A DNA stretch of 64,000 bases from Massilimicrobiota sp. An134 (lineage in GTDB: Bacteria > Bacillota_I > Bacilli_A > Erysipelotrichales > Coprobacillaceae). The translations under genes were made by a program, and so were the position numbers. Shown piece by piece: positions 1 through 64,000 of the stretch. Under the pieces are notes generated by a model. It did not search any database. It was not told the origin of the DNA and worked only from the letters and a program-made list of their open reading frames with translations. Numbering within the stretch: position 1 is the first letter of the stretch; every line of letters starts with the position of its first letter. The stretch is from the NCBI RefSeq assembly GCF_002160815.1, contig NZ_NFLH01000012.1:1-64000 (forward strand), in the 5' to 3' direction.

Positions 1-118
1 TTAGAATACAATCAAATCGCAAAACGAAAACTCACTTAGAAATGGAGAGCCGTATGCATTGAAAGGTGCCCGTACGGTTCGGGAAGGGGCGAGGTCTTCT
101 AGACTTCGCCTATTTCAT
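1..118 (+). mobile_element. Group II intron, 3' end (RT C-terminus, domains V and VI)
   Basis: Bases 47-80 form a 34-nt domain V: a GAGCCGU/ACGGUUC basal helix with the catalytic AGC triad, and an upper helix capped by a GAAA tetraloop at 61-64. Bases 81-116 form domain VI: a 10-bp helix (88-97 with 101-110, loop UCU) over a basal helix of 83-86 with 113-116, leaving A112 unpaired as the likely branch point about seven bases before the 3' end. Codons 1-36 (LEYNQIAKRKLT, stop at 37-39) are probably the end of the intron reverse transcriptase, which normally stops just before domain V. The rest of the intron lies outside the window. The exact 3' splice site (about 117-119) is inferred. Confidence 0.85.
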
Positions 119-122
119 TATA

Positions 123-2336
123 TTAATGAATCACTCTTGTAATATTATAAATACCTTGAATTTTATTTAAATTGTCAATAGTCAACTGTAAAAGTTCTGC
201 ATTTTCAACCGAAAGCTTTAATTGAATTTGCGCCTCTGTATCTACAACTCCAGCATTAATATTTAAAATGTTGACTTTCACCTGTCCTAATACAGTAATA
301 ATATCATTTAATAAATTAGGACGGTCTAAACCTCTGATATCAATATCAACTTCAAAACGTTTTTGCATAATATTAGTATAATCCCAATACACATCAATTA
401 AACGTCCTTTTTCAACGCCTTTTAAGTTAGGACAATCACTACGATGCACTTTGATTCCCTGTCCCTTAGATACATATCCAACAATATCATCTCCAGGAAT
501 AGGATTACAGCATTTAGATAACTGTATTTTCAGTCCATCAACACCTTTAACACTGATTCCTAAACTACTGCTTTTCTTTTGATTTTTTAAAGCATTATTA
601 TTCTTCTTTAAAATCTTTGAAAGATTATCAAAGAATCCAGTTTTGCTTGGAAGAACCTTATCAATCAAAGTAGAAGCAGTTGCTTGTTTCTTTCCAATGA
701 CTAACATTAAATCATCAAAATGACGAGCACCAAAAGACCCAAAATAAGATTTATACGTATCAGGATCCATAAATTTCTTTTCATCCAAATTACGTTTACG
801 AATTTCTTCCTTTAATAATTTTTTTCCTTCCTCAATAGCTTCTTTTTGAGTTTCAGCATCTTTCTTTGAAATATACTGTCTGATTTTATTTCTTGCTCCT
901 GCTGTCTGAACAAATTTCAACCAGTCTTCACTTGGTCCAGAATTTTTATTTGTTTTAATTTCACAGACATCACCTGTTTTTAATTTGGTATTAATAGGAA
1001 CCATAACATTATTGACAATAGCTCCTACAGCATGATGTCCAACTTCTGTATGAATACGATAAGCAAAATCAATAGGTGTTGAGCCGTTTGGTAACTCTAC
1101 AATCTTACCTTGAGGCGTCATAACATAAACATTAGCTTCAAAAATATCTCTTTTTAAAGAATCATAATATTCCTTAGCATCACCATCTTTGATTTCATCA
1201 CTTAAAGTAATAAAATCACCTAACCATTGTAACTTATCAACGATATCTTTTTGTTCCTGTTTAGATGAATATTCTTTTCCTTCTTTATAACGCCAGTGAG
1301 AAGCAACTCCACGTTCAGCTAATTCATCCATTTCTTCTGTACGAATCTGAATTTCAAAAATATGCCCGTCTTCTCCTATAACCGCTGTATGCAAAGACTG
1401 ATACATATTAGGTTTAGGCATCGCAATATAATCTTTAAAACGTCCAGGTAATGGACGATAATGATCATGAATAATACCTAAAACTTCATAACATTTCATT
1501 TTATCTTTTAAAATAATACGTAAAGCATTTAAATCATATAATTCATCAAAACGTTTATGCTTGATAACCATTTTTTTATAGATACTATAAATATGTTTTG
1601 CACGTCCTTTAATGCGATATTCAATATGATTTTCATCCAATAATTCTTCTACTGACTTCATCATCTTCTCAACAGATTCTTTACGCTCACTACGTTTTTG
1701 TTCTAATAATTCAGAAATTTCTAAATAAGCTTTAGGATCCAAATAATGTAAGCATAAATCTTCTAATTCAATACGAATATCATTAATACCTAAACGATGT
1801 GCAATTGGCGCATAGACTTCCAATGTTTCCCTAGAAATACGTTGTTGTTTTTCAGGTGTCATATATTGCAATGTGCGCATATTGTGTAAACGATCTGCTA
1901 ACTTAATCAAAATAACACGAATATCTTTAGCCATAGCAATATAAATTTTACGATGATTTTCAGCATAAACATCTGCTTCATCTTTAAATGGCATTTTATT
2001 AATTTTGGTTACACCTTCTACTAAACTTGTAATTTCTTCACCAAAACGCTCAACCATTTCATCATGCGAAACATCACAATCTTCCATGACATCATGTAAA
2101 AGCCCAGCTGCAATCGTTGTTGGTCCTGTCTGTAAAGTTGTTAGAATATATGCAACCCAAATCAGATGAATAGTATATGGTTCTCCACTTTTGCGCTTTT
2201 GTCCTTCATGTTTGACCATAATAAAATCATAAGCTTTTTGAATCAAATCTATACTTTCTTTTTTCGTAATGTAAGTTGAACAGCTTTCTAATACATCATC
2301 AAAAGTAACTTGATCATGTGCTCCTTTATATTTCAT
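123..2336 (-). CDS. relA: Bifunctional (p)ppGpp synthetase/hydrolase (Rel)
   Basis: Long RelA/SpoT homologue of 737 aa that makes and degrades the stringent-response alarmones pppGpp and ppGpp. The N-terminal HD hydrolase domain has its His-Asp pair at residues 81-82 and LADRLHN near 146-152. The synthetase domain follows, with the RFKD motif at 299-302, the form typical of bifunctional Rel rather than synthesis-only RelA (EXDD). A TGS domain starts near 393, then a Cys-rich zinc-finger-like region (KCCNPIPGDD) and a C-terminal ACT domain. The hydrolase residues look intact. The ribosome site AGGAGGAAGG precedes the ATG. It lies downstream of apt, as in Bacillus. The stop codon is only about 5 bp from the group II intron end on the other strand. 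Confidence 0.96.
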   Translation of the reverse strand: MKYKGAHDQVTFDDVLESCSTYITKKESIDLIQKAYDFIMVKHEGQKRKSGEPYTIHLIWVAYILTTLQTGPTTIAAGLLHDVMEDCDVSHDEMVERFGEEITSLVEGVTKINKMPFKDEADVYAENHRKIYIAMAKDIRVILIKLADRLHNMRTLQYMTPEKQQRISRETLEVYAPIAHRLGINDIRIELEDLCLHYLDPKAYLEISELLEQKRSERKESVEKMMKSVEELLDENHIEYRIKGRAKHIYSIYKKMVIKHKRFDELYDLNALRIILKDKMKCYEVLGIIHDHYRPLPGRFKDYIAMPKPNMYQSLHTAVIGEDGHIFEIQIRTEEMDELAERGVASHWRYKEGKEYSSKQEQKDIVDKLQWLGDFITLSDEIKDGDAKEYYDSLKRDIFEANVYVMTPQGKIVELPNGSTPIDFAYRIHTEVGHHAVGAIVNNVMVPINTKLKTGDVCEIKTNKNSGPSEDWLKFVQTAGARNKIRQYISKKDAETQKEAIEEGKKLLKEEIRKRNLDEKKFMDPDTYKSYFGSFGARHFDDLMLVIGKKQATASTLIDKVLPSKTGFFDNLSKILKKNNNALKNQKKSSSLGISVKGVDGLKIQLSKCCNPIPGDDIVGYVSKGQGIKVHRSDCPNLKGVEKGRLIDVYWDYTNIMQKRFEVDIDIRGLDRPNLLNDIITVLGQVKVNILNINAGVVDTEAQIQLKLSVENAELLQLTIDNLNKIQGIYNITRVIH

Positions 2337-2366
2337 ATATCCTTCCTCCTTTACTTTGGCTTTATG

Positions 2367-2389
2367 CTAAAAAAGAGACACCGTCTCTT
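2367..2389 (-). terminator. Intrinsic terminator after apt
   Basis: On the minus strand a 7-bp stem AAGAGAC/GTCTCTT with a GGT loop is followed by six T. It starts just after the apt stop codon, so it should separate apt from relA. Confidence 0.75.
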
Positions 2390-2390
2390 C

Positions 2391-2903
2391 TTAATACTTC
2401 AAGACTGAATAAACGTCATAATCTTTTAAAAGTTCTCTACCTTTCAAAGCTTCAAGTTCAATCAAAAAAGCAATTCCTACAACGTTTCCGCCCATTTTTT
2501 CAATTAAAGATACAGCTGCATCAACTGTACCACCAGTTGCTAATAAATCATCAACAATTAAAACATTCTGTCCAGGTTGAATACTATCACTGTGCATTTG
2601 AATTTCATTTGATCCATATTCTAAATCATATGACTGGCTTACAACTTCACGTGGTAATTTCCCTGGCTTTCTAACTGGAACAAAACCACAATTCAATGCC
2701 AAAGCCACTGGACATCCAAATAGAAATCCTCTCGCTTCTGGTCCTACAACAAGATCTACTTTTTTCTCTTTTGCAAAATCACTCAATAAGCGAATAGATT
2801 CCTGATAAGCATCTTTATCAGCTAAAAGTGGTGTCACATCTCTAAACAAGACACCTGGTTCTGGAAAATCAGGAATATCTTTAATATACTTTTTTAAATC
2901 CAT
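2391..2903 (-). CDS. apt: Adenine phosphoribosyltransferase
   Basis: Purine salvage enzyme of 170 aa converting adenine and PRPP to AMP in the cytoplasm; this is the usual family length. The PRPP-binding signature [13 protein letters not shown] lies near residues 115-127, and the N-terminal [18 protein letters not shown] segment is typical of bacterial Apt. The start is supported by AAGGAGGG about 10 bases upstream. It sits between recJ and relA, the same order as in Bacillus subtilis. Confidence 0.96.
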
Positions 2904-2962
2904 AGCTTAAAAGCCCTCCTTATTTGTTTATTATATCAAAATTTTATCTTTTTATAAAGTCA

Positions 2963-4585
2963 TTATACGATATCTTTAATAATAAAATTCAGACTTTTCT
3001 GATTTCGATATTCATTAATTTGTAATGTTCCTATAACACTCATCTTTTTTATATTTTTAAGTTTTCCATATAAATCTCCATGCTGAAAATACAACATCGA
3101 CACATGACTACGATTCAAGTCAGTTTGCATTTTTAAATGTTTTCCCTGACTTAATTGTTGTATTTGTGATACAGGTACATCCTTTAACATATATAACGGT
3201 TCTTCATTACTCATACCAAATGGTTCCAATAAAGATAAAGATTCAACATTTTTTATATCTATATCCTGTTCATCAATATGAAGAACTGCTGTTGTTGGAT
3301 GCAAATGAAGATCTTTTAATGCATCCTTTATACATTGATAACATGAATCATAATGTGCTTCATCTACAGTAAATCCACCCGCCAAAGAATGTCCACCAAA
3401 AGCAACAAACTGATCTTGATGTTCCATAAAAAATTGATGTAAAGAAAAACCATCAATACTTCTGGCGCTTCCTTTATATAATCCCTTTTTCTCATCATAT
3501 GCCATCACAAAGCCTGGACGCTCATATTCTCGAGTATATTTACCAGCAATCAAACCAACTAATCCTTCATGAACCTGATCACTTGACCAATATAGAAAAT
3601 CATCTCCCATACCTTCTTTAGCCATTTCATATTGCTGATTTGTCATTGTTTGACGTTTGGTATTTAAAGAAATCGCCATTTGAGAAACTTTCACCATAAA
3701 ATCTCTAGGAGCATTCTTTAAAAAATATTTCACTAAAACATTAGGCGAACAAAACTCTGGTAAACGTCCAAATGAATTAATTTTAGGGGCAATCACAAAA
3801 CCTATACTTGTCGTTGAATATGTCTGCTGATTTCCTAATAATAGCTCTAATGAAGGATATTTTTCTTCCTTCATGAATGTTAAAGCTTTTTTCACTAATG
3901 AACGATTTTCATCCAATAATGGCATCATATCTGAAACCGTTGTAATTGCAGCCAAGCAATAAAGATATTTATCTTGTCTTCCTAATAAAGCACTCGCTAA
4001 TTTATATGCTACAAAACCACCAGAAATTTCTTTAAATGGATAATCCGGAGATAATTTCGTATGAATAAAAGTACAGGCATCAGGTAAATCGTTATCAAAT
4101 TGATGATGATCAGTAATGATAACATCAACACCCAATTCATTAGCTCTTTCTACCGCATCGAAAGCTTTGACTCCATTATCAACCGTAATAATAAGAGAAT
4201 AACCTTTTTGTGCCATCTGTTCTACACGTTTAACATTGAGTCCATAACCATCATCAAAACGATTAGGAATGTGATACCCTACTTCTACACCTAATTCTAA
4301 AAAAGCTTGTACAAGAATTGTCGTTGCTAAAATACCATCACAATCATAATCACCATAAATACAAATTTTTTCATGATTTTCAATAGCTTCATGAATTCTT
4401 TCCAATGTCATATCAGCTTCTTCAAACAAAGAAAAATCATGATAAATCAAACGTGGACTTATAAAATCTTTTAAAGTGTTTTCATCATATTGACGACTTT
4501 CAATCACTTTTGCTAATAAAGAATTGATATGATATTGATTTTGAATCTGCTGATAATGTTGTGGCTCAATAATTTTATATTTCAT
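2963..4585 (-). CDS. recJ: Single-stranded-DNA-specific exonuclease RecJ
   Basis: 5'-to-3' ssDNA exonuclease of the DHH family used in recombinational and mismatch repair. Motif YGDYDCDG at residues 77-84 and TDHH at 158-161 are the metal-binding DHH residues; GGHSLAGGF at 397-405 is the DHHA1 motif. At 540 aa it is near the short end for RecJ (about 550-770 aa in Firmicutes), and the C-terminal OB-like region looks compact. AAGGAGATAG lies about 10 bases before the ATG. It is 59 bp upstream of apt and probably co-transcribed with it. Confidence 0.95.
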   Translation of the reverse strand: MKYKIIEPQHYQQIQNQYHINSLLAKVIESRQYDENTLKDFISPRLIYHDFSLFEEADMTLERIHEAIENHEKICIYGDYDCDGILATTILVQAFLELGVEVGYHIPNRFDDGYGLNVKRVEQMAQKGYSLIITVDNGVKAFDAVERANELGVDVIITDHHQFDNDLPDACTFIHTKLSPDYPFKEISGGFVAYKLASALLGRQDKYLYCLAAITTVSDMMPLLDENRSLVKKALTFMKEEKYPSLELLLGNQQTYSTTSIGFVIAPKINSFGRLPEFCSPNVLVKYFLKNAPRDFMVKVSQMAISLNTKRQTMTNQQYEMAKEGMGDDFLYWSSDQVHEGLVGLIAGKYTREYERPGFVMAYDEKKGLYKGSARSIDGFSLHQFFMEHQDQFVAFGGHSLAGGFTVDEAHYDSCYQCIKDALKDLHLHPTTAVLHIDEQDIDIKNVESLSLLEPFGMSNEEPLYMLKDVPVSQIQQLSQGKHLKMQTDLNRSHVSMLYFQHGDLYGKLKNIKKMSVIGTLQINEYRNQKSLNFIIKDIV

Positions 4586-4684
4586 AAAATATATCTATCT
4601 CCTTAAAGTTCATCCTTTTTCAATTACGTGTATTATAACATACGTATCTTTTATATTTCAAATAATCTGTTTGGCATGATATCA

Positions 4685-4722
4685 AATAAAAACACCTCTA
4701 ACAAAAACAAAACGGTTAGAGG
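4685..4722 (-). terminator. Intrinsic terminator after comN-like gene
   Basis: Stem CCTCTAAC/GTTAGAGG followed on the minus strand by a T-rich tract (TGTTTTTATTT). It ends the 4737-5024 transcript before recJ. Confidence 0.75.
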
Positions 4723-4736
4723 ATCAATCATTATTA

Positions 4737-5024
4737 TTATTTAGCTATAAAATCACTAAAATCATCTATATTCATGGTTGAAGCTTCTTTAATGACTTTC
4801 ATTTTTAAATAATCAAAAACTTCTGAGAAACGTAATGACATAATATCATCAATAACATCACACATTGCTTTTGTTTCAACATCTTTCCATTTTATAGAAT
4901 AAAGATAGTCTTTAATATCATAACTATCAATTTCATGAATTCCTTCATTTTTAAATTCATTAGCTTTTATACGAATTAAAAAAAGAATATCTAATGGCAA
5001 GTTATTCTTAATATTGATTTCCAT
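4737..5024 (-). CDS. ComN-like post-transcriptional regulator family protein
   Basis: Small acidic cytoplasmic protein of 95 aa. The segment IDSYDIKDYLYSIKWK resembles the conserved core of the post-transcriptional regulator family that includes B. subtilis ComN (YrzD), which promotes comE expression. Its place between recJ and a SpoVB-like gene repeats the Bacillus neighbourhood (comN beside spoVB and secDF-recJ), and this supports the call more than the sequence alone. ATG at 5024 is chosen over an upstream GTG at 5033 because the AGGAAG ribosome site (5033-5038) would overlap the GTG. What it regulates here is unknown. Confidence 0.6.
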   Translation of the reverse strand: MEINIKNNLPLDILFLIRIKANEFKNEGIHEIDSYDIKDYLYSIKWKDVETKAMCDVIDDIMSLRFSEVFDYLKMKVIKEASTMNIDDFSDFIAK

Positions 5025-5103
5025 TGACTGCACTTCCTAACATATTTTTTGAATAATTAACATATTTATTATAAAGGAAATTCGACAATAAAGGAAGTAT
5101 TTT

Positions 5104-6417
5104 ATGAAAAGAAAATTGATTAATTCATTTCTCATATTAACAAGCAGTACCCTCATCACAAAAGTCTTTTCTTTATTCAACAGAATGCTTTTATCCCGTC
5201 TTTTAGACGAAAATGGAATGACTCTTTATATTTTGGTTATCCCGACACTTTCTTTATGTATTACCTTAGCTCAGTTTTCCATTCCATCTACTGTTTTCCG
5301 CTTGATTTCACACCCCAAATACAACAATAAAAAAGTTATGATTTCAGCTTTATGCATTTGTTTAGCAACATGTTTATTGATTATGGGTGGACTTTTGTTT
5401 TTTTCAAAAATAATTGCTCTCTATTTTCTAAAACAAAGTGATGCATATTTACCTTTATTATGCATCCTTCCATTCATTCCATTAGTTGGTATAAGTGGTA
5501 TTATTAAGAATTACTATTTAGGAAGAGAAGATGTTTGGAACTTATCACTTGCACAATTATTTGAAGAAGTTTCTCGTATTCTTTTTACCTACATTGTTAT
5601 TCAACAGTTTCATTATTTACCGATGACGTATTTAGTCAGCATTGCTATTTTAGCTATGAGTATTGGTGAACTCACTTCTATTCTTTTTTTAATGTTACGT
5701 TTAAAAAGGAAAATCAATTGGCATTATCATCCCATATCCTATTTTCAAAAACATTTTATATTTAAAGATATGATGAATATTGCTTTACCATTAACAGGTT
5801 CAAGACTGCTTCATGTCTGCTATAATTTTTTAGAACCCATCCTTTTGGTTTCTATTTTAACAAAACTTCATATAGGAGAAAATCAAATACACCTTCAATA
5901 TGCGATTATTAACGGTTATGTCATTTCTTTGCTGGTTACACCTACTTTCTTTAATAATGTTGTTTTAAGATTGTTGATTCCTATTCTTAATAAAGATATT
6001 GCATATAATCGTTTAGAAGCATTAAAAAAACATGTTTTTTATAGTTTGGTCATCTGTTTTTTTATCAGTCTTCCTTTTACACTTATATTTTATTTTTATG
6101 GCGATGTCTGCCTTCAAATCATGTACAATACAACCAAAGGTTATCGTTGTTTACAATACATGTGTATTCCCTTTACAATCTTCTATTTACAAACACCTTT
6201 AAGCGCCACACTTCAAGCATTCAACAAAAATAAAGAAATGTTTATGATGAGTACATTTGAAGTTATTATTGAATTAATTTGTTTAATCATTTTAATTCCA
6301 CGTTTTCATGTAGAAAGTGTGGCAATTGTCATGCTGATTGGTTTATTTTCGACACTGATGTTCTCAACTTATTTTGTCTATCAATTAGTATATAGACGCA
6401 AAAAAGTCTATAGCTGA
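5104..6417 (+). CDS. SpoVB/MurJ-like oligosaccharide flippase (MATE/MOP superfamily)
   Basis: Integral membrane protein of 437 aa with about 12 hydrophobic segments. The N-terminus (SFLILTSSTLITKVFSLFNR) matches the start of polysaccharide biosynthesis/SpoVB family exporters, which flip lipid-linked glycans across the membrane, often lipid II or related precursors. SpoVB proteins are usually nearer 500 aa, so this is a shorter version. AAAGGAAG precedes the ATG. It is divergent from the comN-like gene and overlaps the aminotransferase stop by 10 bp, tail to tail. The exact substrate cannot be read from sequence. Confidence 0.75.
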   Translation: MKRKLINSFLILTSSTLITKVFSLFNRMLLSRLLDENGMTLYILVIPTLSLCITLAQFSIPSTVFRLISHPKYNNKKVMISALCICLATCLLIMGGLLFFSKIIALYFLKQSDAYLPLLCILPFIPLVGISGIIKNYYLGREDVWNLSLAQLFEEVSRILFTYIVIQQFHYLPMTYLVSIAILAMSIGELTSILFLMLRLKRKINWHYHPISYFQKHFIFKDMMNIALPLTGSRLLHVCYNFLEPILLVSILTKLHIGENQIHLQYAIINGYVISLLVTPTFFNNVVLRLLIPILNKDIAYNRLEALKKHVFYSLVICFFISLPFTLIFYFYGDVCLQIMYNTTKGYRCLQYMCIPFTIFYLQTPLSATLQAFNKNKEMFMMSTFEVIIELICLIILIPRFHVESVAIVMLIGLFSTLMFSTYFVYQLVYRRKKVYS

Positions 6418-6430
6418 ATATCTATAGACT
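6399..6430 (-). terminator. Terminator of the amino-acid transporter operon
   Basis: Stem AGTCTATAG/CTATAGACT with a T6 tract on the minus strand. It spans both overlapping stop codons of the convergent genes. Confidence 0.7.
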
Positions 6431-7547
6431 GATGATCAAATTGTCTTAACCATTTAGAAAATGTAATAAGCCCTTCTTTTATCACTTTTTCATCTTGTGT
6501 AAAGCCAAAACGTAAATGATATTCTATATCAAATGCACTTCCTGGCACAAAAAATACACCCGTTTCTTTTTGAAGTTTTTCACAAAACTCTGCTGATGGT
6601 ATATCCAAATGATAATGTAAGAAACAAACTGTTCCATGACGTGGTATAACACAAAAAACAAGCGGTTCTTGATCTAACCATTTTTTAAGAATAAGTTTAT
6701 TTGTTTGACATATATCACGACTACGTTTTAAAATCATATCTTTATTTTCTAATACTAAACAAGCTAGATAATCATCTAATGGACCACTACTAATAATATG
6801 ATAGTCACGTCGATAGTTTACTAAATCAATGACTTCCTGAGGTCCTTTTATCCAACCAAGTCTTAAACCAGCAAATGAGAAAACTTTTGATAAACTTTGT
6901 GTCACTATTGCTTTATCATAATAATCACTAAATGAAGGATATAATTCTAAGCTTTCAGTATCTACACCACGATAGATTTCATCACATAAAATATAGCAAT
7001 CATATTTTTGAGCTAATTTTATAATATCTTTCATTAATGACAAAGGTATTGTTGTTCCAGTAGGATTATTAGGTGAATTTAAGCATATCATTTTTGTATG
7101 TTCTTGTATACATGATTCAAAATCTTCAATTGTTGGTAACCAGTCATTTTCTTCTTTTAAAGGAATTAAAGAAACCTCACAGCCTAATGATAATGGAAAA
7201 TCATACATTTGCTGATAAGTTGGAAATAAACTAATAACATGATCTCCTTTTTCTAGCAAGCTCATTAATACCAGTTCATTGGCATTAATAGCTCCATGAG
7301 TTATAGTTATATTTTCAAGTCCACCCTGTTCATAGAGTGATAAGATAGCTTTTTTTAAACGTGTTGATCCAACAATAGGACCATAATCCATTTTCATAGA
7401 CATCATCTGTTTCGCTATATCCTCTTGAACAAATTGTTGAAGTTCTAATAAAGATAAGGATGACACACATGTTTCTGTCAAATTATATTGACAATCGTTT
7501 TCATGATCTGTCATCCATGTTTCTACTTTAAATTCATTAAGTTTCAT
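6408..7547 (-). CDS. PLP-dependent aminotransferase class I/II
   Basis: Cytoplasmic fold-type I aminotransferase of 379 aa. NSPNNPTG binds the substrate carboxylate region, DEIYRG holds the conserved Asp/Tyr, and SLSKVFSFAGLRLGW contains the Schiff-base lysine. Family members act on aspartate, aromatic or branched amino acids; the substrate here is not evident. It starts at the last base of the ABC ATPase stop codon (TAATG), so it is the last gene of the T-box-controlled transporter operon and may catabolise or interconvert the imported amino acid. Confidence 0.88.
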   Translation of the reverse strand: MKLNEFKVETWMTDHENDCQYNLTETCVSSLSLLELQQFVQEDIAKQMMSMKMDYGPIVGSTRLKKAILSLYEQGGLENITITHGAINANELVLMSLLEKGDHVISLFPTYQQMYDFPLSLGCEVSLIPLKEENDWLPTIEDFESCIQEHTKMICLNSPNNPTGTTIPLSLMKDIIKLAQKYDCYILCDEIYRGVDTESLELYPSFSDYYDKAIVTQSLSKVFSFAGLRLGWIKGPQEVIDLVNYRRDYHIISSGPLDDYLACLVLENKDMILKRSRDICQTNKLILKKWLDQEPLVFCVIPRHGTVCFLHYHLDIPSAEFCEKLQKETGVFFVPGSAFDIEYHLRFGFTQDEKVIKEGLITFSKWLRQFDHQSIDIQL

Positions 7548-8275
7548 TAATGCATAACCTTATTTAAGAAATCCTGTGCTCTTTGTGTTTTAGGATTTCT
7601 AAAGAATTCTTCAGCCGTATTTTCTTCAACAATTTTGCCATCCTCTAAAAAGATAACACGATCTGCTACCGTTCTAGCAAATCCCATTTCGTGTGTCACA
7701 ACAACCATTGTCATTCCTTCATTAGCCAATTCCTGCATAACTTCCAAAACTTCAATAACCATTTCTGGATCCAAAGCACTTGTAGGTTCATCAAATAACA
7801 TGATTTGTGGATTCATGCATAAACTTCTTGCTATCGCAACCCTTTGTTTTTGCCCACCTGATAATTTATTTGGATATTCATCTTTCTTATCAAGAAGACC
7901 CACTCTTTCTAAATATTGACAAGCTATTTGTTCAGCTTCATCTTTGCTTTTTTTCATAACTTGAATAGGTGCTAAAGTCAGATTTTCTAAAACTGTCATA
8001 TTTGGGAATAAATTAAAATGCTGAAAGACAAATCCCATTAAACTTCTTAATTTTTTATAAGTTTCTGGATCTTTTTCATCAAGCAATTGATCATTCACAT
8101 AAATATGTCCACTTTCTGGTTTTTCTAATCCATTAATACATCTTAAAACTGTACTTTTCCCAGAACCAGAAGGACCAATCAAACAAACAATCTCACCTTT
8201 TTTTATTTCTAAGGAAACATCATTAACAGCTTTTAAATCCTTAAATTGTTTCACTAGATTTTCTACTTTAATCAC
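7547..8275 (-). CDS. Polar amino-acid ABC transporter, ATP-binding protein
   Basis: 242-aa ATPase of the GlnQ/ArtP group. Walker [10 protein letters not shown], signature [13 protein letters not shown] and Walker [15 protein letters not shown] are all present, followed by the switch histidine in [11 protein letters not shown]. Length is standard. It overlaps the permease gene by 8 bp. The T-box upstream points to arginine as substrate, but the protein sequence alone does not separate arginine from glutamine or cystine transporters. Confidence 0.95.
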
Positions 8276-8954
8276 TGACAGCCAACTTCCTTTCTAATTT
8301 TTTTGCAAAGTATGAAATTGTTAATGTCATTATCAGATAATAAACACCAGCAATACAATAAGGAGACATAAATTCATAATACTGATTCCCTAAAACTCTT
8401 GCTGAATTTAACAATTCAACTGCACCAATTACACTAACTAATGATGAATCTTTAATCAAAGTAATAAACTCACTAATTAAAGGTGGAATTATTCTTTTAA
8501 AAGCCTGTGGCAAAATAACAAGACGCATTGTCTGCCATCTAGATAAACCTAATGTTTCACAAGCTTCCCATTGTCCTTTATCCACACCGTTAATACCACT
8601 TCTGATAAGTTCTGTTGTATAGGCACCACTATTAATACTCATAGCGACAACACCTATGAGAAAATAATCCATTCTAAAAACATTTCCTGTTATTTGAGTA
8701 ATGATGATAGGAACAACATTAAAAATCAACATAATCTGTAATAACATAGGTGTTCCACGGATTACTTCTACATATATATTTCCCAATATTCTTAAAAATC
8801 TATTTTTAGATATTTTAGCTGACGCACCTAATATACCAAAAATCAATCCAATTAAAAGGGATAGAGCTGCCATACTTAAAGCAACCATAGCCCCTTTAAA
8901 AAGATAAATTAAATTATCAACAGTCAGAATATCCCAAAAGGCAGTAAACATCAT
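8268..8954 (-). CDS. Polar amino-acid ABC transporter, permease
   Basis: 228-aa inner-membrane permease of the HisM/GlnP type with about five membrane spans. The EAA loop ([24 protein letters not shown], near residues 130-153) contacts the ATPase. Only one permease gene is present, so the transporter probably uses a homodimer. It lies 16 bp downstream of the binding-protein gene and overlaps the ATPase gene. Confidence 0.94.
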
Positions 8955-8970
8955 CTATCCCCTCTCATTT

Positions 8971-9759
8971 TTAATTTTCTAATTGTTTTAAACCATATTT
9001 TTCGCATAAAGTTCCATAATCATCACTTGCTAAGAATTGATCTAAACATTTATTAACCAAATCAATCATTTCAGTATTTCCTTCTTTAGCAATGATATAG
9101 TTTTCTTCATCTAATAATGATTCATCTAACATAACGAATCCTTGTTCTTTGACATAATTCTGAGCAACAGCTAAGTCTACAACAACAGCATCATACTGTT
9201 TACTTGTTAAAGCACTAAAGATTTCTTGAACATTTGATACTGAAACAACTTGAGCATTTTTAATTGATTTTGCTGCTTTTTCTCCAGTTGCTCCACTTTG
9301 AGCAGCAATGACTTTACCTTCAAGATCATCGACTGTTTTAATATCAGAATCTTTATTCACAACAGCAACCTGTGCAGTTGCAGTATATGGTTTAGACCAT
9401 TCTACTTTTCTGCTTTCATCATATGTAAATCCAGATACTCCTAGATCTACTTGTCCATTTTGAACTTGAGTCACGATATTTTCAAAAGACATTTGATGCC
9501 ATACAAATTTATATTCTGTATTTTCATCATTTAAATAACTTGGAAACAAAGCAATCATATCTGGATCAAATCCAATAATATTACCTTCAGTATCTAATGA
9601 TTCATAAGGTGCATAATCTGGTGATACAGCAATATTAATTTCTACGACTTCTTTATCACTTGTGTTATCAGCAGTAGATGCATCATTTCCTCCACATGCA
9701 GTCATTGTTAATGCCATAGCGGCAACTAATAATCCTTTAAATAATTTTTTCATTTTCAT
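8971..9759 (-). CDS. Amino-acid ABC transporter substrate-binding lipoprotein
   Basis: 262-aa extracellular solute-binding protein, family 3. The N-terminus is a lipoprotein signal ending in the lipobox LTMTAC, so Cys22 is the lipid anchor. The mature part has the family-3 pattern (AVSPDYAPYESLDTEGNIIGFDPDM, then VDLGVSGFTYDESR). First gene of the operon behind the T-box leader; arginine or another basic amino acid is the likely ligand by inference from the specifier codon. Confidence 0.93.
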   Translation of the reverse strand: MKMKKLFKGLLVAAMALTMTACGGNDASTADNTSDKEVVEINIAVSPDYAPYESLDTEGNIIGFDPDMIALFPSYLNDENTEYKFVWHQMSFENIVTQVQNGQVDLGVSGFTYDESRKVEWSKPYTATAQVAVVNKDSDIKTVDDLEGKVIAAQSGATGEKAAKSIKNAQVVSVSNVQEIFSALTSKQYDAVVVDLAVAQNYVKEQGFVMLDESLLDEENYIIAKEGNTEMIDLVNKCLDQFLASDDYGTLCEKYGLKQLEN

Positions 9760-9863
9760 TCCCTCTTCTTTCTTTTTTGATTTTATTTATTTTATAGCCT
9801 CTGTGATTTTAATCAATCATCGCCGTAAACTCATCCTCATCAAAATCAATTCCCCCTTTGTAT

Positions 9864-10084
9864 AAAAAAACGTCTCTTAGTTGAACTAAGAGACGAAATC
9901 ATCGCGGTACCACTCTTTTTGATATATCAAAGATATATCCACCTCTATCCTTAAAGCAGATTCACTCGATACCCTACTTCTTTCAAGCATCGTTCTCCAA
10001 AGTGCGGTTCATTTAAACGCCTATACTGATCTCACACCAACATCAGCTCGCTTGATATTTGTTTAAACTACTCTCTTTTTCATC
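9864..10084 (-). promoter_or_regulatory. T-box riboswitch, specifier CGC (arginine)
   Basis: The minus-strand transcript has a Stem I with AGCGAGC and GGTGTGAGATC elements, a specifier loop, the T-box AGAGTGGTACCGCG (9903-9916) and a terminator stem (9871-9895) followed by seven T. The helix above the specifier loop pairs GTTTAAAC with GTTTAAAT. The 3' side of the loop reads GAA-C-CGC-A, the same register as the glyQS T-box (GAA-A-GGC-A), so the specifier is CGC (10004-10006), an arginine codon. Uncharged tRNA-Arg would prevent termination and turn on the transporter operon. Presence of the T-box is secure; the specifier assignment was made by hand. Confidence 0.92.
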
Positions 10085-10104
10085 GAATTTTTTTATATGC
10101 TTTT

Positions 10105-10132
10105 ATTATATGCATTTGCATAAACATGTCAA
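10105..10132 (-). promoter_or_regulatory. Sigma-A-type promoter of the T-box operon
   Basis: TTGACA (10127-10132) and TATAAT (10105-10110) on the minus strand with a 16-bp spacer. It would start the T-box leader about 10 bases upstream of Stem I. Confidence 0.85.
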
Positions 10133-10224
10133 CACTTTTTTTACTTTTTATTTATATAAATCATTATATTTTGAATTTTACTATAAAGGCTATCATTATT
10201 TTGTTATATTCGCAAAAAATCATT

Positions 10225-10470
10225 TTATTTTTTCATATAAAATAAAATTTGTGAACTTATATCATGAGCCTTTTGAATAGAGTCATCCATCAAATCAAGT
10301 TGGTATTGAATCTCATCTAATTGATTATTCAGTTCTTGAATTTCTTGTTTTTGTTCTTTGATTTGTTTAATCTTTTTTGACATTTTTTCTCTACGATCTA
10401 ATACATATATAGCCAATAATAAACAAACAAATCCACCAATAATATATAAAACTATCATATCTTTCCTCAT
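10225..10470 (-). CDS. Small membrane-anchored coiled-coil protein
   Basis: 81 aa, not recognised. Residues 5-23 are one membrane span (MIVLYIIGGFVCLLLAIYVL), followed by a charged linker and a heptad-rich helix of Lys, Gln, Glu and Leu that should form a coiled coil. The topology recalls small septum or stress proteins, but no family is claimed. The start overlaps the nitroreductase stop by 4 bp (ATGA), indicating translational coupling. Confidence 0.65.
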   Translation of the reverse strand: MRKDMIVLYIIGGFVCLLLAIYVLDRREKMSKKIKQIKEQKQEIQELNNQLDEIQYQLDLMDDSIQKAHDISSQILFYMKK

Positions 10471-11003
10471 TTCATTACAGTTATATCTTCAAATGTTTTA
10501 CGTTGTGGTCTTTCAATTTCCATATCACTATAACCTAAAGCGATAACACTGACAACAGATTGATTATCAGGAACCGCAAATATTTCCTTTATTTTCTGTT
10601 CATCACGAATACCCATAACCAACGTAGATAATCCTAATTCTGTCGCCTTCAACAAAAGGTTCATATTATGCATACCACAATCATAATATCCCCATCCATT
10701 GCCAAGTTCATTCGTTGGTGTACCATCTTTATTATAACCAGAGCGATTCAAAACAATCGTAGAAACGATTAAAACAGGAGCTTGACCAACATTTTCCTGA
10801 TTGAATTCTGGCAAAGCATTCTTCACCTGCTGTAAAGCTTCTTTTGATTTAGCAATATAATAACGTGTCACCTGTGAGTTCTTCCATGAAGGCGCTAAAA
10901 TCGCCGCTTCAATAACCTGACGAATCACCTCATCATCAACTTCTTTTGACAGATATTGTCTTCTTATACTTTTTCTTTTATTCAAAACTTCATCTAATTC
11001 CAT
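10467..11003 (-). CDS. Nitroreductase family protein
   Basis: FMN-dependent oxidoreductase of 178 aa. The N-terminal RKSIRRQYL motif and the central APSWKNSQVTRYY segment bind FMN phosphate and ring, and the C-terminal SVIALGYSDMEIERPQRK is typical of the family. ATG at 11003 is chosen over an upstream start at 11051 because AGGATAGGTG lies just before it and conservation begins there. Substrate unknown; such enzymes reduce quinones or nitro compounds with NAD(P)H. Coupled to the downstream small membrane protein. Confidence 0.88.
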   Translation of the reverse strand: MELDEVLNKRKSIRRQYLSKEVDDEVIRQVIEAAILAPSWKNSQVTRYYIAKSKEALQQVKNALPEFNQENVGQAPVLIVSTIVLNRSGYNKDGTPTNELGNGWGYYDCGMHNMNLLLKATELGLSTLVMGIRDEQKIKEIFAVPDNQSVVSVIALGYSDMEIERPQRKTFEDITVMK

Positions 11004-11057
11004 GTTTTCATCACCTATCCTTATTATAATCTTGATGAATCCGATTTGCAAATAAAG

Positions 11058-11987
11058 TTACATAGCATCATCTATATATTGTACAGGAATGATTGCCATT
11101 GGAGCAATATCAGGAATTTCATCACCATCATCATGAAGAGCATAATTTCCATTCAATGTTAAATAGACTTGATCACCTTTAGATAACTGATAAGGCATAA
11201 AAACATCTTCTCCATAAACACTATCTAAACACAAGCATAGCTTTTCATCTTTTTGATAATCAGATGATGTTGATTCAGGCTTGAAAAATATCTGATTGTC
11301 ATTTTTTTCAATGACTGTTGCTAAAACTCTTGAATAACCTTCCAATTTTGAAGAGTCAGTCACATCATTTTGTTGACTTGTCAGCCAATCTTGAGAAGTG
11401 ATCTGAATAGATTCATACGGAAAAATAGCTTCTGCAACCTGATAGTCACTATCTAAATTAATAATATGAATTTCAACAGCACTATCACAATCTCCCGTTG
11501 TCAATACACGACTTGCTGTAACAAGACTTATAATGCCAAGCATGTTCCCACCTACTTGAAATGTTTCACTTGAAAAAATATCTACAAAATGTTCCTGATC
11601 AATCCAAATTGTCATAGACGAATAATCATCACTATAATCCATCTGGTAATCTTCTCCCATTTTCATAAATTCTTGTGTAGCCTGTTCAATAAGCTGCTTA
11701 TTTTGATTGATCAGTGCTTGTTTTTGTTCATCAGTTGCTTCTATAATCAGGTATTCACCATCTCGATAAATCTTTTCACCATATTGAGAATCAATCTTTA
11801 AAGATTGATCATTAGAGACATATGTCATAAAATCTTCATATTCCTCTTTTCCTAAAAACCAATCATAATAACCTGCAAAACGATATTCTGTTAGATTCGC
11901 CTGTTGAGATCCGTCTTGAGATTGACAACCTGTTATCAGTATTAATAAACAACTTATAATCATTATAGAAATACCCTTTTTTATCAT
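11058..11987 (-). CDS. Hypothetical lipoprotein
   Basis: 309 aa with a clear lipoprotein signal (MIKKGISIMIISCLLILITGC; lipobox LITGC), so it is anchored outside the cytoplasmic membrane. The mature region is acidic and rich in Asp, Ser and Tyr; no catalytic motif is recognised. It is a stand-alone gene between htpG and the nitroreductase. Function unknown. Confidence 0.85.
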   Translation of the reverse strand: MIKKGISIMIISCLLILITGCQSQDGSQQANLTEYRFAGYYDWFLGKEEYEDFMTYVSNDQSLKIDSQYGEKIYRDGEYLIIEATDEQKQALINQNKQLIEQATQEFMKMGEDYQMDYSDDYSSMTIWIDQEHFVDIFSSETFQVGGNMLGIISLVTASRVLTTGDCDSAVEIHIINLDSDYQVAEAIFPYESIQITSQDWLTSQQNDVTDSSKLEGYSRVLATVIEKNDNQIFFKPESTSSDYQKDEKLCLCLDSVYGEDVFMPYQLSKGDQVYLTLNGNYALHDDGDEIPDIAPMAIIPVQYIDDAM

Positions 11988-12013
11988 AATTCCTCACCCA
12001 AATCTATTATAAC

Positions 12014-12044
12014 ATAAAAAGAAACGATTTATCAAAACCGTTTC
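12014..12044 (-). terminator. Intrinsic terminator after htpG
   Basis: Stem GAAACG/CGTTTC followed by TTTTTATG on the minus strand, directly after the htpG stop codon. Confidence 0.7.
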
Positions 12045-12054
12045 CTCCAATGAC

Positions 12055-13950
12055 TTATTTATTTGCATCTACCATTAATTGACAAACCTTATTAGAAAAT
12101 TCAACAGGATCATCAATACTAAATCCTTCAATTAATAAAGCCTGATCATATAACAATGATGCATAATCATTAATTTTATCTTTATCTTTTTCAAATAAAG
12201 ATTGTAAAGCTGTAAAGATTGCATGATTTGGATTAATTTCTAAAATTCTTCCTGCTTTGATATTTTGTCCATCAGGCATTTGATTGAGAACTTTTTCCAT
12301 TTCAAAAGAAACACCTTCGCTACTTACCAAACAAACAGGATGTGTTTTTAAACGTGAAGACACTTTGACATCTTGAACTTTATCTTTCAATGCATCTTTA
12401 AGAGTTGAGATTAAGTCTTTATTATCTTCACTGACTTTTTCTAACTCTTTCTTTTCTTCTTCACTATCAATATCTAAATCACCTTGATTGATATTTTTAA
12501 ATGGTTTTTCTTTATAATCTCTTAACATCTGAATACAGAATTCATCTACATTATCAATCATATAAAGAATATCAAATCCTTTATCTTTAACCATTTCTAC
12601 TGTTGGTAAATGATCAATCTTTTCATAGCTTTCGCCGCTGGCAAAATAGATTTCTTTTTGACCATCTTTCATGTTTTCAACATATTCATTGAAAGTTATC
12701 ATTTTCTTTTCATTGGCACTATAATATAACAATAAATCTTGTAATTTATCTTTTAACATACCATAGCTGTTATAAATACCGAACTTTAACTGTAATCCAA
12801 AGCTTTTAAAGAATTCTTCATATTTTTCACGATCATTCTTTAACATTTTTTCAAGTTCACTTTGAATACGTTTTTCAATTTTATCAGCGATGATTTTCAA
12901 TTGACGATCATGTTGTAACATTTCACGAGAAATATTTAATGATAAATCCTGTGAATCCACTAAACCTTTCACAAATCTGAAATGTTCAGGTACAAGTTCA
13001 CTGGCTTTATCCATAATAAAGACACCACGAGAATAAAGTTGTAAACCTTTTTCATAATCTTGTGAATAGTAATTCATTGGTGGCTTAGAAGGAATAAATA
13101 ATAATGAATCATAAGAAATTGTTCCTTCTACACTATTATGCATAACACATAATGGATCGCTAAAATCATTAAATTTATCCTTATAGAATTCATTATAATC
13201 TTCTTCTGTGATTTCCTTTTTAGGTCTTTTCCATAAAGGAACCATTGAATTTAATGTTTTATTTTCAATCACTTGTTCATATTCATCACTATCTTCTTTT
13301 TTCTTAGAAGTTGTCATATCCATGTTAATTGGATAATGAACATAATCAGAATATTTCTTAACTAATCTTTGAATTTCATATTCATCTAAATATTGGTCAT
13401 AATTTTCATCATCAGTGTTATCTTTTAAATATAAGTTAATTCTTGTTCCATGATTTGGATAATCAATTTCATTGATTGTATATCCATCACTTGTATCAGA
13501 TTCCCAGATATAAGCCTGTTCTTCTCCATACTTTTTAGAAATCACTTCCACCTTATGAGCAACCATAAATGCTGAATAGAATCCAACACCAAATTGTCCA
13601 ATAATATCAACATCATCTTGTCCTTTTTCTAATGCCTGTTTAAATTCAAAAGAACCACTATTAGCAATTGTTCCTAAATGTTCTTCTAATTCATCTGCAT
13701 TCATACCAATACCTTGATCAATAATAGATAACATACGATGATCTTTATTGATCACAATTTGAATAGATAAATCTTCTCTTGAAATACCATTTAAATTTTC
13801 AGTCAATGCTTTGTAATATAATTTATCTGAAGCATCACTGGCATTTGAAATCAATTCTCTTAAAAAAATCTCTTTATGTGTATAAATAGAGTTAATCATT
13901 AAATCTAATAATCTTTGCGACTCAGCTTTAAACTGTTTCTTTTCTGCCAT
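12055..13950 (-). CDS. htpG: Molecular chaperone HtpG (Hsp90)
   Basis: 631-aa Hsp90 homologue that folds and remodels client proteins using ATP in the cytoplasm. The N-terminal GHKL ATPase fold is complete: NASDASDKL, DQGIGMNADEL and GQFGVGFYSAF. The middle domain and the C-terminal dimerisation domain follow. ATG at 13950 is chosen over an upstream in-frame start because AAAGGAGATG lies 8 bases upstream. The promoter carries two CIRCE-like operators, indicating HrcA control. Confidence 0.96.
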   Translation of the reverse strand: MAEKKQFKAESQRLLDLMINSIYTHKEIFLRELISNASDASDKLYYKALTENLNGISREDLSIQIVINKDHRMLSIIDQGIGMNADELEEHLGTIANSGSFEFKQALEKGQDDVDIIGQFGVGFYSAFMVAHKVEVISKKYGEEQAYIWESDTSDGYTINEIDYPNHGTRINLYLKDNTDDENYDQYLDEYEIQRLVKKYSDYVHYPINMDMTTSKKKEDSDEYEQVIENKTLNSMVPLWKRPKKEITEEDYNEFYKDKFNDFSDPLCVMHNSVEGTISYDSLLFIPSKPPMNYYSQDYEKGLQLYSRGVFIMDKASELVPEHFRFVKGLVDSQDLSLNISREMLQHDRQLKIIADKIEKRIQSELEKMLKNDREKYEEFFKSFGLQLKFGIYNSYGMLKDKLQDLLLYYSANEKKMITFNEYVENMKDGQKEIYFASGESYEKIDHLPTVEMVKDKGFDILYMIDNVDEFCIQMLRDYKEKPFKNINQGDLDIDSEEEKKELEKVSEDNKDLISTLKDALKDKVQDVKVSSRLKTHPVCLVSSEGVSFEMEKVLNQMPDGQNIKAGRILEINPNHAIFTALQSLFEKDKDKINDYASLLYDQALLIEGFSIDDPVEFSNKVCQLMVDANK

Positions 13951-13967
13951 ATTTACATCTCCTTTTA

Positions 13968-14041
13968 TTAGCACTCTATCTATTTTTGTGCTAATAGTAT
14001 CTTACACCTATCTTTTAGCACTGTCAACCCAGATGTGCTAA
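13968..14041 (-). promoter_or_regulatory. htpG promoter with two CIRCE-like HrcA operators
   Basis: Operator 1 (13968-13994): TTAGCACTC, 9 bases, TTGTGCTAA. Operator 2 (14015-14041): TTAGCACTG, 9 bases, ATGTGCTAA. Each differs from the CIRCE consensus (TTAGCACTC-N9-GAGTGCTAA) by two or three bases. The promoter lies between and within them: TTGACA at 14022-14027, TAAGAT at 13999-14004, 17-bp spacer. Operator 2 covers the -35 box and operator 1 covers the start point, an arrangement suited to repression. Confidence 0.88.
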
Positions 14042-14110
14042 TTTTTCTTTTTTTATCCGTCTCATAAAAATAACTACATTGAATATTCTTTTTTAATATA
14101 ATTTTTATCA

Positions 14111-14142
14111 AAAAAAGAATGGTCAAGTCAACTTGCCATTCT
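14111..14142 (-). terminator. Terminator of the beta-glucosidase gene, split by IS insertion
   Basis: On the minus strand AGAATGG-CAAGT pairs with ACTTG-CCATTCT (one bulged base), followed by TTTTTT. The 5' arm AGAATGGC is repeated at 14609-14616, immediately after the GH1 gene, so this terminator originally followed that gene and was separated from it by the 466-bp element. Confidence 0.75.
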
Positions 14143-14608
14143 GGTATATTAAATATTTGCGGGGCAGACCCTAGCCTTTAAATTTTTAAAGGGGTCTGTC
14201 TTTTCTTGCTTTAAATTTAAATTGGGGTTGCTTTTTATAAAATGAGAATCTCCTGTTATAATTTGTTTGCAAACAATATTACGAAAAAGAAGACTATCTA
14301 GCAGACCTATTGAGAAAAAAATAACTATATCAAGAAGATCAACCAGTAATGCAAATGGAATGCAAAACTTTGCAAGAGCTAGAAATAAGTTCATCTATTC
14401 GCAAAATTCATATAAAAACATACTGCAACCGAGCATGAAAAAAAGATGAAAAGAGTTGGTAAACCAAGAGGAAAATGTAATAAAAAAAGATGACAGATAG
14501 TCACCAATCAAATATTGTTCGACCTGCTTTAAAATGAAAGTGGGGTCAAAATACCCCACTATTAATTTAAAGCTTTTTAGATTAGACCCCTCAATTATTT
14601 AAAGGGCC
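14143..14608. mobile_element. Decayed insertion sequence or MITE, 8-bp target duplication
   Basis: The 466-bp element is flanked by the direct repeat GCCATTCT (14135-14142 and 14609-14616). Its ends are inverted repeats beginning GG: outer 22 bases match at 17 positions (shared TTAAATA-TTG-GGGG), and further in GGGGTCT and GCTTTAAATT recur in inverted order over about 60 bp. An 8-bp duplication and GG ends fit the ISL3 family, but no transposase motif survives. The interior has only broken frames. Confidence 0.75.
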
Positions 14609-14625
14609 GCCATTCTTTGATTTTA

Positions 14626-16038
14626 TTAATCTAAATCTTCACCATTAGATTTAAATGCTTTAGCAACCCAATAGAATGATTTTTTAGGAATACGTTTTAA
14701 ATCTCTGATATCTTTGTTTGTTCTATTAACATAAACAAATCCATAACGTTTATCCATATTACACATACTTGCTAAAATATCAATTGGTCCCCAAGTAATA
14801 TATCCTAAACAAGGAACACCATCTTCAAACATTGCATTTTCCATTTCTTTAATATGATCTCTATGATAGTTGATACGATAATCATCTTCGATTGTTTTAC
14901 CTGCTGCAAGCATTGCATCTACTTCTTCTTGAGTCATATCTTCACGCCATCCAATACCATTTTCAAGAACGAATACTGGTAAATCAGAACGTGTATGTAA
15001 ATCATTTAATGTCCATCTAAATCCAATTGGGTCAATTTCCCATCCCCATTCATTAGCTTCACAATGAGGATTTTTAATCATATGTTCACCAACAACTTCA
15101 TGATATGGTCTTTCTAAGTCAAATTCACCTTCAGTCACTGTATTAGAACGATAATAACTGAATGCAATATAATCAACAGTGTATTTTAATAATTCTTCAT
15201 CGCCTTCTTCAAAATGAGGCATCCATCCTCTATTTTCAAGATAAGCTACCATATAATCTGGATATTTTCCTTTTGCAAAAACATCAACATGGAAACCATT
15301 CATATATTGATAAGCTTGCCATGCAAATAAGTTGTTTTTAGGTGTATTTGTGTATGGATAAATATTTGTAACAGCAGCCATACCACAGAATTTAGCATCA
15401 GGTTGTAATTCTCTTAATGCTTTAACAGCTTTACAATGTGCAATAAAGACATTATGGTTAACTTGATATAAATGTTTTGGTTCACTTACACCTTCAGGAA
15501 TTTCTTCAGCATTAGAAACTCTTAACATTTGACCATGCAAATTTTGTTCATTGAAACTCATCCAATGTTTCACACGATCTCCAAATCTTTCAATACATAC
15601 TCTTGCATATCTTTCAAAGCAATCTACAACATAACGAGATGCAAAACCATTATAATTTTTAACAAGATGGTAAGGCATATCAAAATGAACTAATGTAATC
15701 ATTGGTTCAATACCTGCTGCCAATAACTTATCAATTAAATCACTATAGAACTTCACACCTTCTTCATTAACAGGTTCATCTAAAGTTCCATTAGGAATAA
15801 TTCTTGACCAGCAAATAGAAAAACGATAGAAATTAAATCCCATTTCTTTCATTAATGCAATATCTTCATCATAACGATGATATTCATCAATCGCAACATT
15901 CCAATCTGAAAATTCAGGATTCATTGGTCTAACATCATAAATACAAACCCCTTTTCCTCCTTCATTTCTTGCTCCTTCAGTTTGGAATGATGATACAGAA
16001 CCACCCCAATAAAAATCTTTTGGCATTTTCTTTTCCAC
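14626..16038 (-). CDS. Glycoside hydrolase family 1, probable 6-phospho-beta-glucosidase
   Basis: 470-aa cytoplasmic GH1 enzyme. WGGSVSSFQTEGA opens the TIM barrel; the acid/base Glu is in SFNEQN near residue 167, and the nucleophile Glu is in VLENGIG. The late DKRYGFVYV segment resembles the phosphate-binding KRYG motif of phospho-beta-glycosidases, suggesting phosphorylated substrates, though no PTS gene is nearby. The GTG start is supported by AAGGAGGA eight bases upstream. The upstream palindrome at 16157-16173 matches one in front of the RpiR gene at 22821, implying joint control. Confidence 0.88.
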   Translation of the reverse strand: MEKKMPKDFYWGGSVSSFQTEGARNEGGKGVCIYDVRPMNPEFSDWNVAIDEYHRYDEDIALMKEMGFNFYRFSICWSRIIPNGTLDEPVNEEGVKFYSDLIDKLLAAGIEPMITLVHFDMPYHLVKNYNGFASRYVVDCFERYARVCIERFGDRVKHWMSFNEQNLHGQMLRVSNAEEIPEGVSEPKHLYQVNHNVFIAHCKAVKALRELQPDAKFCGMAAVTNIYPYTNTPKNNLFAWQAYQYMNGFHVDVFAKGKYPDYMVAYLENRGWMPHFEEGDEELLKYTVDYIAFSYYRSNTVTEGEFDLERPYHEVVGEHMIKNPHCEANEWGWEIDPIGFRWTLNDLHTRSDLPVFVLENGIGWREDMTQEEVDAMLAAGKTIEDDYRINYHRDHIKEMENAMFEDGVPCLGYITWGPIDILASMCNMDKRYGFVYVNRTNKDIRDLKRIPKKSFYWVAKAFKSNGEDLD

Positions 16039-16156
16039 TTATAAAATCCTCCTTTTTCTCTTATATTCTCATTTTAAAAGATATTGACATATGAGTAAAT
16101 ATCTTTTCATAACTTTATAAATTAGTTTCATAATTATATAAAAAATGCATTGTCAT

Positions 16157-16173
16157 ATGAAACTTTGTTTCAT
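16157..16173. promoter_or_regulatory. Probable RpiR operator upstream of the GH1 gene
   Basis: Perfect palindrome ATGAAAC-TTT-GTTTCAT. A near-identical 17-bp site (ATGGAAC-AAA-GTTTCAT) lies at 22780-22796 in the promoter of the RpiR regulator gene. It sits about 120 bp upstream of the GH1 start. Confidence 0.65.
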
Positions 16174-16175
16174 AA

Positions 16176-17297
16176 TTATTCGTATTTATATATTTTAGGT
16201 AGACGATATCCTATACGACTTAAAATTTCGTTAGAAATCGTATTTGTTTGCATCGCAATTGTTTCTACATTTTGACAAACCTGATTCTTACCTATAATAG
16301 TTACAACATCATTTTCCTGAATATTGTCAACATCTGTCACATCAATCATCATCTGATCCATGCAAATACGACCCACTATCGGTGCAAATTTCCCACGAAC
16401 AATAACGTTTCCACGATTAGATAAGGCTCTAGGTAATCCATCAGCATAACCAATAGGAACAGTGGCAATTTTCATGGGTTTTGATGCTATAAATGTTCTT
16501 CCATAGCCAATAGAATCGCCTGATTGAATATCTCTGACTAAAATAATTTTTGATTTTAATGATAAAACAGGTTTTAAAGATAATTGACTTTGCTTAGGCA
16601 ATGAAGAATCAACACCATATAATAAGATTCCCATTCGGACATAATCAAAACTATATGTTGAATAATTTAATAAACCATAACTGCTTAAAAGATGAACCTT
16701 CCCTATTGAATAATGCTCTTTTTTAAGATTTTGAATGAATGTCATGAATTCTTCAATTTGTTGATATGTATATTTTTGACTTTCCTTTGTCGTTTCATCA
16801 CAGACACAAAGATGTGAAAAAAGACCTGTCACATGTAAATAATGAGATTGATAAATAGCTTTGACTTTTTTGATATCACTTTCTCCTAAACGGTGCATAC
16901 CTGTATCAATAGCCACATGAACTTTCACATCTATTTTTTGCTTTTCTAAAAGCTTAGCATAATCTTCGCATATAACTGTCTGCGTCAAATCATAATCTCG
17001 TAATTCTTTGGCATGACAAGGATCGGTATATCCTAAAATCAAGATGTCACCCTCAATATGATTGTCTCTTAATTCAATGGCTTCTGCCAATGTCGCAACC
17101 GCAAAATGATGTATCCCCATTTGATTCAGTTCTTTGGAAATACGAACAGCACCATGTCCATAAGCATCCGCTTTGACAACAGCCATGAATTGTTCTGGAC
17201 AAGAAAGCATTGTACAAATTTGTTTCACATTATGTCTTAAAGCTGATAGATCTATTTCTAACCAGCTTCTTTGACAATCAAACATGTTGTTTCTCAT
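16176..17297 (-). CDS. vanTr: PLP racemase, VanT racemase part (probable serine racemase)
   Basis: 373-aa fold-type III alanine/serine racemase. The PLP lysine is in AVVKADAYGHG near residue 43. At the substrate site near residue 356 the sequence is TISNEIL: alanine racemases have Tyr here (Tyr354 in the Geobacillus enzyme), while VanT serine racemases have Asn, known to favour serine. Known role in the pathway: L-Ser to D-Ser for D-Ala-D-Ser synthesis. The gene overlaps the acyltransferase-like membrane gene by 20 bp, and together they equal one VanT. ATG at 17297 follows AAAGGGGAA. A housekeeping alanine racemase role cannot be excluded. Confidence 0.85.
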   Translation of the reverse strand: MRNNMFDCQRSWLEIDLSALRHNVKQICTMLSCPEQFMAVVKADAYGHGAVRISKELNQMGIHHFAVATLAEAIELRDNHIEGDILILGYTDPCHAKELRDYDLTQTVICEDYAKLLEKQKIDVKVHVAIDTGMHRLGESDIKKVKAIYQSHYLHVTGLFSHLCVCDETTKESQKYTYQQIEEFMTFIQNLKKEHYSIGKVHLLSSYGLLNYSTYSFDYVRMGILLYGVDSSLPKQSQLSLKPVLSLKSKIILVRDIQSGDSIGYGRTFIASKPMKIATVPIGYADGLPRALSNRGNVIVRGKFAPIVGRICMDQMMIDVTDVDNIQENDVVTIIGKNQVCQNVETIAMQTNTISNEILSRIGYRLPKIYKYE

Positions 17298-18303
17298 CAA
17301 TATTCCCCTTTCTTTTCATAAGAACATTCATGATAAATCCAAAACAAAACGAAAATAAAACAACCACAAGAAATTGAATAAAATTATTCTCGATAAGAGC
17401 CATCTGTCCACTCCATTTACCTATCATTCTCACCACAACAATCATCCATGGATGTATGACATAGACCCATAATGATATATTTTTAAGACTGATATATCGA
17501 CGACCTTGAAACGTTATTAAAAATGAAAATAATAAGTAGGAAACAACAGGTAAACTGAAGTACATAGCATCATGTCTTAATGTATAAGAAGTATGTAAAA
17601 TCAATGATTCCCCTATCATCATACACAAACTCAGCAATAGTAAAATCATATGAATATGATGCTTGAAATGATATTTCTGTCTCGCTATCTGAGCACCCAA
17701 CATGATAAAGAGTGGCGCAAAGAAAAATTCATTTCGTGTATAATCCATATATTGAAATATGTATGTATAGAAATGATGAAAAATATCAATCTGACTGATC
17801 ATACTCCAATAACTATCACCAAACACCCCTATAACATATAAACCTATAACTATAAACCATGCATAGTTAAAACAGTATTTGATTAACAATAAAACGATAA
17901 TCAATCCAATGATGGTAGCTGGAAAATACCATAAATGATAAAATGGTCCATCAATAAATATATCTTTGATAATAGCTATCACAAGATGTTCCTGAGAAAA
18001 ATAATGATTATAAATCATGAGTGGAATATAAATCACAATCGCAATTCCATACCATTTCAACAATGAAAAAATTGTCTTTTTTATATGTTCCTGTGTAGGA
18101 TAGCCATCTTTAAAAAGAAAGAACGATGTCACCATAAAGAAAAATGGGACAGCCAACCTTCCAATGGTACGTGTGACAATCAATTCCATAGTTGGATTGA
18201 TTTGTAAAAATGGATAAATATGAATAGCTATTACGAAAACAGCTGCAATGATTCGCCCTATATCAATACAAGGATAACCTTTTTTCATAAGCTTCTCCTC
18301 CAT
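17278..18303 (-). CDS. vanTm: Acyltransferase-3-like membrane protein, VanT membrane part
   Basis: 341-aa polytopic membrane protein of the acyltransferase 3 family with about ten hydrophobic spans and the typical opening CIDIGRIIAAVFVIAIH near residue 14, which keeps the catalytic-type His. In VanT proteins this domain is fused to the racemase and is thought to take up L-serine. Here it is a separate gene overlapping the racemase by 20 bp and VanXY by 19 bp, as in the vanL type (vanTm and vanTr). Confidence 0.82.
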   Translation of the reverse strand: MEEKLMKKGYPCIDIGRIIAAVFVIAIHIYPFLQINPTMELIVTRTIGRLAVPFFFMVTSFFLFKDGYPTQEHIKKTIFSLLKWYGIAIVIYIPLMIYNHYFSQEHLVIAIIKDIFIDGPFYHLWYFPATIIGLIIVLLLIKYCFNYAWFIVIGLYVIGVFGDSYWSMISQIDIFHHFYTYIFQYMDYTRNEFFFAPLFIMLGAQIARQKYHFKHHIHMILLLLSLCMMIGESLILHTSYTLRHDAMYFSLPVVSYLLFSFLITFQGRRYISLKNISLWVYVIHPWMIVVVRMIGKWSGQMALIENNFIQFLVVVLFSFCFGFIMNVLMKRKGNIDEKQHV

Positions 18304-19031
18304 ACTGTCGCAATGAAACCATCCATGTTATTACCTGATACCTGATAAATATCATCATTTCGTAAAGCTATTGTTATCTGGTCTTTGATCATGGGTACAT
18401 AAAAGATTTCAAATACTCTTTGTCCGACAACATAAACATAGGGATGATAAACGGAATAACATTTCAAAAAATCATGATATTCTTCTAAACAAAAGTGGTG
18501 ATCGTTCATAATCAAAGAATGTGGAAATCCTACATAACGAAAATGCCATGCTTCACCACTGATTCCTGTCATCTTTTCTTTATCTTTTTGATATCTTTCT
18601 ATAAAACCAAAATCACCACAAACATGGCGAAACTTTTGACAAATGCCTTGTTCAGGAAAATCCGGACAAATCTCATCAATATCATCCTTATTAAGTGCCA
18701 GATCAATAGCCAAACCTGTTTCATGTTCACTATGATGAGCCTTTGCAACATATTTTTGTGTAAATTCCTGACCATGTTTTATTAAAGATTCCTGATAAAG
18801 CTGTTTTTGTTCTAAAGCAGAGCGATAAGCACTGGCCACAATGATTTCATCTTGAATATGAAGATGATTTAAACATTGGTGAAGAAGTCTAGAAGCATCC
18901 ATTTGTATTTGATGGACTGTATCTTGAAAGAAGCAAAGATTGATATGAGAAAAGGAAAATGGATAATGTTGATTAACAAGGATTAGTGAGCCCTGATGAA
19001 TATCTTTTTTATAAAGTGTTTTGATTTGCAT
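18285..19031 (-). CDS. vanXY: D,D-dipeptidase/D,D-carboxypeptidase VanXY
   Basis: 248-aa zinc peptidase of family M15. ASAYRSALEQ, the zinc motif SEHETGLAIDL (His and Asp ligands) and EAWHFRYVGFPH (catalytic Glu and third ligand) are in order. Removes D-Ala-D-Ala dipeptide and the terminal D-Ala of normal precursors. A C-terminal extension after about residue 185 contains a VGQRVFEIFYVP segment, as in longer VanXY proteins. ATG at 19031 follows GGGGA, chosen over 19049. No signal peptide, so cytoplasmic. Overlaps the ligase gene by 23 bp. Confidence 0.88.
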   Translation of the reverse strand: MQIKTLYKKDIHQGSLILVNQHYPFSFSHINLCFFQDTVHQIQMDASRLLHQCLNHLHIQDEIIVASAYRSALEQKQLYQESLIKHGQEFTQKYVAKAHHSEHETGLAIDLALNKDDIDEICPDFPEQGICQKFRHVCGDFGFIERYQKDKEKMTGISGEAWHFRYVGFPHSLIMNDHHFCLEEYHDFLKCYSVYHPYVYVVGQRVFEIFYVPMIKDQITIALRNDDIYQVSGNNMDGFIATVWRRSL

Positions 19032-20067
19032 GCTGAATCCCCATTTCAATCAATTGTGTTAATAATGTCTGAAAAGATAAACCGTTTTTTTCCATCATCA
19101 TAGGATATCGACTATGGGCTGTAAATCCTGGTATTGTATTGACTTCATTAAAAACAATATGATGATCCGGTGTCAAAAACATATCCACTCTTGCAAATAT
19201 TTGGCATCCTAAAATGCGATAAATTTCTTTAGCTGTTTCCTGAATTTGCAACTCTAAAGAAGATGAAATACGTGCTGGAACATGAATTTGAGATGTTTTG
19301 AGTGTATATTTTTCTTGAAAGTTAAAGAAACCTGAGGACAATTCAATTTCATCAACACGTCCTGTTTTTAAAGTCTTGCATCCCATAACAGCACATCCTA
19401 CTTCAAAGCCTTTGACTTCCTCTTCTATTAAAACACAATCATCATATTGGAACGCTTCAAAAACAGCCTGATCAAGATGATCAAAACTTTCTAAACGACA
19501 CATACCTAGTGATGATCCAGATTTCACAGGTTTCACATAAACAGGTAACTGTAACCCCATGATATCTGGTTTCTTATTTGGATAATCCTGTTGATGCTGT
19601 AAATAAACACAGCCAGGCACTTCAATGCCATGTGCTTTCACTAATTCATGTGCACGATATTTATCCATACACAAAGCCGATGACAATACATCACATCCAA
19701 CAAGTGGAATACCAGTGATTTGAACAAGTCCCTGTACACTTCCATCTTCCCCATTTTTACCATGCAAAATAGGAAAAATCGCATCGACTTCCACTTCTTC
19801 AACTTTTTGATTGCGTATTTCTAGCAAACATTTTTGATGCGGATTTAATGATATAGTAACAGGATTTAAATATTCATGATCCCACTTATCATCTTTAATC
19901 AAAGAGATATCCCCTTCAAAATGTTTCCACTCTCCTTTTTGATTAATACCAATCATGTAAACTTCAAACTTATGTAAATCAAGATGAGATAAAACAGAAT
20001 AAGCTGACTCTAATGAAACACTATATTCTGTCGATTTCCCACCAAAAAGAATTGCCACTTTTTTCAT
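19009..20067 (-). CDS. vanG-like: D-alanine--D-serine ligase, VanG/VanC type
   Basis: 352-aa ATP-grasp ligase. FGGKSTEYSVSLESA, LHGKNGEDGSVQG, VKPVKSGSSLG and FNEVNTIPGF give a complete active site. The omega-loop motif EKYTLK, with nearby ELSSGFF and VGCDVLSSALCMDK, matches VanG/VanC/VanE enzymes that join D-Ala to D-Ser, rather than D-Ala:D-Lac ligases or ordinary Ddl. The product lowers vancomycin binding of cell-wall precursors. ATG at 20067 follows GGAGGG eight bases upstream; an upstream start at 20094 lacks a site. First structural gene behind vanRS. Confidence 0.9.
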   Translation of the reverse strand: MKKVAILFGGKSTEYSVSLESAYSVLSHLDLHKFEVYMIGINQKGEWKHFEGDISLIKDDKWDHEYLNPVTISLNPHQKCLLEIRNQKVEEVEVDAIFPILHGKNGEDGSVQGLVQITGIPLVGCDVLSSALCMDKYRAHELVKAHGIEVPGCVYLQHQQDYPNKKPDIMGLQLPVYVKPVKSGSSLGMCRLESFDHLDQAVFEAFQYDDCVLIEEEVKGFEVGCAVMGCKTLKTGRVDEIELSSGFFNFQEKYTLKTSQIHVPARISSSLELQIQETAKEIYRILGCQIFARVDMFLTPDHHIVFNEVNTIPGFTAHSRYPMMMEKNGLSFQTLLTQLIEMGIQHANQNTL

Positions 20068-20083
20068 CTTATTTCCCTCCATT

Positions 20084-20140
20084 AAAAAAAGCATTTTTAT
20101 TTTGACAACTTCAGTTTATCAAAATAACAAATGCTCTTTT
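20084..20140 (-). terminator. Hairpin with T7 tract between vanS and the ligase gene
   Basis: On the minus strand AGCAT and TTATTTTGA pair with TCAAAATAA and ATGCT, followed by seven T, ending about four bases before the ligase ribosome site. Either a terminator for the vanRS transcript or a leader attenuator for the resistance genes. A-tracts on the other side make it symmetrical. Confidence 0.65.
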
Positions 20141-20183
20141 TTAATATTTCAATATAATCTTCTTATCATTCTATTAATAAAAT

Positions 20184-20201
20184 CTTACAATTTTCTTACA
20201 A
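20184..20201 (-). promoter_or_regulatory. Direct repeat, candidate VanR binding site
   Basis: TTGTAAG occurs twice on the minus strand, 11 bp apart (20195-20201 and 20184-20190), overlapping the last codons of vanS. Tandem 6-7 bp repeats on an 11-bp period are typical of OmpR/PhoB-class regulators. It lies about 120 bp upstream of the ligase ATG, with AT-rich -10-like sequence downstream. Confidence 0.55.
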
Positions 20202-21278
20202 TAAAGGGATCAAGACTTTAAAAATGATTTTTTCATCATAGCTTTCCACCTGAATCTGACCATGATGCTGTTCAATAATCGCTTTAGAAATAGAAAGTCC
20301 TAAACCTGCACCACCCGTATGAGAAGCACGTGAACTATCCAGTCGATAAAATTGTTCAAAGATATGATCAAGCTTTGCTTGAGGAATTGTATTTCCCTGA
20401 TTTTCAAAAGTAAACTCATAACCTTTTTCACTTTGCAAAAGAGTTATATGAATGACTGTATTTTCAAAGCTATAATTCACTGCATTTTTTAAAAGGTTAT
20501 CAAAAACTCTTTGCATTTTTTGAACATCACATTTCATTTCCAGTAAACGTGGAGCATCCAGTTCACATTGTAAGTTCTTATCCTTGAACATAGGTTTAAA
20601 TTCATATATCAATTGTTCTAATAATCTCACGATATCAATACGCGAAAGCTCTAAAGCCTGTTGTGTCAGATTGAAACGTGTAATTTCAAAAAATTCATTA
20701 ATTAAATCTTCTAATCTTTCTGCCTTATCTAAAGCAATCTCAACATAATGATCATGGGATTGTTGAGGAATATCTTTTTCATCTTTTAAAATTGTTAAAT
20801 AACCAATCATAGAAGTTAAAGGCGTTTTTAAATCGTGGGCCAAATAAACAATCAAATCATTTTTCTTCTGTTCAGCCATTTTGGCAGCCTGTTCATTGAG
20901 TTCAATATCTGCTTTTGTCTGATTTAATAAATCATTGACATCTCTTAATTCATCATGTTCCAAATGAATCAGATGTAAATGACGATCATTAATATTTTGA
21001 ACACCTTGAATCACATCTTCTAAATAAGCATAAGGTTTCCTTAATTCAAAAAAGACAATCACCAGATAACCAACAATTAATAAGATAGGTAAAAAAATAA
21101 CAAGTCCATCCTGAATAAACAATAGAAAACGATACAAAGGATCTGATGCATACCATGTGATTTGTGAGGCTAAATTCCAGGCAATCAAAATAATGACAAA
21201 CAAAACACAGGTATAAATAATGGCGAATCCAATAATTCGTAACATTGCTTTTTTTAATAACTCATTTTTACTTTTCAA
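20196..21278 (-). CDS. vanS: Sensor histidine kinase, VanS type
   Basis: 360-aa membrane kinase. Two membrane spans lie at about residues 12-36 and 55-77 with a short external loop between, then a HAMP-like linker. The H-box VYLAHDLKTPLTSMIGYL contains His148, followed by the N-box DNLLKNAVNYS and the G-box GGAGLGLSI. The H-box wording is that of VanS proteins. It probably senses glycopeptide or cell-wall stress and phosphorylates the adjacent regulator. Overlaps vanR by 11 bp. Confidence 0.88.
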   Translation of the reverse strand: MKSKNELLKKAMLRIIGFAIIYTCVLFVIILIAWNLASQITWYASDPLYRFLLFIQDGLVIFLPILLIVGYLVIVFFELRKPYAYLEDVIQGVQNINDRHLHLIHLEHDELRDVNDLLNQTKADIELNEQAAKMAEQKKNDLIVYLAHDLKTPLTSMIGYLTILKDEKDIPQQSHDHYVEIALDKAERLEDLINEFFEITRFNLTQQALELSRIDIVRLLEQLIYEFKPMFKDKNLQCELDAPRLLEMKCDVQKMQRVFDNLLKNAVNYSFENTVIHITLLQSEKGYEFTFENQGNTIPQAKLDHIFEQFYRLDSSRASHTGGAGLGLSISKAIIEQHHGQIQVESYDEKIIFKVLIPLL

Positions 21279-21963
21279 TTTGATACCCCACTCCCCAAAC
21301 CGTTTTAATAAATTTAGGTTTTTTTGTTGACTCCTTGAGTTTTTCTCTTAATCTGGCAATATGTGCCATGACTGTATTATTGTTATCAATGTATTTTTCT
21401 TTCCATACTGCTTCAAACAATTCTTCACTCGATACAACTTTGCCCTGCTTTGAACATAAATACCATAAAATTTCAAATTCAATAGGTGTCAAATCCAATA
21501 ATTCATTATATAAATAACACTTATGTGTTTCTTTATTAATAACCAGCCCTCTAATATCATATTCTAAAATGTCTTGAGGCTGTGTCGTTGCATTATATCT
21601 TTTATAACGTCTCAGTTGTGTTTTCACTCGAGCCACAACTTCTAAAGGATTAAATGGTTTTGTAATATAGTCATCCGCACCTAATGTTAACCCCATAATT
21701 TTATCCATGTCTTCTACTTTAGCCGTTAACATAATAATTGGGAAAAAATAATGTTCTCTAATTTTCTGACAGATTTGAAAACCATCAATATCAGGTAACA
21801 TCACATCTAAAACAGCGATATCAATTTCTTCTTTTTCAATGCACCTGATTGCATCCTGTCCATTATAAAATTTATAAACTTCAAACCCTTCATTACATAA
21901 ATAAAATTCCAAAAGATCTGCAATTTCTTTTTCATCATCTACAACTAATATTTTATCTGCCAT
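21268..21963 (-). CDS. vanR: Response regulator, VanR type (OmpR family)
   Basis: 231-aa two-domain regulator. Receiver: acidic pair Asp9-Asp10, phospho-acceptor Asp53 in VLDVMLPD, Thr in LTAK, Lys in YITKPF. The C-terminal winged helix ends GVGYQIEK, as in OmpR/PhoB proteins. ATG at 21963 is taken because AGGTGATC lies just before it and the upstream GTG at 21972 falls inside that site. It begins 10 bp after the nitroreductase stop, so the two may be co-transcribed. Confidence 0.88.
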   Translation of the reverse strand: MADKILVVDDEKEIADLLEFYLCNEGFEVYKFYNGQDAIRCIEKEEIDIAVLDVMLPDIDGFQICQKIREHYFFPIIMLTAKVEDMDKIMGLTLGADDYITKPFNPLEVVARVKTQLRRYKRYNATTQPQDILEYDIRGLVINKETHKCYLYNELLDLTPIEFEILWYLCSKQGKVVSSEELFEAVWKEKYIDNNNTVMAHIARLREKLKESTKKPKFIKTVWGVGYQIEK

Positions 21964-21972
21964 TTTGATCAC

Positions 21973-22659
21973 CTATCTTTGATCATCTTCATTGTCCCAT
22001 TGAAAATGATTTTTTCCTGCACCTATTTCAAAATGATATTTCACAATACCTAAATCTAATTTTGTATAAAAACCTATTCCTCTTTTCACTTTCACTTTTC
22101 CATTTTCAAAAGCAAACTTAAATTTCTGTTGATTCATAGCAGTTGGGGCCAATAATGCATAACGAACGCCTTCATAAAACCATTGTGGAAGATTTCCCTC
22201 TGTTTCTATAACATCTTTCATATCTTTGCTTCGTCTAGCCGCTCCTTGATTTTCACCATAACCAATTGAAATCACAGCTACTATTTTCTCATCAGAAGCA
22301 AGATGAAGCACTTCTGGAATTTTTTTATAAGTTAAAGCCACCCAACATGTATTTAAACCTAACTGTTGTGCTAATAAAACAAGATGCTCTCCATAATAGC
22401 CACATTTACCCTGTAAATCAGGACTATTCTTCTTACCAATTAAAGCAATATAATGTTGAACACCCTTAAACTTACCATAATGAGCCAGCTGACTTTGAAA
22501 AGCACGCGGTTCATTGAGAATCAACTGAATGTTTAAATGACCCGCCTGATTACATTTTTCAATTTGTTTTTCTAATATTTGTATTTTTTCATCATCAATG
22601 GGTTTATCTAAATATTGACGAACACTATGTCGTTTTTCTACTGCTTCTTTGATATCCAT
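21973..22659 (-). CDS. Nitroreductase-like protein (putative TM nitroreductase family)
   Basis: 228-aa protein. EAVEKRHSVRQYLDKPIDDEK is the FMN-binding N-terminus; GLNTCWVAL and VISIGYGENQGAARRSKD are also nitroreductase-type. The C-terminal LPQWFYEGVRYALLAPTAMNQQKF repeats the family motif. ATG at 22659 follows AAAGGAGA and is preferred to 22680. It is placed directly upstream of vanR on the same strand; a link with resistance is not established. Divergent from the RpiR gene. Confidence 0.8.
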   Translation of the reverse strand: MDIKEAVEKRHSVRQYLDKPIDDEKIQILEKQIEKCNQAGHLNIQLILNEPRAFQSQLAHYGKFKGVQHYIALIGKKNSPDLQGKCGYYGEHLVLLAQQLGLNTCWVALTYKKIPEVLHLASDEKIVAVISIGYGENQGAARRSKDMKDVIETEGNLPQWFYEGVRYALLAPTAMNQQKFKFAFENGKVKVKRGIGFYTKLDLGIVKYHFEIGAGKNHFQWDNEDDQR

Positions 22660-22779
22660 TATGAATCTCCTTTCATCCATTCATCAATACTGATTCTATT
22701 CTAACACAAAGCATCATAAAATACTTCAAAAATATAACAAACATCATTTTTCACAATAAGAGTAAAAATCATCACTTCT

Positions 22780-22803
22780 ATGGAACAAAGTTTCATGGTA
22801 TAC
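22780..22803 (+). promoter_or_regulatory. RpiR gene promoter with its operator
   Basis: Palindrome ATGGAAC-AAA-GTTTCAT (22780-22796, one mismatch) abuts the -10 box TATACT (22798-22803). No clear -35 box; the operator fills that spacer. The position suggests autorepression by the RpiR protein. Confidence 0.65.
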
Positions 22804-22820
22804 TAGGATTGGTGATAAAA

Positions 22821-23705
22821 ATGAGTATAATGACACAATTAGAATTTGAACTGGAATTCTCTCAATCAGAAAAACAAATTGCAAAATACATTTTAAATCA
22901 TGGTGAAGAAGTTTTAAGTATGTCAGTCAAAGAACTGGCAAAAGAAACATATACTTCTCCTGCGACCATTGTCAGACTCTGTAAAAAAATAGGTTTAGAA
23001 GGTTATAATGATTTTAAAATCAAATATTCTGCCGAATTACAATATGATTTACATCATACGGATCGTATTGATGTCAATTTTCCTTTTTCTAAAGATGACA
23101 GTTATCCTATGATTTGTCATAAGTTATCTTCTCTTTATCAGGAAGTCATTGCAGATACAATTAAACTTATTGATTTTACTGAATTAAATAAGATTGTTGA
23201 TTTATTATATCCCCATCAGCATATTGATATTTATGGTTCTGGTAATTCCTTATTAGCAGCCATGAGTTTTCAACATAAGATGATGCGTATTTCCAGAGAT
23301 GTCAATTTAAGAATTTTACATGGTGAACAGGTCTTTATGTCATATAATTCCAATTCCTCACGTATTGCGATGATTATTTCTTATTCAGGAGAAACCAATG
23401 AAAATATTCAGATTGCTCAAACCTTAAAAGAAAACAATACACCCATCATTGTTTTAACATCAGTTGGTGATAACCGTTTATCTCATTATGCTGATTATAT
23501 TTTAAATATTGGTTCTAGAGAAAAGATTTTTACGAAAATAGCTCCTTTTGCTTCACAAATTTCTATTGAATATCTCTTTAATGTCATTTTCTCTTGTATT
23601 TTTCAAAAAGACTATGAACAGAATATTCAAAATAAAATTAGTTACGATAAAAAGAATGATTTTCGTCATCCATTATCTAGTCCAGTGAGTGATGAAATAA
23701 AGTAA
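22821..23705 (+). CDS. MurR/RpiR family transcriptional regulator
   Basis: 294-aa regulator with an N-terminal HTH_6 domain (MSVKELAKETYTSPATIVRLCKKIG, about residues 32-56) and a C-terminal SIS domain (DIYGSGNSLLAAM, ISYSGETNEN) that binds phosphosugars. ATG at 22821 follows AGGATTGGTGA. The operator in its own promoter also occurs upstream of the GH1 gene at 14626, so it probably controls a beta-glucoside regulon including the MFS gene that follows. Effector is inferred, not seen. Confidence 0.88.
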   Translation: MSIMTQLEFELEFSQSEKQIAKYILNHGEEVLSMSVKELAKETYTSPATIVRLCKKIGLEGYNDFKIKYSAELQYDLHHTDRIDVNFPFSKDDSYPMICHKLSSLYQEVIADTIKLIDFTELNKIVDLLYPHQHIDIYGSGNSLLAAMSFQHKMMRISRDVNLRILHGEQVFMSYNSNSSRIAMIISYSGETNENIQIAQTLKENNTPIIVLTSVGDNRLSHYADYILNIGSREKIFTKIAPFASQISIEYLFNVIFSCIFQKDYEQNIQNKISYDKKNDFRHPLSSPVSDEIK

Positions 23706-23720
23706 TTTCATAATATGAAA
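23706..23720. promoter_or_regulatory. Palindrome upstream of the MFS gene
   Basis: Perfect palindrome TTTCATAATATGAAA directly after the RpiR stop. It shares the TTTCAT/ATGAAA half-sites of the RpiR operators but with different spacing, so it may be a variant site. Confidence 0.4.
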
Positions 23721-23784
23721 AAAAACACGTTTCAATACTTTTTTTGTTATGATTGAAAAAACAAAAGTTATGGAGGGTGAATCA

Positions 23785-24984
23785 ATGAAATCTTTACAAA
23801 TGAAATATAATGGATTACAAATTCTTTTCTGGTTATCCTATTTAGCTATTTATGGTTATGTGGCTATATTTTTACAATACCGTGGTTTATCCAATACAGA
23901 TATTGGGATAGTGACAGGTGGTGGAGCTATTTTGTCCATCTTTTTATCTCCATTTATCTCATCCCTTTTATCACGCATCAAAGGTTTATCTATTAACAAA
24001 CTAATTTTCACCCTATACCTGATCATGATTGTCATCTTTACTGTCTTAACAATCATCTCTTCGCCTATTTTTCTCATTATGATTTTATATGTTTTCCTAT
24101 TAAGTCTGATTGCTGCAATGGTTCCCCTATTTTCTACAATATGTATGAATTACTTGAAAGATGGTCAATATATCAATTTTGGTTTAGCTAGAGGACTAGG
24201 CTCTATCTCTTATGCTGCGGGAGCTATCATTGTTGGTCAGCTGATTGAATTTTTTAATCCAACAGTCATTGCTTTTGTCTACACAATTGCCAGCATCGCT
24301 TTATTAATTCTTCTTTATATAATGCCACCCTATCAAATTCAAGAAGAAACAACGACAAAAAACCAGGAAAATATATTCTCTGTTATTAAAAAATATCGTA
24401 TATTTTTCTTCATTCTCGTAGCTTTTACATTTATGTATGCTGCTTCAACAGCCTTATCAACTTATTTAATTAATATTGTTAAAAATCTTGGTGGAAGCAC
24501 TTCATTATATGGAATTGCTGTCTTTTGTATGGCTGCCAGTGAAATGCCAATTATGTCCATCACTTATCGTTTATTAAAAAAATACCGTTCTGAAACATTA
24601 CTTTTAGCGAGTGCTTTCTTCTATGTTTTGCGTAATCTGACAATCTGTTTAGCACCTCATTTGATTGTCTTATTGATAGGTATGATGTTCCAGGGATTAT
24701 CTTTTGGACTCTTTACTGCAACCATCACTTATTATGTCAATGATCATCTTGATGAAAGTGATCAAATGATGGGACAAACAATGATTGCGATGATGTCAAC
24801 AGGATTAGGATCATCCATAGGAAATATCTTTGGTGGTATATTACAAGATAGTTTAGGTTTAAATAGTATGCTTATCTTTGTATGTGGATTGACTTTGATT
24901 GGATGCTTCATTATGTTTATGACATTGAAAAATAAAGTTGGTTTAGGACATCGTCCTTTAATCAAGTCTACGAAAAACAGCTAA
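23785..24984 (+). CDS. MFS transporter (MFS_1-like)
   Basis: 399-aa permease with 12 predicted membrane spans and a short central cytoplasmic loop near residues 185-200. The N-terminus (LFWLSYLAIYGYVAIFLQYRGLS) resembles MFS_1-like sugar and nucleoside symporters of the LacY group. ATG at 23785 follows GGAGGGTGA; upstream in-frame codons lack a site. It is downstream of the RpiR gene and probably co-regulated. Beta-glucoside or disaccharide uptake is an inference from context. Confidence 0.82.
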   Translation: MKSLQMKYNGLQILFWLSYLAIYGYVAIFLQYRGLSNTDIGIVTGGGAILSIFLSPFISSLLSRIKGLSINKLIFTLYLIMIVIFTVLTIISSPIFLIMILYVFLLSLIAAMVPLFSTICMNYLKDGQYINFGLARGLGSISYAAGAIIVGQLIEFFNPTVIAFVYTIASIALLILLYIMPPYQIQEETTTKNQENIFSVIKKYRIFFFILVAFTFMYAASTALSTYLINIVKNLGGSTSLYGIAVFCMAASEMPIMSITYRLLKKYRSETLLLASAFFYVLRNLTICLAPHLIVLLIGMMFQGLSFGLFTATITYYVNDHLDESDQMMGQTMIAMMSTGLGSSIGNIFGGILQDSLGLNSMLIFVCGLTLIGCFIMFMTLKNKVGLGHRPLIKSTKNS

Positions 24985-25010
24985 TGATTTGGTTTCATGA
25001 GCTGTTTATT
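24974..25010. terminator. Terminator between MFS and HD-hydrolase genes
   Basis: Stem AAACAGCT/AGCTGTTT, loop overlapping the MFS stop codon, followed by ATTTTATATTT on the plus strand and TTTTTCG on the minus strand; it can serve both convergent genes. Confidence 0.65.
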
Positions 25011-25545
25011 TTATATTTGATAATCTTTCAAATAATTCTAAGAATTCTTTTTCAACATCTCGATAATGTTTTTCTGTAAAACATGGTTGACTTTTTAATA
25101 AACAAGTCGGCTTTGGTTGCTGCTCCATCAATGTATATAGTTCATAAGCTAACATATCATCATCTATCCTTTTGATTTTTAAAAGGTCTTCGTCTTTTAA
25201 TTCTGAAAGTTCATACTTTTCAAAAATAACTTTTATCCATTGACTTTCAATATCCTCATAAAGCTTTAAATGCTGTTTAAGAGGTCTGATAATATCTGAT
25301 ATATAGGCTTCACTGGCATCATGTAATAAACAGGCCAGTGATAGTCGAGAATCACGATATCGAAGAAATGCTTCTTGAGCACAGTTAAGACTATGTTGTG
25401 CTACAGAATAAAAAATTTTTAAATGACCACCACCACGACACAATAAGCTTAATGCATGCGCAATGTCTTTGATATCTATATCATCTTTTGTAAATGCAAG
25501 AGGATTAATTTTTTTACCTGTATATGTATGCATATATGAATTCAT
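25006..25545 (-). CDS. HD-domain phosphohydrolase (YfbR-like)
   Basis: 179-aa HD-superfamily enzyme. SVAQHSL, CLLHDASEAYISD and IDDDMLAYE supply the metal-binding His, His-Asp and Asp. The layout fits 5'-nucleotidase or dNMP phosphohydrolases of the YfbR type; substrate not proven. Start at 25545 overlaps a small upstream gene by ATGA, implying coupled translation. Confidence 0.82.
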   Translation of the reverse strand: MNSYMHTYTGKKINPLAFTKDDIDIKDIAHALSLLCRGGGHLKIFYSVAQHSLNCAQEAFLRYRDSRLSLACLLHDASEAYISDIIRPLKQHLKLYEDIESQWIKVIFEKYELSELKDEDLLKIKRIDDDMLAYELYTLMEQQPKPTCLLKSQPCFTEKHYRDVEKEFLELFERLSNIK

Positions 25546-25652
25546 AGAAACACCTCTAAAAAGAATGGCATTTGTCTTCCCTTAACAACAAAATCTTCTT
25601 TGAAAAGCAAACCATCATCAAAATAATTGTTGACAAATTGATTTTTTAACAT
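25542..25652 (-). CDS. Small ORF coupled to the HD-hydrolase gene
   Basis: 36 aa (MLKNQFVNNYFDDG...), or 45 aa if it starts at ATG 25679. AAGGTGA lies six bases before the ATG at 25652, and the stop codon overlaps the next gene's ATG by 4 bp. Codon use is like its neighbours. No family recognised; it could be a short leader for coupling rather than a functional protein. Confidence 0.4.
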   Translation of the reverse strand: MLKNQFVNNYFDDGLLFKEDFVVKGRQMPFFLEVFL

Positions 25653-25725
25653 ATCACTTTCACCTTCTTTAAAAACCATTGCTTTATGTATCCTATTATA
25701 TATAACATAGCATAAAGTCGCAATA

Positions 25726-25757
25726 GAAACAAAAGTGATGAGAAGTTCTCATCACTT
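25726..25757 (-). terminator. Terminator after rubrerythrin gene
   Basis: Stem AAGTGATGAGAA/TTCTCATCACTT followed by TTGTTT on the minus strand. Confidence 0.65.
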
Positions 25758-25768
25758 ACCAGATTAGA

Positions 25769-26422
25769 TTAATAATTTTCAGTCATTCTTTCGAAATATG
25801 CTTTTGGATAACCGCATGTTGGACATCTTTCAGGAGCTTCTTCTCCTTCATAAATGAAACCACATTGTCTACATTTCCATCCTTTTGGGGCATCCCCTTT
25901 GAATGTTTTTCCTTCTTTATAATTTTTTAATAATCTTAAATAGCGTGCTTCATGTGATCTTTCAACTTTACCGACATTTTCAAACTTAATAGCTAATTCT
26001 TCGAAACCTTCTTCTCTTGCTTCTTGAGCCATACGTTTGTACATATCAGTCCATTCTTCATTTTCTCCAGCAGCAGCATCTTCTAAGTTTTGATCAGTTG
26101 AACCAATACCATGGAATTCAGCAAACCACATTTTTGCATGTTGTTTTTCCTGGTTAGCTGTTTCTTCAAAAATAGCAGCAATTTGTTCTAAACCTTCTTT
26201 TCTTGCCATTTCAGCAAAATAAGTATATTTATTTCTTGCTTGAGATTCACCTGCAAAAGCTTCCATTAAATTCTTTTCAGTTTTTGTTCCAGCATATTTA
26301 GATTTCTTTTCTTCTTCAACTTTTTCAAATTGACTTGCTGGAGCTTTACAGATTGGACATTGTTCTGGAGCTGTTTCTCCTTCATGAACATATCCACAAA
26401 TTTTACAAATCCATTTTGACAT
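25769..26422 (-). CDS. rbr: Rubrerythrin with rubredoxin domains at both ends
   Basis: 217-aa peroxide-reducing iron protein. An N-terminal rubredoxin-like domain ([21 protein letters not shown], residues 5-32) precedes the ferritin-like di-iron domain ([31 protein letters not shown], about 45-165), and a second rubredoxin ([24 protein letters not shown]) closes the protein. Ordinary rubrerythrin has only the C-terminal rubredoxin and reverse rubrerythrin only the N-terminal one. It protects anaerobes from hydrogen peroxide. The start follows AAGGAGG. A PerR-like palindromic region lies upstream. Confidence 0.93.
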
Positions 26423-26439
26423 TTTCTTTTTCCTCCTTG

Positions 26440-26552
26440 TTCATCTATCTTCATTATACACCTTAAAAATAATAAAGCAAGGACTTTTTTAATAATAGTA
26501 ATTATTATTAATAATATTATACATTGCTTTTAAAAAGATAACCATGTATAAT
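26440..26552. promoter_or_regulatory. Divergent promoters around an AT palindrome (rbr / panT)
   Basis: Plus strand: TTGCTT (26524-26529), 17-bp spacer, TATAAT (26547-26552) toward panT. Minus strand: TTGCTT and TATAAT with a 16-bp spacer toward rbr. Between them 26488-26518 is a run of TAATAAT/ATTATTA repeats resembling a PerR box (TTATAATNATTATAA) but not an exact match. Confidence 0.55.
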
Positions 26553-26664
26553 GTGAAATGAAAAAAGAATATCGTCAGTAGTGACTTTTATCAAGCACTA
26601 ACTTTTCTTTTTTAAACTTATGAAAACGTCGTATTCTATGATAGAAATGACAGTGGAGGTACAA

Positions 26665-27255
26665 ATGAATAAACAAAAAACTAAGAATCTTGCATTCATG
26701 TCGCTTTTTATTGCCATTGAAATTTTAATGGTTATGGTTCCTTTTCTAGGTTTTATTCCTATTGGTCCATTACGTGCCACAACTTTGCATATTCCTGTTA
26801 TTATTGCAGGGATTGTCTTAGGGAAAAATAAAGGTGCTCAAGTTGGTCTGGTTTTTGGCTTATCAAGTCTATTTATAAATACAATTCAGCCAACCATTAC
26901 ATCTTTTGTTTTCTCACCATTTATAAGTGGCTCATTTTGGAGTTTAGTGATTGCGATCATTCCTAGGGTCTGTATTGGATATGTTGCTGGAATGATTTAT
27001 GAAAAATGGAAAAAACATCCTATATTAGCAATGAGTCTAGGTTCTTTTTTAGGTGCAATGACAAATACAATTCTTGTATTGGGTGGTATTTATCTTTTCT
27101 TTGGAAATCAATATGCTTCAGCTTTAGGCATGACATTTTCAAAATTGATGCCCTATCTTCTCACGATCATTGCGACAACTGGTTTGTTAGAAGCTATTGT
27201 TGGAACAATTATTTCTGTTATTGTTTCACGTATTTTAATTCAAATTAAGAAATAA
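26665..27255 (+). CDS. panT: ECF transporter S component, probably pantothenate (PanT)
   Basis: 196-aa membrane protein with about six spans, LGFIPIGPLRATTLHIPVIIAG being typical of S components that capture a vitamin and dock on the shared EcfAAT module. The gene sits 10 bp upstream of coaBC and in the same operon as coaX, so pantothenate is the likely substrate. ATG at 26665 follows GGAGGT; a further upstream in-frame ATG has no site. Confidence 0.82.
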   Translation: MNKQKTKNLAFMSLFIAIEILMVMVPFLGFIPIGPLRATTLHIPVIIAGIVLGKNKGAQVGLVFGLSSLFINTIQPTITSFVFSPFISGSFWSLVIAIIPRVCIGYVAGMIYEKWKKHPILAMSLGSFLGAMTNTILVLGGIYLFFGNQYASALGMTFSKLMPYLLTIIATTGLLEAIVGTIISVIVSRILIQIKK

Positions 27256-27264
27256 GGTGAAAAA

Positions 27265-28458
27265 ATGTCAAAAAAAATAATTATTGGTATTACAGGAAGT
27301 ATTGCGGCTTTTAAAAGCATACAGCTCATTAGTGATTTAGTGAAACAGGGATATCAGATTGAAGTCATGATGAGCGAAAGTGCTACACGTTTTGTGACTC
27401 CTGTTTGTATTCAGTCGCTGACAAAACGTAAAGTCTATGTGGATACATTTGATGATGAAAATCCAGCTATCATTACTCACGTAGATATTGTCAAAGATGC
27501 TGACTTATTTATGGTTGTCCCTGCCAGTGCTCATACGATTGCAAAACTGGCATATGGTATGGCTGATAATATGCTAACAAGTGCTTTTTTAGCTGCCACA
27601 TGTCCAAAACTCATTGCGCCTGCAATGAATGTTCATATGTATGAAAATCCAATCACACAAAAGAACATGCAGTTATTAAAAGAAACAGGTGTTGTTTTTG
27701 TAGAACCTATCTCAGGATTATTAGCCTGTGGTGATACAGGAAATGGAAAACTGGCAGATGAAGACACTTTATTAGAAATGATTGATTATATGTTAGCACC
27801 AAAAACACTTTCAGGTAAAAACATATTAATCAGTGCTGGACCTACACAAGAAAGTCTGGATCCTGTTCGTTTTATTACCAATCACTCAAGTGGTAAAATG
27901 GGCTATGCGCTTGCGAAAGCTGCTTTCCAATTAGGGGCCAATGTCACGCTTGTCAGTGGACCTACGCATCTCAAAAAGCCACATGGAGTCAATGTTATTG
28001 ATGTGATCAGTGCAAACGATATGTATCATCAAATCATTCAGCGTGTTAAAGAATATGATTATATGATTATGTCTGCTGCTGTGGGTGACTATGCCTGCAA
28101 TGAAATAGCTGATGAGAAAATCAAAAAGCATACAGATACACTTACATTGGAACTTCATAAAAACAAAGATATATTATTAGAAATTGGGAAAAGACGTTTA
28201 GCATCTCAGGTGATTTGTGGTTTTGCGATGGAAACAAGTCATCTTATTGAAAATGCTCAAATGAAGCTACAAAAGAAAAACTGCGATATGATTGTGGCTA
28301 ATCATTTAAAAACAGATGGCGCAGGTTTTCAAGGAGATACCAATGTCGTCAGTATTTTAACACAGCAAGAAATCACAGATTATCAAAAGATGTCTAAACA
28401 GGAATTAGCTTACATTATCTTAAATCAAATGAAAAAGTTGGAGGAAGAAAAATGTTAA
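27265..28458 (+). CDS. coaBC: Phosphopantothenoylcysteine decarboxylase / phosphopantothenate--cysteine ligase
   Basis: 397-aa bifunctional CoA-biosynthesis enzyme. N-terminal CoaC: GITGSIAAFKSIQLI binds FMN, with APAMNVHMYENP and ACGDTGNGKLAD as catalytic segments. C-terminal CoaB from about residue 185: SAGPTQESLDPVRFITNHSSGKMG binds nucleotide, and the conserved Lys cluster KIKKHTD follows. Acts after pantothenate kinase, encoded next door. Overlaps coaX by 7 bp. Confidence 0.95.
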   Translation: MSKKIIIGITGSIAAFKSIQLISDLVKQGYQIEVMMSESATRFVTPVCIQSLTKRKVYVDTFDDENPAIITHVDIVKDADLFMVVPASAHTIAKLAYGMADNMLTSAFLAATCPKLIAPAMNVHMYENPITQKNMQLLKETGVVFVEPISGLLACGDTGNGKLADEDTLLEMIDYMLAPKTLSGKNILISAGPTQESLDPVRFITNHSSGKMGYALAKAAFQLGANVTLVSGPTHLKKPHGVNVIDVISANDMYHQIIQRVKEYDYMIMSAAVGDYACNEIADEKIKKHTDTLTLELHKNKDILLEIGKRRLASQVICGFAMETSHLIENAQMKLQKKNCDMIVANHLKTDGAGFQGDTNVVSILTQQEITDYQKMSKQELAYIILNQMKKLEEEKC

Positions 28459-29243
28459 TTGTTATTGATATTGGAAATACAAATATTACAATGGGAATCT
28501 ATCATCAAGATCAGTTAATTGGAACTTATCGTTTAACAACAAAATTCCAAAGAACATCTGATGAATATGGATTTATGTTATTATCTTTTTTGAGCGCTTC
28601 TTCAATATCTGCTGATGATATTCAAGATATTATTATTAGTAGTGTTGTACCAAAAATCAACTATTCATTTACTAACTGTATCAAAAAATATTTACATAAA
28701 AATCCTATCTTTATTGGCCCAGGTGTCAAAACTGGTATTGATATTCGTATTGATAATCCTTCAACTTTAGGTGCTGACCGTCTGGTTGATGCCGCTGGTG
28801 CTTATTATACTTATGGTGGTCCTTGCCTCGTTATTGATTTTGGGACTGCTACAACTTATGATGTTGTGAGTGAAAAAGGAGAGTTTTTAGGTGGAGCAAC
28901 TGCTCCAGGAATAGGTATTTGTGCGACTGCATTGTCTTCTCAGGCAGCTAAACTTCCTGAAATTGAAATTCAAAAACCAGAACGAGTGATTGCTAAAAAT
29001 ACTATCAAAAGTATGCAGGCTGGTGTCTTCTTTGGATATATTGGACAAACGGAATATTTGATTAAACAAATCAAAAAAGAATATCAACAAGATATGAAAG
29101 TCATTTCAACTGGTGGTTTAGGAAGAATGATTGCTAAAGAAACAGATTTCATTGATATTTATGATGCTGATCTTACATTTAAAGGTCTTAAAATCATTTA
29201 TGATAAAACAAAAAAGAATTTATATGAAAAACAAGGTTTATAA
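28452..29243 (+). CDS. coaX: Type III pantothenate kinase
   Basis: 263-aa CoaX that phosphorylates pantothenate, the first step of CoA synthesis. The ATP-binding VIDIGNTNITMGIY opens the protein, GADRLVDAAGAYY and VIDFGTATTYDVV carry the catalytic Asp and phosphate-binding residues, and STGGLG lies near the end. It needs a monovalent cation and resists CoA feedback, as known for the family. Operon: panT-coaBC-coaX. Confidence 0.95.
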   Translation: MLIVIDIGNTNITMGIYHQDQLIGTYRLTTKFQRTSDEYGFMLLSFLSASSISADDIQDIIISSVVPKINYSFTNCIKKYLHKNPIFIGPGVKTGIDIRIDNPSTLGADRLVDAAGAYYTYGGPCLVIDFGTATTYDVVSEKGEFLGGATAPGIGICATALSSQAAKLPEIEIQKPERVIAKNTIKSMQAGVFFGYIGQTEYLIKQIKKEYQQDMKVISTGGLGRMIAKETDFIDIYDADLTFKGLKIIYDKTKKNLYEKQGL

Positions 29244-29257
29244 TGAACCTTGTTTTT
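29226..29257. terminator. Bidirectional terminator across coaX and patatin stops
   Basis: Stem AAAAACAAGGTT/AACCTTGTTTTT spans both overlapping stop codons; T-runs on either strand serve both convergent genes. Confidence 0.75.
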
Positions 29258-30506
29258 CTTCTATATATATCATTTTAATCAATTGAGCTATAACATATTG
29301 TTTATCAAATAATGTCATCAATCTTTCATTTCCAATTTTATCATGTTCAGGATAAAGCAGAAAATGTAGAATGATGCCTACAATTCCTTTATTATTCATA
29401 TGTTTAAGAATGTGCAAATCACCATTTAATAAAACAGAAAAATCTTTTTGCAGATATTCTTGAAAATCTTGGAGTAAATCATGAACGAATATGTCAAACT
29501 GATAAACATAACTCTCATCACGTCCTAAAATTTCACAGATCCAATCGAGTAAAATATATAAATAATCTTCTTTTTGTAAAGGCTCTTGAAAATGTGCCTC
29601 TAGAAACTGCTGATAAAGATGATCTTGACTACTACTTTTTGTATATTGACGTATATATCTTTCTATCAATAAAATATTTTGATAAGTTTTTTCAAATAAG
29701 ACAGTTTGAAATGGTAAAAATGTATATTTATGACCAACATACTTGTTCATTGCTTTTTGACCCTGCTGATATCCTAAACGTAGTGAACGTTGAATAGATT
29801 CTTTAGAAAAATCCATAAATCCACTGAGTTCAACAGTTGGATACGTATAATGAATATGAGGACGATGCAAATAATGGGAATGCTTAACAGGATAACTCAT
29901 ATCAATGACTAATACTTCATCTGCTCCCATAGCTAAAGCTAAATCAATGGGAACATTATCATAATATCCTCCATCAATATACGCCTGATCTTGAAAGCGA
30001 TGAATAGGAAACAATGGAAAACAAGAGGCACTGGCTAATAAATAATCATAAATATGTTGACGTGGCATTTCTTCTTTTGTTATATACAAGGGTTTGAGTG
30101 ATGGAAATTGTACTGTACATAATCCAAAATCAATTGATGATTGAAGAAGTTTATCTTCATTTAATAACCGGCGTATCAAATGTTTTAAAGGTGTAATATC
30201 AGCACCTTTTTCTTTCATATAATTCTTAAAAAATGAAATAACCAGATGTGATTGATCAAGCATATGATCAAAATCAAAACTCAAATCTGGTAAGCCCCCT
30301 TCAAAAACATCTTTTTCTTCAATATTTTCCCATAAATGCAAAAGAACATCTATATCCTTTTGCGCTAACAAACAGGCATTTAAAGCTCCTATAGATGTTC
30401 CCGTTACTATCTGATAATCCATTTGCGCTTCATGAATAGCTTTTATAAACCCAGCTTCATAAGCACCCTTGGCTCCTCCTCCAGCGAAAACAATTGCTTT
30501 TTTCAA
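29238..30506 (-). CDS. Patatin-like phospholipase
   Basis: 422-aa serine hydrolase. The oxyanion hole GGGAKGAYEAGF is at residues 8-19, the nucleophile Ser in GTSIGALNA near 39, and the catalytic Asp in DGGYYDNVP near 174. The C-terminal half after about residue 270 is not recognised. Such proteins are lysophospholipases or acyl hydrolases; no signal peptide, so probably cytoplasmic or membrane-associated. It is 2 bp from malQ and likely co-transcribed. Confidence 0.9.
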   Translation of the reverse strand: MKKAIVFAGGGAKGAYEAGFIKAIHEAQMDYQIVTGTSIGALNACLLAQKDIDVLLHLWENIEEKDVFEGGLPDLSFDFDHMLDQSHLVISFFKNYMKEKGADITPLKHLIRRLLNEDKLLQSSIDFGLCTVQFPSLKPLYITKEEMPRQHIYDYLLASASCFPLFPIHRFQDQAYIDGGYYDNVPIDLALAMGADEVLVIDMSYPVKHSHYLHRPHIHYTYPTVELSGFMDFSKESIQRSLRLGYQQGQKAMNKYVGHKYTFLPFQTVLFEKTYQNILLIERYIRQYTKSSSQDHLYQQFLEAHFQEPLQKEDYLYILLDWICEILGRDESYVYQFDIFVHDLLQDFQEYLQKDFSVLLNGDLHILKHMNNKGIVGIILHFLLYPEHDKIGNERLMTLFDKQYVIAQLIKMIYIEEKQGSL

Positions 30507-30508
30507 AA

Positions 30509-31951
30509 TTAATCTCCCCTTTTGCTCTCTTTTATCATATGAGAGAACTGTTCTAAATAGACATCAAATTCCTGAAAATCTGTTAAATGATATTCCCAGT
30601 TAGGAGAACCAATTTTCCCTGGTACATTAAAGCGGCAAGATGTATCTTTGCCCATCAAATCCCAAAATGGAATAATAACTTCTTTGGCATCTAAATCTAA
30701 ACAATAATTTAAGATTTTCTGATACATATGTTTTTGTGAATAATCTTGTAATAGTTCTTCTAATTTTTTATATTCATCTTCATCTAAAGTATTGAGCCAT
30801 CCAACTAAAGTATCATTATCATGTGTTCCACTATAAACAACAACTTTTGAAAAATCAAAATCATAGACATAATGGAACTGAAAAACATACATACCTTTTA
30901 AATGATAATGATCTCTCAACTGATAAACTTCATCTCTTAAATCACCCAAATCTTCAGCTAAAATAGACAAATGATCAATTGATGAATACAGAGTATCAAA
31001 TAAATCATAACTTGGTCCTTCAACCCACTCTCCAATAACTGCAGTCGGTTCACTCGCTGGAATTTTCCAATACGTATCAAATCCCCTGAAATGATCAATT
31101 CTAACACGATCATACATTTGTTGACTCGCTTTCATACGTTCAACCCAAAAGGCATAATGATGTTGTTTTAAATAATCCCAATTATAAATAGGATTTCCCC
31201 AACGTTGTCCAAATTTACTAAAATAATCAGGAGGTACACCTGCTACAAATGAAGGTGTCCCATCTTCTTCTAATAAAAAGCATTCTCTGTTTTGCCAAAC
31301 ATCCGCCGAATCTAATCCTACATAAATAGGCATATCTCCAATAATTTCAATATTTTTTTTGTGCGCATAATCTCTGAGTTGTTGCCACTGTAAGAAAAAG
31401 AAATACTGTAAGAAAATTTGATAATCAATATTCTTAGTAAACGGCAATAATGAAAAAGATTGATCATGTTGATAATTTTTATATTCTTCTGACCATTCAA
31501 CCCATGAACGTTCATGATGATGTGATTTAAAAACTCTAAAAATAGCATATGAATAAAGCCATGACTTATTTTTTTCAACAAATTCCTGATATTGCTGATC
31601 ACCGTGAAAACGTGAAAATGCCAAACGATAATATGCTTGTTTTTGTTTTCTTACCTTTGCATAATCTACATATAAACTCTGTTGATTATCAATGTGAACT
31701 TCATCAGGATATAATAACCCTGCTTCAATAAAAGCTTCGATATCTAAATAAATTTCATCACCAGCATGACTTGATAAAGGCTGATATGGGGAATGACCAT
31801 ATCCTAATGGATTTAATGGCAGTATCTGCCAAATTTCAAGATGTGCTGCGGCTATTTTATCAATAAATTGATATGCATTTTGACCAAAATCTCCTACTCC
31901 ATATACACTAGGCAATGCTGAAATAGGAAATAATATACCTGTTTTTTTCAT
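30509..31951 (-). CDS. malQ: 4-alpha-glucanotransferase
   Basis: 480-aa GH77 amylomaltase that transfers maltooligosaccharides and releases glucose during maltodextrin or glycogen use. The N-terminus MKKTGILFPISALPSVYGVG, the RIDHFRGFD segment with the nucleophile Asp, AEDLGD with the acid/base Glu, and YSGTHDNDT with the stabilising Asp are in order. Length is usual for bacterial MalQ. No other glycogen gene is nearby; the downstream neighbour is a patatin-like gene. Confidence 0.95.
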   Translation of the reverse strand: MKKTGILFPISALPSVYGVGDFGQNAYQFIDKIAAAHLEIWQILPLNPLGYGHSPYQPLSSHAGDEIYLDIEAFIEAGLLYPDEVHIDNQQSLYVDYAKVRKQKQAYYRLAFSRFHGDQQYQEFVEKNKSWLYSYAIFRVFKSHHHERSWVEWSEEYKNYQHDQSFSLLPFTKNIDYQIFLQYFFFLQWQQLRDYAHKKNIEIIGDMPIYVGLDSADVWQNRECFLLEEDGTPSFVAGVPPDYFSKFGQRWGNPIYNWDYLKQHHYAFWVERMKASQQMYDRVRIDHFRGFDTYWKIPASEPTAVIGEWVEGPSYDLFDTLYSSIDHLSILAEDLGDLRDEVYQLRDHYHLKGMYVFQFHYVYDFDFSKVVVYSGTHDNDTLVGWLNTLDEDEYKKLEELLQDYSQKHMYQKILNYCLDLDAKEVIIPFWDLMGKDTSCRFNVPGKIGSPNWEYHLTDFQEFDVYLEQFSHMIKESKRGD

Positions 31952-31961
31952 AACTCTTCAC

Positions 31962-32603
31962 CTAATAACCTATATTTTCCTCAATAATAATGACATGAAT
32001 ACGATTTTTTTGTCCCTGATAAGCAAGTTTAACATAACTGCTGCAAATACGTTCGTCACTTAAACAATCCTGACATTGTCCTAACTTTGTACAAGGTGTA
32101 TGCTTATGCAATCGTAAAGCATTAGCTGGTGCACTATATTGACGTATATGTTCAATCGCTTCCTGTTCATTCGCACAGATTTTATTTATTCCAGCAATAA
32201 CATAAACATCTTTAGGACCAAAGATCATTGCAGCTACACGATTCCCTGTACCATCTATATTATATAAACATCCATCCATTGTCAAAGCATTAGTTCCTGT
32301 AATAAATATATCTGCCAATAGCCCTTCTCTTAAACGTTCTTTCACTTGTTCTTGAGATAATCCCATTTCATAACGATCTATAAACTGTACATCACTTTCC
32401 CTTATCAAATCAATAATTCCTAATTGTGATAATGTGACACTTCCTCCTACAGCAACTTTCTTTTGATCCTTTAAAACAGTTCTTAAATATTGTTTTAATT
32501 CATTTTCATCCTTGACAATCATACATGACATCTGATTTTTTTCAAAAGCCTTTATTAACTGATTTTCTTTCATACGTAATAATGTTTGATAATTTTCTTC
32601 CAT
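31962..32603 (-). CDS. LUD-domain protein (LutC/YkgG-like)
   Basis: 213-aa protein of the LUD family, seen in lactate-utilisation LutB/LutC and in stand-alone forms. AVGGSVTLSQLGI near residue 52 and the late DIFITGTNALTMDG and GPKDVYVIAGINK segments are typical. The Cys-rich segment near 167-187 (CTKLGQCQDCLSDERIC) may bind metal. No LutA or LutB genes are adjacent, so lactate use is not supported. Confidence 0.72.
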   Translation of the reverse strand: MEENYQTLLRMKENQLIKAFEKNQMSCMIVKDENELKQYLRTVLKDQKKVAVGGSVTLSQLGIIDLIRESDVQFIDRYEMGLSQEQVKERLREGLLADIFITGTNALTMDGCLYNIDGTGNRVAAMIFGPKDVYVIAGINKICANEQEAIEHIRQYSAPANALRLHKHTPCTKLGQCQDCLSDERICSSYVKLAYQGQKNRIHVIIIEENIGY

Positions 32604-32614
32604 TTTTTATCCTC

Positions 32615-34624
32615 CTATAATAGCAATTGTCCTAACTGATAGATAACAAACGCAACCAGATATGCCATTCCGGTTTGAAACATGACTGTTAAAATTGCCT
32701 GAGGCCATGAACGTAATTCACGTTTTGTTGCAGCAAAAGCAGCAACACAAGGCATATATAAAACGGTAAAAACTAAAAATGTAAAAGAACTTAATGGTGT
32801 AAAAATGCCAATTAATGCTTGATTTAAAGCTGCTGTTGAAGAAGATTGTGTTAAAACAGTTAAAGTAGAAACAACTGACTCTTTTGCAGTAATACCTGTC
32901 ATTAAAGCTGTTGAAGCACGCCAATCATTAAAACCAAGTGGTGCAAAAATAGGTGATACAAATGAACCGATTGCAGCTAAAATACTTTGCGAACTGTCTG
33001 TGACAAAATCAAAAGTAAAACTAAAACTTTGTAAAAACCATATCACAATAGAAGCCATAAAAATGATAGTAAAGGCTTTATGGATAAAATCCTTTGCTTT
33101 ATCTAAAACATTTAAATAGACATTTTTTAAAGTTGGAATACGATAAGCTGGAAGCTCCAATACAAATGGAACAGGTTCACCAATAAATATCGTATTTTTC
33201 AATAATAAAGCAGAAATAATAGCGACTAAAATTCCAATACAGTAAATGCTTATCATGACTATTGCTGCTTTATGAGGAAAGAAAGCCGCAATAATCATTC
33301 CATAAATAGGCAGTTTTGCACTACAAGACATAAATGGCGTTAAAATAATTGTCATCTTACGATCTCGATCACTGGATAAGGTACGTGTTGCCATAATAGC
33401 TGGAACACTGCATCCAAAACCAATTAACATAGGTACAAAAGAACGTCCTGATAATCCTATTTTTCTCAACGCCTTATCCATGACAAATGCAACACGTGCC
33501 ATATAACCGCTATCTTCCAGCATTGATAAAAAGAAAAACAAAATCACAATCACTGGTAGAAATGATAATACGCTTCCAACACCTGCCAAAATACCATCTC
33601 CAACTAAAGAACGTAACCAAAAAGCAACATCATATTGTTCTAGAAGGCGAATGATCATATTTGAAAATTCTCCAATAATAGAATCCATTAAATCTTGTAA
33701 TGGTGCTCCAATAAGTGAAAATGTCAAATAAAAGATCAACAACATAATAAGAATAAAAATAGGAATTCCTAAATATTTATGTGTCAATAAACGATCAATT
33801 TTCTCAGAACGAATTTGTTCTTTTGTTTCACTTTCTATAAAAACAGTTTGCTTACATACATCTTCAATAAAAGAATAACGCATATCAACAAGTGCTGCCT
33901 CACGGTCTGTCCCTGCTTCTTCTTCCATCTTCTGTAAAATATGCTCAATAATATGACGATCTCCCTGATCAATATGCAATTGATCAAACATCTCATCATC
34001 ACCTTCAATAATCTTTGTCACACAATAACGTAAAGGCAACTGTAAAGATTGTGCACTCTGTTCAACGATATGTGATATAGAATGAATAGCTTTATGCACA
34101 ACACCATGACAAATATCAATATGTTGTGATGGCTTATCTAAATTATTTTCAATAGCCGTTATAACATCTTCAATACCTTCATTTTTACTTGCTGAAATAG
34201 GAACAATATCCATTTCTAAACGTTCCTTTAAGCCATCAATATCAATGCTATTACCACTCGTAATCACTTCATCCATCATATTTAAAACCAGAATCATAGG
34301 AATATTTAATTCTAATAATTGAGTTGTTAAATAAAGATTTCGTTCCATATTCGTTGCATCAATAATGTTAATAATTAAACATGGTTTTTCTTCCAATAAA
34401 TAACGAATAGAAACGATTTCTTCAGCTGTATAAGGTGATAATGAATAAATACCAGGTAAATCTATTAATTCTAATTCATCTTTATGTTTTTTTATGAATC
34501 CTGTTTTTTGTTCAACAGTAACGCCAGGAAAATTCCCAACATGCTGAGAAGAACCAGTCAAAGCATTAAATAATGTTGTCTTCCCACAATTTTGATTACC
34601 AATTAAAGCAATTTTTTTACTCAT
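32615..34624 (-). CDS. feoB: Ferrous iron transporter FeoB
   Basis: 669-aa membrane GTPase for Fe(II) uptake. The G-domain has GNQNCGKTT (G1), VTVEQKTG (G2), DLPG (G3) and NMMD (G4); about eight membrane spans follow from residue 280, with the Gate motif GCSVPAIMATR and a second Gate near SCSAKLPIYG. The gene overlaps feoA by 8 bp. GAGGGTGG supports ATG at 34624, though the ATG three bases earlier is possible. Confidence 0.95.
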   Translation of the reverse strand: MSKKIALIGNQNCGKTTLFNALTGSSQHVGNFPGVTVEQKTGFIKKHKDELELIDLPGIYSLSPYTAEEIVSIRYLLEEKPCLIINIIDATNMERNLYLTTQLLELNIPMILVLNMMDEVITSGNSIDIDGLKERLEMDIVPISASKNEGIEDVITAIENNLDKPSQHIDICHGVVHKAIHSISHIVEQSAQSLQLPLRYCVTKIIEGDDEMFDQLHIDQGDRHIIEHILQKMEEEAGTDREAALVDMRYSFIEDVCKQTVFIESETKEQIRSEKIDRLLTHKYLGIPIFILIMLLIFYLTFSLIGAPLQDLMDSIIGEFSNMIIRLLEQYDVAFWLRSLVGDGILAGVGSVLSFLPVIVILFFFLSMLEDSGYMARVAFVMDKALRKIGLSGRSFVPMLIGFGCSVPAIMATRTLSSDRDRKMTIILTPFMSCSAKLPIYGMIIAAFFPHKAAIVMISIYCIGILVAIISALLLKNTIFIGEPVPFVLELPAYRIPTLKNVYLNVLDKAKDFIHKAFTIIFMASIVIWFLQSFSFTFDFVTDSSQSILAAIGSFVSPIFAPLGFNDWRASTALMTGITAKESVVSTLTVLTQSSSTAALNQALIGIFTPLSSFTFLVFTVLYMPCVAAFAATKRELRSWPQAILTVMFQTGMAYLVAFVIYQLGQLLL

Positions 34625-34850
34625 CATCAACCACCCTCACTTCAATCAAGGCAGCATCCTCTTTCCTCAAAGTCAAAACATAGCTTCTTAAATAAACTTC
34701 TATTGGATCCCCCATAGGTGCCACTTTCCTGATTTTCACTAATGTATGGGGTGTTAAACCCATTTCTAATAAGCGTCTTCTCAAAAGTCCTTTACCATTA
34801 ACAGATACAATCTGTACCAATGTTTGAGGACTCATCTGATCTAATGTCAT
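34617..34850 (-). CDS. feoA: Ferrous iron transport protein FeoA
   Basis: 77-aa SH3-like FeoA. LLRRRLLEMGLTPHTLVKI and the later MGDPIEVYLRSYVLTLRKEDAALI match the family. It binds and assists FeoB, encoded next. The region between feoA and the isochorismatase gene contains only weak Fur-like matches. Confidence 0.92.
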   Translation of the reverse strand: MTLDQMSPQTLVQIVSVNGKGLLRRRLLEMGLTPHTLVKIRKVAPMGDPIEVYLRSYVLTLRKEDAALIEVRVVDDE

Positions 34851-34967
34851 ACCCTCACCTCATCTACCTACCCATTATAACGCATTTTTTAAACAATGAA
34901 AATATTATCTTTTTCAATATCATTGACATGCTTCAAACAAGCAGTAAAATAATATTGAGGTGAAAAC

Positions 34968-35489
34968 ATGAAAAAATTATTAATTGTTGTTGATTTTCAA
35001 AATGACTTTGTGACTGGTAGTTTAGGATTTGATGAAGCTCCTCAACTAGAAAATCATATTGTCCATTTAATTCAGACATTCCAACAAAATCATGATGATA
35101 TTATCTATACAATGGATACACATCAAACAAATTATCTACAGACTTATGAAGGATTGCATCTTCCTATTGCCCATTGTATAGAAAATACACCAGGATGGCA
35201 GTTATATGGAAAAGTGAAAGAATTATTAAGTGATTGTACCTGCTATAAGAAAGAAACATTTCCATCTTTAGAAATGGCTAATGATTTAAAAAATAAAGAA
35301 TATGAAAGTGTTACTTTAGTTGGACTTGTTTCTCATATTTGTGTTTTATCGAATGCGATTATGGTCAAATCAGCTTTACCTGACACGCCCGTACGTGTAG
35401 ATTTAAAAGGTTGTGCCAGCAGTGATCAAATCACTCATCAAAAAAGTATTGACGTTATGAAGTCTTTACAAATAGAAATAATTGAATAG
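34968..35489 (+). CDS. Isochorismatase-family cysteine hydrolase (nicotinamidase-like)
   Basis: 173-aa hydrolase. Catalytic triad: Asp in VVDFQNDFVTG (residue 9), Lys in CYKKETFPS, Cys in GLVSHICVLSN. MDTHQTNYL supplies metal-binding residues as in nicotinamidase PncA, which would feed nicotinate to the PncB encoded at 48824. Other members act on isochorismate or ureidoacrylate, so the substrate is not certain. AGGTGAAAAC precedes the ATG. Confidence 0.85.
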   Translation: MKKLLIVVDFQNDFVTGSLGFDEAPQLENHIVHLIQTFQQNHDDIIYTMDTHQTNYLQTYEGLHLPIAHCIENTPGWQLYGKVKELLSDCTCYKKETFPSLEMANDLKNKEYESVTLVGLVSHICVLSNAIMVKSALPDTPVRVDLKGCASSDQITHQKSIDVMKSLQIEIIE

Positions 35490-35546
35490 TAAAAACCACG
35501 CCATGAATTGAACTTTTAGAGTTCATTCAAAAGACGTGGTTTTTTA
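35490..35546. terminator. Terminator after isochorismatase-family gene
   Basis: Stem AAAAACCACG/CGTGGTTTTTT with an inner helix in the loop. T-runs both ways suit the converging GGCT gene. Confidence 0.7.
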
Positions 35547-35581
35547 CATTTATAATAGACTTGTTTCAATATAAACACTCT

Positions 35582-36040
35582 TTAATAAAACATATCTTCA
35601 TCATCAAATAAATTTTGTGAATTTAATTTTTTCTTTTGCATATATTGAACATAATCATGTTCTAGGATATCTTTACCTAAAAGATTGACATTCATAGGAT
35701 TATCCATATTAAACTCATAAACATATGCTTGATCTTTGACTTTTCCAGCATTATCTAAAATATCCATATAAATTTTATTATATTCATTATTCTGGCAATC
35801 TTTACCAAAATAGCTTTCTAACTCATCAAGATGAGCTAAAGTCTGATCATTAACATCATAAACTTCACCAAAAATCATATCCTGACCTTCACATAAATAA
35901 GCAGGATAAATTTTACCAATAATTGTCATTAAACTTCCTTTTATATAACCATGACCACAATATGTTGCTTGATCTTTTAAATAAATGTCATAATTATACA
36001 TACCTTGTCTTAAAGTTCCATATACAAATACTTTTGCCAT
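35582..36040 (-). CDS. Gamma-glutamylcyclotransferase family protein
   Basis: 152-aa AIG2/GGCT fold. VFVYGTLRQGMYN is the substrate-binding YGSL-type motif at residues 4-16, and the conserved catalytic Glu lies in DELESYFG near 73. Members release 5-oxoproline from gamma-glutamyl peptides. It immediately follows pcp, whose stop codon overlaps the start, in an operon that appears to handle 5-oxoproline. Substrate inferred. Confidence 0.78.
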   Translation of the reverse strand: MAKVFVYGTLRQGMYNYDIYLKDQATYCGHGYIKGSLMTIIGKIYPAYLCEGQDMIFGEVYDVNDQTLAHLDELESYFGKDCQNNEYNKIYMDILDNAGKVKDQAYVYEFNMDNPMNVNLLGKDILEHDYVQYMQKKKLNSQNLFDDEDMFY

Positions 36041-36681
36041 TAATGTGTCGCTCCACCTGTTACTTTTAAATCTTCTTTAGTATCTACAATAGCTTCAATA
36101 GCTGCGCATAAACCTTCTACTATAGTTGATAAACTCATGCTTGCAGTGTTTGCTCTTTCAATAACTTGTTCTGGTAAAAATGGAATATGTATAAATCCAC
36201 TTCTTTTCCCTGGATATTTCGTTTCAATTATGTGTCTAACTCCATATAACACATGATTGCATACAAATGTCCCTGCCGTATTAGATACTGCAGCTGGTAT
36301 ATTCTTTTCACAAATTCGTGCAACCATGGCCTTTATTGGCAAATTAGAAAAATAAGCTGCAGGTCCATCTTCAAAAACAGGTTCATCAATAATCTGTTGC
36401 CCAGCATTATCAGGAATACGGCAATCATCAATATTAATTCCAATTCTTTCAACAGTGATAGCTGTACGTCCTCCAGCCTGGCCAATAGATAAAACAACAT
36501 CTGGATCATATTTAGCAATTGCTTCATCAATGACATTTAAAGATTGATGACAAATTGTTGGAATTTCTAATTTTATAATCTGAGCTCCTGCAATTTCATC
36601 AGGCAATAATTTTACAGATTCAATCGCGGGATTAATTTTATCTCCACCAAATGGGTCAAAACCAGTCACTAAAATTTTCAT
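36040..36681 (-). CDS. pcp: Pyroglutamyl-peptidase I
   Basis: 213-aa cysteine peptidase of family C15 that removes N-terminal pyroglutamate (5-oxoproline). VTGFDPFGG at residues 4-12, the Glu in VERIGIN near 79 and the nucleophile Cys in [15 protein letters not shown] near 143 are present; the His lies in [11 protein letters not shown]. Cytoplasmic. It is 14 bp downstream of DUF979. Confidence 0.94.
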
Positions 36682-36694
36682 CTTTTATAACCTC

Positions 36695-37714
36695 CTAAAA
36701 TGCTAAGACAAGCATTAATACAATATGAATAACAATCATAATCAAAGCCATTGGAAGCTGTGATTTAATGACAGCCCATTTTTGATCCTTTGTTTCTAAA
36801 ACAGCACAAGGAACGATATTGAAGTTTGCTGCCATTGGCGTTAATAGTGTACCACAATATCCAGCTGTCATACCTAAAGCAGCTACAATTGATGGATCTC
36901 CACCTTGATTAATAACAAATGGAATCCCAATACCAATGGTAATAACGGTAAATGCCGCAAAAGCATTACCCATAATCATTGTAAAGATAACCATACCTAA
37001 AACATAAACAATAACACCAATCACAATATTACCAGATGGGATAACACTTGAAATAATGTTTGAAATAACATCTCCAACACCTGCTTCATTAAAAACACTT
37101 CCTAAAGCTCCTAACAACTGTGGTAATAAACAAGAAGCTCCTACTTGCATTAATAAACGTGATGTATCACTACGTGTTTCAGATAATTTTGGTTTACAAA
37201 TGATCATCGCTAAAACAAGTGCTACAAGACATGCAATTCCTGTCATAACGGCACCATCTAATGCAGTTGGATTTCCTGCACTGCTACCAAATGAAAATAA
37301 TTGTAAAGTAAAGAAATTACTTAATTTCAAGAAAAATGTTTGTGCTGTTTCAGCATTATATTGAATTAAAGATAAAATTAAAGCCATAACCCCAATAGAA
37401 ACAGCAGGAATAAAGATTTTATTTCCTAATTTTTCACTCGCTTGTTGACGGAATTCATGAGTTGATTCTGTAAATTCACCCATTTTCACCTGATTTGTTG
37501 CTGTTAAACATCCCATAACAACAAGCATAGCTCCAATTAAAACATTAGGAAGTAATTTCCCTAACATAAAAATGACACCTAATAAAGCCCAGAATAATGT
37601 TGTTCCTACTTTTGCTTCTTTATTACGTGTTGCACGATAAGCAGTATCAAAACTTACAAATGCACATAAAACATAGAAGAATTCAGGAAGATAGATTGTT
37701 AAAAAGTCTAACAT
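36695..37714 (-). CDS. DUF979 family membrane protein
   Basis: 339-aa protein with about ten hydrophobic spans. Opens YLPEFFYVLCAFVSFDTAYRATR and contains the GMTAGYCGTLLTPMAANFNIVP segment characteristic of DUF979. Members usually follow DUF969 and pcp and are probably permease subunits. The start overlaps the DUF969 stop by one base. The transported molecule, perhaps 5-oxoproline or pyroglutamyl peptides, is inferred from neighbours. Confidence 0.82.
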   Translation of the reverse strand: MLDFLTIYLPEFFYVLCAFVSFDTAYRATRNKEAKVGTTLFWALLGVIFMLGKLLPNVLIGAMLVVMGCLTATNQVKMGEFTESTHEFRQQASEKLGNKIFIPAVSIGVMALILSLIQYNAETAQTFFLKLSNFFTLQLFSFGSSAGNPTALDGAVMTGIACLVALVLAMIICKPKLSETRSDTSRLLMQVGASCLLPQLLGALGSVFNEAGVGDVISNIISSVIPSGNIVIGVIVYVLGMVIFTMIMGNAFAAFTVITIGIGIPFVINQGGDPSIVAALGMTAGYCGTLLTPMAANFNIVPCAVLETKDQKWAVIKSQLPMALIMIVIHIVLMLVLAF

Positions 37715-38391
37715 TATTTATTTCCTCCCTTCTTGATTTTTCTGTCATATAAAAAGACTTGAACAAATGTTAATGCTACAGAAATAACCGCAATATATAT
37801 AGAAGCCGTTGCAATGGATGCAAGAGTCACTTCTGTAAATCCTGCTTCAGCCATTGTTCCATACATCAAAACAACACCACTGGCAGCTGGGAAACAGTTT
37901 TGTGCAAAGAAGTTTCCATAGTTTTCTACTGCAGAAGATAATCCTTTTAATGATTCTTCTTCTTTTTCATCTAACTCTCCACCTTTAACTTTTTCACCTG
38001 CTGCTTGAGCCATTGGATAAATTAATGGTCTTACAAACTGTACTACCCCACCAATTCTAATATTTAATGCAGAAGCAATAGTACGAATAACAGAGTAAAT
38101 CGCTAAGACTTTTCCAGCCGATGCATTTTTTATTTTACCAATTAAATATGCGGCTCTTTCTTTTAAACCATATCTTTCGATAATCGCAATAACTGGGAAA
38201 ATAATTAAGAAAATTGACATTAAACGATTAGAAACAAATGAACTTCCTAAGATTTCTAATATTTCAATAAAACTCATTCCAGAAACTAAACCAGTCACAA
38301 TTCCTGAAATAATAACGGTCGCTAAAACATCTAATTTTAAGGCAAATCCTACAACGATGATAACGATTCCAATCAGTGTTATATACTCCAC
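37714..38391 (-). CDS. DUF969 family membrane protein
   Basis: 225-aa protein with six or so spans, including RIGGVVQFVRPLIYPMAQAA and YGNFFAQNCFPAASGVVLMYG, which is diagnostic of DUF969. GTG at 38391 follows AAAGGGAG; an upstream TTG at 38409 has no site. First gene of the DUF969-DUF979-pcp-GGCT operon. Probably half of a two-part transporter. Confidence 0.8.
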   Translation of the reverse strand: MEYITLIGIVIIVVGFALKLDVLATVIISGIVTGLVSGMSFIEILEILGSSFVSNRLMSIFLIIFPVIAIIERYGLKERAAYLIGKIKNASAGKVLAIYSVIRTIASALNIRIGGVVQFVRPLIYPMAQAAGEKVKGGELDEKEEESLKGLSSAVENYGNFFAQNCFPAASGVVLMYGTMAEAGFTEVTLASIATASIYIAVISVALTFVQVFLYDRKIKKGGNK

Positions 38392-38575
38392 AAATACACT
38401 CCCTTTCAAAATGTTAACAAAAATATTATATATGATTTTTCTGTTTCTTGCAACTCAATGTCCTTTTCACTAAAGTTGTTCATCACCATTTTATACCAAT
38501 ATAACAATTTTTTATAAACAAATTTATGAATTATAGAAAATATAACGTTTTTTCATTATTTCATTTCAAAAAAAC

Positions 38576-38605
38576 ATTGTATACAACTTTAAAAAAGAGT
38601 ATAAT
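38576..38605 (+). promoter_or_regulatory. ilvE promoter with TTGTATACAA palindrome
   Basis: TTGTAT (38577-38582) and TATAAT (38600-38605), 17-bp spacer. The -35 box is part of TTGTATACAA (38577-38586), which also occurs in the citrate synthase promoter. Confidence 0.7.
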
Positions 38606-38631
38606 TTCTTTAATCAAAAAGGGGGATTTTT

Positions 38632-39696
38632 ATGGAAATAAGAATTGAAAAAGCACAAACTTTAAAAGAAAAACCTAATCAAGATCAGTTAGGTTTTGGA
38701 AAATATTTTACTGATCATATGTTCATTATGGATTGGGATAAAGATCAAGGTTGGCATGATGCACGCATTGTCCCTTATGGACCCATCCCAATGGATCCAG
38801 CCACAATGGTTTTACACTATGCTCAAGAAACATTTGAAGGATTAAAAGCTTACCGTAATCCAAATGGCGATATTTTACTTTTCAGACCAGAAATGAATGG
38901 AAAACGTATGATTAATTCTAACAAACGTCTATGTATGGCTGAACTTCCTGAAGATATGTTTGTAGAAGCGGTTGAAGCCATTGTTAAATTTGAACAAGAT
39001 TGGATTCCAACTGCACCAGATACATCTTTATATATTCGTCCATTTATGTATGCTTCTCAACCAGGCGTTGGGGTACATCCTGCTGACAGTTATCGTTTCA
39101 TCATCATTCTTTCACCAGTAGGTGCTTATTATCCTGAAGGTGTAAACCCAGTGAAAATTTGGGTTGAAGATGAATTTGTCAGAGCGGTCAAAGGTGGTAC
39201 TGGTTTTACAAAATGTGGTGGAAATTATGCTGCCAGCATTGCTGCACAAGTCAAAGCTGAACAGAACGGATATACACAGGTTCTTTGGTTAGATGGTGTT
39301 CATAGAAAATATGTTGAAGAAGTTGGAACTATGAATGTCATGTTCCTTATTGGTGATACCGTTGTGACAGCGGCGCTTGAAGGTTCTGTCTTACCTGGTG
39401 TGACAAGAGATTCTATTATACATATTTTAAAAGATATGGGATATAAAGTAGAAGAACGTGATTTAAGTATTGATGAACTCATGGAAGCGGGTCGTACTGG
39501 TCAATTAAAAGAAGCATGGGGAACGGGTACAGCTGCTGTTATTTCTCCAATTGGTGAACTTTGTTATAAAGGTGAAAAAATAACGATTCATGACTTTAAA
39601 ACAGGTCCTCTCACACAAAAACTTTATGACACTCTAACAGGTATTCAATGGGGTCGTCTTGAAGATAAATATCATTGGACAAAAGTTGTTAAATAA
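38632..39696 (+). CDS. ilvE: Branched-chain amino-acid aminotransferase
   Basis: 354-aa fold-type IV PLP enzyme, the longer type found in Firmicutes and eukaryotes. It transfers amino groups between branched-chain amino acids and 2-oxoglutarate. TFEGLKAYRN, the PLP lysine in TKCGGNYAAS near residue 197, and the late GTGTAAVISPIG motif binding cofactor phosphate are clear. GGGGGATTTTT precedes the ATG. Single-gene transcript with its own promoter. Confidence 0.95.
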   Translation: MEIRIEKAQTLKEKPNQDQLGFGKYFTDHMFIMDWDKDQGWHDARIVPYGPIPMDPATMVLHYAQETFEGLKAYRNPNGDILLFRPEMNGKRMINSNKRLCMAELPEDMFVEAVEAIVKFEQDWIPTAPDTSLYIRPFMYASQPGVGVHPADSYRFIIILSPVGAYYPEGVNPVKIWVEDEFVRAVKGGTGFTKCGGNYAASIAAQVKAEQNGYTQVLWLDGVHRKYVEEVGTMNVMFLIGDTVVTAALEGSVLPGVTRDSIIHILKDMGYKVEERDLSIDELMEAGRTGQLKEAWGTGTAAVISPIGELCYKGEKITIHDFKTGPLTQKLYDTLTGIQWGRLEDKYHWTKVVK

Positions 39697-39730
39697 TGAA
39701 CATATAGAGATTTGTTTAAACAAACTTTTG

Positions 39731-39816
39731 CATTTTAAAAATGATTTTGCTATAATATCAACGTTATCGAGCAACGAAAAGGTGTAAGTCCAGATTATGG
39801 ACTTATGCCTTTTTTG
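39731..39816 (+). promoter_or_regulatory. Promoter and short leader with terminator-like hairpin
   Basis: TTGCAT, 17 bp, TATAAT (39752-39757 region) starts a transcript of about 50 bases that contains a small stem (CGTT/AACG) and then a long stem AAAAGG..TAAGTCC/GGACTTA..CCTTTTTT, ending just before the truncated MFS gene. It acts as a terminator; whether it is an attenuator is unknown. Confidence 0.55.
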
Positions 39817-40302
39817 TCATTTAAAGGAGGAATATATTTTACAATTGTGGCTGTCATGTTATTCTTAACAAGAATTTTCATAGGAAAAGTGGCCAATCAA
39901 AAAGAGGAAGTTATCTTTGTTTACACATGTCATATGTGTATGTTTATTGCATTATTCCTGATAGCTTTCATTCCTCATAACATCACTTTTCTTCTTTCAG
40001 CAGCTCTTTCTGGTTATGTCTTTAGAGGAATTGAACTCGCCTTACAATCTATGGCCGTGAGTATTGCACCACCTCAAAGAAGAGGTGCAGTCAATTCAAC
40101 ATTTCTATGTGCTTATGATATGGGAATTGGTTTAGGTGGAGGAATCGCTGGTGTTTTGATTGATATGATTGGATATAATTATATGTTTGCTATCATTGCT
40201 ATAGCAAATATTTTATCTATTCTTATTTATATTGCTATTGGCCAAAAGCATCCATCATCATTAACTTATCGTTTAAAAATGCAAAAAGAAAAGCAAGCTT
40301 AG
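39811..40302 (+). pseudogene. Truncated MFS transporter, C-terminal half
   Basis: About 160 codons covering only the last five or six membrane spans of an MFS permease: SIAPPQRRGAVNSTFLCAYDMGIGLGG is the usual TM10-11 region. The N-terminal half is missing; the reading frame starts within the upstream hairpin, and AAAGGAGG (39821-39828) has no good ATG after it. It is best read as the remnant of a drug-type efflux gene. It ends in an intact stop, TAG. Confidence 0.7.
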
Positions 40303-40316
40303 ACTTGCTTTTTATT
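40289..40316. terminator. Bidirectional terminator
   Basis: Stem AAGCAAG/CTTGCTT with T-rich flanks lies between the MFS remnant and citrate synthase, which converge here. Confidence 0.7.
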
Positions 40317-41649
40317 TACGTTTTTCAACTGGCTGATAGTCTTTTAATGTCCCAACATATTTTGTGGCTGGTCTGATAATACGGTTTGAATATAATTTGT
40401 TTTCTACATTATGTGCGATCCACCCTACTGTTCTTGCAACAACAAATAATAATGTATAAAGATCACTCGGTATATTCAACATATTGTAAACAAGCCCACT
40501 ATAAAAGTCGACATTCGTACAGACATGGATTCCTTTTCGTTGATAAATTTCTTGAACAGCAATTTCACCAAAACGTTTATAAAATAAATATTCCTGATGA
40601 CGCCCTTTTTCAATGGCTAATTCCTCACAGATTTGACTTAACATCTCACTACGAGGATCACTTAATGTATAAACAGCATGTCCAATTCCATAAACAAGAC
40701 CACTGCCATCATTGAAATCTTTATCCAAAATACGATTAATAATCATTTTTATTTGATCATCAGTTGCATCTAATGATATTTCTTCAATAACGTTTTCCAT
40801 TTGTTTTTTTACAGCTAAATTTGCTCCTCCATGACGTGGTCCTTTTAAAGAGCCAATAGCTCCTGCTACTGAAGAATATATATCTGTTCCTGTTGAAGAA
40901 ATAACAACATTGGTAAATGTAGAGTTATTTCCTCCACCATGGTCTGCATGTAAAACCAATGCAATATCTAAAGCTTCTGCTTCTTTTTGAGTAAATTTTC
41001 CGTCATTTCTCAATAAAGATAAAATCGTTTCAGCAATACTTAAATCTTTTTGAACATGATGAATAACCAGACTCTTTTCATCAAAATAATGAACTTTTGT
41101 CTGATATGTATAACAGACAATACTTGGAATCTTAGCCAATAAATCAATTCCCTTATTAAGAGTTTCTATTATACTTGTATTATCAGGATCATCATCATAA
41201 CCATATAACATCAATACTTCCTGCTGTAATTTATTCATTAAGTTTTTAGCTGGAAATCCTAAGATATTGGCCTCTAAATAATGTGGAGGCAATTCATAAC
41301 GATCACTTAAAACTTTTTTGAATTTTTCAAACTCATCATATGAAGGCAAATAACCAAAAAGAATTAAAAAACACACTTCTTCAAATAAATATCTTTTCTC
41401 TTTTCTTTGACCATTTATAATGTCTTCAGCATTAATACCACGATAATAAAGACTTCCATAATCATCTGTTTTTTCTCCATCTTGGATTTTATATCCAACA
41501 ACATCAGAAATTTTAGTTAATCCAACCAATACTCCTGTACCATCTTCATTACGTAAACCTTTTTTCACAGAATAAGTTTGATAAAGTTCATTATCTATAT
41601 GATTTTCAACTAAGGACTTTTCAAAAAAATCTTGGATTTGATCATTCAT
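40312..41649 (-). CDS. gltA: Citrate synthase
   Basis: 445-aa citrate (Si)-synthase family enzyme; condenses oxaloacetate and acetyl-CoA, probably for 2-oxoglutarate and glutamate synthesis in an anaerobe. Catalytic His in LVLHADHGGGNNSTF near residue 230 and GIGHAVYTLSDPR near 320; catalytic Asp in NVDFYSGLVY near 378. 2-methylcitrate activity cannot be excluded. The promoter carries the same TTGTATACAA palindrome as ilvE. Confidence 0.93.
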   Translation of the reverse strand: MNDQIQDFFEKSLVENHIDNELYQTYSVKKGLRNEDGTGVLVGLTKISDVVGYKIQDGEKTDDYGSLYYRGINAEDIINGQRKEKRYLFEEVCFLILFGYLPSYDEFEKFKKVLSDRYELPPHYLEANILGFPAKNLMNKLQQEVLMLYGYDDDPDNTSIIETLNKGIDLLAKIPSIVCYTYQTKVHYFDEKSLVIHHVQKDLSIAETILSLLRNDGKFTQKEAEALDIALVLHADHGGGNNSTFTNVVISSTGTDIYSSVAGAIGSLKGPRHGGANLAVKKQMENVIEEISLDATDDQIKMIINRILDKDFNDGSGLVYGIGHAVYTLSDPRSEMLSQICEELAIEKGRHQEYLFYKRFGEIAVQEIYQRKGIHVCTNVDFYSGLVYNMLNIPSDLYTLLFVVARTVGWIAHNVENKLYSNRIIRPATKYVGTLKDYQPVEKRK

Positions 41650-41683
41650 AGATTCTCACCCCTTTTTCTATATTAAATCCATT

Positions 41684-41713
41684 ATATCACTATTTTGTAT
41701 AATTGTATACAAT
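41684..41713 (-). promoter_or_regulatory. Citrate synthase promoter with TTGTATACAA palindrome
   Basis: ATTGTATACAAT (41702-41713) is a perfect palindrome; a further TTATACAA half-site follows it, then TATAAT near 41683-41688 on the minus strand. The palindrome overlaps the -35 region. Confidence 0.65.
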
Positions 41714-41723
41714 AAATAGATAT

Positions 41724-42497
41724 TTAAATCCATCCAAAATATTGACAGGCATATTCAATACCATCTTCATAACTTGCTTTTGTAATAAAGCTCGCTTTAT
41801 CTTTCAATTCTTGACAGGCATTTCCCATTGCAATTGATGTCCATTCTGGTTTAAACATAATCAAATCATTATAATCATCCCCAAAAACAACGACATCTTC
41901 AGCTTGACCATGAACATACTCTAACATTTTGAAAATGCCTTCATCTTTAGCATCATGCTGATATGTTAAATATTCTTTCATAAAACGAATATGTCCAATT
42001 GAATCAAGAAGTGTTAATTCATGTTCATGTTTTTCATCCACAGCAATATAAATTTTATAATAATCTTGAATATCCTGATAAGTTAATGATGAATCAAAGA
42101 AATATCTAGTTGGTTCTTTTCTATATCCAACCTGTTGAATAAATAATTCATCATTCATAATAACATCAATACTATCATTAGGTGAAATAAGAAGTCCAAA
42201 CCCTTTTTGATGAGCTTCCTGACATAACGCAATAGCTTTTTGACGATCCAAAGGTTTATTTTCAATAAGCTGATCATCCATTGTAATAGCAGCGCCTCCA
42301 TTACTTACAATATGGTGAAATCCTGCTTCTTTCGCAAATTCTTTTGTTTTATAATAAGCTCTTCCTGTCGCAATACATACAAAATGACCATTGTCCTGTA
42401 ATTTTTTGATTGTTGTTTTTGCACTAGGTATCAATTCACCTGTTTGCTTATTTGTAAGTGTTCCATCTATATCAAAGAAAAAATATTTTTTATTCAT
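41724..42497 (-). CDS. Cof-type HAD phosphatase
   Basis: 257-aa HAD-superfamily hydrolase. FFFDIDGTLTN (residues 5-15) holds the nucleophile Asp; the C2-type cap lies between residues 85 and 190; FGDDYNDLIMF is motif IV. Members dephosphorylate sugar phosphates, flavin or PLP. ATG at 42497 follows AGGAAGGTGA. Confidence 0.88.
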   Translation of the reverse strand: MNKKYFFFDIDGTLTNKQTGELIPSAKTTIKKLQDNGHFVCIATGRAYYKTKEFAKEAGFHHIVSNGGAAITMDDQLIENKPLDRQKAIALCQEAHQKGFGLLISPNDSIDVIMNDELFIQQVGYRKEPTRYFFDSSLTYQDIQDYYKIYIAVDEKHEHELTLLDSIGHIRFMKEYLTYQHDAKDEGIFKMLEYVHGQAEDVVVFGDDYNDLIMFKPEWTSIAMGNACQELKDKASFITKASYEDGIEYACQYFGWI

Positions 42498-42520
42498 AAC
42501 CATCACCTTCCTAAAGTTTA

Positions 42521-43534
42521 TTATATCAAATCCTCACTTTTATGAAAATACTGATAAATAAAACTCATATGAATGGGTGAAAGAATAACGCCAGCTATAC
42601 CAAAAAAATGAATATGCAAAACCATAGATACCAATAATAAAAAAGCAGGAATTTTCATCTCTTTATTCATGATATGTGGTTCAAGAAAACTACGTATCAT
42701 ATTAATAATCAGATATAAGCAAAATAAATAAATTGCCTTCATATATGCCCCTTGAAATAAATATAGAACCATCATAGGTATTAAAATAATTCCAATTCCA
42801 ATAAATGGCAAACTGTCCAGCAAACAAATTGTAAAAGCATAAAGCAATGGTGAATCAATCTTTAAAATAAGAAAAGCAATCAATAAAATTAAAAATGTTA
42901 CAAACATTAAAATAATCTGACATTTCATGTAAATCCATAAACTTTTTAAGACTCTATTTTTAAACTGTACAAGTTGAAAACATGTCTTTTTTTGTAAGAG
43001 TCGTAAAAAACAACCTTTCATATCTTCATAATCTAAAACAAGAAAAAATGTAGAAATCACAAATATGAAGAAAGACAAAAGAAATGAAGGAATGGATTTA
43101 ATAAAAGATGATGCAAAAGATATGAAATCAAGCATATTCTGATTAATCCAGTTTTGAAAGATGATTACAAAATCTTGTGGTACAAAAGAAAAGATATTTT
43201 CTAAAAGTTTTGTTATTTTATATATAAAGGGTAAAAAAATAGAATCATAATACACAGGCAATTGTTGAAAAAAGTGAACACATAAACAAAATAAAGCTGT
43301 TATTAATATGCCCAAAAGGAATGCTAAAGCAAGATAAATAAATAATAGCAAAGAAATACCTATAGCACTTTTTTGTAATGGAATATACTGTTGAATACGA
43401 TCAATCAATGGCTTTAAAACAAAAAAACAGAGAATAGCTAATATAAATGGAAAAAGCAAAGAAAACATATATTTTAAAATAATAATATATATTAATAAAC
43501 CAAACCCAATGATAAGGTATTGTTTTTTATCCAT
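42521..43534 (-). CDS. AI-2E/PerM family membrane transporter (YtvI-like)
   Basis: 337-aa membrane protein with about eight spans and the conserved DSLPFIGIGIILIPM and IINMIRSFLEPHIM segments. The family includes AI-2 exporters and sodium/proton antiporters; the substrate is not visible. AGGTGA precedes the ATG. It lies 14-24 bp upstream of the Cof phosphatase gene, probably one operon. Confidence 0.82.
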   Translation of the reverse strand: MDKKQYLIIGFGLLIYIIILKYMFSLLFPFILAILCFFVLKPLIDRIQQYIPLQKSAIGISLLLFIYLALAFLLGILITALFCLCVHFFQQLPVYYDSIFLPFIYKITKLLENIFSFVPQDFVIIFQNWINQNMLDFISFASSFIKSIPSFLLSFFIFVISTFFLVLDYEDMKGCFLRLLQKKTCFQLVQFKNRVLKSLWIYMKCQIILMFVTFLILLIAFLILKIDSPLLYAFTICLLDSLPFIGIGIILIPMMVLYLFQGAYMKAIYLFCLYLIINMIRSFLEPHIMNKEMKIPAFLLLVSMVLHIHFFGIAGVILSPIHMSFIYQYFHKSEDLI

Positions 43535-43564
43535 AGACTCACCTATTCATTTATATGTTTATAA

Positions 43565-43594
43565 ATAAAAATAAGTCCATTCAGGACTTATTTT
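43565..43594. terminator. Hairpin in the divergent intergenic region
   Basis: AATAAGTCC/GGACTTATT with a 5-base loop and T-rich ends, between the divergent starts at 43534 and 43664, where a terminator is unexpected. The TAAGTCC/GGACTTA stem core recurs at 39785-39808. Confidence 0.5.
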
Positions 43595-43663
43595 TACAAT
43601 TCATGACAACAATCGACATTTTTCTTATTGAAAACATGTTAAAGTTAATCATGGTGATTAAAA

Positions 43664-44209
43664 ATGCATATATATGATTCAACGAATAATCAATATCAAT
43701 TTCCAATTTTAGATCCAGATTTTTCCTATCAGCATATTGATTATCAAAAAAATCTATATCCTTTCTTTAAACAGTTACATATTCCTTCTACTGTACGCTT
43801 TTTAACAGGAATATATATTGAATATCAAATTGTACCCTTTCATATTGAAGAATATCCTCAACTTTATTTTCATATTTCAAAACATTTAGCAACAAAAATG
43901 AATGAATTCTTTGATTTTGGTGATGCTCACCTCTATTATGAAAGATCGAACTTCTTCTTTTTAGTTATGTTTAATACAAATGAAGAACTGATTGAAATTG
44001 CTTTTATTCAATTTCATTCATATCTGAAAAACAAAACATTTGAATACTTACATCATACATGTTCATTTCAAATCAAATGTGGTGCTTATGTATCAACCAT
44101 TAATATTCATCCTTATAAGCTCTTTGATCTAGCTAAAGAACAATGTCAACAAATTTTATCTAAAGATAAAACTCACATTTCAGTTTATAATTTAAAATTA
44201 TTACGTTAA
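43664..44209 (+). CDS. Hypothetical protein with a degenerate GGDEF-like domain
   Basis: 181 aa, function unknown. The second half (about residues 80-181) follows the GGDEF layout: a helix, then ERSNFFFLVMF in place of the RxGGDEF loop, an EELIEIAF helix, a strand (FQIKCGAYVST) and a final LAKEQCQQILSKDKTHISVYN helix-strand. No catalytic GGDEF residues, so no cyclic-di-GMP synthesis is expected. Soluble. GGTGATTAAAA precedes the ATG. Tail overlaps the P-type ATPase by 9 bp. Confidence 0.6.
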   Translation: MHIYDSTNNQYQFPILDPDFSYQHIDYQKNLYPFFKQLHIPSTVRFLTGIYIEYQIVPFHIEEYPQLYFHISKHLATKMNEFFDFGDAHLYYERSNFFFLVMFNTNEELIEIAFIQFHSYLKNKTFEYLHHTCSFQIKCGAYVSTINIHPYKLFDLAKEQCQQILSKDKTHISVYNLKLLR

Positions 44210-46537
44210 TTCAAAGTGTTGATATAAAAGGACAATTGCTTTTTTTAAAATCAATAATACAAAAATACTGCTCAAACATATTGGAATAATGAAAATTAAT
44301 GATTTTGAGAAAAGTGAATAAATCTCAAAGAAATCATGCATTATCATCAATATGAGATAAAAAACAACTGTAATCGTACTCGTAACAATGACTCTTATAC
44401 GATTCCATGGCAAGCATACAACAAAAACGACCAGAAAACTGATAAAACCAGCAACTAAATAATAATATGTAGATAACATTTTAGCATCAAAATGGAATTC
44501 TTTTCCAATCCAGGTAATGGCCAACATATAAATGATCATAGTCAGGGCACAAGGCAAAGCTGTCGAAATGACATGTTTCAAAAAACCTTGTGATGATAAA
44601 GACGATGAACGTTCTAGAGTCAACAAGAAACTAGGTAAACCGATTGCTAAACCACTAATTAAACTTAACTGTAATGGTGTAAATGGATAACTCATTCTTA
44701 AAACCGCAAAAATCAAGGCTAATACTGTTGAATAAATTGTTTTGGTTAAATAAAGTGAGCTGACTCTTTCAATATCTGCAATAATAGCTCTCCCCTCTTT
44801 CACAATATCAACCATAGATGCGAAAGAAGAATCTAATAAAACAATATGTGCAGCCTGTTTAGCAGCATCACTTCCCACGGCCATAGCGATACCACAATCA
44901 GCATCTTTAAGTGCCAGAACATCATTTACTCCATCTCCAACCATTCCAACAACATGCTCATTTACCTGTAGTGCTTTAATAATACGCTGTTTCTGTTCTG
45001 GTTTAACACGACCAAAAACATGATAATGTGCAACAATATTTTCTAATTCCATATCATCTTCAGGTAATGTTGAAGCATCAATATAGAGATGACCATTCTT
45101 TAATCCAGCTAATTGCGCAACACGAGATACAGTTGCTGGATTATCCCCTGATAATATACGTATATCCACATTTGCATTTTCAAAGAAATGTAATGTTTCT
45201 TTAGCTTCAGGACGAATACAATCATAAATAATAATAAGTGCGATTGGCTTGACTTGACCAATCTTGGATTCTTGTTCATCAATCAAATCTGTTTTTCCTA
45301 ACAAAAGAACACGAAATCCCTTTTGGGCGTATTCATCAGCCTGATTTAAAACAACATGATCTGATGGTAATAAAAATTCTGGTGCTCCTAAGACATAGTT
45401 ACCATTTCCTTGAATACTTAAGCCACGCATCTTTCTTTGAGATGAAAAAGGAATACGTTTATTCACAATAACGTTGTCTTGTTTAAAGAAATAGTCTTGC
45501 AATGCTAATTGCGTTGCATTGACATCATCAAACTCATGAGCCATCACACCCATAATATATTCTATTTCCTTTAAACGATATGGCTCAACAGGTATCACTT
45601 CTTCAACTTTGAGTTCACCTGTTGTAATGGTTCCTGTTTTATCTAAGCATAAGACATCTACCCTTGCTAAAGCTTCAATAGCTTCCATTTCTTGAATCAA
45701 GGCCTTTTTACGCGCCAATTTCCCAACACCAATGATAAATGATAAACTTGTTAATAAAACCAAACCTTCAGGAATCATTCCAACGACACCAGCTACAGTT
45801 TTGACAATGGCACTGGCTAAATCATTTGGAAAGGCACTACGTTGTGAAAAAAACAATACGATACCAACTGGAATAATCACAACACTTAAAACTTTAATCA
45901 CTTTTTCAATAGAATCTTTCATTTCAGAAGAAGCTTTATTTTTATTTTTCGCTTTATGAACAAGCTTAGTGGAATAATTATCATTCCCTACACGAATAAC
46001 CTTCGCATAAGCACTTCCGGCAACTACAAAACTACCTGAAAGTAACTCATCATCTTTATACTTCTTAACAGGTTCAGATTCACCAGTTAACATAGCTTCA
46101 TTAACTTCCATTCCCTGCGAACTTAAAACGATACAGTCACTTCCTATTTGATTACCCATTTCTAAAAAAACAATATCATCTAAAACCAATTCTTCCGTAG
46201 GAATAATAATTTCTTCTTGATTTCTTATAACTTTTACTTTCTTAACTGTCACAACAGTTAACTGATCAATAATTTTCTTAACCTTAAACTCCTGATAAAT
46301 ACCAATAAAAGCATTAATAAAGATGACAACCATAAAGGTTAAATTGGTCCAACGACCAGTAGAAATAATAATGGCTGCTAAAAAAACATTTAAACAGTTG
46401 AAATAAGTCAAAGTATGTTCTAAAACAATTTGTTTTTTTGTTTTTGAAATATTATCATGTGATATATTAATAAGCCCTCGTTGCTTACGTTCATCTACCT
46501 GTTGATATGTTAACCCCATATATTTCATATCATCCAT
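44201..46537 (-). CDS. Cation-translocating P-type ATPase (CtpE-like)
   Basis: 778-aa pump. Actuator motif LTGESEPVK, phosphorylation site CLDKTGTITTGE, KIPFSSQRKMRGLS in the nucleotide domain, and hinge GDGVNDVLALKDADCGIAM are intact; about ten spans. There is no N-terminal metal-binding domain, so not a copper or zinc type. The pattern resembles CtpE-like ATPases, some of which move calcium. ATG at 46537 follows AGTAGGTGA, chosen over 46570. Confidence 0.88.
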   Translation of the reverse strand: MDDMKYMGLTYQQVDERKQRGLINISHDNISKTKKQIVLEHTLTYFNCLNVFLAAIIISTGRWTNLTFMVVIFINAFIGIYQEFKVKKIIDQLTVVTVKKVKVIRNQEEIIIPTEELVLDDIVFLEMGNQIGSDCIVLSSQGMEVNEAMLTGESEPVKKYKDDELLSGSFVVAGSAYAKVIRVGNDNYSTKLVHKAKNKNKASSEMKDSIEKVIKVLSVVIIPVGIVLFFSQRSAFPNDLASAIVKTVAGVVGMIPEGLVLLTSLSFIIGVGKLARKKALIQEMEAIEALARVDVLCLDKTGTITTGELKVEEVIPVEPYRLKEIEYIMGVMAHEFDDVNATQLALQDYFFKQDNVIVNKRIPFSSQRKMRGLSIQGNGNYVLGAPEFLLPSDHVVLNQADEYAQKGFRVLLLGKTDLIDEQESKIGQVKPIALIIIYDCIRPEAKETLHFFENANVDIRILSGDNPATVSRVAQLAGLKNGHLYIDASTLPEDDMELENIVAHYHVFGRVKPEQKQRIIKALQVNEHVVGMVGDGVNDVLALKDADCGIAMAVGSDAAKQAAHIVLLDSSFASMVDIVKEGRAIIADIERVSSLYLTKTIYSTVLALIFAVLRMSYPFTPLQLSLISGLAIGLPSFLLTLERSSSLSSQGFLKHVISTALPCALTMIIYMLAITWIGKEFHFDAKMLSTYYYLVAGFISFLVVFVVCLPWNRIRVIVTSTITVVFYLILMIMHDFFEIYSLFSKSLIFIIPICLSSIFVLLILKKAIVLLYQHFELT

Positions 46538-46629
46538 CAAATCACCTACTTTTATATCAATATATAACATTGTTATGAAATATATATGAATATCATAAAA
46601 ATATCATAACACAAATTATAATATAAAAA

Positions 46630-46656
46630 AATAAAAAAACCTCATAAAGAGGTTGC
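46630..46656 (-). terminator. Terminator of the tRNA operon
   Basis: Stem AACCTC/GAGGTT followed by TTTTTTTATTTT on the minus strand, just after the last tRNA gene. Confidence 0.8.
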
Positions 46657-46664
46657 ATACATCT

Positions 46665-46741
46665 TGGTGGACCCTGAAGGACTCGAACCTTCGACCGATC
46701 GGTTATGAGCCGATAGCTCTAACCAACTGAGCTAAGGGTCC
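46665..46741 (-). tRNA. trnI2: tRNA-Ile2 (CAT anticodon, lysidine type)
   Basis: 77 bp with encoded CCA. Anticodon loop CTCATAA. The acceptor (GGACCCT) and body match Bacillus tRNA-Ile2, whose CAT anticodon is modified to read AUA; a Met elongator is the alternative, but the next gene already fits that. Confidence 0.8.
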
Positions 46742-46781
46742 AAGTAAAATAAAAAGTGGTATTCACCACTATTAAACTTAA

Positions 46782-46858
46782 TGGTAGCGGGGAAGGGATT
46801 CGAACCCCCGACCCACCGGGTATGAACCGATTGCTCTAGCCAACTGAGCTACCCCGCC
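46782..46858 (-). tRNA. trnM: tRNA-Met (CAT), elongator
   Basis: 77 bp, CCA encoded. Loop TTCATAC; acceptor GGCGGGG and TAGCTCAGTTGGCTAGAGC match Firmicutes elongator tRNA-Met. Confidence 0.88.
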
Positions 46859-46884
46859 ATGTAGTGAATCGTTTTTGATAAAAA

Positions 46885-46960
<76 letters not shown>

Positions 46961-46968
46961 AAAATAAA

Positions 46969-47045
46969 TGGCGGTCTGGACGGGGCTCGAACCCGCGACC
47001 TCCGCCGTGACAGGGCGGCATTCTAACCAACTGAACTACCAGACC
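46969..47045 (-). tRNA. trnD: tRNA-Asp (GTC)
   Basis: 77 bp, CCA encoded. Loop CTGTCAC, discriminator G, as usual for Asp. Confidence 0.95.
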
Positions 47046-47048
47046 ATT

Positions 47049-47125
<77 letters not shown>

Positions 47126-47142
47126 ATATGAAATTTAATAAA

Positions 47143-47235
47143 TGGCGGAGGTTGAGGGATTCGAACCCCCGCGGGACTTTCATCCCCTGTCGGTTTTCAA
47201 GACCGATCCCTTCAGCCGGACTTGGGTAAACCTCC
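47143..47235 (-). tRNA. trnS: tRNA-Ser (TGA)
   Basis: 93 bp, CCA encoded, with a long variable arm. Loop CTTGAAA, anticodon TGA. Confidence 0.95.
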
Positions 47236-47244
47236 GCAACATAA

Positions 47245-47320
47245 TGGTGGAGCTTAGCGGGATCGAACCGCTGACCTCCTGCGTGCAAAGCAGGCGCTCT
47301 CCCAGCTGAGCTAAAGCCCC
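47245..47320 (-). tRNA. trnA: tRNA-Ala (TGC)
   Basis: 76 bp, CCA encoded. Loop TTTGCAC, anticodon TGC; the G3-U70 identity pair lies within GGGGCTT. Confidence 0.93.
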
Positions 47321-47327
47321 ATTACAA

Positions 47328-47404
47328 TGGTCGGGAAGACAGGATTCGAACCTGCGACCCCCTGGTCCCAAACCAGGTGCACTACCAAGCTGTGCTACTT
47401 CCCG
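47328..47404 (-). tRNA. trnP: tRNA-Pro (TGG)
   Basis: 77 bp, CCA encoded. Loop TTTGGGA, anticodon TGG. Confidence 0.95.
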
Positions 47405-47418
47405 TTCGTATATTTGAT

Positions 47419-47495
47419 TGGCGCGCTAGGCAGGAATCGAACCCACAACCTCTTGATCCGTAGTCAAGCACTCTATCCAGTTGAGCTACTAGCGC
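47419..47495 (-). tRNA. trnR: tRNA-Arg (ACG)
   Basis: 77 bp, CCA encoded. Loop CTACGGA, anticodon ACG, read as ICG after deamination; decodes CGU, CGC and CGA and could pair with the CGC specifier of the T-box at 10004. Confidence 0.95.
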
Positions 47496-47579
47496 CTCTT
47501 AACAGTGCCATTCAATAATATCACATTTCTTATTCAATTGCAACACTTTTTTTCATTTTTTTCAAATTCTTTTTTTGAA

Positions 47580-47668
47580 TGGTGCCCAGGGCCGGAGTCG
47601 AACCGGCACGGATTTTAAGGTCCGCAGGATTTTAAGTCCTGTGCGTCTACCAATTTCGCCACCTGGGC
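47580..47668 (-). tRNA. trnL: tRNA-Leu (TAA)
   Basis: 89 bp, CCA encoded, long variable arm. Anticodon TAA. An 84-bp spacer with AT-rich sequence separates it from tRNA-Arg. Confidence 0.95.
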
Positions 47669-47671
47669 AGT

Positions 47672-47746
47672 TGGAGGTTCCAGCCGGACTCGAACCGACG
47701 ATGACAGAGTTGCAGTCTGTAGCCTTACCAACTTGGCTATGGAACC
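47672..47746 (-). tRNA. trnC: tRNA-Cys (GCA)
   Basis: 75 bp, CCA encoded. Loop CTGCAAC, anticodon GCA; first gene of the operon. Confidence 0.95.
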
Positions 47747-47771
47747 AACTTCCTTAACTCGTTGCTCACCT

Positions 47772-47800
47772 AGTATATAATATTTTCCACATTTATGCAA
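47772..47800 (-). promoter_or_regulatory. Promoter of the tRNA operon
   Basis: TTGCAT (47795-47800), 17-bp spacer, TATACT (47772-47777) on the minus strand, 25 bp before tRNA-Cys. Confidence 0.82.
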
Positions 47801-47906
47801 TACCTTTTTTCGTTTTTTTTACAAATGATTGCTCTCATTTGACTCCATATTTTAATTTTACTTCTTAAATTCAAAGCTTTTTTTATTTTATAAAATATAA
47901 TTTTTT

Positions 47907-47953
47907 TATAAAAAGAGTATCTTTATCTTTTCATTGATAAATCTACTCTCTTA
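47907..47953 (-). terminator. Terminator after tyrA
   Basis: Stem AGAGTA..TTTATC/GATAAA..TACTCT followed by TTTTTAT on the minus strand. Confidence 0.65.
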
Positions 47954-47966
47954 ATTCTTTGATGAC

Positions 47967-48797
47967 TTATTTTTCTAACTTTTCTCTACGCTTAGATGAT
48001 TGCCAAAACATCTCCTTTAAAGATTTTTCATCCCCTGAAGCAATAGCTTGTTTTAACAAATCAAATTGCTTTTCAAAACGCTCCATAGAAGCCAATAAAT
48101 AATCACGATTATGAAAGAAAAGTTCTGCCCATAAATCTGCATTGATATTAGCAATTCTCGTTAAATCACGGAAAGAATCTCCAATATATTTACCTGTTTC
48201 ATATTTTTCATCATCACTATTCATCAATGCTACAGCTAATGTGTGTGGTAATTGTGATGTATAGGAAATAATTTCATCATGATCATAAGGACTCATGATT
48301 TTCACACTCTTAAAACCTAGTTGTCCTACAAATTGACGCATCCAATCAATTTTATCTATCTGATTATGTTCATGCTGAATAACTATATAATTTGCATTTT
48401 GAAAAACTTCCTGACTGGCATACAAATAGCCTTTTTTTTCACGACCAGCCATAGGATGACCACTAATATATTCGACATCCTGATCTATTCTTGATAAGGC
48501 TTGATTTAAAAAATATGATTTAATACCAACAACATCTGTAACAATACTTCCTTTTTTAAAAGTATGTTCAGAAATAAAATCTAAAACTTTTGATGGATAC
48601 AAACAAATAATCGTTAAATCACTCTGTGAAATAATCTGATGTCCATCAAGATACCCTTCAATAATACACCCTTCAGCTTTCGCCATTTCTAAAGTCTGCT
48701 GATCGCAATCCACTCCATAAACATCATATCCTTTTCCTTTTAAAGCTTTAACAAAACTACCACCAATAACACCTAATCCTACAACTGTAATAATCAT
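47967..48797 (-). CDS. tyrA: Prephenate dehydrogenase
   Basis: 276-aa NAD(P)-dependent enzyme of tyrosine synthesis. The Rossmann motif VVGLGVIGGSF opens the protein; SGHPMAGREKKGY near residue 113 holds the catalytic His, and YTSQLPHTLAVALM follows. The C-terminus lacks an ACT domain, so no built-in feedback domain is seen. Other aromatic pathway genes are not in the window. It begins 26 bp before the pncB stop codon on the same strand. Confidence 0.93.
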   Translation of the reverse strand: MIITVVGLGVIGGSFVKALKGKGYDVYGVDCDQQTLEMAKAEGCIIEGYLDGHQIISQSDLTIICLYPSKVLDFISEHTFKKGSIVTDVVGIKSYFLNQALSRIDQDVEYISGHPMAGREKKGYLYASQEVFQNANYIVIQHEHNQIDKIDWMRQFVGQLGFKSVKIMSPYDHDEIISYTSQLPHTLAVALMNSDDEKYETGKYIGDSFRDLTRIANINADLWAELFFHNRDYLLASMERFEKQFDLLKQAIASGDEKSLKEMFWQSSKRREKLEK

Positions 48798-48812
48798 AAA
48801 TAAAATCCTTTA

Positions 48813-48838
48813 AAAAGAAAGGACTAATGTCCTTTTTT
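48813..48838 (-). terminator. Hairpin between pncB and tyrA
   Basis: Stem AAAGGAC/GTCCTTT then TTTTT on the minus strand, overlapping the pncB stop codon; may limit readthrough into tyrA. Confidence 0.55.
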
Positions 48839-50293
48839 TCCTTTCGCTAACATTTTTAGCTTATAATCTAATAATTTCTGAGTTAAATCAACATAATACA
48901 AATGAGGGTATTCTAAACGGAAAATTTCATCCCATAATAATTGCTTTTGCTGATTAGAATATGCTCTAATTTCATCTAAAGAATAATATGGATAAACATT
49001 TTTTCCATTTTCAAACACAAGTGTCTGCAATGGTTGAATTTCATATGTTCCAGCATAAAGTGTTTTATGTTTCCATGCATCTAATTGATGATAAATTGTA
49101 AGATCTTGATTTTCATCTAAAACTTCATCATGGAAAGCAATAATATCAGCAATGGCTTTATGAGTTTCTTTTTCAATTAAACGATAAACTTTTTTAAATC
49201 CTGGATTTGTAATTTTTTCAGTATTTTCAGATATTTTAATTTTAGGAATAATTTCTCCATCTTTTTCAATAGCAGCAAGTTTATATACACCACCAAAAAC
49301 TGGTGAAGATTTAGAGACAATCATATTTTCACCTACACCAAATGAATCTATCTGAGCGCCTTGTTCCAACACTGAACGAATTAAATACTCATCCAATGAA
49401 TTAGAAACTGTAATTTTACAGTCATGCAATCCTGCAACATCTAACATCATTCTGGCTTTTTTAGTTAAATAAGCAATATCTCCACTGTCTAAACGAATTC
49501 CTTTTAATCTTTTCCCCATTGGTGCTAAAACCTCTTCAGCAACGCGTATAGCGTGAGGAACACCACTTTTTAAAGTATCATAAGTATCAACAAGTAAAAC
49601 GCAATTATCAGGATAAATTTGAGCATAAGCTTTAAATGCTTCATATTCCGAATCAAAAGACTGTACAAATGAATGTGCCATTGTTCCTAATACAGGTATT
49701 CCAAAATCTTTTCCAGCAGATACAGTCGCACTTCCAGCCACTCCGCCAATATAAGCAGCTCGTGCCCCATAATGAGCGCCATCATATCCTTGAGCACGAC
49801 GTGCTCCAAATTCCATCACAGCACGCCCTTTTGCTTCCTGTACAATACGTCTAGCCTTTGTTGCAATTAAAGATTGATGATTAATTGTCACTAATAAAAA
49901 TGTTTCTATCAACTGTGCTTCAATAAGTTTAGCTTTCACTGTAATTAATGGTTCATATGGAAAAACAGGTGTCCCTTCTCTTACCGAAAAGATAGTTCCT
50001 GTAAAATGAAAATCTTTGAGATACGCAAAGAAATCTTCATCAAAGACATTTAATGATCTTAAATATTCAATATCCCCATCAGTAAAATGCATATTTTCAA
50101 TTGCTTCAATTAACTGCTGTAAACCCGCAAAAATAACAAAACCACCCTGGTCAGGATTTTTACGATAAAACATATCAAAATAAACAATTTCATCTTGTTT
50201 TCCTAATTTAAAATAATTATAAGCCATTGTTAATTCATAAAAATCCATGATCAAAGTGATATTTCTTTCACAACCAACATAGTTTTTTTCCAT
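48824..50293 (-). CDS. pncB: Nicotinate phosphoribosyltransferase
   Basis: 489-aa enzyme converting nicotinate and PRPP to nicotinate mononucleotide in the NAD salvage pathway. DFYELTMAYNYFK near residue 17, MEFGARRAQGYDGA near 160 (active-site region), RLDSGDIAYLTKKAR and GVGENMIVSKSSPVFGGVYKL are family motifs. It could use nicotinate made by the isochorismatase-family protein at 34968. The start has only a weak ribosome site (GGGGG about 10 bases upstream). Confidence 0.94.
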   Translation of the reverse strand: MEKNYVGCERNITLIMDFYELTMAYNYFKLGKQDEIVYFDMFYRKNPDQGGFVIFAGLQQLIEAIENMHFTDGDIEYLRSLNVFDEDFFAYLKDFHFTGTIFSVREGTPVFPYEPLITVKAKLIEAQLIETFLLVTINHQSLIATKARRIVQEAKGRAVMEFGARRAQGYDGAHYGARAAYIGGVAGSATVSAGKDFGIPVLGTMAHSFVQSFDSEYEAFKAYAQIYPDNCVLLVDTYDTLKSGVPHAIRVAEEVLAPMGKRLKGIRLDSGDIAYLTKKARMMLDVAGLHDCKITVSNSLDEYLIRSVLEQGAQIDSFGVGENMIVSKSSPVFGGVYKLAAIEKDGEIIPKIKISENTEKITNPGFKKVYRLIEKETHKAIADIIAFHDEVLDENQDLTIYHQLDAWKHKTLYAGTYEIQPLQTLVFENGKNVYPYYSLDEIRAYSNQQKQLLWDEIFRLEYPHLYYVDLTQKLLDYKLKMLAKGKKGH

Positions 50294-50364
50294 TATTTAG
50301 CCCCCTATCATTTTCATTATCATATACTAATTTTCCTAAAAAATAAAGATTTATTCTTCAATAA

Positions 50365-50402
50365 ACAAAAAAGCAGTCACTTTTATTGTAACTACTTTTG
50401 AT
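50365..50402 (-). terminator. Terminator after FMN-binding lipoprotein gene
   Basis: Stem AAAGTAGTTAC/GTGACTGCTTT (two G-T pairs) followed by TTTGTTTAT on the minus strand. Confidence 0.6.
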
Positions 50403-50414
50403 CAATATAAAATA

Positions 50415-50768
50415 CTAAGATTCATTTTTAGCTTCTTCATAAGCCTTAGCAACGGCTTCTTTTAAAGCTTGAGAAGACTTGGTAGCTCCAGAAATGGTAT
50501 CAACATCATAATGATTCTTTTTCTTCATGTTGTCAATCATTTGTTCTAAAGCTACACCTCCAATAGATGGTGTTTCATTATGCTCTTTAATCACAATATC
50601 CTGAATTTTATCATCTTTTAATGTTGTTTCAACCTCAAACTCTCCGCCATATCCCATAGCAGTTGTTGTATAAGTCCCATCTTTATATTGCGATTTTTCT
50701 TCTACTTGTTTTTCTTGAGCACATCCACATAATATCATAGCTACAAATAGGATGATTATTTTCTTCAT
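50415..50768 (-). CDS. FMN-binding domain lipoprotein
   Basis: 117-aa exported lipoprotein (signal MKKIIILFVAMILCGC; lipobox LCGC). The mature part is one FMN_bind domain ending in DTISGATKSS, the site where ApbE links FMN to Thr. Such small proteins act in extracytoplasmic electron transfer. No ApbE, RnfG or fumarate-reductase partner is adjacent. Confidence 0.88.
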   Translation of the reverse strand: MKKIIILFVAMILCGCAQEKQVEEKSQYKDGTYTTTAMGYGGEFEVETTLKDDKIQDIVIKEHNETPSIGGVALEQMIDNMKKKNHYDVDTISGATKSSQALKEAVAKAYEEAKNES

Positions 50769-50822
50769 TTTTCAAACCTCCTATTTATAGTTTTTGCTCA
50801 AATGAAAATCTTATGCATTTTT

Positions 50823-51089
50823 TTAAAAATATAAATCATAAGTTTCTCTTTGGAATGGCTGTGGCATTGGTGGAACCTTTTGATAAACAATTGGCACCAA
50901 GAGTTCCTGTTGAGGATGAATCAACAAATCATCATTAAGCTGATTCATAACCTGAATCCATGCCACTTCACTATTTAATGTTTTCGCAATACGATAAACA
51001 TTATCACCTTTGTGTACCGTATATAAAACAATTTCTCCAACACGAGGATTTATGACTCTTTCATCATCATACATATATGGATTATACAT
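50823..51089 (-). CDS. LysM-domain protein
   Basis: 88-aa protein with a LysM peptidoglycan/chitin-binding domain (YTVHKGDNVYRIAKTLN ... DDLLIHPQQELLVPI, residues 22-70). No signal peptide or catalytic domain, so how it reaches the wall is unclear. ATG at 51089 follows GGGAGTGA and replaces an upstream TTG that overlaps the site. A proline-rich tail follows the LysM. Confidence 0.82.
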   Translation of the reverse strand: MYNPYMYDDERVINPRVGEIVLYTVHKGDNVYRIAKTLNSEVAWIQVMNQLNDDLLIHPQQELLVPIVYQKVPPMPQPFQRETYDLYF

Positions 51090-51158
51090 GATTATCACTC
51101 CCAAAATAAACTATGCTTTTTTGAAAAAGATATCTAGGCAAAATCCATCATTTCATCA

Positions 51159-51842
51159 TTATTTTGTCGCAAGTTTATTTAAAGCATCCTTCGCTGCCTG
51201 CTGTTCAGCTCTTTTTTTGCTTGTTCCTTTCCCAACACCTAGACACATATCATCCATCATGACAGCTACTTTAAATTCTGGAGCATTAGATGGACCAGAT
51301 GTTTCTAACAATTCATATGTGACAGTACGACGCTGATCAGCTTGAATTAATTCCTGCAAAGTTGTTTTATAATCAGTAATATCATCATAATCTAAATCGT
51401 TGATATGTTTGAATATAGTTTGTTGTAATATCTTTAAAACTTCATCGTGACCACAATCTAAATATAATGCACCTATAAATGATTCAAAAATATTAGCAAG
51501 AACACTTTCACGTTCTCTACCACCACTTTTCTCTTCACCAACACCTAAGTATAGCAATTCTCCTAAACCTAATTCTCTAGAGAAACGTGCTAATGACTCT
51601 TCACGTACGAGTTTACTACGTAAAGTTGTCAATGTTCCTTCTGGAACATCAGGAAAAAGATTAAATAAAAACTCTGAAACATAAAGCTGTAAAACAGCAT
51701 CTCCCATAAATTCTAAACGTTCATAGTCTTTTTTTACATAATGCGATTCATTAGCATATGAAGCATGTGTAAATGCTTCTTTATAAATGGCAATGTTATG
51801 AAATGGTATATTTTCTTTCTGTAAAAAATCTAATATTTTCAT
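51159..51842 (-). CDS. rnc: Ribonuclease III
   Basis: 227-aa dsRNA endonuclease. Catalytic domain with ERLEFMGDAVLQLYVSE (signature) and the Glu in LANIFESFIGALYLD near residue 119; C-terminal dsRNA-binding domain from about 155, ending GKGTSKKRAEQQAAKDAL. Its usual partners acpP and smc are not next to it. It overlaps plsX by 4 bp. Confidence 0.95.
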   Translation of the reverse strand: MKILDFLQKENIPFHNIAIYKEAFTHASYANESHYVKKDYERLEFMGDAVLQLYVSEFLFNLFPDVPEGTLTTLRSKLVREESLARFSRELGLGELLYLGVGEEKSGGRERESVLANIFESFIGALYLDCGHDEVLKILQQTIFKHINDLDYDDITDYKTTLQELIQADQRRTVTYELLETSGPSNAPEFKVAVMMDDMCLGVGKGTSKKRAEQQAAKDALNKLATK

Positions 51843-52822
51843 TTTTGACTTAATCCTTCCTTCATTTGACTTACAACATCCATTTTCACCATCTGATAAG
51901 CTAAATCCATAGCATTACAAAACGCTTTAGCATCACTGGCTCCATGTGCCTTTACAACTGCTTTTTCAAATCCCATCATTAAAGCACCACCAACAGATTT
52001 GTAATCAAATTTTTCTTTCAAACTATAAAGTGAAGATTTGGCTAATAATGCCCCTATTTTTCCTTTTAGTGAAGACATCATGCTTTCTTTGATCATTTTC
52101 ATTAATGTTGAAGCAACCCCTTCACAAGTTTTTAAAGCAATATTACCACTAAAACCATCAGTGACTACAACATCATAATCACCACTTAAAATATCTCGAC
52201 CCTCAACATTTCCTACAAAGTGCAAACGGTCACTTGCCTGTAAGAGCTGATATGCCTGCTGATGCGCTTCATCACCTTTTTTAGATTCAGTTCCAATATT
52301 TAATAAAGCAACTTTAGGTTCTTGGATTCCTCTTATATTTTTAGCATAAATATTCCCCATAATCGCAAAATCATACAATTGTTCAGCTGTATTTTCAGCA
52401 TTGGCTCCTACATCAAGCATAGCCATGCCTTTTCCATTATATGTAGGCATCATAACCATCAGACAAGACTTTTCAACACCCTCAATACGTTTTAAAAAGA
52501 GCATAGCACTTGTATAAAAGGCACCAGTTGAACCACATGATACCACACCATCAACAACACCTTCTCGTGCCATCATGACAGCTTTTACCATACTTGATTC
52601 TTTTTTACGACGCACAGACATAATGCCATCATCCATTTTCACAACATCTCTGGCATCTACAATATGAATATTTTCATATTTTGTTAATGTTTCTAATTCT
52701 TCTTTTTTTCCAGTGACATAAAGTTCTACATCATGATGATTTTTCATAAACATTTCACAAGCCTCTACAACGATAGAACTTCCTAAATCACCACTCATAG
52801 CATCTATTGATAACTTATACAT
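51839..52822 (-). CDS. plsX: Phosphate acyltransferase PlsX
   Basis: 327-aa enzyme making acyl-phosphate from acyl-ACP, the first phospholipid step in Firmicutes. IDAMSGDLGSSIVVEA at the start, SCGSTGAFYTSAML, and VTDGFSGNIALKTCEG are typical. In many Firmicutes plsX is followed by fabD-fabG-acpP; here rnc follows directly. Confidence 0.94.
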   Translation of the reverse strand: MYKLSIDAMSGDLGSSIVVEACEMFMKNHHDVELYVTGKKEELETLTKYENIHIVDARDVVKMDDGIMSVRRKKESSMVKAVMMAREGVVDGVVSCGSTGAFYTSAMLFLKRIEGVEKSCLMVMMPTYNGKGMAMLDVGANAENTAEQLYDFAIMGNIYAKNIRGIQEPKVALLNIGTESKKGDEAHQQAYQLLQASDRLHFVGNVEGRDILSGDYDVVVTDGFSGNIALKTCEGVASTLMKMIKESMMSSLKGKIGALLAKSSLYSLKEKFDYKSVGGALMMGFEKAVVKAHGASDAKAFCNAMDLAYQMVKMDVVSQMKEGLSQK

Positions 52823-52858
52823 AATTCTTTCACTCCTCGTTTGTATAGTATAACATAT

Positions 52859-54868
52859 TTAATCAACATATTCATTATTCACCTGTAATTTCTCTTGAAT
52901 CTTACATACAATTCCCTGATATTCATGATTTTGTATATAATCATGTATAATTTCATCGGCATCTTTTCTTGCAATTGATAAAATAGGAAAATCTTTCATT
53001 ATATCAGCAACTAAAAAAGTTGGTAAACCACTTTGTCGTTGGCCTAAAACTTCCCCAGGTCCTCTAAGTTTTAAATCATATAATGATATTTCAAATCCAT
53101 CATGACTCTTTTCTAAATATTTCAATCGCTCAATGGCTTCCTTTGACGATGATGAACTCATTAAATAACAATAAGCCTGCTCCTGTCCTCGCCCAATACG
53201 TCCACGCAATTGATGTAATTGACTCATTCCAAATCGCTCTGCATTATAAATAACCATCATATTTGCATTCTTAACATCTACTCCTACTTCTACAACTGTC
53301 GTAGATACTAAAATCTGAATTGTGTTATTCAAAAAGCCATTCATCACTTTTTCTTTTTCGTCTTCTTTCATCTGTCCATGTAATAATCCAACATTGTATT
53401 GAGTTTGAAAATACTTTTGCATAGCCTTAGCAATCTGTGAGGCACTCTTTGCTTCTAAATTTTCACTATCCTCCACTAACGGACATATCACATAGCATTG
53501 TCCTCCTTGAGCCAAATATGATTTTAAATGTTTTAATATCGGCTTCATCGAAGACGAGTGAATATATTGTGTTTTCACTGGCAAGCGCCCTTGAGGCATT
53601 GTTTTGATTGTCGATACATCCATATCACCATACATAGAAATAGCTAGCGTACGTGGTATAGGTGTTGCACTCATAATTAAAAAATCAACCTGCTGACCTT
53701 TATTTTTTAAAGCCTTACGTTGCATAACACCAAAACGATGCTGTTCATCAGTAATCACAAATCCTAAATTATGGTAAACAACTTTTTTTTGAAATAAAGC
53801 ATGTGTCCCAACCACAATATCTGCCTCTCCACTTTGGATAGCCTGATAAACACGTTCTTTTTCTTTCAATGACAATGAACCTGTTAATAACTCTATATGG
53901 ACATCTGTATTTTCAAAGAAACGGCTTAATGTCTGATAATGCTGAGTCGCTAAAATTTCTGTTGGTGCCATTAAAGCTCCTTGATAACCAGCTAAGTAAT
54001 TGGCATATAAAGCTACAGAGCTGACAACTGTTTTTCCACTACCAACATCACCCTGTAAAAAGCGATACATCATCTGTGGACTTTTTAAATCTTCTACAAT
54101 CTCTTTAATAGCCGTCTGCTGATCTTTGGTAAGAGCAAAAGGCAATGATAATATCAATGATTGTAATTGTGTTACATCAAAATCTTTCGCAATCCCCATT
54201 TCTTGAGTACGTTGTTGCTTCATCAATTGCATTGTTAATTGAAATTTTAAGAATTCTTCATATTTTAAATATTTCAACGCTTCTTGAACATCTTTTTTAT
54301 TTTCTGGAAAATGAATACAATACAAAGCACTTTCCTTTCGAATCAAATGATGTTGAATGCGGTATTTTTCAGGAATAAAATCATCAAATTCATGATTTAA
54401 TAAAGACAATGCTTTTTTGACATATTGTCTAAAAGATTTTTGCGTTATTCCATCTTTTAAAGAATAGACTGAATAAATACCAGATATGTCTTGTAATGAC
54501 TTGATTTTAATATCAGATGCCGTAATACGATGATTGACGCATTTACCAATGATTGTTATGGTTGTTCCTAGCTTTAAATGTTGCCTTAAAAAATGACGAT
54601 TAAAAATAGACACCTGAAAATGTTGTAAATACTTATCTTCGACTTCAAAACTCATTCTAGACATTTTACCCTTAAAAAAAATCTTAACTGGTGAAATGAC
54701 AGTCGCTTCAATAATCAGATGTTCATCCTCATCAGTGGGATATTTTTCTTCAATCACTTCATAACGATAAGGATACTGATAAATCAAGTCTTCCAAAGTT
54801 GTTATATTCATTGAAGCTAAAATTTCTAAACGTCGAGATGTCGTTTTTAATAATTTTATATCTGTCAT
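52859..54868 (-). CDS. recG: ATP-dependent DNA helicase RecG
   Basis: 669-aa superfamily 2 helicase that remodels stalled forks. N-terminal OB wedge domain, Walker A QGDVGSGKTVVS near residue 272, DEQH box VITDEQHRFG, motif III MSATPIPRTLA, and helicase C motif VEVGVDVKNA and QLRGRIGRGQ. The C-terminal TRG motif region is present. Lies 36 bp upstream of plsX, as in Bacillus. Confidence 0.95.
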   Translation of the reverse strand: MTDIKLLKTTSRRLEILASMNITTLEDLIYQYPYRYEVIEEKYPTDEDEHLIIEATVISPVKIFFKGKMSRMSFEVEDKYLQHFQVSIFNRHFLRQHLKLGTTITIIGKCVNHRITASDIKIKSLQDISGIYSVYSLKDGITQKSFRQYVKKALSLLNHEFDDFIPEKYRIQHHLIRKESALYCIHFPENKKDVQEALKYLKYEEFLKFQLTMQLMKQQRTQEMGIAKDFDVTQLQSLILSLPFALTKDQQTAIKEIVEDLKSPQMMYRFLQGDVGSGKTVVSSVALYANYLAGYQGALMAPTEILATQHYQTLSRFFENTDVHIELLTGSLSLKEKERVYQAIQSGEADIVVGTHALFQKKVVYHNLGFVITDEQHRFGVMQRKALKNKGQQVDFLIMSATPIPRTLAISMYGDMDVSTIKTMPQGRLPVKTQYIHSSSMKPILKHLKSYLAQGGQCYVICPLVEDSENLEAKSASQIAKAMQKYFQTQYNVGLLHGQMKEDEKEKVMNGFLNNTIQILVSTTVVEVGVDVKNANMMVIYNAERFGMSQLHQLRGRIGRGQEQAYCYLMSSSSSKEAIERLKYLEKSHDGFEISLYDLKLRGPGEVLGQRQSGLPTFLVADIMKDFPILSIARKDADEIIHDYIQNHEYQGIVCKIQEKLQVNNEYVD

Positions 54869-54902
54869 ATTCTCACCACCTGTCGTTTATTGTACCATAA
54901 AT

Positions 54903-54938
54903 TCAAAAAAAAGATACTCATTTAGAATATCTTTCATT
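54903..54938 (-). terminator. Terminator after AEC transporter gene
   Basis: Stem AAAGATATTC/GAGTATCTTT followed by TTTTTT on the minus strand. Confidence 0.65.
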
Positions 54939-54941
54939 TGA

Positions 54942-55853
54942 TTAAATAAAAATCAATAACAATGTAATCATACAGACAATAGAGATAATGATACTTAAAG
55001 AATTTGCTGTTGCAGGCATATCACCACTATAGCCAATTTTTTGACTAAACACAGCTGAAACTGTTGATAAAGGGGCACAAAGAGCCATAGTTAATATTTC
55101 TTTAGCTAATAATGGCAATGGTAATACAATGAAAATGATACCTGATAAAATCAAAGTGCCAACAATTCTTAACACTATAATTTTGACAACATGATATGCT
55201 TCACTATGTGAGACTTTGATTTCAAGCATTAAACCAATCATCATCATGGCTAAAAAGCTATTTCCTGCGCCAATAGTCGTTGCCATTGAAAGAATATATG
55301 ATGGAAATTCAATTTGAAATATTGCCATTATAAAAATCAATAAATAGACATCAAATGGAATAGAAGAAAAAAGTTTTTTTAAAACATCCTTTAAATGAAA
55401 ATCACTTTGACCACTGGCAACATGATCGGCTAAAGCATACGTAATCCCTAATCCCATTAATGCATTTCCAATATCAAATGAACATAAATAAACGACTCCC
55501 ATACCAGGGAAAAAAGATTGAACAAATGGTAATACAAAATTTCCAATATTATACCCCGATACATTAATCATATATGTTCCTTTGATAACAGGACGTTCTT
55601 TATAAGCAAATCCATAACCAACGAGAATCATAATAACATTAGATAAAATACCTACAGCTATCAATATAAGAATTGTCATATCTAATGTAATTCCATTGGC
55701 ACTTGTTAATAAAGCACATGGCAATGTCACATTCATAATAATGGTTGCTAAAATATTTGCATCACTCTTTTTTAAAACTTTCACTTTTTTTAAAAAGTAT
55801 GCAATCACAATAATCAAAATAAAAGTTAATGATGTTATCAAAACGTCAAACAT
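54942..55853 (-). CDS. AEC family transporter
   Basis: 303-aa membrane protein of the auxin efflux carrier superfamily with ten or so spans, organised as two similar halves. MNVTLPCALLTSANG and GYNIGNFVLPF hold the conserved Pro and Asn positions. Members export organic acids such as malate; substrate unknown. ATG at 55853 follows AGGGG; codons upstream to 55910 lack a site. Confidence 0.82.
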   Translation of the reverse strand: MFDVLITSLTFILIIVIAYFLKKVKVLKKSDANILATIIMNVTLPCALLTSANGITLDMTILILIAVGILSNVIMILVGYGFAYKERPVIKGTYMINVSGYNIGNFVLPFVQSFFPGMGVVYLCSFDIGNALMGLGITYALADHVASGQSDFHLKDVLKKLFSSIPFDVYLLIFIMAIFQIEFPSYILSMATTIGAGNSFLAMMMIGLMLEIKVSHSEAYHVVKIIVLRIVGTLILSGIIFIVLPLPLLAKEILTMALCAPLSTVSAVFSQKIGYSGDMPATANSLSIIISIVCMITLLLIFI

Positions 55854-55981
55854 TTTTCCCCTTCTTTCTTCATGCATTATAGCACTTTTATTATAAAAAA
55901 GATAAAACAAGCAAAAAATGAAAATTTTTTGTAAAATATATAATGTTTGATATAATAAAAGAAACGATAAGGAGGATATAT

Positions 55982-56764
55982 ATGATTAAGGCAATCTTTT
56001 TTGATATAGATGGTACATTAGCCAGTTTCAAAACTCATCAAATCCCTGATTCAACTTTTTATACTTTAAATAAACTCAAAGATAATGGAATCAAACTCTT
56101 TATTGCAACTGGAAGAGGAAAAGATGGTTTAGATATTTTACAAGGTTTCCCCTTTGATGGCTATATTACATTAAATGGGCAATATTGTTTTACAAATGAT
56201 GAACTGATTTATGAAAACACAATTGATTCTCAGGATATTCAGGCTTTATTAGAATATTTAAAAGAAAAACCATTTCCTTGTGGTTTTACTGAAGAACATA
56301 CCAAATATTTTAATATGCGTAATCATCTTGTTGATGAAATCCATGCAATCACACATAACGATGATCATCCTGCTCGTGATTGCAGTCAGGTTATCCATAA
56401 AAAGATATATCAATGTATGTGCTTTGTTGATGAAAATGAGGAAAAGGAATTATTAAAAGTCATGCCCCATTGTCATGCTTCAAGATGGTATCCCACTTTC
56501 TGTGATATTTCACCGATAGGTGGTTCTAAACAACATGGAATTGATGAATTCTTAAAACATTATCATATTGATTTATCCCAAACTATGGCTTTTGGCGATG
56601 GTGGAAATGATATTCCTATGTTAAAGCATGTTGCTATAAGTGTTGCAATGGGAAATGCCAGTGATGAAGTCAAGGCTATTGCTGATTATATAACGGATGA
56701 TGTTGATCATGATGGTATTTTGAATGCCTGTGTTCATTTTCAATTATGCCAAAAACAAGAATAA
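55982..56764 (+). CDS. Cof-type HAD phosphatase
   Basis: 260-aa HAD hydrolase. AIFFDIDGTLASF holds the nucleophile Asp, ATGRGKDG is motif II, and FGDGGNDIPML is motif IV. Phosphosugar or cofactor phosphatase; substrate unknown. AAGGAGGATATAT precedes the ATG. A second Cof paralogue is at 41724. Confidence 0.88.
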   Translation: MIKAIFFDIDGTLASFKTHQIPDSTFYTLNKLKDNGIKLFIATGRGKDGLDILQGFPFDGYITLNGQYCFTNDELIYENTIDSQDIQALLEYLKEKPFPCGFTEEHTKYFNMRNHLVDEIHAITHNDDHPARDCSQVIHKKIYQCMCFVDENEEKELLKVMPHCHASRWYPTFCDISPIGGSKQHGIDEFLKHYHIDLSQTMAFGDGGNDIPMLKHVAISVAMGNASDEVKAIADYITDDVDHDGILNACVHFQLCQKQE

Positions 56765-56788
56765 GACATGAGCTTATTCTTGTTTTTA
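56751..56788. terminator. Bidirectional terminator
   Basis: Stem AAAAACAAGAATAAG/CTTATTCTTGTTTTT, 15 bp and perfect, between the converging HAD and PPK2 genes. Confidence 0.85.
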
Positions 56789-56790
56789 TA

Positions 56791-58260
56791 TTATCCTAAT
56801 CTCTTTTCAATTTCACGAATGACAATTTTCATCGCTTTAATACGTGCATATTTTTTATCTACTGATTCTAATACATACCATGGTGCAAACACTGTATTTG
56901 TTTTTTGAAGCATTTCTTCAATAGCATTTTCATATAAATCCCATTTTTCACGATTACGCCAATCTTCTTCGGTAATTTTCCATTGTTTTTCAGGTGTATT
57001 TTGACGCTCAGTAAAACGTTCTAATTGTGTCTGGTTATCAATCTGTACCCAGAATTTAATAACAATAGCACCCCAGTCATAAAGTTCTTTTTCAAATTCA
57101 TTCATTTCATTATAAGCACGTTGCCAGTCATTTTCACTACAAAATCCTTCTAATCTTTCAACCATAACACGGCCATACCATGTTCTATCAAAAATGGCAA
57201 TATGTCCGTCCTTTGGTAAACGTTTATAAAAACGCCATAAATAATGTCTATTCAATTCACTTTTATCAGGAGCTGCTATAGGATAAACTGTATATCCACG
57301 AGGATCCAATCCAGAAGTGACTCTCTTGATATTTCCACCTTTACCAGCTGCATCCCAACCCTCATAGGCAATAATCACAGGTATTTTTTTACGATAAAGT
57401 TTATTATGCAACTTCATTAATTTTTTACGACATTTTTTTAATTCTCTACGATATGTTTCTTCACTAATGTTAACACTCAAATCATAATCTTCTAAGTGAA
57501 TTTTCTCTCTCATCTCAAAAACATTGTCAATCAGTGGTGCATCCTGTTTTTCATGTTCTAGACGTTCTTGAATACAGCTCATTAATGTTTCAAGCACCTG
57601 TAATTGAGCTAATTTTTTATTTGTTGCATCAATAATATACCAAGGAGCATATGGGTCATTTGTCGCATTCATATATTCATCATATAAACTTAAGTATTCA
57701 TCATAATGTTTATTTTGCCATAAATCCTCATCACTGACACGCCATTTTGTATTCTTGTTTTTCAACAACTTATGTGTACGTGTTGCCTGTTCCAATTGAG
57801 AAATATGGAAAAAGAATTTAATCACTATATAACCATTATCTACTAAAGTTCTTTCAAACTTCTGTATACTTTTAATTCTTTGGTAATATTGTTTTTTTGA
57901 AATTTGTTTATGCATATACTCTCTTGTGACATCATTCATCCAACCATGGTCATAAAATGTGGCCATTCCATTTTCTGGAATGCGTAAAAAATAACGATAT
58001 AAGAAAGGTTTTCTTTGTTCATCTTCACTTATCTTATTCATTGTTTCAACATTATAAAAACGGGGATCCATATTTTGAATCACTTTGCCAAGCGTTGTCC
58101 CAATTCCAGATGCTCCCCATCCTTCAAATAAAACTACAACAGGTAATTTCTTTTCTTTTAATAACATCTGTTTCTTAGACAACTCAAGTTTTGCATTTTC
58201 TAAACATTCTTCAATATCAGGTGCAATTTCTATTTGTTCAAATTGATAATCTCTTAACAT
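56791..58260 (-). CDS. Tandem PPK2 polyphosphate phosphotransferase (Pap-like)
   Basis: 489-aa protein with two PPK2 domains. The second (about residues 270-489) has an intact P-loop, GWDAAGKGGNIKR, and the lid FDRTWYGRVMVER. The first (about 30-250) has GWGASGIGTT, in which the lysine is replaced, and YDHGWMNDVTREY in the lid, so it is probably inactive. The layout matches polyphosphate:AMP phosphotransferase, which makes ADP from AMP. ATG at 58260 follows GAGGAGG. A CRE-like site lies 43 bp upstream. Confidence 0.88.
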   Translation of the reverse strand: MLRDYQFEQIEIAPDIEECLENAKLELSKKQMLLKEKKLPVVVLFEGWGASGIGTTLGKVIQNMDPRFYNVETMNKISEDEQRKPFLYRYFLRIPENGMATFYDHGWMNDVTREYMHKQISKKQYYQRIKSIQKFERTLVDNGYIVIKFFFHISQLEQATRTHKLLKNKNTKWRVSDEDLWQNKHYDEYLSLYDEYMNATNDPYAPWYIIDATNKKLAQLQVLETLMSCIQERLEHEKQDAPLIDNVFEMREKIHLEDYDLSVNISEETYRRELKKCRKKLMKLHNKLYRKKIPVIIAYEGWDAAGKGGNIKRVTSGLDPRGYTVYPIAAPDKSELNRHYLWRFYKRLPKDGHIAIFDRTWYGRVMVERLEGFCSENDWQRAYNEMNEFEKELYDWGAIVIKFWVQIDNQTQLERFTERQNTPEKQWKITEEDWRNREKWDLYENAIEEMLQKTNTVFAPWYVLESVDKKYARIKAMKIVIREIEKRLG

Positions 58261-58302
58261 ACTTTTCCTCCTCACCTACATATTTATATTTTATCACTTT
58301 TA

Positions 58303-58316
58303 TGTAAGCGCTTAAA
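58303..58316 (-). promoter_or_regulatory. CRE-like CcpA site upstream of PPK2 gene
   Basis: TGTAAGCGCTTAAA matches the catabolite-responsive consensus TGWAARCGYTWNCW at 13 of 14 positions and contains the palindrome TAAGCGCTTA. Confidence 0.5.
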
Positions 58317-58342
58317 GAAAAATATAAATTGATCAAATAATA

Positions 58343-58382
58343 ATTAAAAACACTACCTATTGATTTCCAATACTGTAGTGTT
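58343..58382 (-). terminator. Terminator after PHP gene
   Basis: Stem AACACTAC/GTAGTGTT followed by TTTAATTATT on the minus strand. Confidence 0.7.
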
Positions 58383-58390
58383 TCATTCTA

Positions 58391-59281
58391 TTAAATAAGA
58401 TGATGAGCTTTTAAGCAATCTTCCATTTCCTGTGGATTTAAGCAACCATTTTCTCCTAAATGAATAGATGGTTTTGTCTTACCATGAAAATCACTTCCAC
58501 ATGTATACAAGACATTTAGTTCTTTAGCTTTATTGTAGAAATATTCATTTGTTTCTGTTGTATGATAACTTGAAAAACATTCTACTCCATCTAATCCTAA
58601 TGCCACCATTTCATCAAACAGTTCAAACTGTCCTTTTAAATTATTACCAGGATGAGCCAACAGGGCAACTCCACCATGTTGATGAATCAATTGTATAGTT
58701 TCTTCTAAAGTTGGAAAATGTATTTCTGTATAACATGGTTTCCCTTGGGCATAATAATCCCAATAAAAATTCACATAGGGATTATCACTTCTTTCTCCAC
58801 CTTGACGATAGGGTTTTAATAATTCATGATCATCATATCGTGAATCATTTAATAAGGCTTCACCAAACATTTCGCCTGTATAAACACCATTTGTTGATAA
58901 TGCATCTAATTGTTCTTTTTTCAAATCAAATCCTAAGGCATTCGTTAATTCTAATTTCTTCATACTGCATGCAATTTCCTGTTTTTCAATATCTTCACCT
59001 AATTGATTAAAGACTTCCTGATTATCAATACCATATCCTAACACATGTAAATTAACACCTTTATATGTACAATCAATTTCAATTGCAGGAATATATGTCA
59101 TTCCTAATTCATCTGCATGTTTTTTTGCTTCCTCATTTGCTTTTACCCAGTTATGATCAGCAATAGCTATGATTTTCACACCTGCCTCATGACACATATC
59201 TACTAACTGTGTTGGTGTATATTCTCCATCATCGCTATACATACTATGCATATGTAAATCAATATAACTCTTTGTCATCAT
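58391..59281 (-). CDS. PHP-domain phosphoesterase
   Basis: 296-aa metal-dependent phosphoesterase of the TrpH/YciV type. DLHMHSMYSDDG (two His), AIADHNWV, IEIDCTYKGVNLHVLGYGID, LLAHPGNN and TCGSDFHGK give the His/Asp metal ligands in family order. Homologues degrade short RNA or nucleoside 3',5'-bisphosphate. It overlaps the ROK gene by 23 bp; AGGAGG precedes the ATG. Confidence 0.88.
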   Translation of the reverse strand: MMTKSYIDLHMHSMYSDDGEYTPTQLVDMCHEAGVKIIAIADHNWVKANEEAKKHADELGMTYIPAIEIDCTYKGVNLHVLGYGIDNQEVFNQLGEDIEKQEIACSMKKLELTNALGFDLKKEQLDALSTNGVYTGEMFGEALLNDSRYDDHELLKPYRQGGERSDNPYVNFYWDYYAQGKPCYTEIHFPTLEETIQLIHQHGGVALLAHPGNNLKGQFELFDEMVALGLDGVECFSSYHTTETNEYFYNKAKELNVLYTCGSDFHGKTKPSIHLGENGCLNPQEMEDCLKAHHLI

Positions 59282-60224
59282 TCTTCTCCTCCTCTAATAT
59301 TTTTTGAATACTCATTTGATAAAGCCCATCTTCTATCAATGAACCCATATTCTTTACATGAATCATACGTGGTCTATGTTTAAATGGAATCGTATTGAGA
59401 TGAAAATCATCTAAACAATCAATAACATCACTACAAATCCCAATCATTTCTGGATTGAAAACACAACAAAGTGTCGATAACTGTTTTTCTAGTAATTCTT
59501 TAGGTTGAGTTTCAAGCATTTGATTTTGTTGCTCAGATGTATAAAACGGTAAATATCTCAACTCTCCCGCAAAATGCGTAAAACCGTTATATAACTTTCC
59601 ATTAATAATCATTCCACATCCTATATATTGAACTGCTGGCTGATAAACAAATGCCAAATGCTGACATTTTGGATATTGATGATAAAAACCAATACTGGTA
59701 ATATTAACATCATTTTCTAAAATGATTTGATTCTTATAAAAATCACGAATCATCTCTAAAAGATTCACATTTTCAAACAATTCAAAGTCACACACATCAA
59801 TATATCCATCATGACAGACACCAGGAATACTTAAACAAATCATTGTTATAGAAGAGTCAGCAGATAAAAACTTCTTCATTAATAAGATCAATTCATCCAC
59901 TTGTCCATATAATGAAGAAACTGTTTGAGATGAAATAACCTGATTAAAAAGATTCACATTCTGACAAATAAATTCATAACCATTGATTTGTCTTTTTAAA
60001 ATCATTTTTAATATATGACGATAATCTTTATTCAAAACATACTGTTTTGATTTTCGTCCTCCTGTTGATGCATTTTCACCTATAAAAAATATTTCTTGAT
60101 TTTTTAATAGCTCCTGTAAAATATTTGTCATGGATGATAACGATAATTGTGTTACATCAGATAACTGTGTTTTCGTCCATATGTTTCCATCATAAAAACA
60201 TTGTCTTACTTTTTGAATATTCAT
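59259..60224 (-). CDS. ROK-family transcriptional regulator
   Basis: 321-aa repressor-type ROK protein: N-terminal winged helix (TKTQLSDVTQLSLSSMTNILQELL) followed by GENASTGGRKSKQY and a ROK domain. The ROK domain lacks the usual DxGxT phosphate loop and the CxCGxxGC zinc motif, so it should not be a kinase. Start uncertain: ATG at 60224 is used because the helix-turn-helix begins there, but a TTG at 60299 in the same frame would give 346 aa. Translation is coupled to the PHP gene. Confidence 0.75.
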   Translation of the reverse strand: MNIQKVRQCFYDGNIWTKTQLSDVTQLSLSSMTNILQELLKNQEIFFIGENASTGGRKSKQYVLNKDYRHILKMILKRQINGYEFICQNVNLFNQVISSQTVSSLYGQVDELILLMKKFLSADSSITMICLSIPGVCHDGYIDVCDFELFENVNLLEMIRDFYKNQIILENDVNITSIGFYHQYPKCQHLAFVYQPAVQYIGCGMIINGKLYNGFTHFAGELRYLPFYTSEQQNQMLETQPKELLEKQLSTLCCVFNPEMIGICSDVIDCLDDFHLNTIPFKHRPRMIHVKNMGSLIEDGLYQMSIQKILEEEKNDDKELY

Positions 60225-60504
60225 GTATTTTAAATCTTTAACTTTTGACAAAATATCACGCTTTCTATTTAAACTCCAATTCTTTGATAAAAGATTCAAT
60301 CACTTTCGTTAAGTCTTGTTGAAAGTTATTATTATCATATCATAGATTCTTATTTATTCATATAAATTTCAACTTATGAAAAAAATATCTGTATATACCA
60401 GATAAATAATATTTTCATCTTCATTTCTTCAATCACTTTGTTATATAAGTCATTTACCACACTCAAAATTCAAATAGGAACATATGATAATTATGGTGAT
60501 GACA

Positions 60505-60807
60505 ATGTCCTTAACTTTTATTCATCCTATCGCACTTGATGGTTTAGCTGTTTTATTGGTTGCCCCTTTAACAGAAAGTTTATCCGTTGATGAACAAGCT
60601 GTTGTTGGTGCCTTTTTCAATGTACTTGGTGATTTATTAGCTCTTAACAGCAGTTATCTTTCTTCCTTTCAGACAACAGATAGTCAATCCAATGAACAAG
60701 ACTCAAACTCTCAAGAAGATAATCAGCATAATAAATATGATCTTTTAAAGAAAAGCTTTCAAAAGTTAGAAGAAGAATTAAATAAAATCAAACAAGATAA
60801 AGAATAA
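60505..60807 (+). CDS. Small membrane protein with charged tail
   Basis: About 100 aa, not recognised. A moderately hydrophobic N-terminal half (FIHPIALDGLAVLLVAPL, then AVVGAFFNVLGDLLAL) is followed by a Gln/Ser/Asn/Asp-rich linker and a helix of Lys, Leu and Glu likely to be a coiled coil. It may be a surface or membrane-associated protein. ATG at 60505 follows GGTGATG; an in-frame ATG at 60484 is also possible. Confidence 0.6.
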   Translation: MSLTFIHPIALDGLAVLLVAPLTESLSVDEQAVVGAFFNVLGDLLALNSSYLSSFQTTDSQSNEQDSNSQEDNQHNKYDLLKKSFQKLEEELNKIKQDKE

Positions 60808-60899
60808 TAAAATTCAGTATTATGTATTTTTAGTCATAAATATAGAGACCTTTAAATGATAATCAAAACCATAAAATTCTGTCTTGTCTAAAAAAATAG

Positions 60900-61541
60900 C
60901 TAATATTTATAAACATTATTCAATTGATCATAATATTCATCTAATATTCTTGCTAATTCTTTTGGATTGTCTTCATTAACAACATGACCTGTTTCTTTAA
61001 TAATGATGAATTCTGATTGTTGAATATTTTGAGAGAAAAAATAAGCTGATTTCATATTGGCTTTGTCTTTTTCTCCACAAATAATAAACGTTGGACATTT
61101 AATCACATTGACTTTATGGCTAAAATCTAAATCCTTCATTGTATTTCCTAAAATAAATGTATCTTTTTTATTGAAAGCCATATTCTTAAATGTTGATTCT
61201 AGCAAGAATCTAAAAATAATATTTTGAATACGAAACATGATTTTCGGTACTTTATGCGGTGTTCCAATAAGGACTAATGACTTTACTTTATCAGGGTATT
61301 CTATAGTATAGTTCAAAGCTAATATTCCACCTAATGAAAGTCCACATAAATCAATTTGTCCCTCAATTTCATGACAGTACTCAACAAATGAAGAATATAA
61401 ATGAGAATAGCTTGCTTCTTTCCCATTGAGGATTGTCGATAAATCAGGACATAGTATGTCTTTGTTGTTATGCATATTCTTAACGACTTCATTCCAGCTG
61501 CTACCTTTATGCCCAGATCCATGAATAAATACTTTTGTCAT
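60900..61541 (-). CDS. Alpha/beta hydrolase
   Basis: 213-aa hydrolase. Oxyanion motif HGSGHKGSSW near residue 7, nucleophile Ser in LCGLSLGGILALN near 69, catalytic Asp in CGEKDKANM near 154, and His in ETGHVVNED near 184. Esterase or lactonase; substrate unknown. A perfect palindrome lies 23 bp upstream and matches the TetR sites, so it is probably repressed by the TetR protein encoded upstream. Confidence 0.87.
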   Translation of the reverse strand: MTKVFIHGSGHKGSSWNEVVKNMHNNKDILCPDLSTILNGKEASYSHLYSSFVEYCHEIEGQIDLCGLSLGGILALNYTIEYPDKVKSLVLIGTPHKVPKIMFRIQNIIFRFLLESTFKNMAFNKKDTFILGNTMKDLDFSHKVNVIKCPTFIICGEKDKANMKSAYFFSQNIQQSEFIIIKETGHVVNEDNPKELARILDEYYDQLNNVYKY

Positions 61542-61563
61542 TTTTCTTCCTCCTACTCATAGC

Positions 61564-61584
61564 ATACATACTTTAAGTATGTAT
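61564..61584. promoter_or_regulatory. TetR operator 1 (hydrolase promoter)
   Basis: Perfect 21-bp palindrome with core ACATACT-TTA-AGTATGT. Two related sites flank the tetR promoter. Confidence 0.75.
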
Positions 61585-61585
61585 A

Positions 61586-61622
61586 ATTTTATTTAAAATT
61601 GCCTTATCATAAGGCAATGTTT
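61586..61622 (-). terminator. Hairpin after tetR
   Basis: Stem TTGCCTTAT/ATAAGGCAA followed by TTTTAAAT on the minus strand, just after the tetR stop; weak T-tract. Confidence 0.5.
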
Positions 61623-62252
61623 TTATTTATAATATGGTAACTTATCAATTTTTTCGATCATCTCTTCATCAAAAAGTGGTAACCCCATCTTTCCTAGCAT
61701 AACAGTAACAAACTTATAACGATTCTTGATGTCATCAACATTACCAGGGAACAGTGATGGTATCATCCATAAATCAGTTAATATGAAGAGTTCTGCTAAT
61801 TCTTTTGGCTGTTCTGTTTTTATAGAACCATCTTCCTGTCCTTCTTGAATCAACTCCAACCAATAGGGAAGCAAATTCTGATAGTTAGATTCAAACATTT
61901 TCGCTAAGATTTGAGGATTCTCTAAAAGAGGTAATGCCTGATTAGTTAATTCTACCATCTGTTCATTAGACTGATTGAGTTTGATTGCTAATTTCATTTT
62001 CTCTAGACCGTTTAGATCATTTCGTTTTTTGACTATCTCAAAAGGATTATTATGAATGAACATAGTTTCACCTAATTTATTCATGATTTCTTCTTTAGAT
62101 TCAAAATGATGATAGATAGCACCTTTTGTCATACCTAACTCATCTGCTATATCTTGAATTTTTGTGTTGTCATACCCCTTTTCTAAAAATAGTCGCTTAG
62201 AAACTTCTAATATTTTACCGACTGTAACTTCAGGATGTTTATTTCTAGCCAT
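61623..62252 (-). CDS. TetR/AcrR family transcriptional regulator
   Basis: 209-aa repressor-type protein. N-terminal helix-turn-helix: RLFLEKGYDNTKIQDIADELGMTKGAIYHHFESKEEI, with the recognition helix MTKGAIYHHF near residues 43-52. The C-terminal ligand domain is not diagnostic. ATG at 62252 follows GAGGTGGG; the GTG at 62261 lies inside that site. Three palindromes in adjacent promoters are its likely operators. Confidence 0.88.
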   Translation of the reverse strand: MARNKHPEVTVGKILEVSKRLFLEKGYDNTKIQDIADELGMTKGAIYHHFESKEEIMNKLGETMFIHNNPFEIVKKRNDLNGLEKMKLAIKLNQSNEQMVELTNQALPLLENPQILAKMFESNYQNLLPYWLELIQEGQEDGSIKTEQPKELAELFILTDLWMIPSLFPGNVDDIKNRYKFVTVMLGKMGLPLFDEEMIEKIDKLPYYK

Positions 62253-62264
62253 GCTTCCCACCTC

Positions 62265-62337
62265 TTACATACTCTTGGTATGTATAATTATATATAAAAA
62301 ACAAAAAAGAGTCAATTTAAACATACTCAAAGTATCT
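62265..62337 (-). promoter_or_regulatory. tetR promoter with two operator copies
   Basis: Operators ACATACT-CTT-GGTATGT (62267-62283) and ACATACT-CAA-AGTATCT (62321-62337) flank a promoter: TTGACT and TATAAT, 17-bp spacer, between 62286 and 62316 on the minus strand. The first covers the start point. Confidence 0.75.
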
Positions 62338-62392
62338 TTGTTAAATAAGATATTTTATCTTCAATTAACTCAATTTTGTTCTTTTTGTTTTT

Positions 62393-63037
62393 TTAGTCAT
62401 ACTTTTCGATATTTATAGTAGCTATAGCAGATTGATTCGGTTCCCCAGTCAGAAGATCTTGTGGTGCTGGTATTAGCATCATAAATCCATCTTTTTCATA
62501 TCGCTTATATCCTTGAGCATAGTTCTCTTCAACTGATATATGCTGTACTTGGCCTATAATCATGGCTGTTATACCTGCTCCGCTCAAATCTTGTATATCT
62601 TTTAAAGTACATTCCATATTGATAAAAGCTTCATGAATAACAGGTGCATGTATAGTTTTGGCATGATCAAGTGTCAATTGCCCTACTGAAAATTCATCAT
62701 CTTCAATTTTATTATGATGAATTGTATTGACAAGTTGATCATAGTAACTAATAGGAAGAAAATTAATACAAAAACATTTATCTCGTTTTATATTCGCATA
62801 TGTATGCGTATGTTGGTATAAATTCCCCATCACCGCAAAGAAAGCTGTCTTATCTCCATGAAAACTGCTCCAGGAATGAAAACATACATTAGGTTGTCCA
62901 TTTTCTTTCCAAGTGGTAATGGCAAATAAAACTGTAGGTATACCTGCAGTAACTTCAAAATGTGAAAATAATTCAAACTCCTCTGGATATGAAGGCTTAA
63001 AATACTTTGGAAATTCCTTTTCAATCTCTATTTTCAT
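62393..63037 (-). CDS. Flavin reductase-like flavoprotein
   Basis: 214-aa FMN-binding split-barrel protein: VLFAITTWKENGQPNVCFHSWSSFHG, and CFCINFLPISYYDQL near residue 90 match the flavin reductase-like family. It may reduce flavin or a substrate quinone. ATG at 63037 follows GGAGGG; the ATG two codons earlier overlaps the site. Probably co-transcribed with the upstream SRPBCC gene. Confidence 0.8.
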   Translation of the reverse strand: MKIEIEKEFPKYFKPSYPEEFELFSHFEVTAGIPTVLFAITTWKENGQPNVCFHSWSSFHGDKTAFFAVMGNLYQHTHTYANIKRDKCFCINFLPISYYDQLVNTIHHNKIEDDEFSVGQLTLDHAKTIHAPVIHEAFINMECTLKDIQDLSGAGITAMIIGQVQHISVEENYAQGYKRYEKDGFMMLIPAPQDLLTGEPNQSAIATINIEKYD

Positions 63038-63060
63038 GAACATCCCTCCATAATTTCAAT

Positions 63061-63468
63061 TTACTTCTTTAATGATTTCTTTAAATCTTCAACAAATTGT
63101 GTCTGTTGTTTTTTTTAATAAGATTTAACGAATGGTTTCATAAACCATTTTTTAGCTTGTACATCCTCAGTAAATTCTATTTCAGTTTGATTTCCTTTAG
63201 GAGTAAAAATACCTATCCAATGACCTTTCATATTGCTATTTTCCATATCAAATTCCCAACGTTTATATGGTTCTACAACAGTAACAGTAAAAGTAGTAGC
63301 AAAATGTTCTTGAGAGTACTCAATAAATTGTTTTTCATTTATGATTGCTGTTTGACTTAAATCACTACGCCATAACTTGTATTTTTCAACATTGAAAACA
63401 ACTTCCCAGACTTTTTGGATATCATTATCAATCAGTGCTTTTATATGAGAAGTAGGCATTTTTAACAC
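63061..63468 (-). pseudogene. SRPBCC-family protein with C-terminal nonsense codon
   Basis: START-like fold: LIDNDIQKVWEVVFNVEKYKLWR and TVVEPYKRWEFDM, then GHWIGIFTPKGNQTEIEFTED. An in-frame TAA at 63115-63117 ends it after 117 aa (FVKSY). The same frame continues with 17 codons of a helix (KKQQTQFVEDLKKSLKK) to the next TAA at 63061. Homologues normally continue through this helix, so a Leu TTA to TAA change is likely. The short form may still fold. Confidence 0.65.
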
Positions 63469-63486
63469 TTCCTTTCAAATAAGGAT

Positions 63487-63819
63487 CTATTCTTTCAAAT
63501 TTTTTAAAGCAGATGGATTATTTTCTAGGATGGCACTTATAATAGAACATTTTTCTAAATCCGAACAATCCCCACAAGTATTAACACCCTTTTTCATTGC
63601 ACACTGTCGAATACCACACATACTATCACAAAATACAGTTTTCACACCATCAACACGGCATCCTTCACAGTTAATATGTTCAGGAAAAATGGGTGCATTA
63701 TTCAATTCAGCCCATAGCTTGGCAGTTTTCTTTCTCAACTCCTAATCATTATTGACTGTCGCAAGATATGCATCACAATTTTCACAATCCAATCCGCAAT
63801 ATGCAATCATGTTTTTCAT
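63487..63819 (-). pseudogene. DUF3795 Cys-rich protein with internal amber codon
   Basis: Frame from ATG 63819 (GGAGGT eight bases upstream) reads MKNMIAYCGLDCENCDAYLATVNND, then TAG at 63742-63744 (codon 26), then ELRKKTAKLW and the rest of DUF3795 with its Cys pairs (NCEGCRVDG, CDSMCGIRQC, CGDCSDLEKC). The frame is otherwise open for 111 codons. Homologues have Gln at the TAG, so CAG to TAG. A shorter protein from TTG 63738 would lack the N-terminal Cys cluster. Confidence 0.75.
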
Positions 63820-63865
63820 GGTTATATACCTCCACTCGTATTTGTAACTCTCTATAAATTTTTTG

Positions 63866-64000
63866 TTATATGACATTTTTCATCCAATTATTTAAAAATT
63901 CTATTTGCTCATCAGTATGAAACCAATGTTCACCATTTTCCATTACGGTAAGATGTGCATCATGACCATTTATAAACTCATCTACTGTTTTTTTTGATGT
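63866..64000 (-). CDS. Alpha/beta hydrolase, C-terminal part (cut by window end)
   Basis: 44 codons in frame to the window edge, ending TVMENGEHWFHTDEQIEFLNNW. The HLTVMENGEHWFH segment carries the catalytic His of an alpha/beta hydrolase, as in small BAAT/DLH-like enzymes. The gene continues beyond 64000 and probably belongs to the same operon as the DUF3795 gene, 46 bp downstream. Confidence 0.7.
   Translation of the reverse strand, partial: TSKKTVDEFINGHDAHLTVMENGEHWFHTDEQIEFLNNWMKNVI

Follow-up and report, generated by a model that had tools for sequence, protein, structure and literature searches.

The 64,000-nt window (the whole stretch of DNA analysed, from Massilimicrobiota sp. An134) holds a locus that, judged from its sequence, is a chromosomal VanG-type D-Ala-D-Ser cluster with complete core genes. 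Before its resistance genes stands a terminator-like leader hairpin, for which we found no report in the literature searched. We assign a probability of about 0.8 to the reading that this is a VanRS-induced D-serine cluster of VanG type whose leader acts as an attenuator or insulator. Under that reading VanTm and VanTr would supply D-serine, the ligase would make D-Ala-D-Ser, and VanXY would remove D-Ala-D-Ala and D-Ala-ended precursors, whereby lipid II would lose most of its vancomycin affinity. VanS and VanR would switch on a promoter just after vanS, with VanR bound to paired boxes overlapping the vanS stop codon, and the hairpin between promoter and ligase would form a second transcription gate, either an attenuator or an insulator against read-through from vanRS. 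Substrate use, glycopeptide induction, VanR binding and resistance are predicted by analogy with known families, and the role of the hairpin is proposed from sequence alone.

Table 1. Features of the van locus and its flanks (window coordinates)
Feature	Position	Strand	Basis
GH1 glycosidase, downstream flank of insertion site	14626..16038	-	NCBIfam, site comparison
vanTr, serine racemase catalytic subunit, 374 aa	16176..17300	-	NCBIfam, PDB match, active-site letters
vanTm, VanT membrane subunit, acyltransferase-3 family, 341 aa	17278..18303	-	NCBIfam, Pfam, motifs
vanXY, D,D-dipeptidase/D,D-carboxypeptidase, 254 aa	18285..19049	-	NCBIfam, alignment with 4f78
VanG-type D-alanine--D-serine ligase ORF	19009..20094	-	NCBIfam, PDB match, omega loop, tree
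Leader hairpin, terminator-like, 58 nt	20084..20141	-	Folding, covariation, profile matches
Direct-repeat pair resembling the published VanR box	20179..20201	-	20/24 match, overlaps vanS stop codon
vanS, sensor histidine kinase, 360 aa	20196..21278	-	NCBIfam, Pfam
vanR, OmpR-type response regulator, 234 aa	21268..21972	-	NCBIfam, Pfam
Nitroreductase-like gene, seventh in span	21973..22680	-	Pfam; adjoins rpiR in G002
RpiR-type regulator, upstream flank of insertion site	22809..23705	+	NCBIfam, Pfam, site comparison

A VanG-type gene set with a split VanT

In the ORF list, six uninterrupted van ORFs occupy 16176-21972 of the window, all on the minus strand. This agrees with the earlier note, which had read vanR, vanS, a VanG-type ligase with an EKYTLK loop, vanXY and a split VanT as a complete core set on the chromosome with its regulators upstream. 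The note's span, drawn to 22659, took in the nitroreductase, which is not a van gene. Its comparison with the vanG order holds for the upstream regulators and fails elsewhere: vanU, vanY and vanW are missing from the window cluster, and VanT is split.

Van identity was judged by curated NCBIfam cut-offs. The ligase passed the VanG model (506.4 bits against 495) and scored 359.2 against 520 with the general D-Ala-D-Ser ligase model; VanTr passed the vanT-G catalytic model (503.7 against 460) and VanR the general VanR model (412 against 350). VanS (366.7 against 400), VanXY (237.1 against 500 for VanXY-G and 188.2 against 250 for VanXY) and VanTm (260.4 against 900 for a whole-VanT model made for the fused protein) scored below their cut-offs, yet each was best in its class. 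The nearest solved chains were 4fu0 for the ligase, 4ecl for the serine racemase and 4f78 for the D,D-dipeptidase/D,D-carboxypeptidase, which we take to be VanG, VanT-G and VanXY-G, respectively. The catalytic VanXY stretches SEHETGLAID and GEAWHFRYVG align with 4f78. The ligase probably starts at the ATG at 20067, with GGAGGG ahead of it, giving a protein of 352 aa. VanTm keeps DxxRx10H (D14, R17 and H28) and SxxxY (S277 and Y281), motifs taken from the excerpted text of PMC12423673.

VanT was encoded by two genes in 10 of the 11 family clusters that have both parts; in the trees, the forks between split and fused VanT stayed open. In G280, vanTm stands alone behind vanRS. An order-wide search with the VanTm alignment gave matches in 93 of 315 genomes; because acyltransferase-3 genes without van neighbours are among them (30 loci viewed), this number does not measure how many van clusters there are. 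The role of the VanT membrane domain has been raised as an open question (excerpt of PMC12423673); a separate vanTm that keeps DxxRx10H makes that question directly testable with the racemase left untouched.

The ligase and racemase are distinct from housekeeping Ddl and Alr

The ligase and racemase share Pfam families with D-Ala-D-Ala ligases and alanine racemases, which would allow that they are housekeeping enzymes under misleading names. We reject this as scarcely credible: the genome holds its own Ddl (contig C78) and its own Alr apart from the cluster, the curated cut-offs were passed by both proteins, and active-site letters and trees set them apart. Because of that separate Ddl and Alr, the van cluster can be regarded as an extra pathway. 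The omega loop reads EKYTLK in the van ligase and ESKYED in the genome's Ddl. VanTr has Lys43 within VVKADAYGHG and, at a position taken by Tyr in the genome's Alr, Asn357 within ISNE; Asn at this place sets serine specificity in VanT-G. In the ligase tree, the window ligase grouped with those of G028 (support 99/97) and G008 (100/99), and eleven family Ddl rows formed a separate group (100/100), so that the tree comparison foreseen in the earlier note places it outside the Ddl enzymes. VanTr was likewise separate from the genome's Alr (99/99). Before the trees were built, the incomplete ligases from G003 and G037 were removed, as was the second ligase of E. gallinarum, and the ligase pieces of G001, VanTm pieces of G090 and racemase piece of G037 were under the length limit.

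A resident cluster with an uneven distribution

The cluster lies at one common site in G000, G001 and G003 (three of five genus genomes) and in G028, which belongs to another genus. G002 and G004, the latter 87% complete, lack the VanT membrane gene and have a van-free rpiR-GH1 site. Elsewhere, G004 has a ligase that is 37% identical, not of the EKY type, and without recognised van neighbours. The nitroreductase adjoins rpiR in G002, where the van cluster is absent, and G004 has an apparent 65-aa remnant; the gene is thus older than the van cluster at this site and was rejected as a van accessory gene, although it may perhaps be co-transcribed with vanRS. PADLOC returned nothing for the nitroreductase or VanTm. 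The G001 ligase is spread over two frames; since further ORFs near by are also broken in that assembly, we do not take the split as proof of a pseudogene. A VanXY family search matched all 43 family genomes via general VanY enzymes; VanXY was accepted only at 160 bits or above, leaving 11 genomes.

Comparison of G000 with G003 gave dN/dS values of 0.063-0.185 across the six van genes (the ligase over 260 codons only), which are under purifying selection. The flanks gave 0.027-0.053, so the van genes are less constrained. Synonymous divergence between G000 and G001 was 0.98-1.51 for the van genes, which is near saturation, against 0.96 for rpiR, 1.24 for the MFS gene and 0.40 for GH1. If the cluster were mobile and newly acquired instead of resident, this might explain why it is missing from an otherwise similar site in G002 and G004 and why further family members carry related clusters at other places. 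We consider this very unlikely, as the identical site is occupied in two genera, the van synonymous divergence resembles that of rpiR and MFS (though with the saturation and low GH1 value just given), and no mobile-element Pfam family was found among the 20 window proteins scanned, a subset of the window ORFs. None of 143 matching plasmid records covers 80% of the cluster, and a scan of the genome collection for the cluster returned one locus. Together, the sequence comparisons indicate that some species carry the cluster as a resident trait, whereas two of the five genus genomes lack it. The earlier suggestion of an intrinsic trait therefore stands for residence, purifying selection and the shared site, but not for the genus as a whole or for a single location across the family.

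A conserved hairpin follows VanR-box-like repeats

The VanR-box-like pair, scored against the consensus in the excerpt of PMC4405338, lies 37 nt upstream of the leader hairpin and is the sole pair in the window scoring at least 20. Repeat scores peak with an 11-nt periodicity, at gaps of 37, 26, 15 and 4, so the promoter could lie nearer to the hairpin or within it. By eye, candidate -10 sequences precede the hairpin by about 10-14 nt. Scans for consensus promoters and terminators gave results near shuffle level. Box-like pairs of 18-21/24 also occur in G032, G033 and G036, though the hairpin is absent there.

The hairpin lies between this pair and the ligase, and 16-17 nt separate its end from the ATG of the ligase. 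Its consensus has about 25 pairs and a 5-nt loop; an A-tract and a U-tract flank it, the U-tract being on the sense side. The fold z score was -5.1, and single-sequence folding of the leader gave, besides the hairpin, a single small stem further upstream; no antiterminator was seen in the leader. Thirteen pairs had changed on both sides, with 36 such cells, neither value being reached in 500 shuffles. The A/U-rich hairpin was not listed by the terminator scan, and Rfam gave nothing at gathering score, with one chance snoRNA match below it. The earlier note did not mention this element.

A model of the hairpin, at E up to 0.01, matched 15 of 315 order genomes at one site each, 14 of them before van-type operons; 10 of the 15 had been used to build the model, and the G037 hairpin is not an independent match, being identical to that of G038 over the aligned stretch. 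Five of the 13 family clusters that had been identified independently of the model lack the hairpin (G027, G029, G032, G033 and G036). In the relatives G051, G136 and G250 the first gene is vanW. Separately, a weak match (E 0.8) was observed upstream of vanN in E. faecium.

Could the palindrome be a DNA operator for a repressor, comparable to VanU of vanG, rather than an RNA element? The conserved apex, GATA-N9-TATC/TGTC, would suit an operator, and VanUG binds 14-bp imperfect inverted repeats in the vanG regulatory promoter (excerpt of PMC4405338). However, the letters of the lower stem vary with pairing kept, G-U pairing occurs (in 6 of 10 at one position of the stem and 4 of 10 at another), the U-tract is on the sense side, and the model, which was built on the sense strand, gives 75.9 bits for that strand but 40 for the opposite one. 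These features make an operator improbable.

A stronger challenge to attenuation is that the hairpin serves only as the terminator of the vanRS transcript, an insulator, with resistance transcripts starting in or after its 5' arm and never attenuated. The flanking U-tract and A-tract would fit this arrangement, the periodic repeat peaks allow a promoter close to or within the hairpin, and in G250 the 101 nt between the end of the hairpin and the start codon could accommodate a promoter. Yet in the seven family cases measured only 16-25 nt lie between the hairpin and the start codon, too few for a downstream promoter; the candidate -10 sequences lie upstream; and in G008 another terminator-like hairpin (by eye) follows the upstream gene, with the leader hairpin still present. 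We regard the insulator-only arrangement as doubtful, while giving it a substantial minority chance. With either attenuation or insulation, activation of the van genes is probably under a second control, exerted by the hairpin.

It is also conceivable, although unlikely, that a genuine cluster has a silent or weak phenotype, with too little expression to lower vancomycin susceptibility and with the hairpin helping to keep it off. A leader hairpin would tend to hold basal expression down, reduction or decay is seen in the clusters of G034, G037, G038 and G040, and in wild-type C. difficile the role of a complete vanG cluster was disputed: whether it confers resistance was unclear, and VanRS mutations that derepress it reduce susceptibility (excerpt of PMC11326576). 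Against this, six open genes under purifying selection in G000 and G003 would be hard to keep unused. Our search of open-licence PMC literature on the organism and vancomycin found no report of resistance tests. An inducible, leader-controlled VanG-type cluster remains our preferred reading.

Relation to known van systems

As in vanG of E. faecalis BM4518 and C. difficile, the ligase and racemase pass VanG-type models, vanR-vanS lie upstream and VanR-type boxes stand at the resistance promoter; VanXY matches VanXY-G best, though below the cut-off. In the E. faecalis vanG operon, vanY and vanW lie between the regulators and the ligase, whereas here the ligase directly follows vanS. There, vanU precedes vanRS (excerpt of PMC4405338) and VanT-G is fused (excerpt of PMC12423673); here, a nitroreductase precedes vanR, VanT is two genes and a leader hairpin follows the VanR boxes. 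A split VanT is shared with vanL of E. faecalis, for which NCBIfam has VanT-L membrane and catalytic models, but the ligase is far below the VanL cut-off (276.4 against 750). The regulators, downstream in vanL, are upstream here. The excerpted text of PMC11597547 names vanTm and vanTr as separate vanL genes. The core enzyme set of ligase, VanXY, VanT and VanRS is also that of vanC and vanN, in which, unlike here, VanT is fused and vanRS lie downstream; ligase identity is 41% and 39%, respectively. Among gut bacteria, red grouse caecal MAGs have vanG/vanXY/vanT annotations (PMC12366002), and vanRS occur in Clostridium innocuum, of the class Erysipelotrichia, called vancomycin-resistant in papers cited there (PMC9942572); the excerpts of these two sources give no gene order, split VanT or leader.

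The excerpted papers describe van operon control as VanRS, plus VanU in vanG, and in the open-licence PMC literature searched for attenuation or leaders in van operons we found no report of such a hairpin. Its U-tract and its place between promoter boxes and ribosome-binding site are shared with transcription attenuators that have leader terminators. The 'vanR-leader' of bacilli lies before vanR (excerpt of PMC2965389), whereas this hairpin lies between vanS and the ligase.

We tentatively propose, at a little under even odds, that van-type operons of Erysipelotrichales carry an unnamed cis-RNA leader hairpin of fixed geometry (GATA-N9-TATC apex, 5-nt loop and U-tract), in most cases placed 36-38 nt downstream of a VanR-box-like pair. 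It would act as a post-initiation attenuator gate on glycopeptide resistance and accompany the promoter irrespective of which gene comes first (ligase, vanW or vanTm alone). Linked to this, VanTm, encoded by a separate gene with an intact acyltransferase motif and in G280 standing alone behind vanRS, may have a function in addition to its support of the racemase.

The protein set is of a known kind and alone only extends D-Ala-D-Ser clusters to another bacterial group, whose members are gut commensals. Conserved as it is, the leader hairpin would add one more layer of control, and could explain a tight off state.

A predicted D-Ala-D-Ser pathway beside housekeeping enzymes

The six open reading frames that the earlier note had placed on one strand were all recovered in that orientation (table), although the short overlaps it described do not extend to the vanS–ligase junction, which holds a spacer. 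The ligase most likely starts at the ATG at 20067, which has GGAGGG ahead of it. In a PDB comparison, the solved structures nearest to the cluster proteins were 4fu0, 4ecl and 4f78, which we take to be VanG, VanT-G and VanXY-G, the PDB's own names being more general. The closest named ligase (89% identity) comes from an uncultured Massilimicrobiota metagenome-assembled genome (contig CALUZM010000028.1); NCBI taxonomy classes Massilimicrobiota under Erysipelotrichaceae.

Features of the van cluster in the window, and VanY-like genes of related clusters (L, locus in a compared genome)
Feature	Position	Strand	Assignment
vanR	21268-21972	minus	open ORF; NCBIfam 412, above VanR cut-off of 350
vanS	20196-21278	minus	open ORF; NCBIfam 366.7, below cut-off of 400
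VanR-box pair, predicted	20201-20179		score 20/24
leader hairpin	20084-20141	minus	terminator-like
ligase	19009-20094	minus	open ORF; NCBIfam 506.4, above VanG cut-off of 495
vanXY	18285-19049	minus	open ORF; NCBIfam VanXY 188.2 (cut-off 250) and VanXY-G 237.1 (cut-off 500), both below
vanT membrane part (vanTm)	17278-18303	minus	open ORF
vanT racemase part (vanTr)	16176-17300	minus	open ORF; NCBIfam 503.7, above vanT-G catalytic cut-off of 460
VanY-like gene	L068:11459-12676		Pfam-checked
VanY-like gene	L069:9686-10924		similarity to VanXY
VanY-like gene	L070:11907-13115		similarity to VanXY
VanY-like gene	L071:12092-13348		similarity to VanXY
VanY-like gene	L072:5718-6932		similarity to VanXY
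VanY-like gene	L073:12300-13553		similarity to VanXY

The genome (94 contigs, 2.56 Mb) carries its D-Ala-D-Ala ligase, Ddl, on contig C78 and its alanine racemase, Alr, on contig C56; other matches to the ligase family are far weaker. The omega loop reads EKYTLK in the van ligase versus ESKYED in Ddl, and the racemase active-site letters are ISNE in VanTr versus IPYE in Alr; in VanT-G, an Asn at this position sets serine use. A ligase tree of 40 rows, from which 3 partial or second-copy rows were left out, grouped the 11 Coprobacillaceae Ddl rows together (100/100), apart from the van ligase. The latter joined the ligases of genomes G028 (99/97) and G008 (100/99). Resolution of the broader EKY-ligase group was weak; VanC and VanN, whose ligases likewise have an EKY loop, fell outside it with sister-family GKY ligases in between. 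The racemase tree separated VanTr from Alr with 99/99. The van cluster thus probably encodes a dedicated pathway beside the genome's own Ddl and Alr.

A different operon occurs in eight sister-family genomes (L110-L117, for example L110:3709-8425), with a GKY-loop ligase, a VanT-like racemase whose discriminating residue is Asn and then an acyltransferase-3 gene, without VanXY. A Mur ligase gene lies upstream in L110, the one locus checked with Pfam, and L116 and L117 encode the ligase as the C-terminal part of a longer ORF (~810 amino acids). This operon holds the sole ligase found in 5/8 such genomes, and D-Ser-ended peptidoglycan may be the default state in these bacteria.

Split VanT and cluster variants

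VanXY matches of at least 160 bits were found in 11/43 family genomes. Each of these 11 carries VanTm as well: ten have it as a gene distinct from VanTr, whereas in G029 the two are fused. The VanTm rows keep D14, R17, H28 and Y281 in 11/11, and Ser277 is nearly invariant. DxxRx10H and SxxxY are described as acyltransferase-3 motifs in the available text of PMC12423673, which states that the function of the VanT membrane domain has not been considered so far and that resistance mutations map to it. The split is shared with VanL, and the trees give no order of age between split and fused forms. G280, a sister-family genome, carries VanTm on its own directly after vanRS.

VanTm occurs without an adjacent racemase or ligase at L123:5852-8755, where it directly follows vanRS and the leader hairpin, and at L124:7555-8568, behind another terminator-like hairpin. 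Six family clusters have a VanY-like gene after vanTr, which the window's cluster lacks. One genus shows reduced or decaying clusters (L075, L076, L201, L202): L201, L202 and L076 keep ligase and racemase but no VanTm; L075 and L076 have a shortened VanXY, L201 and L202 none; and L075 retains ligase and racemase only as pieces.

History of the locus

An rpiR-type gene and a GH1 gene flank the cluster in the window's genome (G000), in G001 and G003 of the same genus, and in G028 of another. In G001 the order, within one 2.93-Mb contig, is rpiR, nitroreductase, van cluster, GH1-like gene and GH1; the G003 cluster is spread over two contigs with the break inside the ligase. G002, a van-free member of the genus, has rpiR, nitroreductase and a GH1-like gene at a contig end. 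A different contig holds its GH1 proper and a GH1-like gene (32% identical); both sides of the van-free site are therefore visible, yet with a contig break between them. On a single contig, G004 carries rpiR, a short remnant of the nitroreductase, a GH1-like gene and GH1. This van-free arrangement in G002 and G004, seen with the cluster in G001, indicates that the nitroreductase predates the cluster at the site. Elsewhere in the family, rpiR adjoins GH1 without van genes between in G036, and in G032, G033, G027 and G008 the gap is 1.7-4.3 kb and van-free; all five have van clusters elsewhere. VanTm is present in 3/5 genomes of the genus, one of the two others, G004, being 87% complete. G004 carries on another contig a ligase-family gene (L030:5538-6608) that is 36-37% identical to the van ligase and not of EKY type (loop FELKYKG); it has a very long branch, with no van neighbours recognised around it.

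Between G000 and G003, the six van genes have a dN/dS of 0.063-0.185 (260 codons for the ligase), compared with 0.027-0.053 in five flanking genes and 0.219 in the nitroreductase. Synonymous divergence between G000 and G001 was similar, and near saturation, for van genes (0.98-1.51), rpiR (0.96) and MFS (1.24), and lower for GH1 (0.40). No mobile-element family was found among the 20 window proteins, part of its ORFs, scanned with Pfam. GH1 (14626-16038 versus L029:7109-8521) differs by a synonymous divergence of 0.09 between G000 and G003, against 0.25-0.63 for four other flanking genes, perhaps reflecting recent exchange at the cluster edge. Near the locus in G001 (L027, L183), a single-contig genome, the ligase is in two frames, the nitroreductase is short and an ECF gene is in two pieces, which looks like assembly indel errors rather than decay.

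A leader hairpin behind a predicted VanR-box pair

The VanR-G box consensus is given as (T/C)CGTANGAAA(T/A)T in the available text of PMC4405338. The predicted pair in the window, 11 nt apart and overlapping the vanS stop codon, has a score reached nowhere else in the 64 kb (next best 19, at three places) and by 3/3000 random 120-nt window pieces, including those covering the site itself. The nitroreductase–rpiR gap holds no pair scoring at least 19, and thus no strong box ahead of the regulators.

Between boxes and ligase, the 136-nt region folds into one long hairpin with a U-tract at -26.2 kcal/mol, versus -13.7 kcal/mol (sd 2.45) when shuffled (0/200 as good). A hairpin ends 16-25 nt ahead of the start codon in 7/12 family ligases tested; G027, G029 and G033 have none, that of G032 is weak and distant, and that of G036 (-14.6 kcal/mol) ends 40 nt before the start. 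Of the 13 family clusters identified independently of the search model described below, 8 have the hairpin, counting G037, which that model matched later. Nine ligases from outside the family all lacked one of such strength directly ahead; vanW is the first gene of the G051 and G136 operons. Requiring at least 12 pairs, -12 kcal/mol or better, a T-rich tail and an end within 30 nt of the start selected 4 of 150 genes in nine loci, all van ligases, and 6 of 270 genes in 31 loci: the G038 ligase, VanW leading the G051 van operon, VanTm of G280 and G053, and two unrelated genes.

The stem also shows compensatory changes. In seven family sequences 88.5% of cells pair (80.8% shuffled) and 7 pairs are changed on both sides (4.1 shuffled; 4/500 shuffles reach 7). 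An apex-anchored alignment of ten sequences, with 25 pairs, has 86.2% of cells paired (73.2% shuffled), and changes on both sides in 13 pairs (8.1 shuffled) and 36 cells (14.2 shuffled), none of the three values reached in 500 shuffles, with the structure taken from the window's own fold, which favours the paired-cell figure, and a shuffle control that leaves relatedness in. Sliding the partner by 1-3 columns lowered pairing to 50-61%, with 12 pairs and 21 cells still changed on both sides at -1.

A search model of the hairpin, R1, matched 15 of 315 Erysipelotrichales genomes (E <=0.01) at one site each, 10 of which had served to build it. Fourteen sites precede a van-type operon, with the ligase first in ten (G000, G001, G003, G008, G017, G028, G034, G037, G038, G040), VanW in three (G051, G136, G250) and VanTm in G280; the fifteenth, G021, is not van-linked. 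Among the five non-training matches, G037 has the same sequence as G038 throughout the alignment and so is not independent. Three of the other four are van-linked: G034 and G040, both in G038's genus, and G250, a weak match (E 0.0042) whose hairpin ends 101 nt upstream of the start codon. Only their R1 match revealed the van operons of G034 and G040, in which vanXY proper and vanTm are missing. The window's genome has no other site at E <=0.01, and 392 phylum genomes gave four matches at E <=0.001, all in this order and G021 among them, under strict filters that may miss weak ones.

Among 98 offsets, a box pair placed exactly 37 nt ahead of the hairpin ranks first or second in 10/14 van-linked cases, four of these scoring just 16-17, a level common in random pieces; two more score best at 36 or 38 nt, and G040 and G280 depart from the pattern. 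Further peaks of the mean score fall at 26, 15 and 4 nt, and because of this 11-nt rhythm the spacing does not fix the exact promoter and start point. Box-like pairs scoring 18-21 occur in 3/5 hairpin-less family clusters (G032, G033, G036).

An apparently new feature of a known operon type

Gut-bacterial van-like genes are already published (PMC12366002 and PMC9942572, as far as their available text goes); a search of open-licence literature brought up no resistance test of the window's genus. No Rfam family reached its gathering score on the leader, and a search of open-licence literature, including available text of PMC4405338, PMC8541618 and PMC2965389, found no van operon with an element of this kind. 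The enzyme set adds a member to a known class, with VanT split as in VanL; what appears new is the leader.

Some R1 sites matched on both strands, being palindromic, and such a palindrome could be a DNA operator. However, the stem uses G-U pairs, a U-tract is present, and R1 scores 75.9 bits on the sense strand versus 40 on the other, features that favour an RNA element. Since a terminator-type hairpin sits so close to the start codon, there is no room for a promoter downstream, except in G250. Induced transcripts would then have to pass the leader hairpin, as in attenuation; alternatively, they would begin inside the hairpin, which would insulate the operon by stopping only read-through from vanRS. 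In G008 an upstream gene is followed by another terminator-like hairpin, identified by eye, and the leader hairpin is present as well. This arrangement speaks for a function of the hairpin within the leader.
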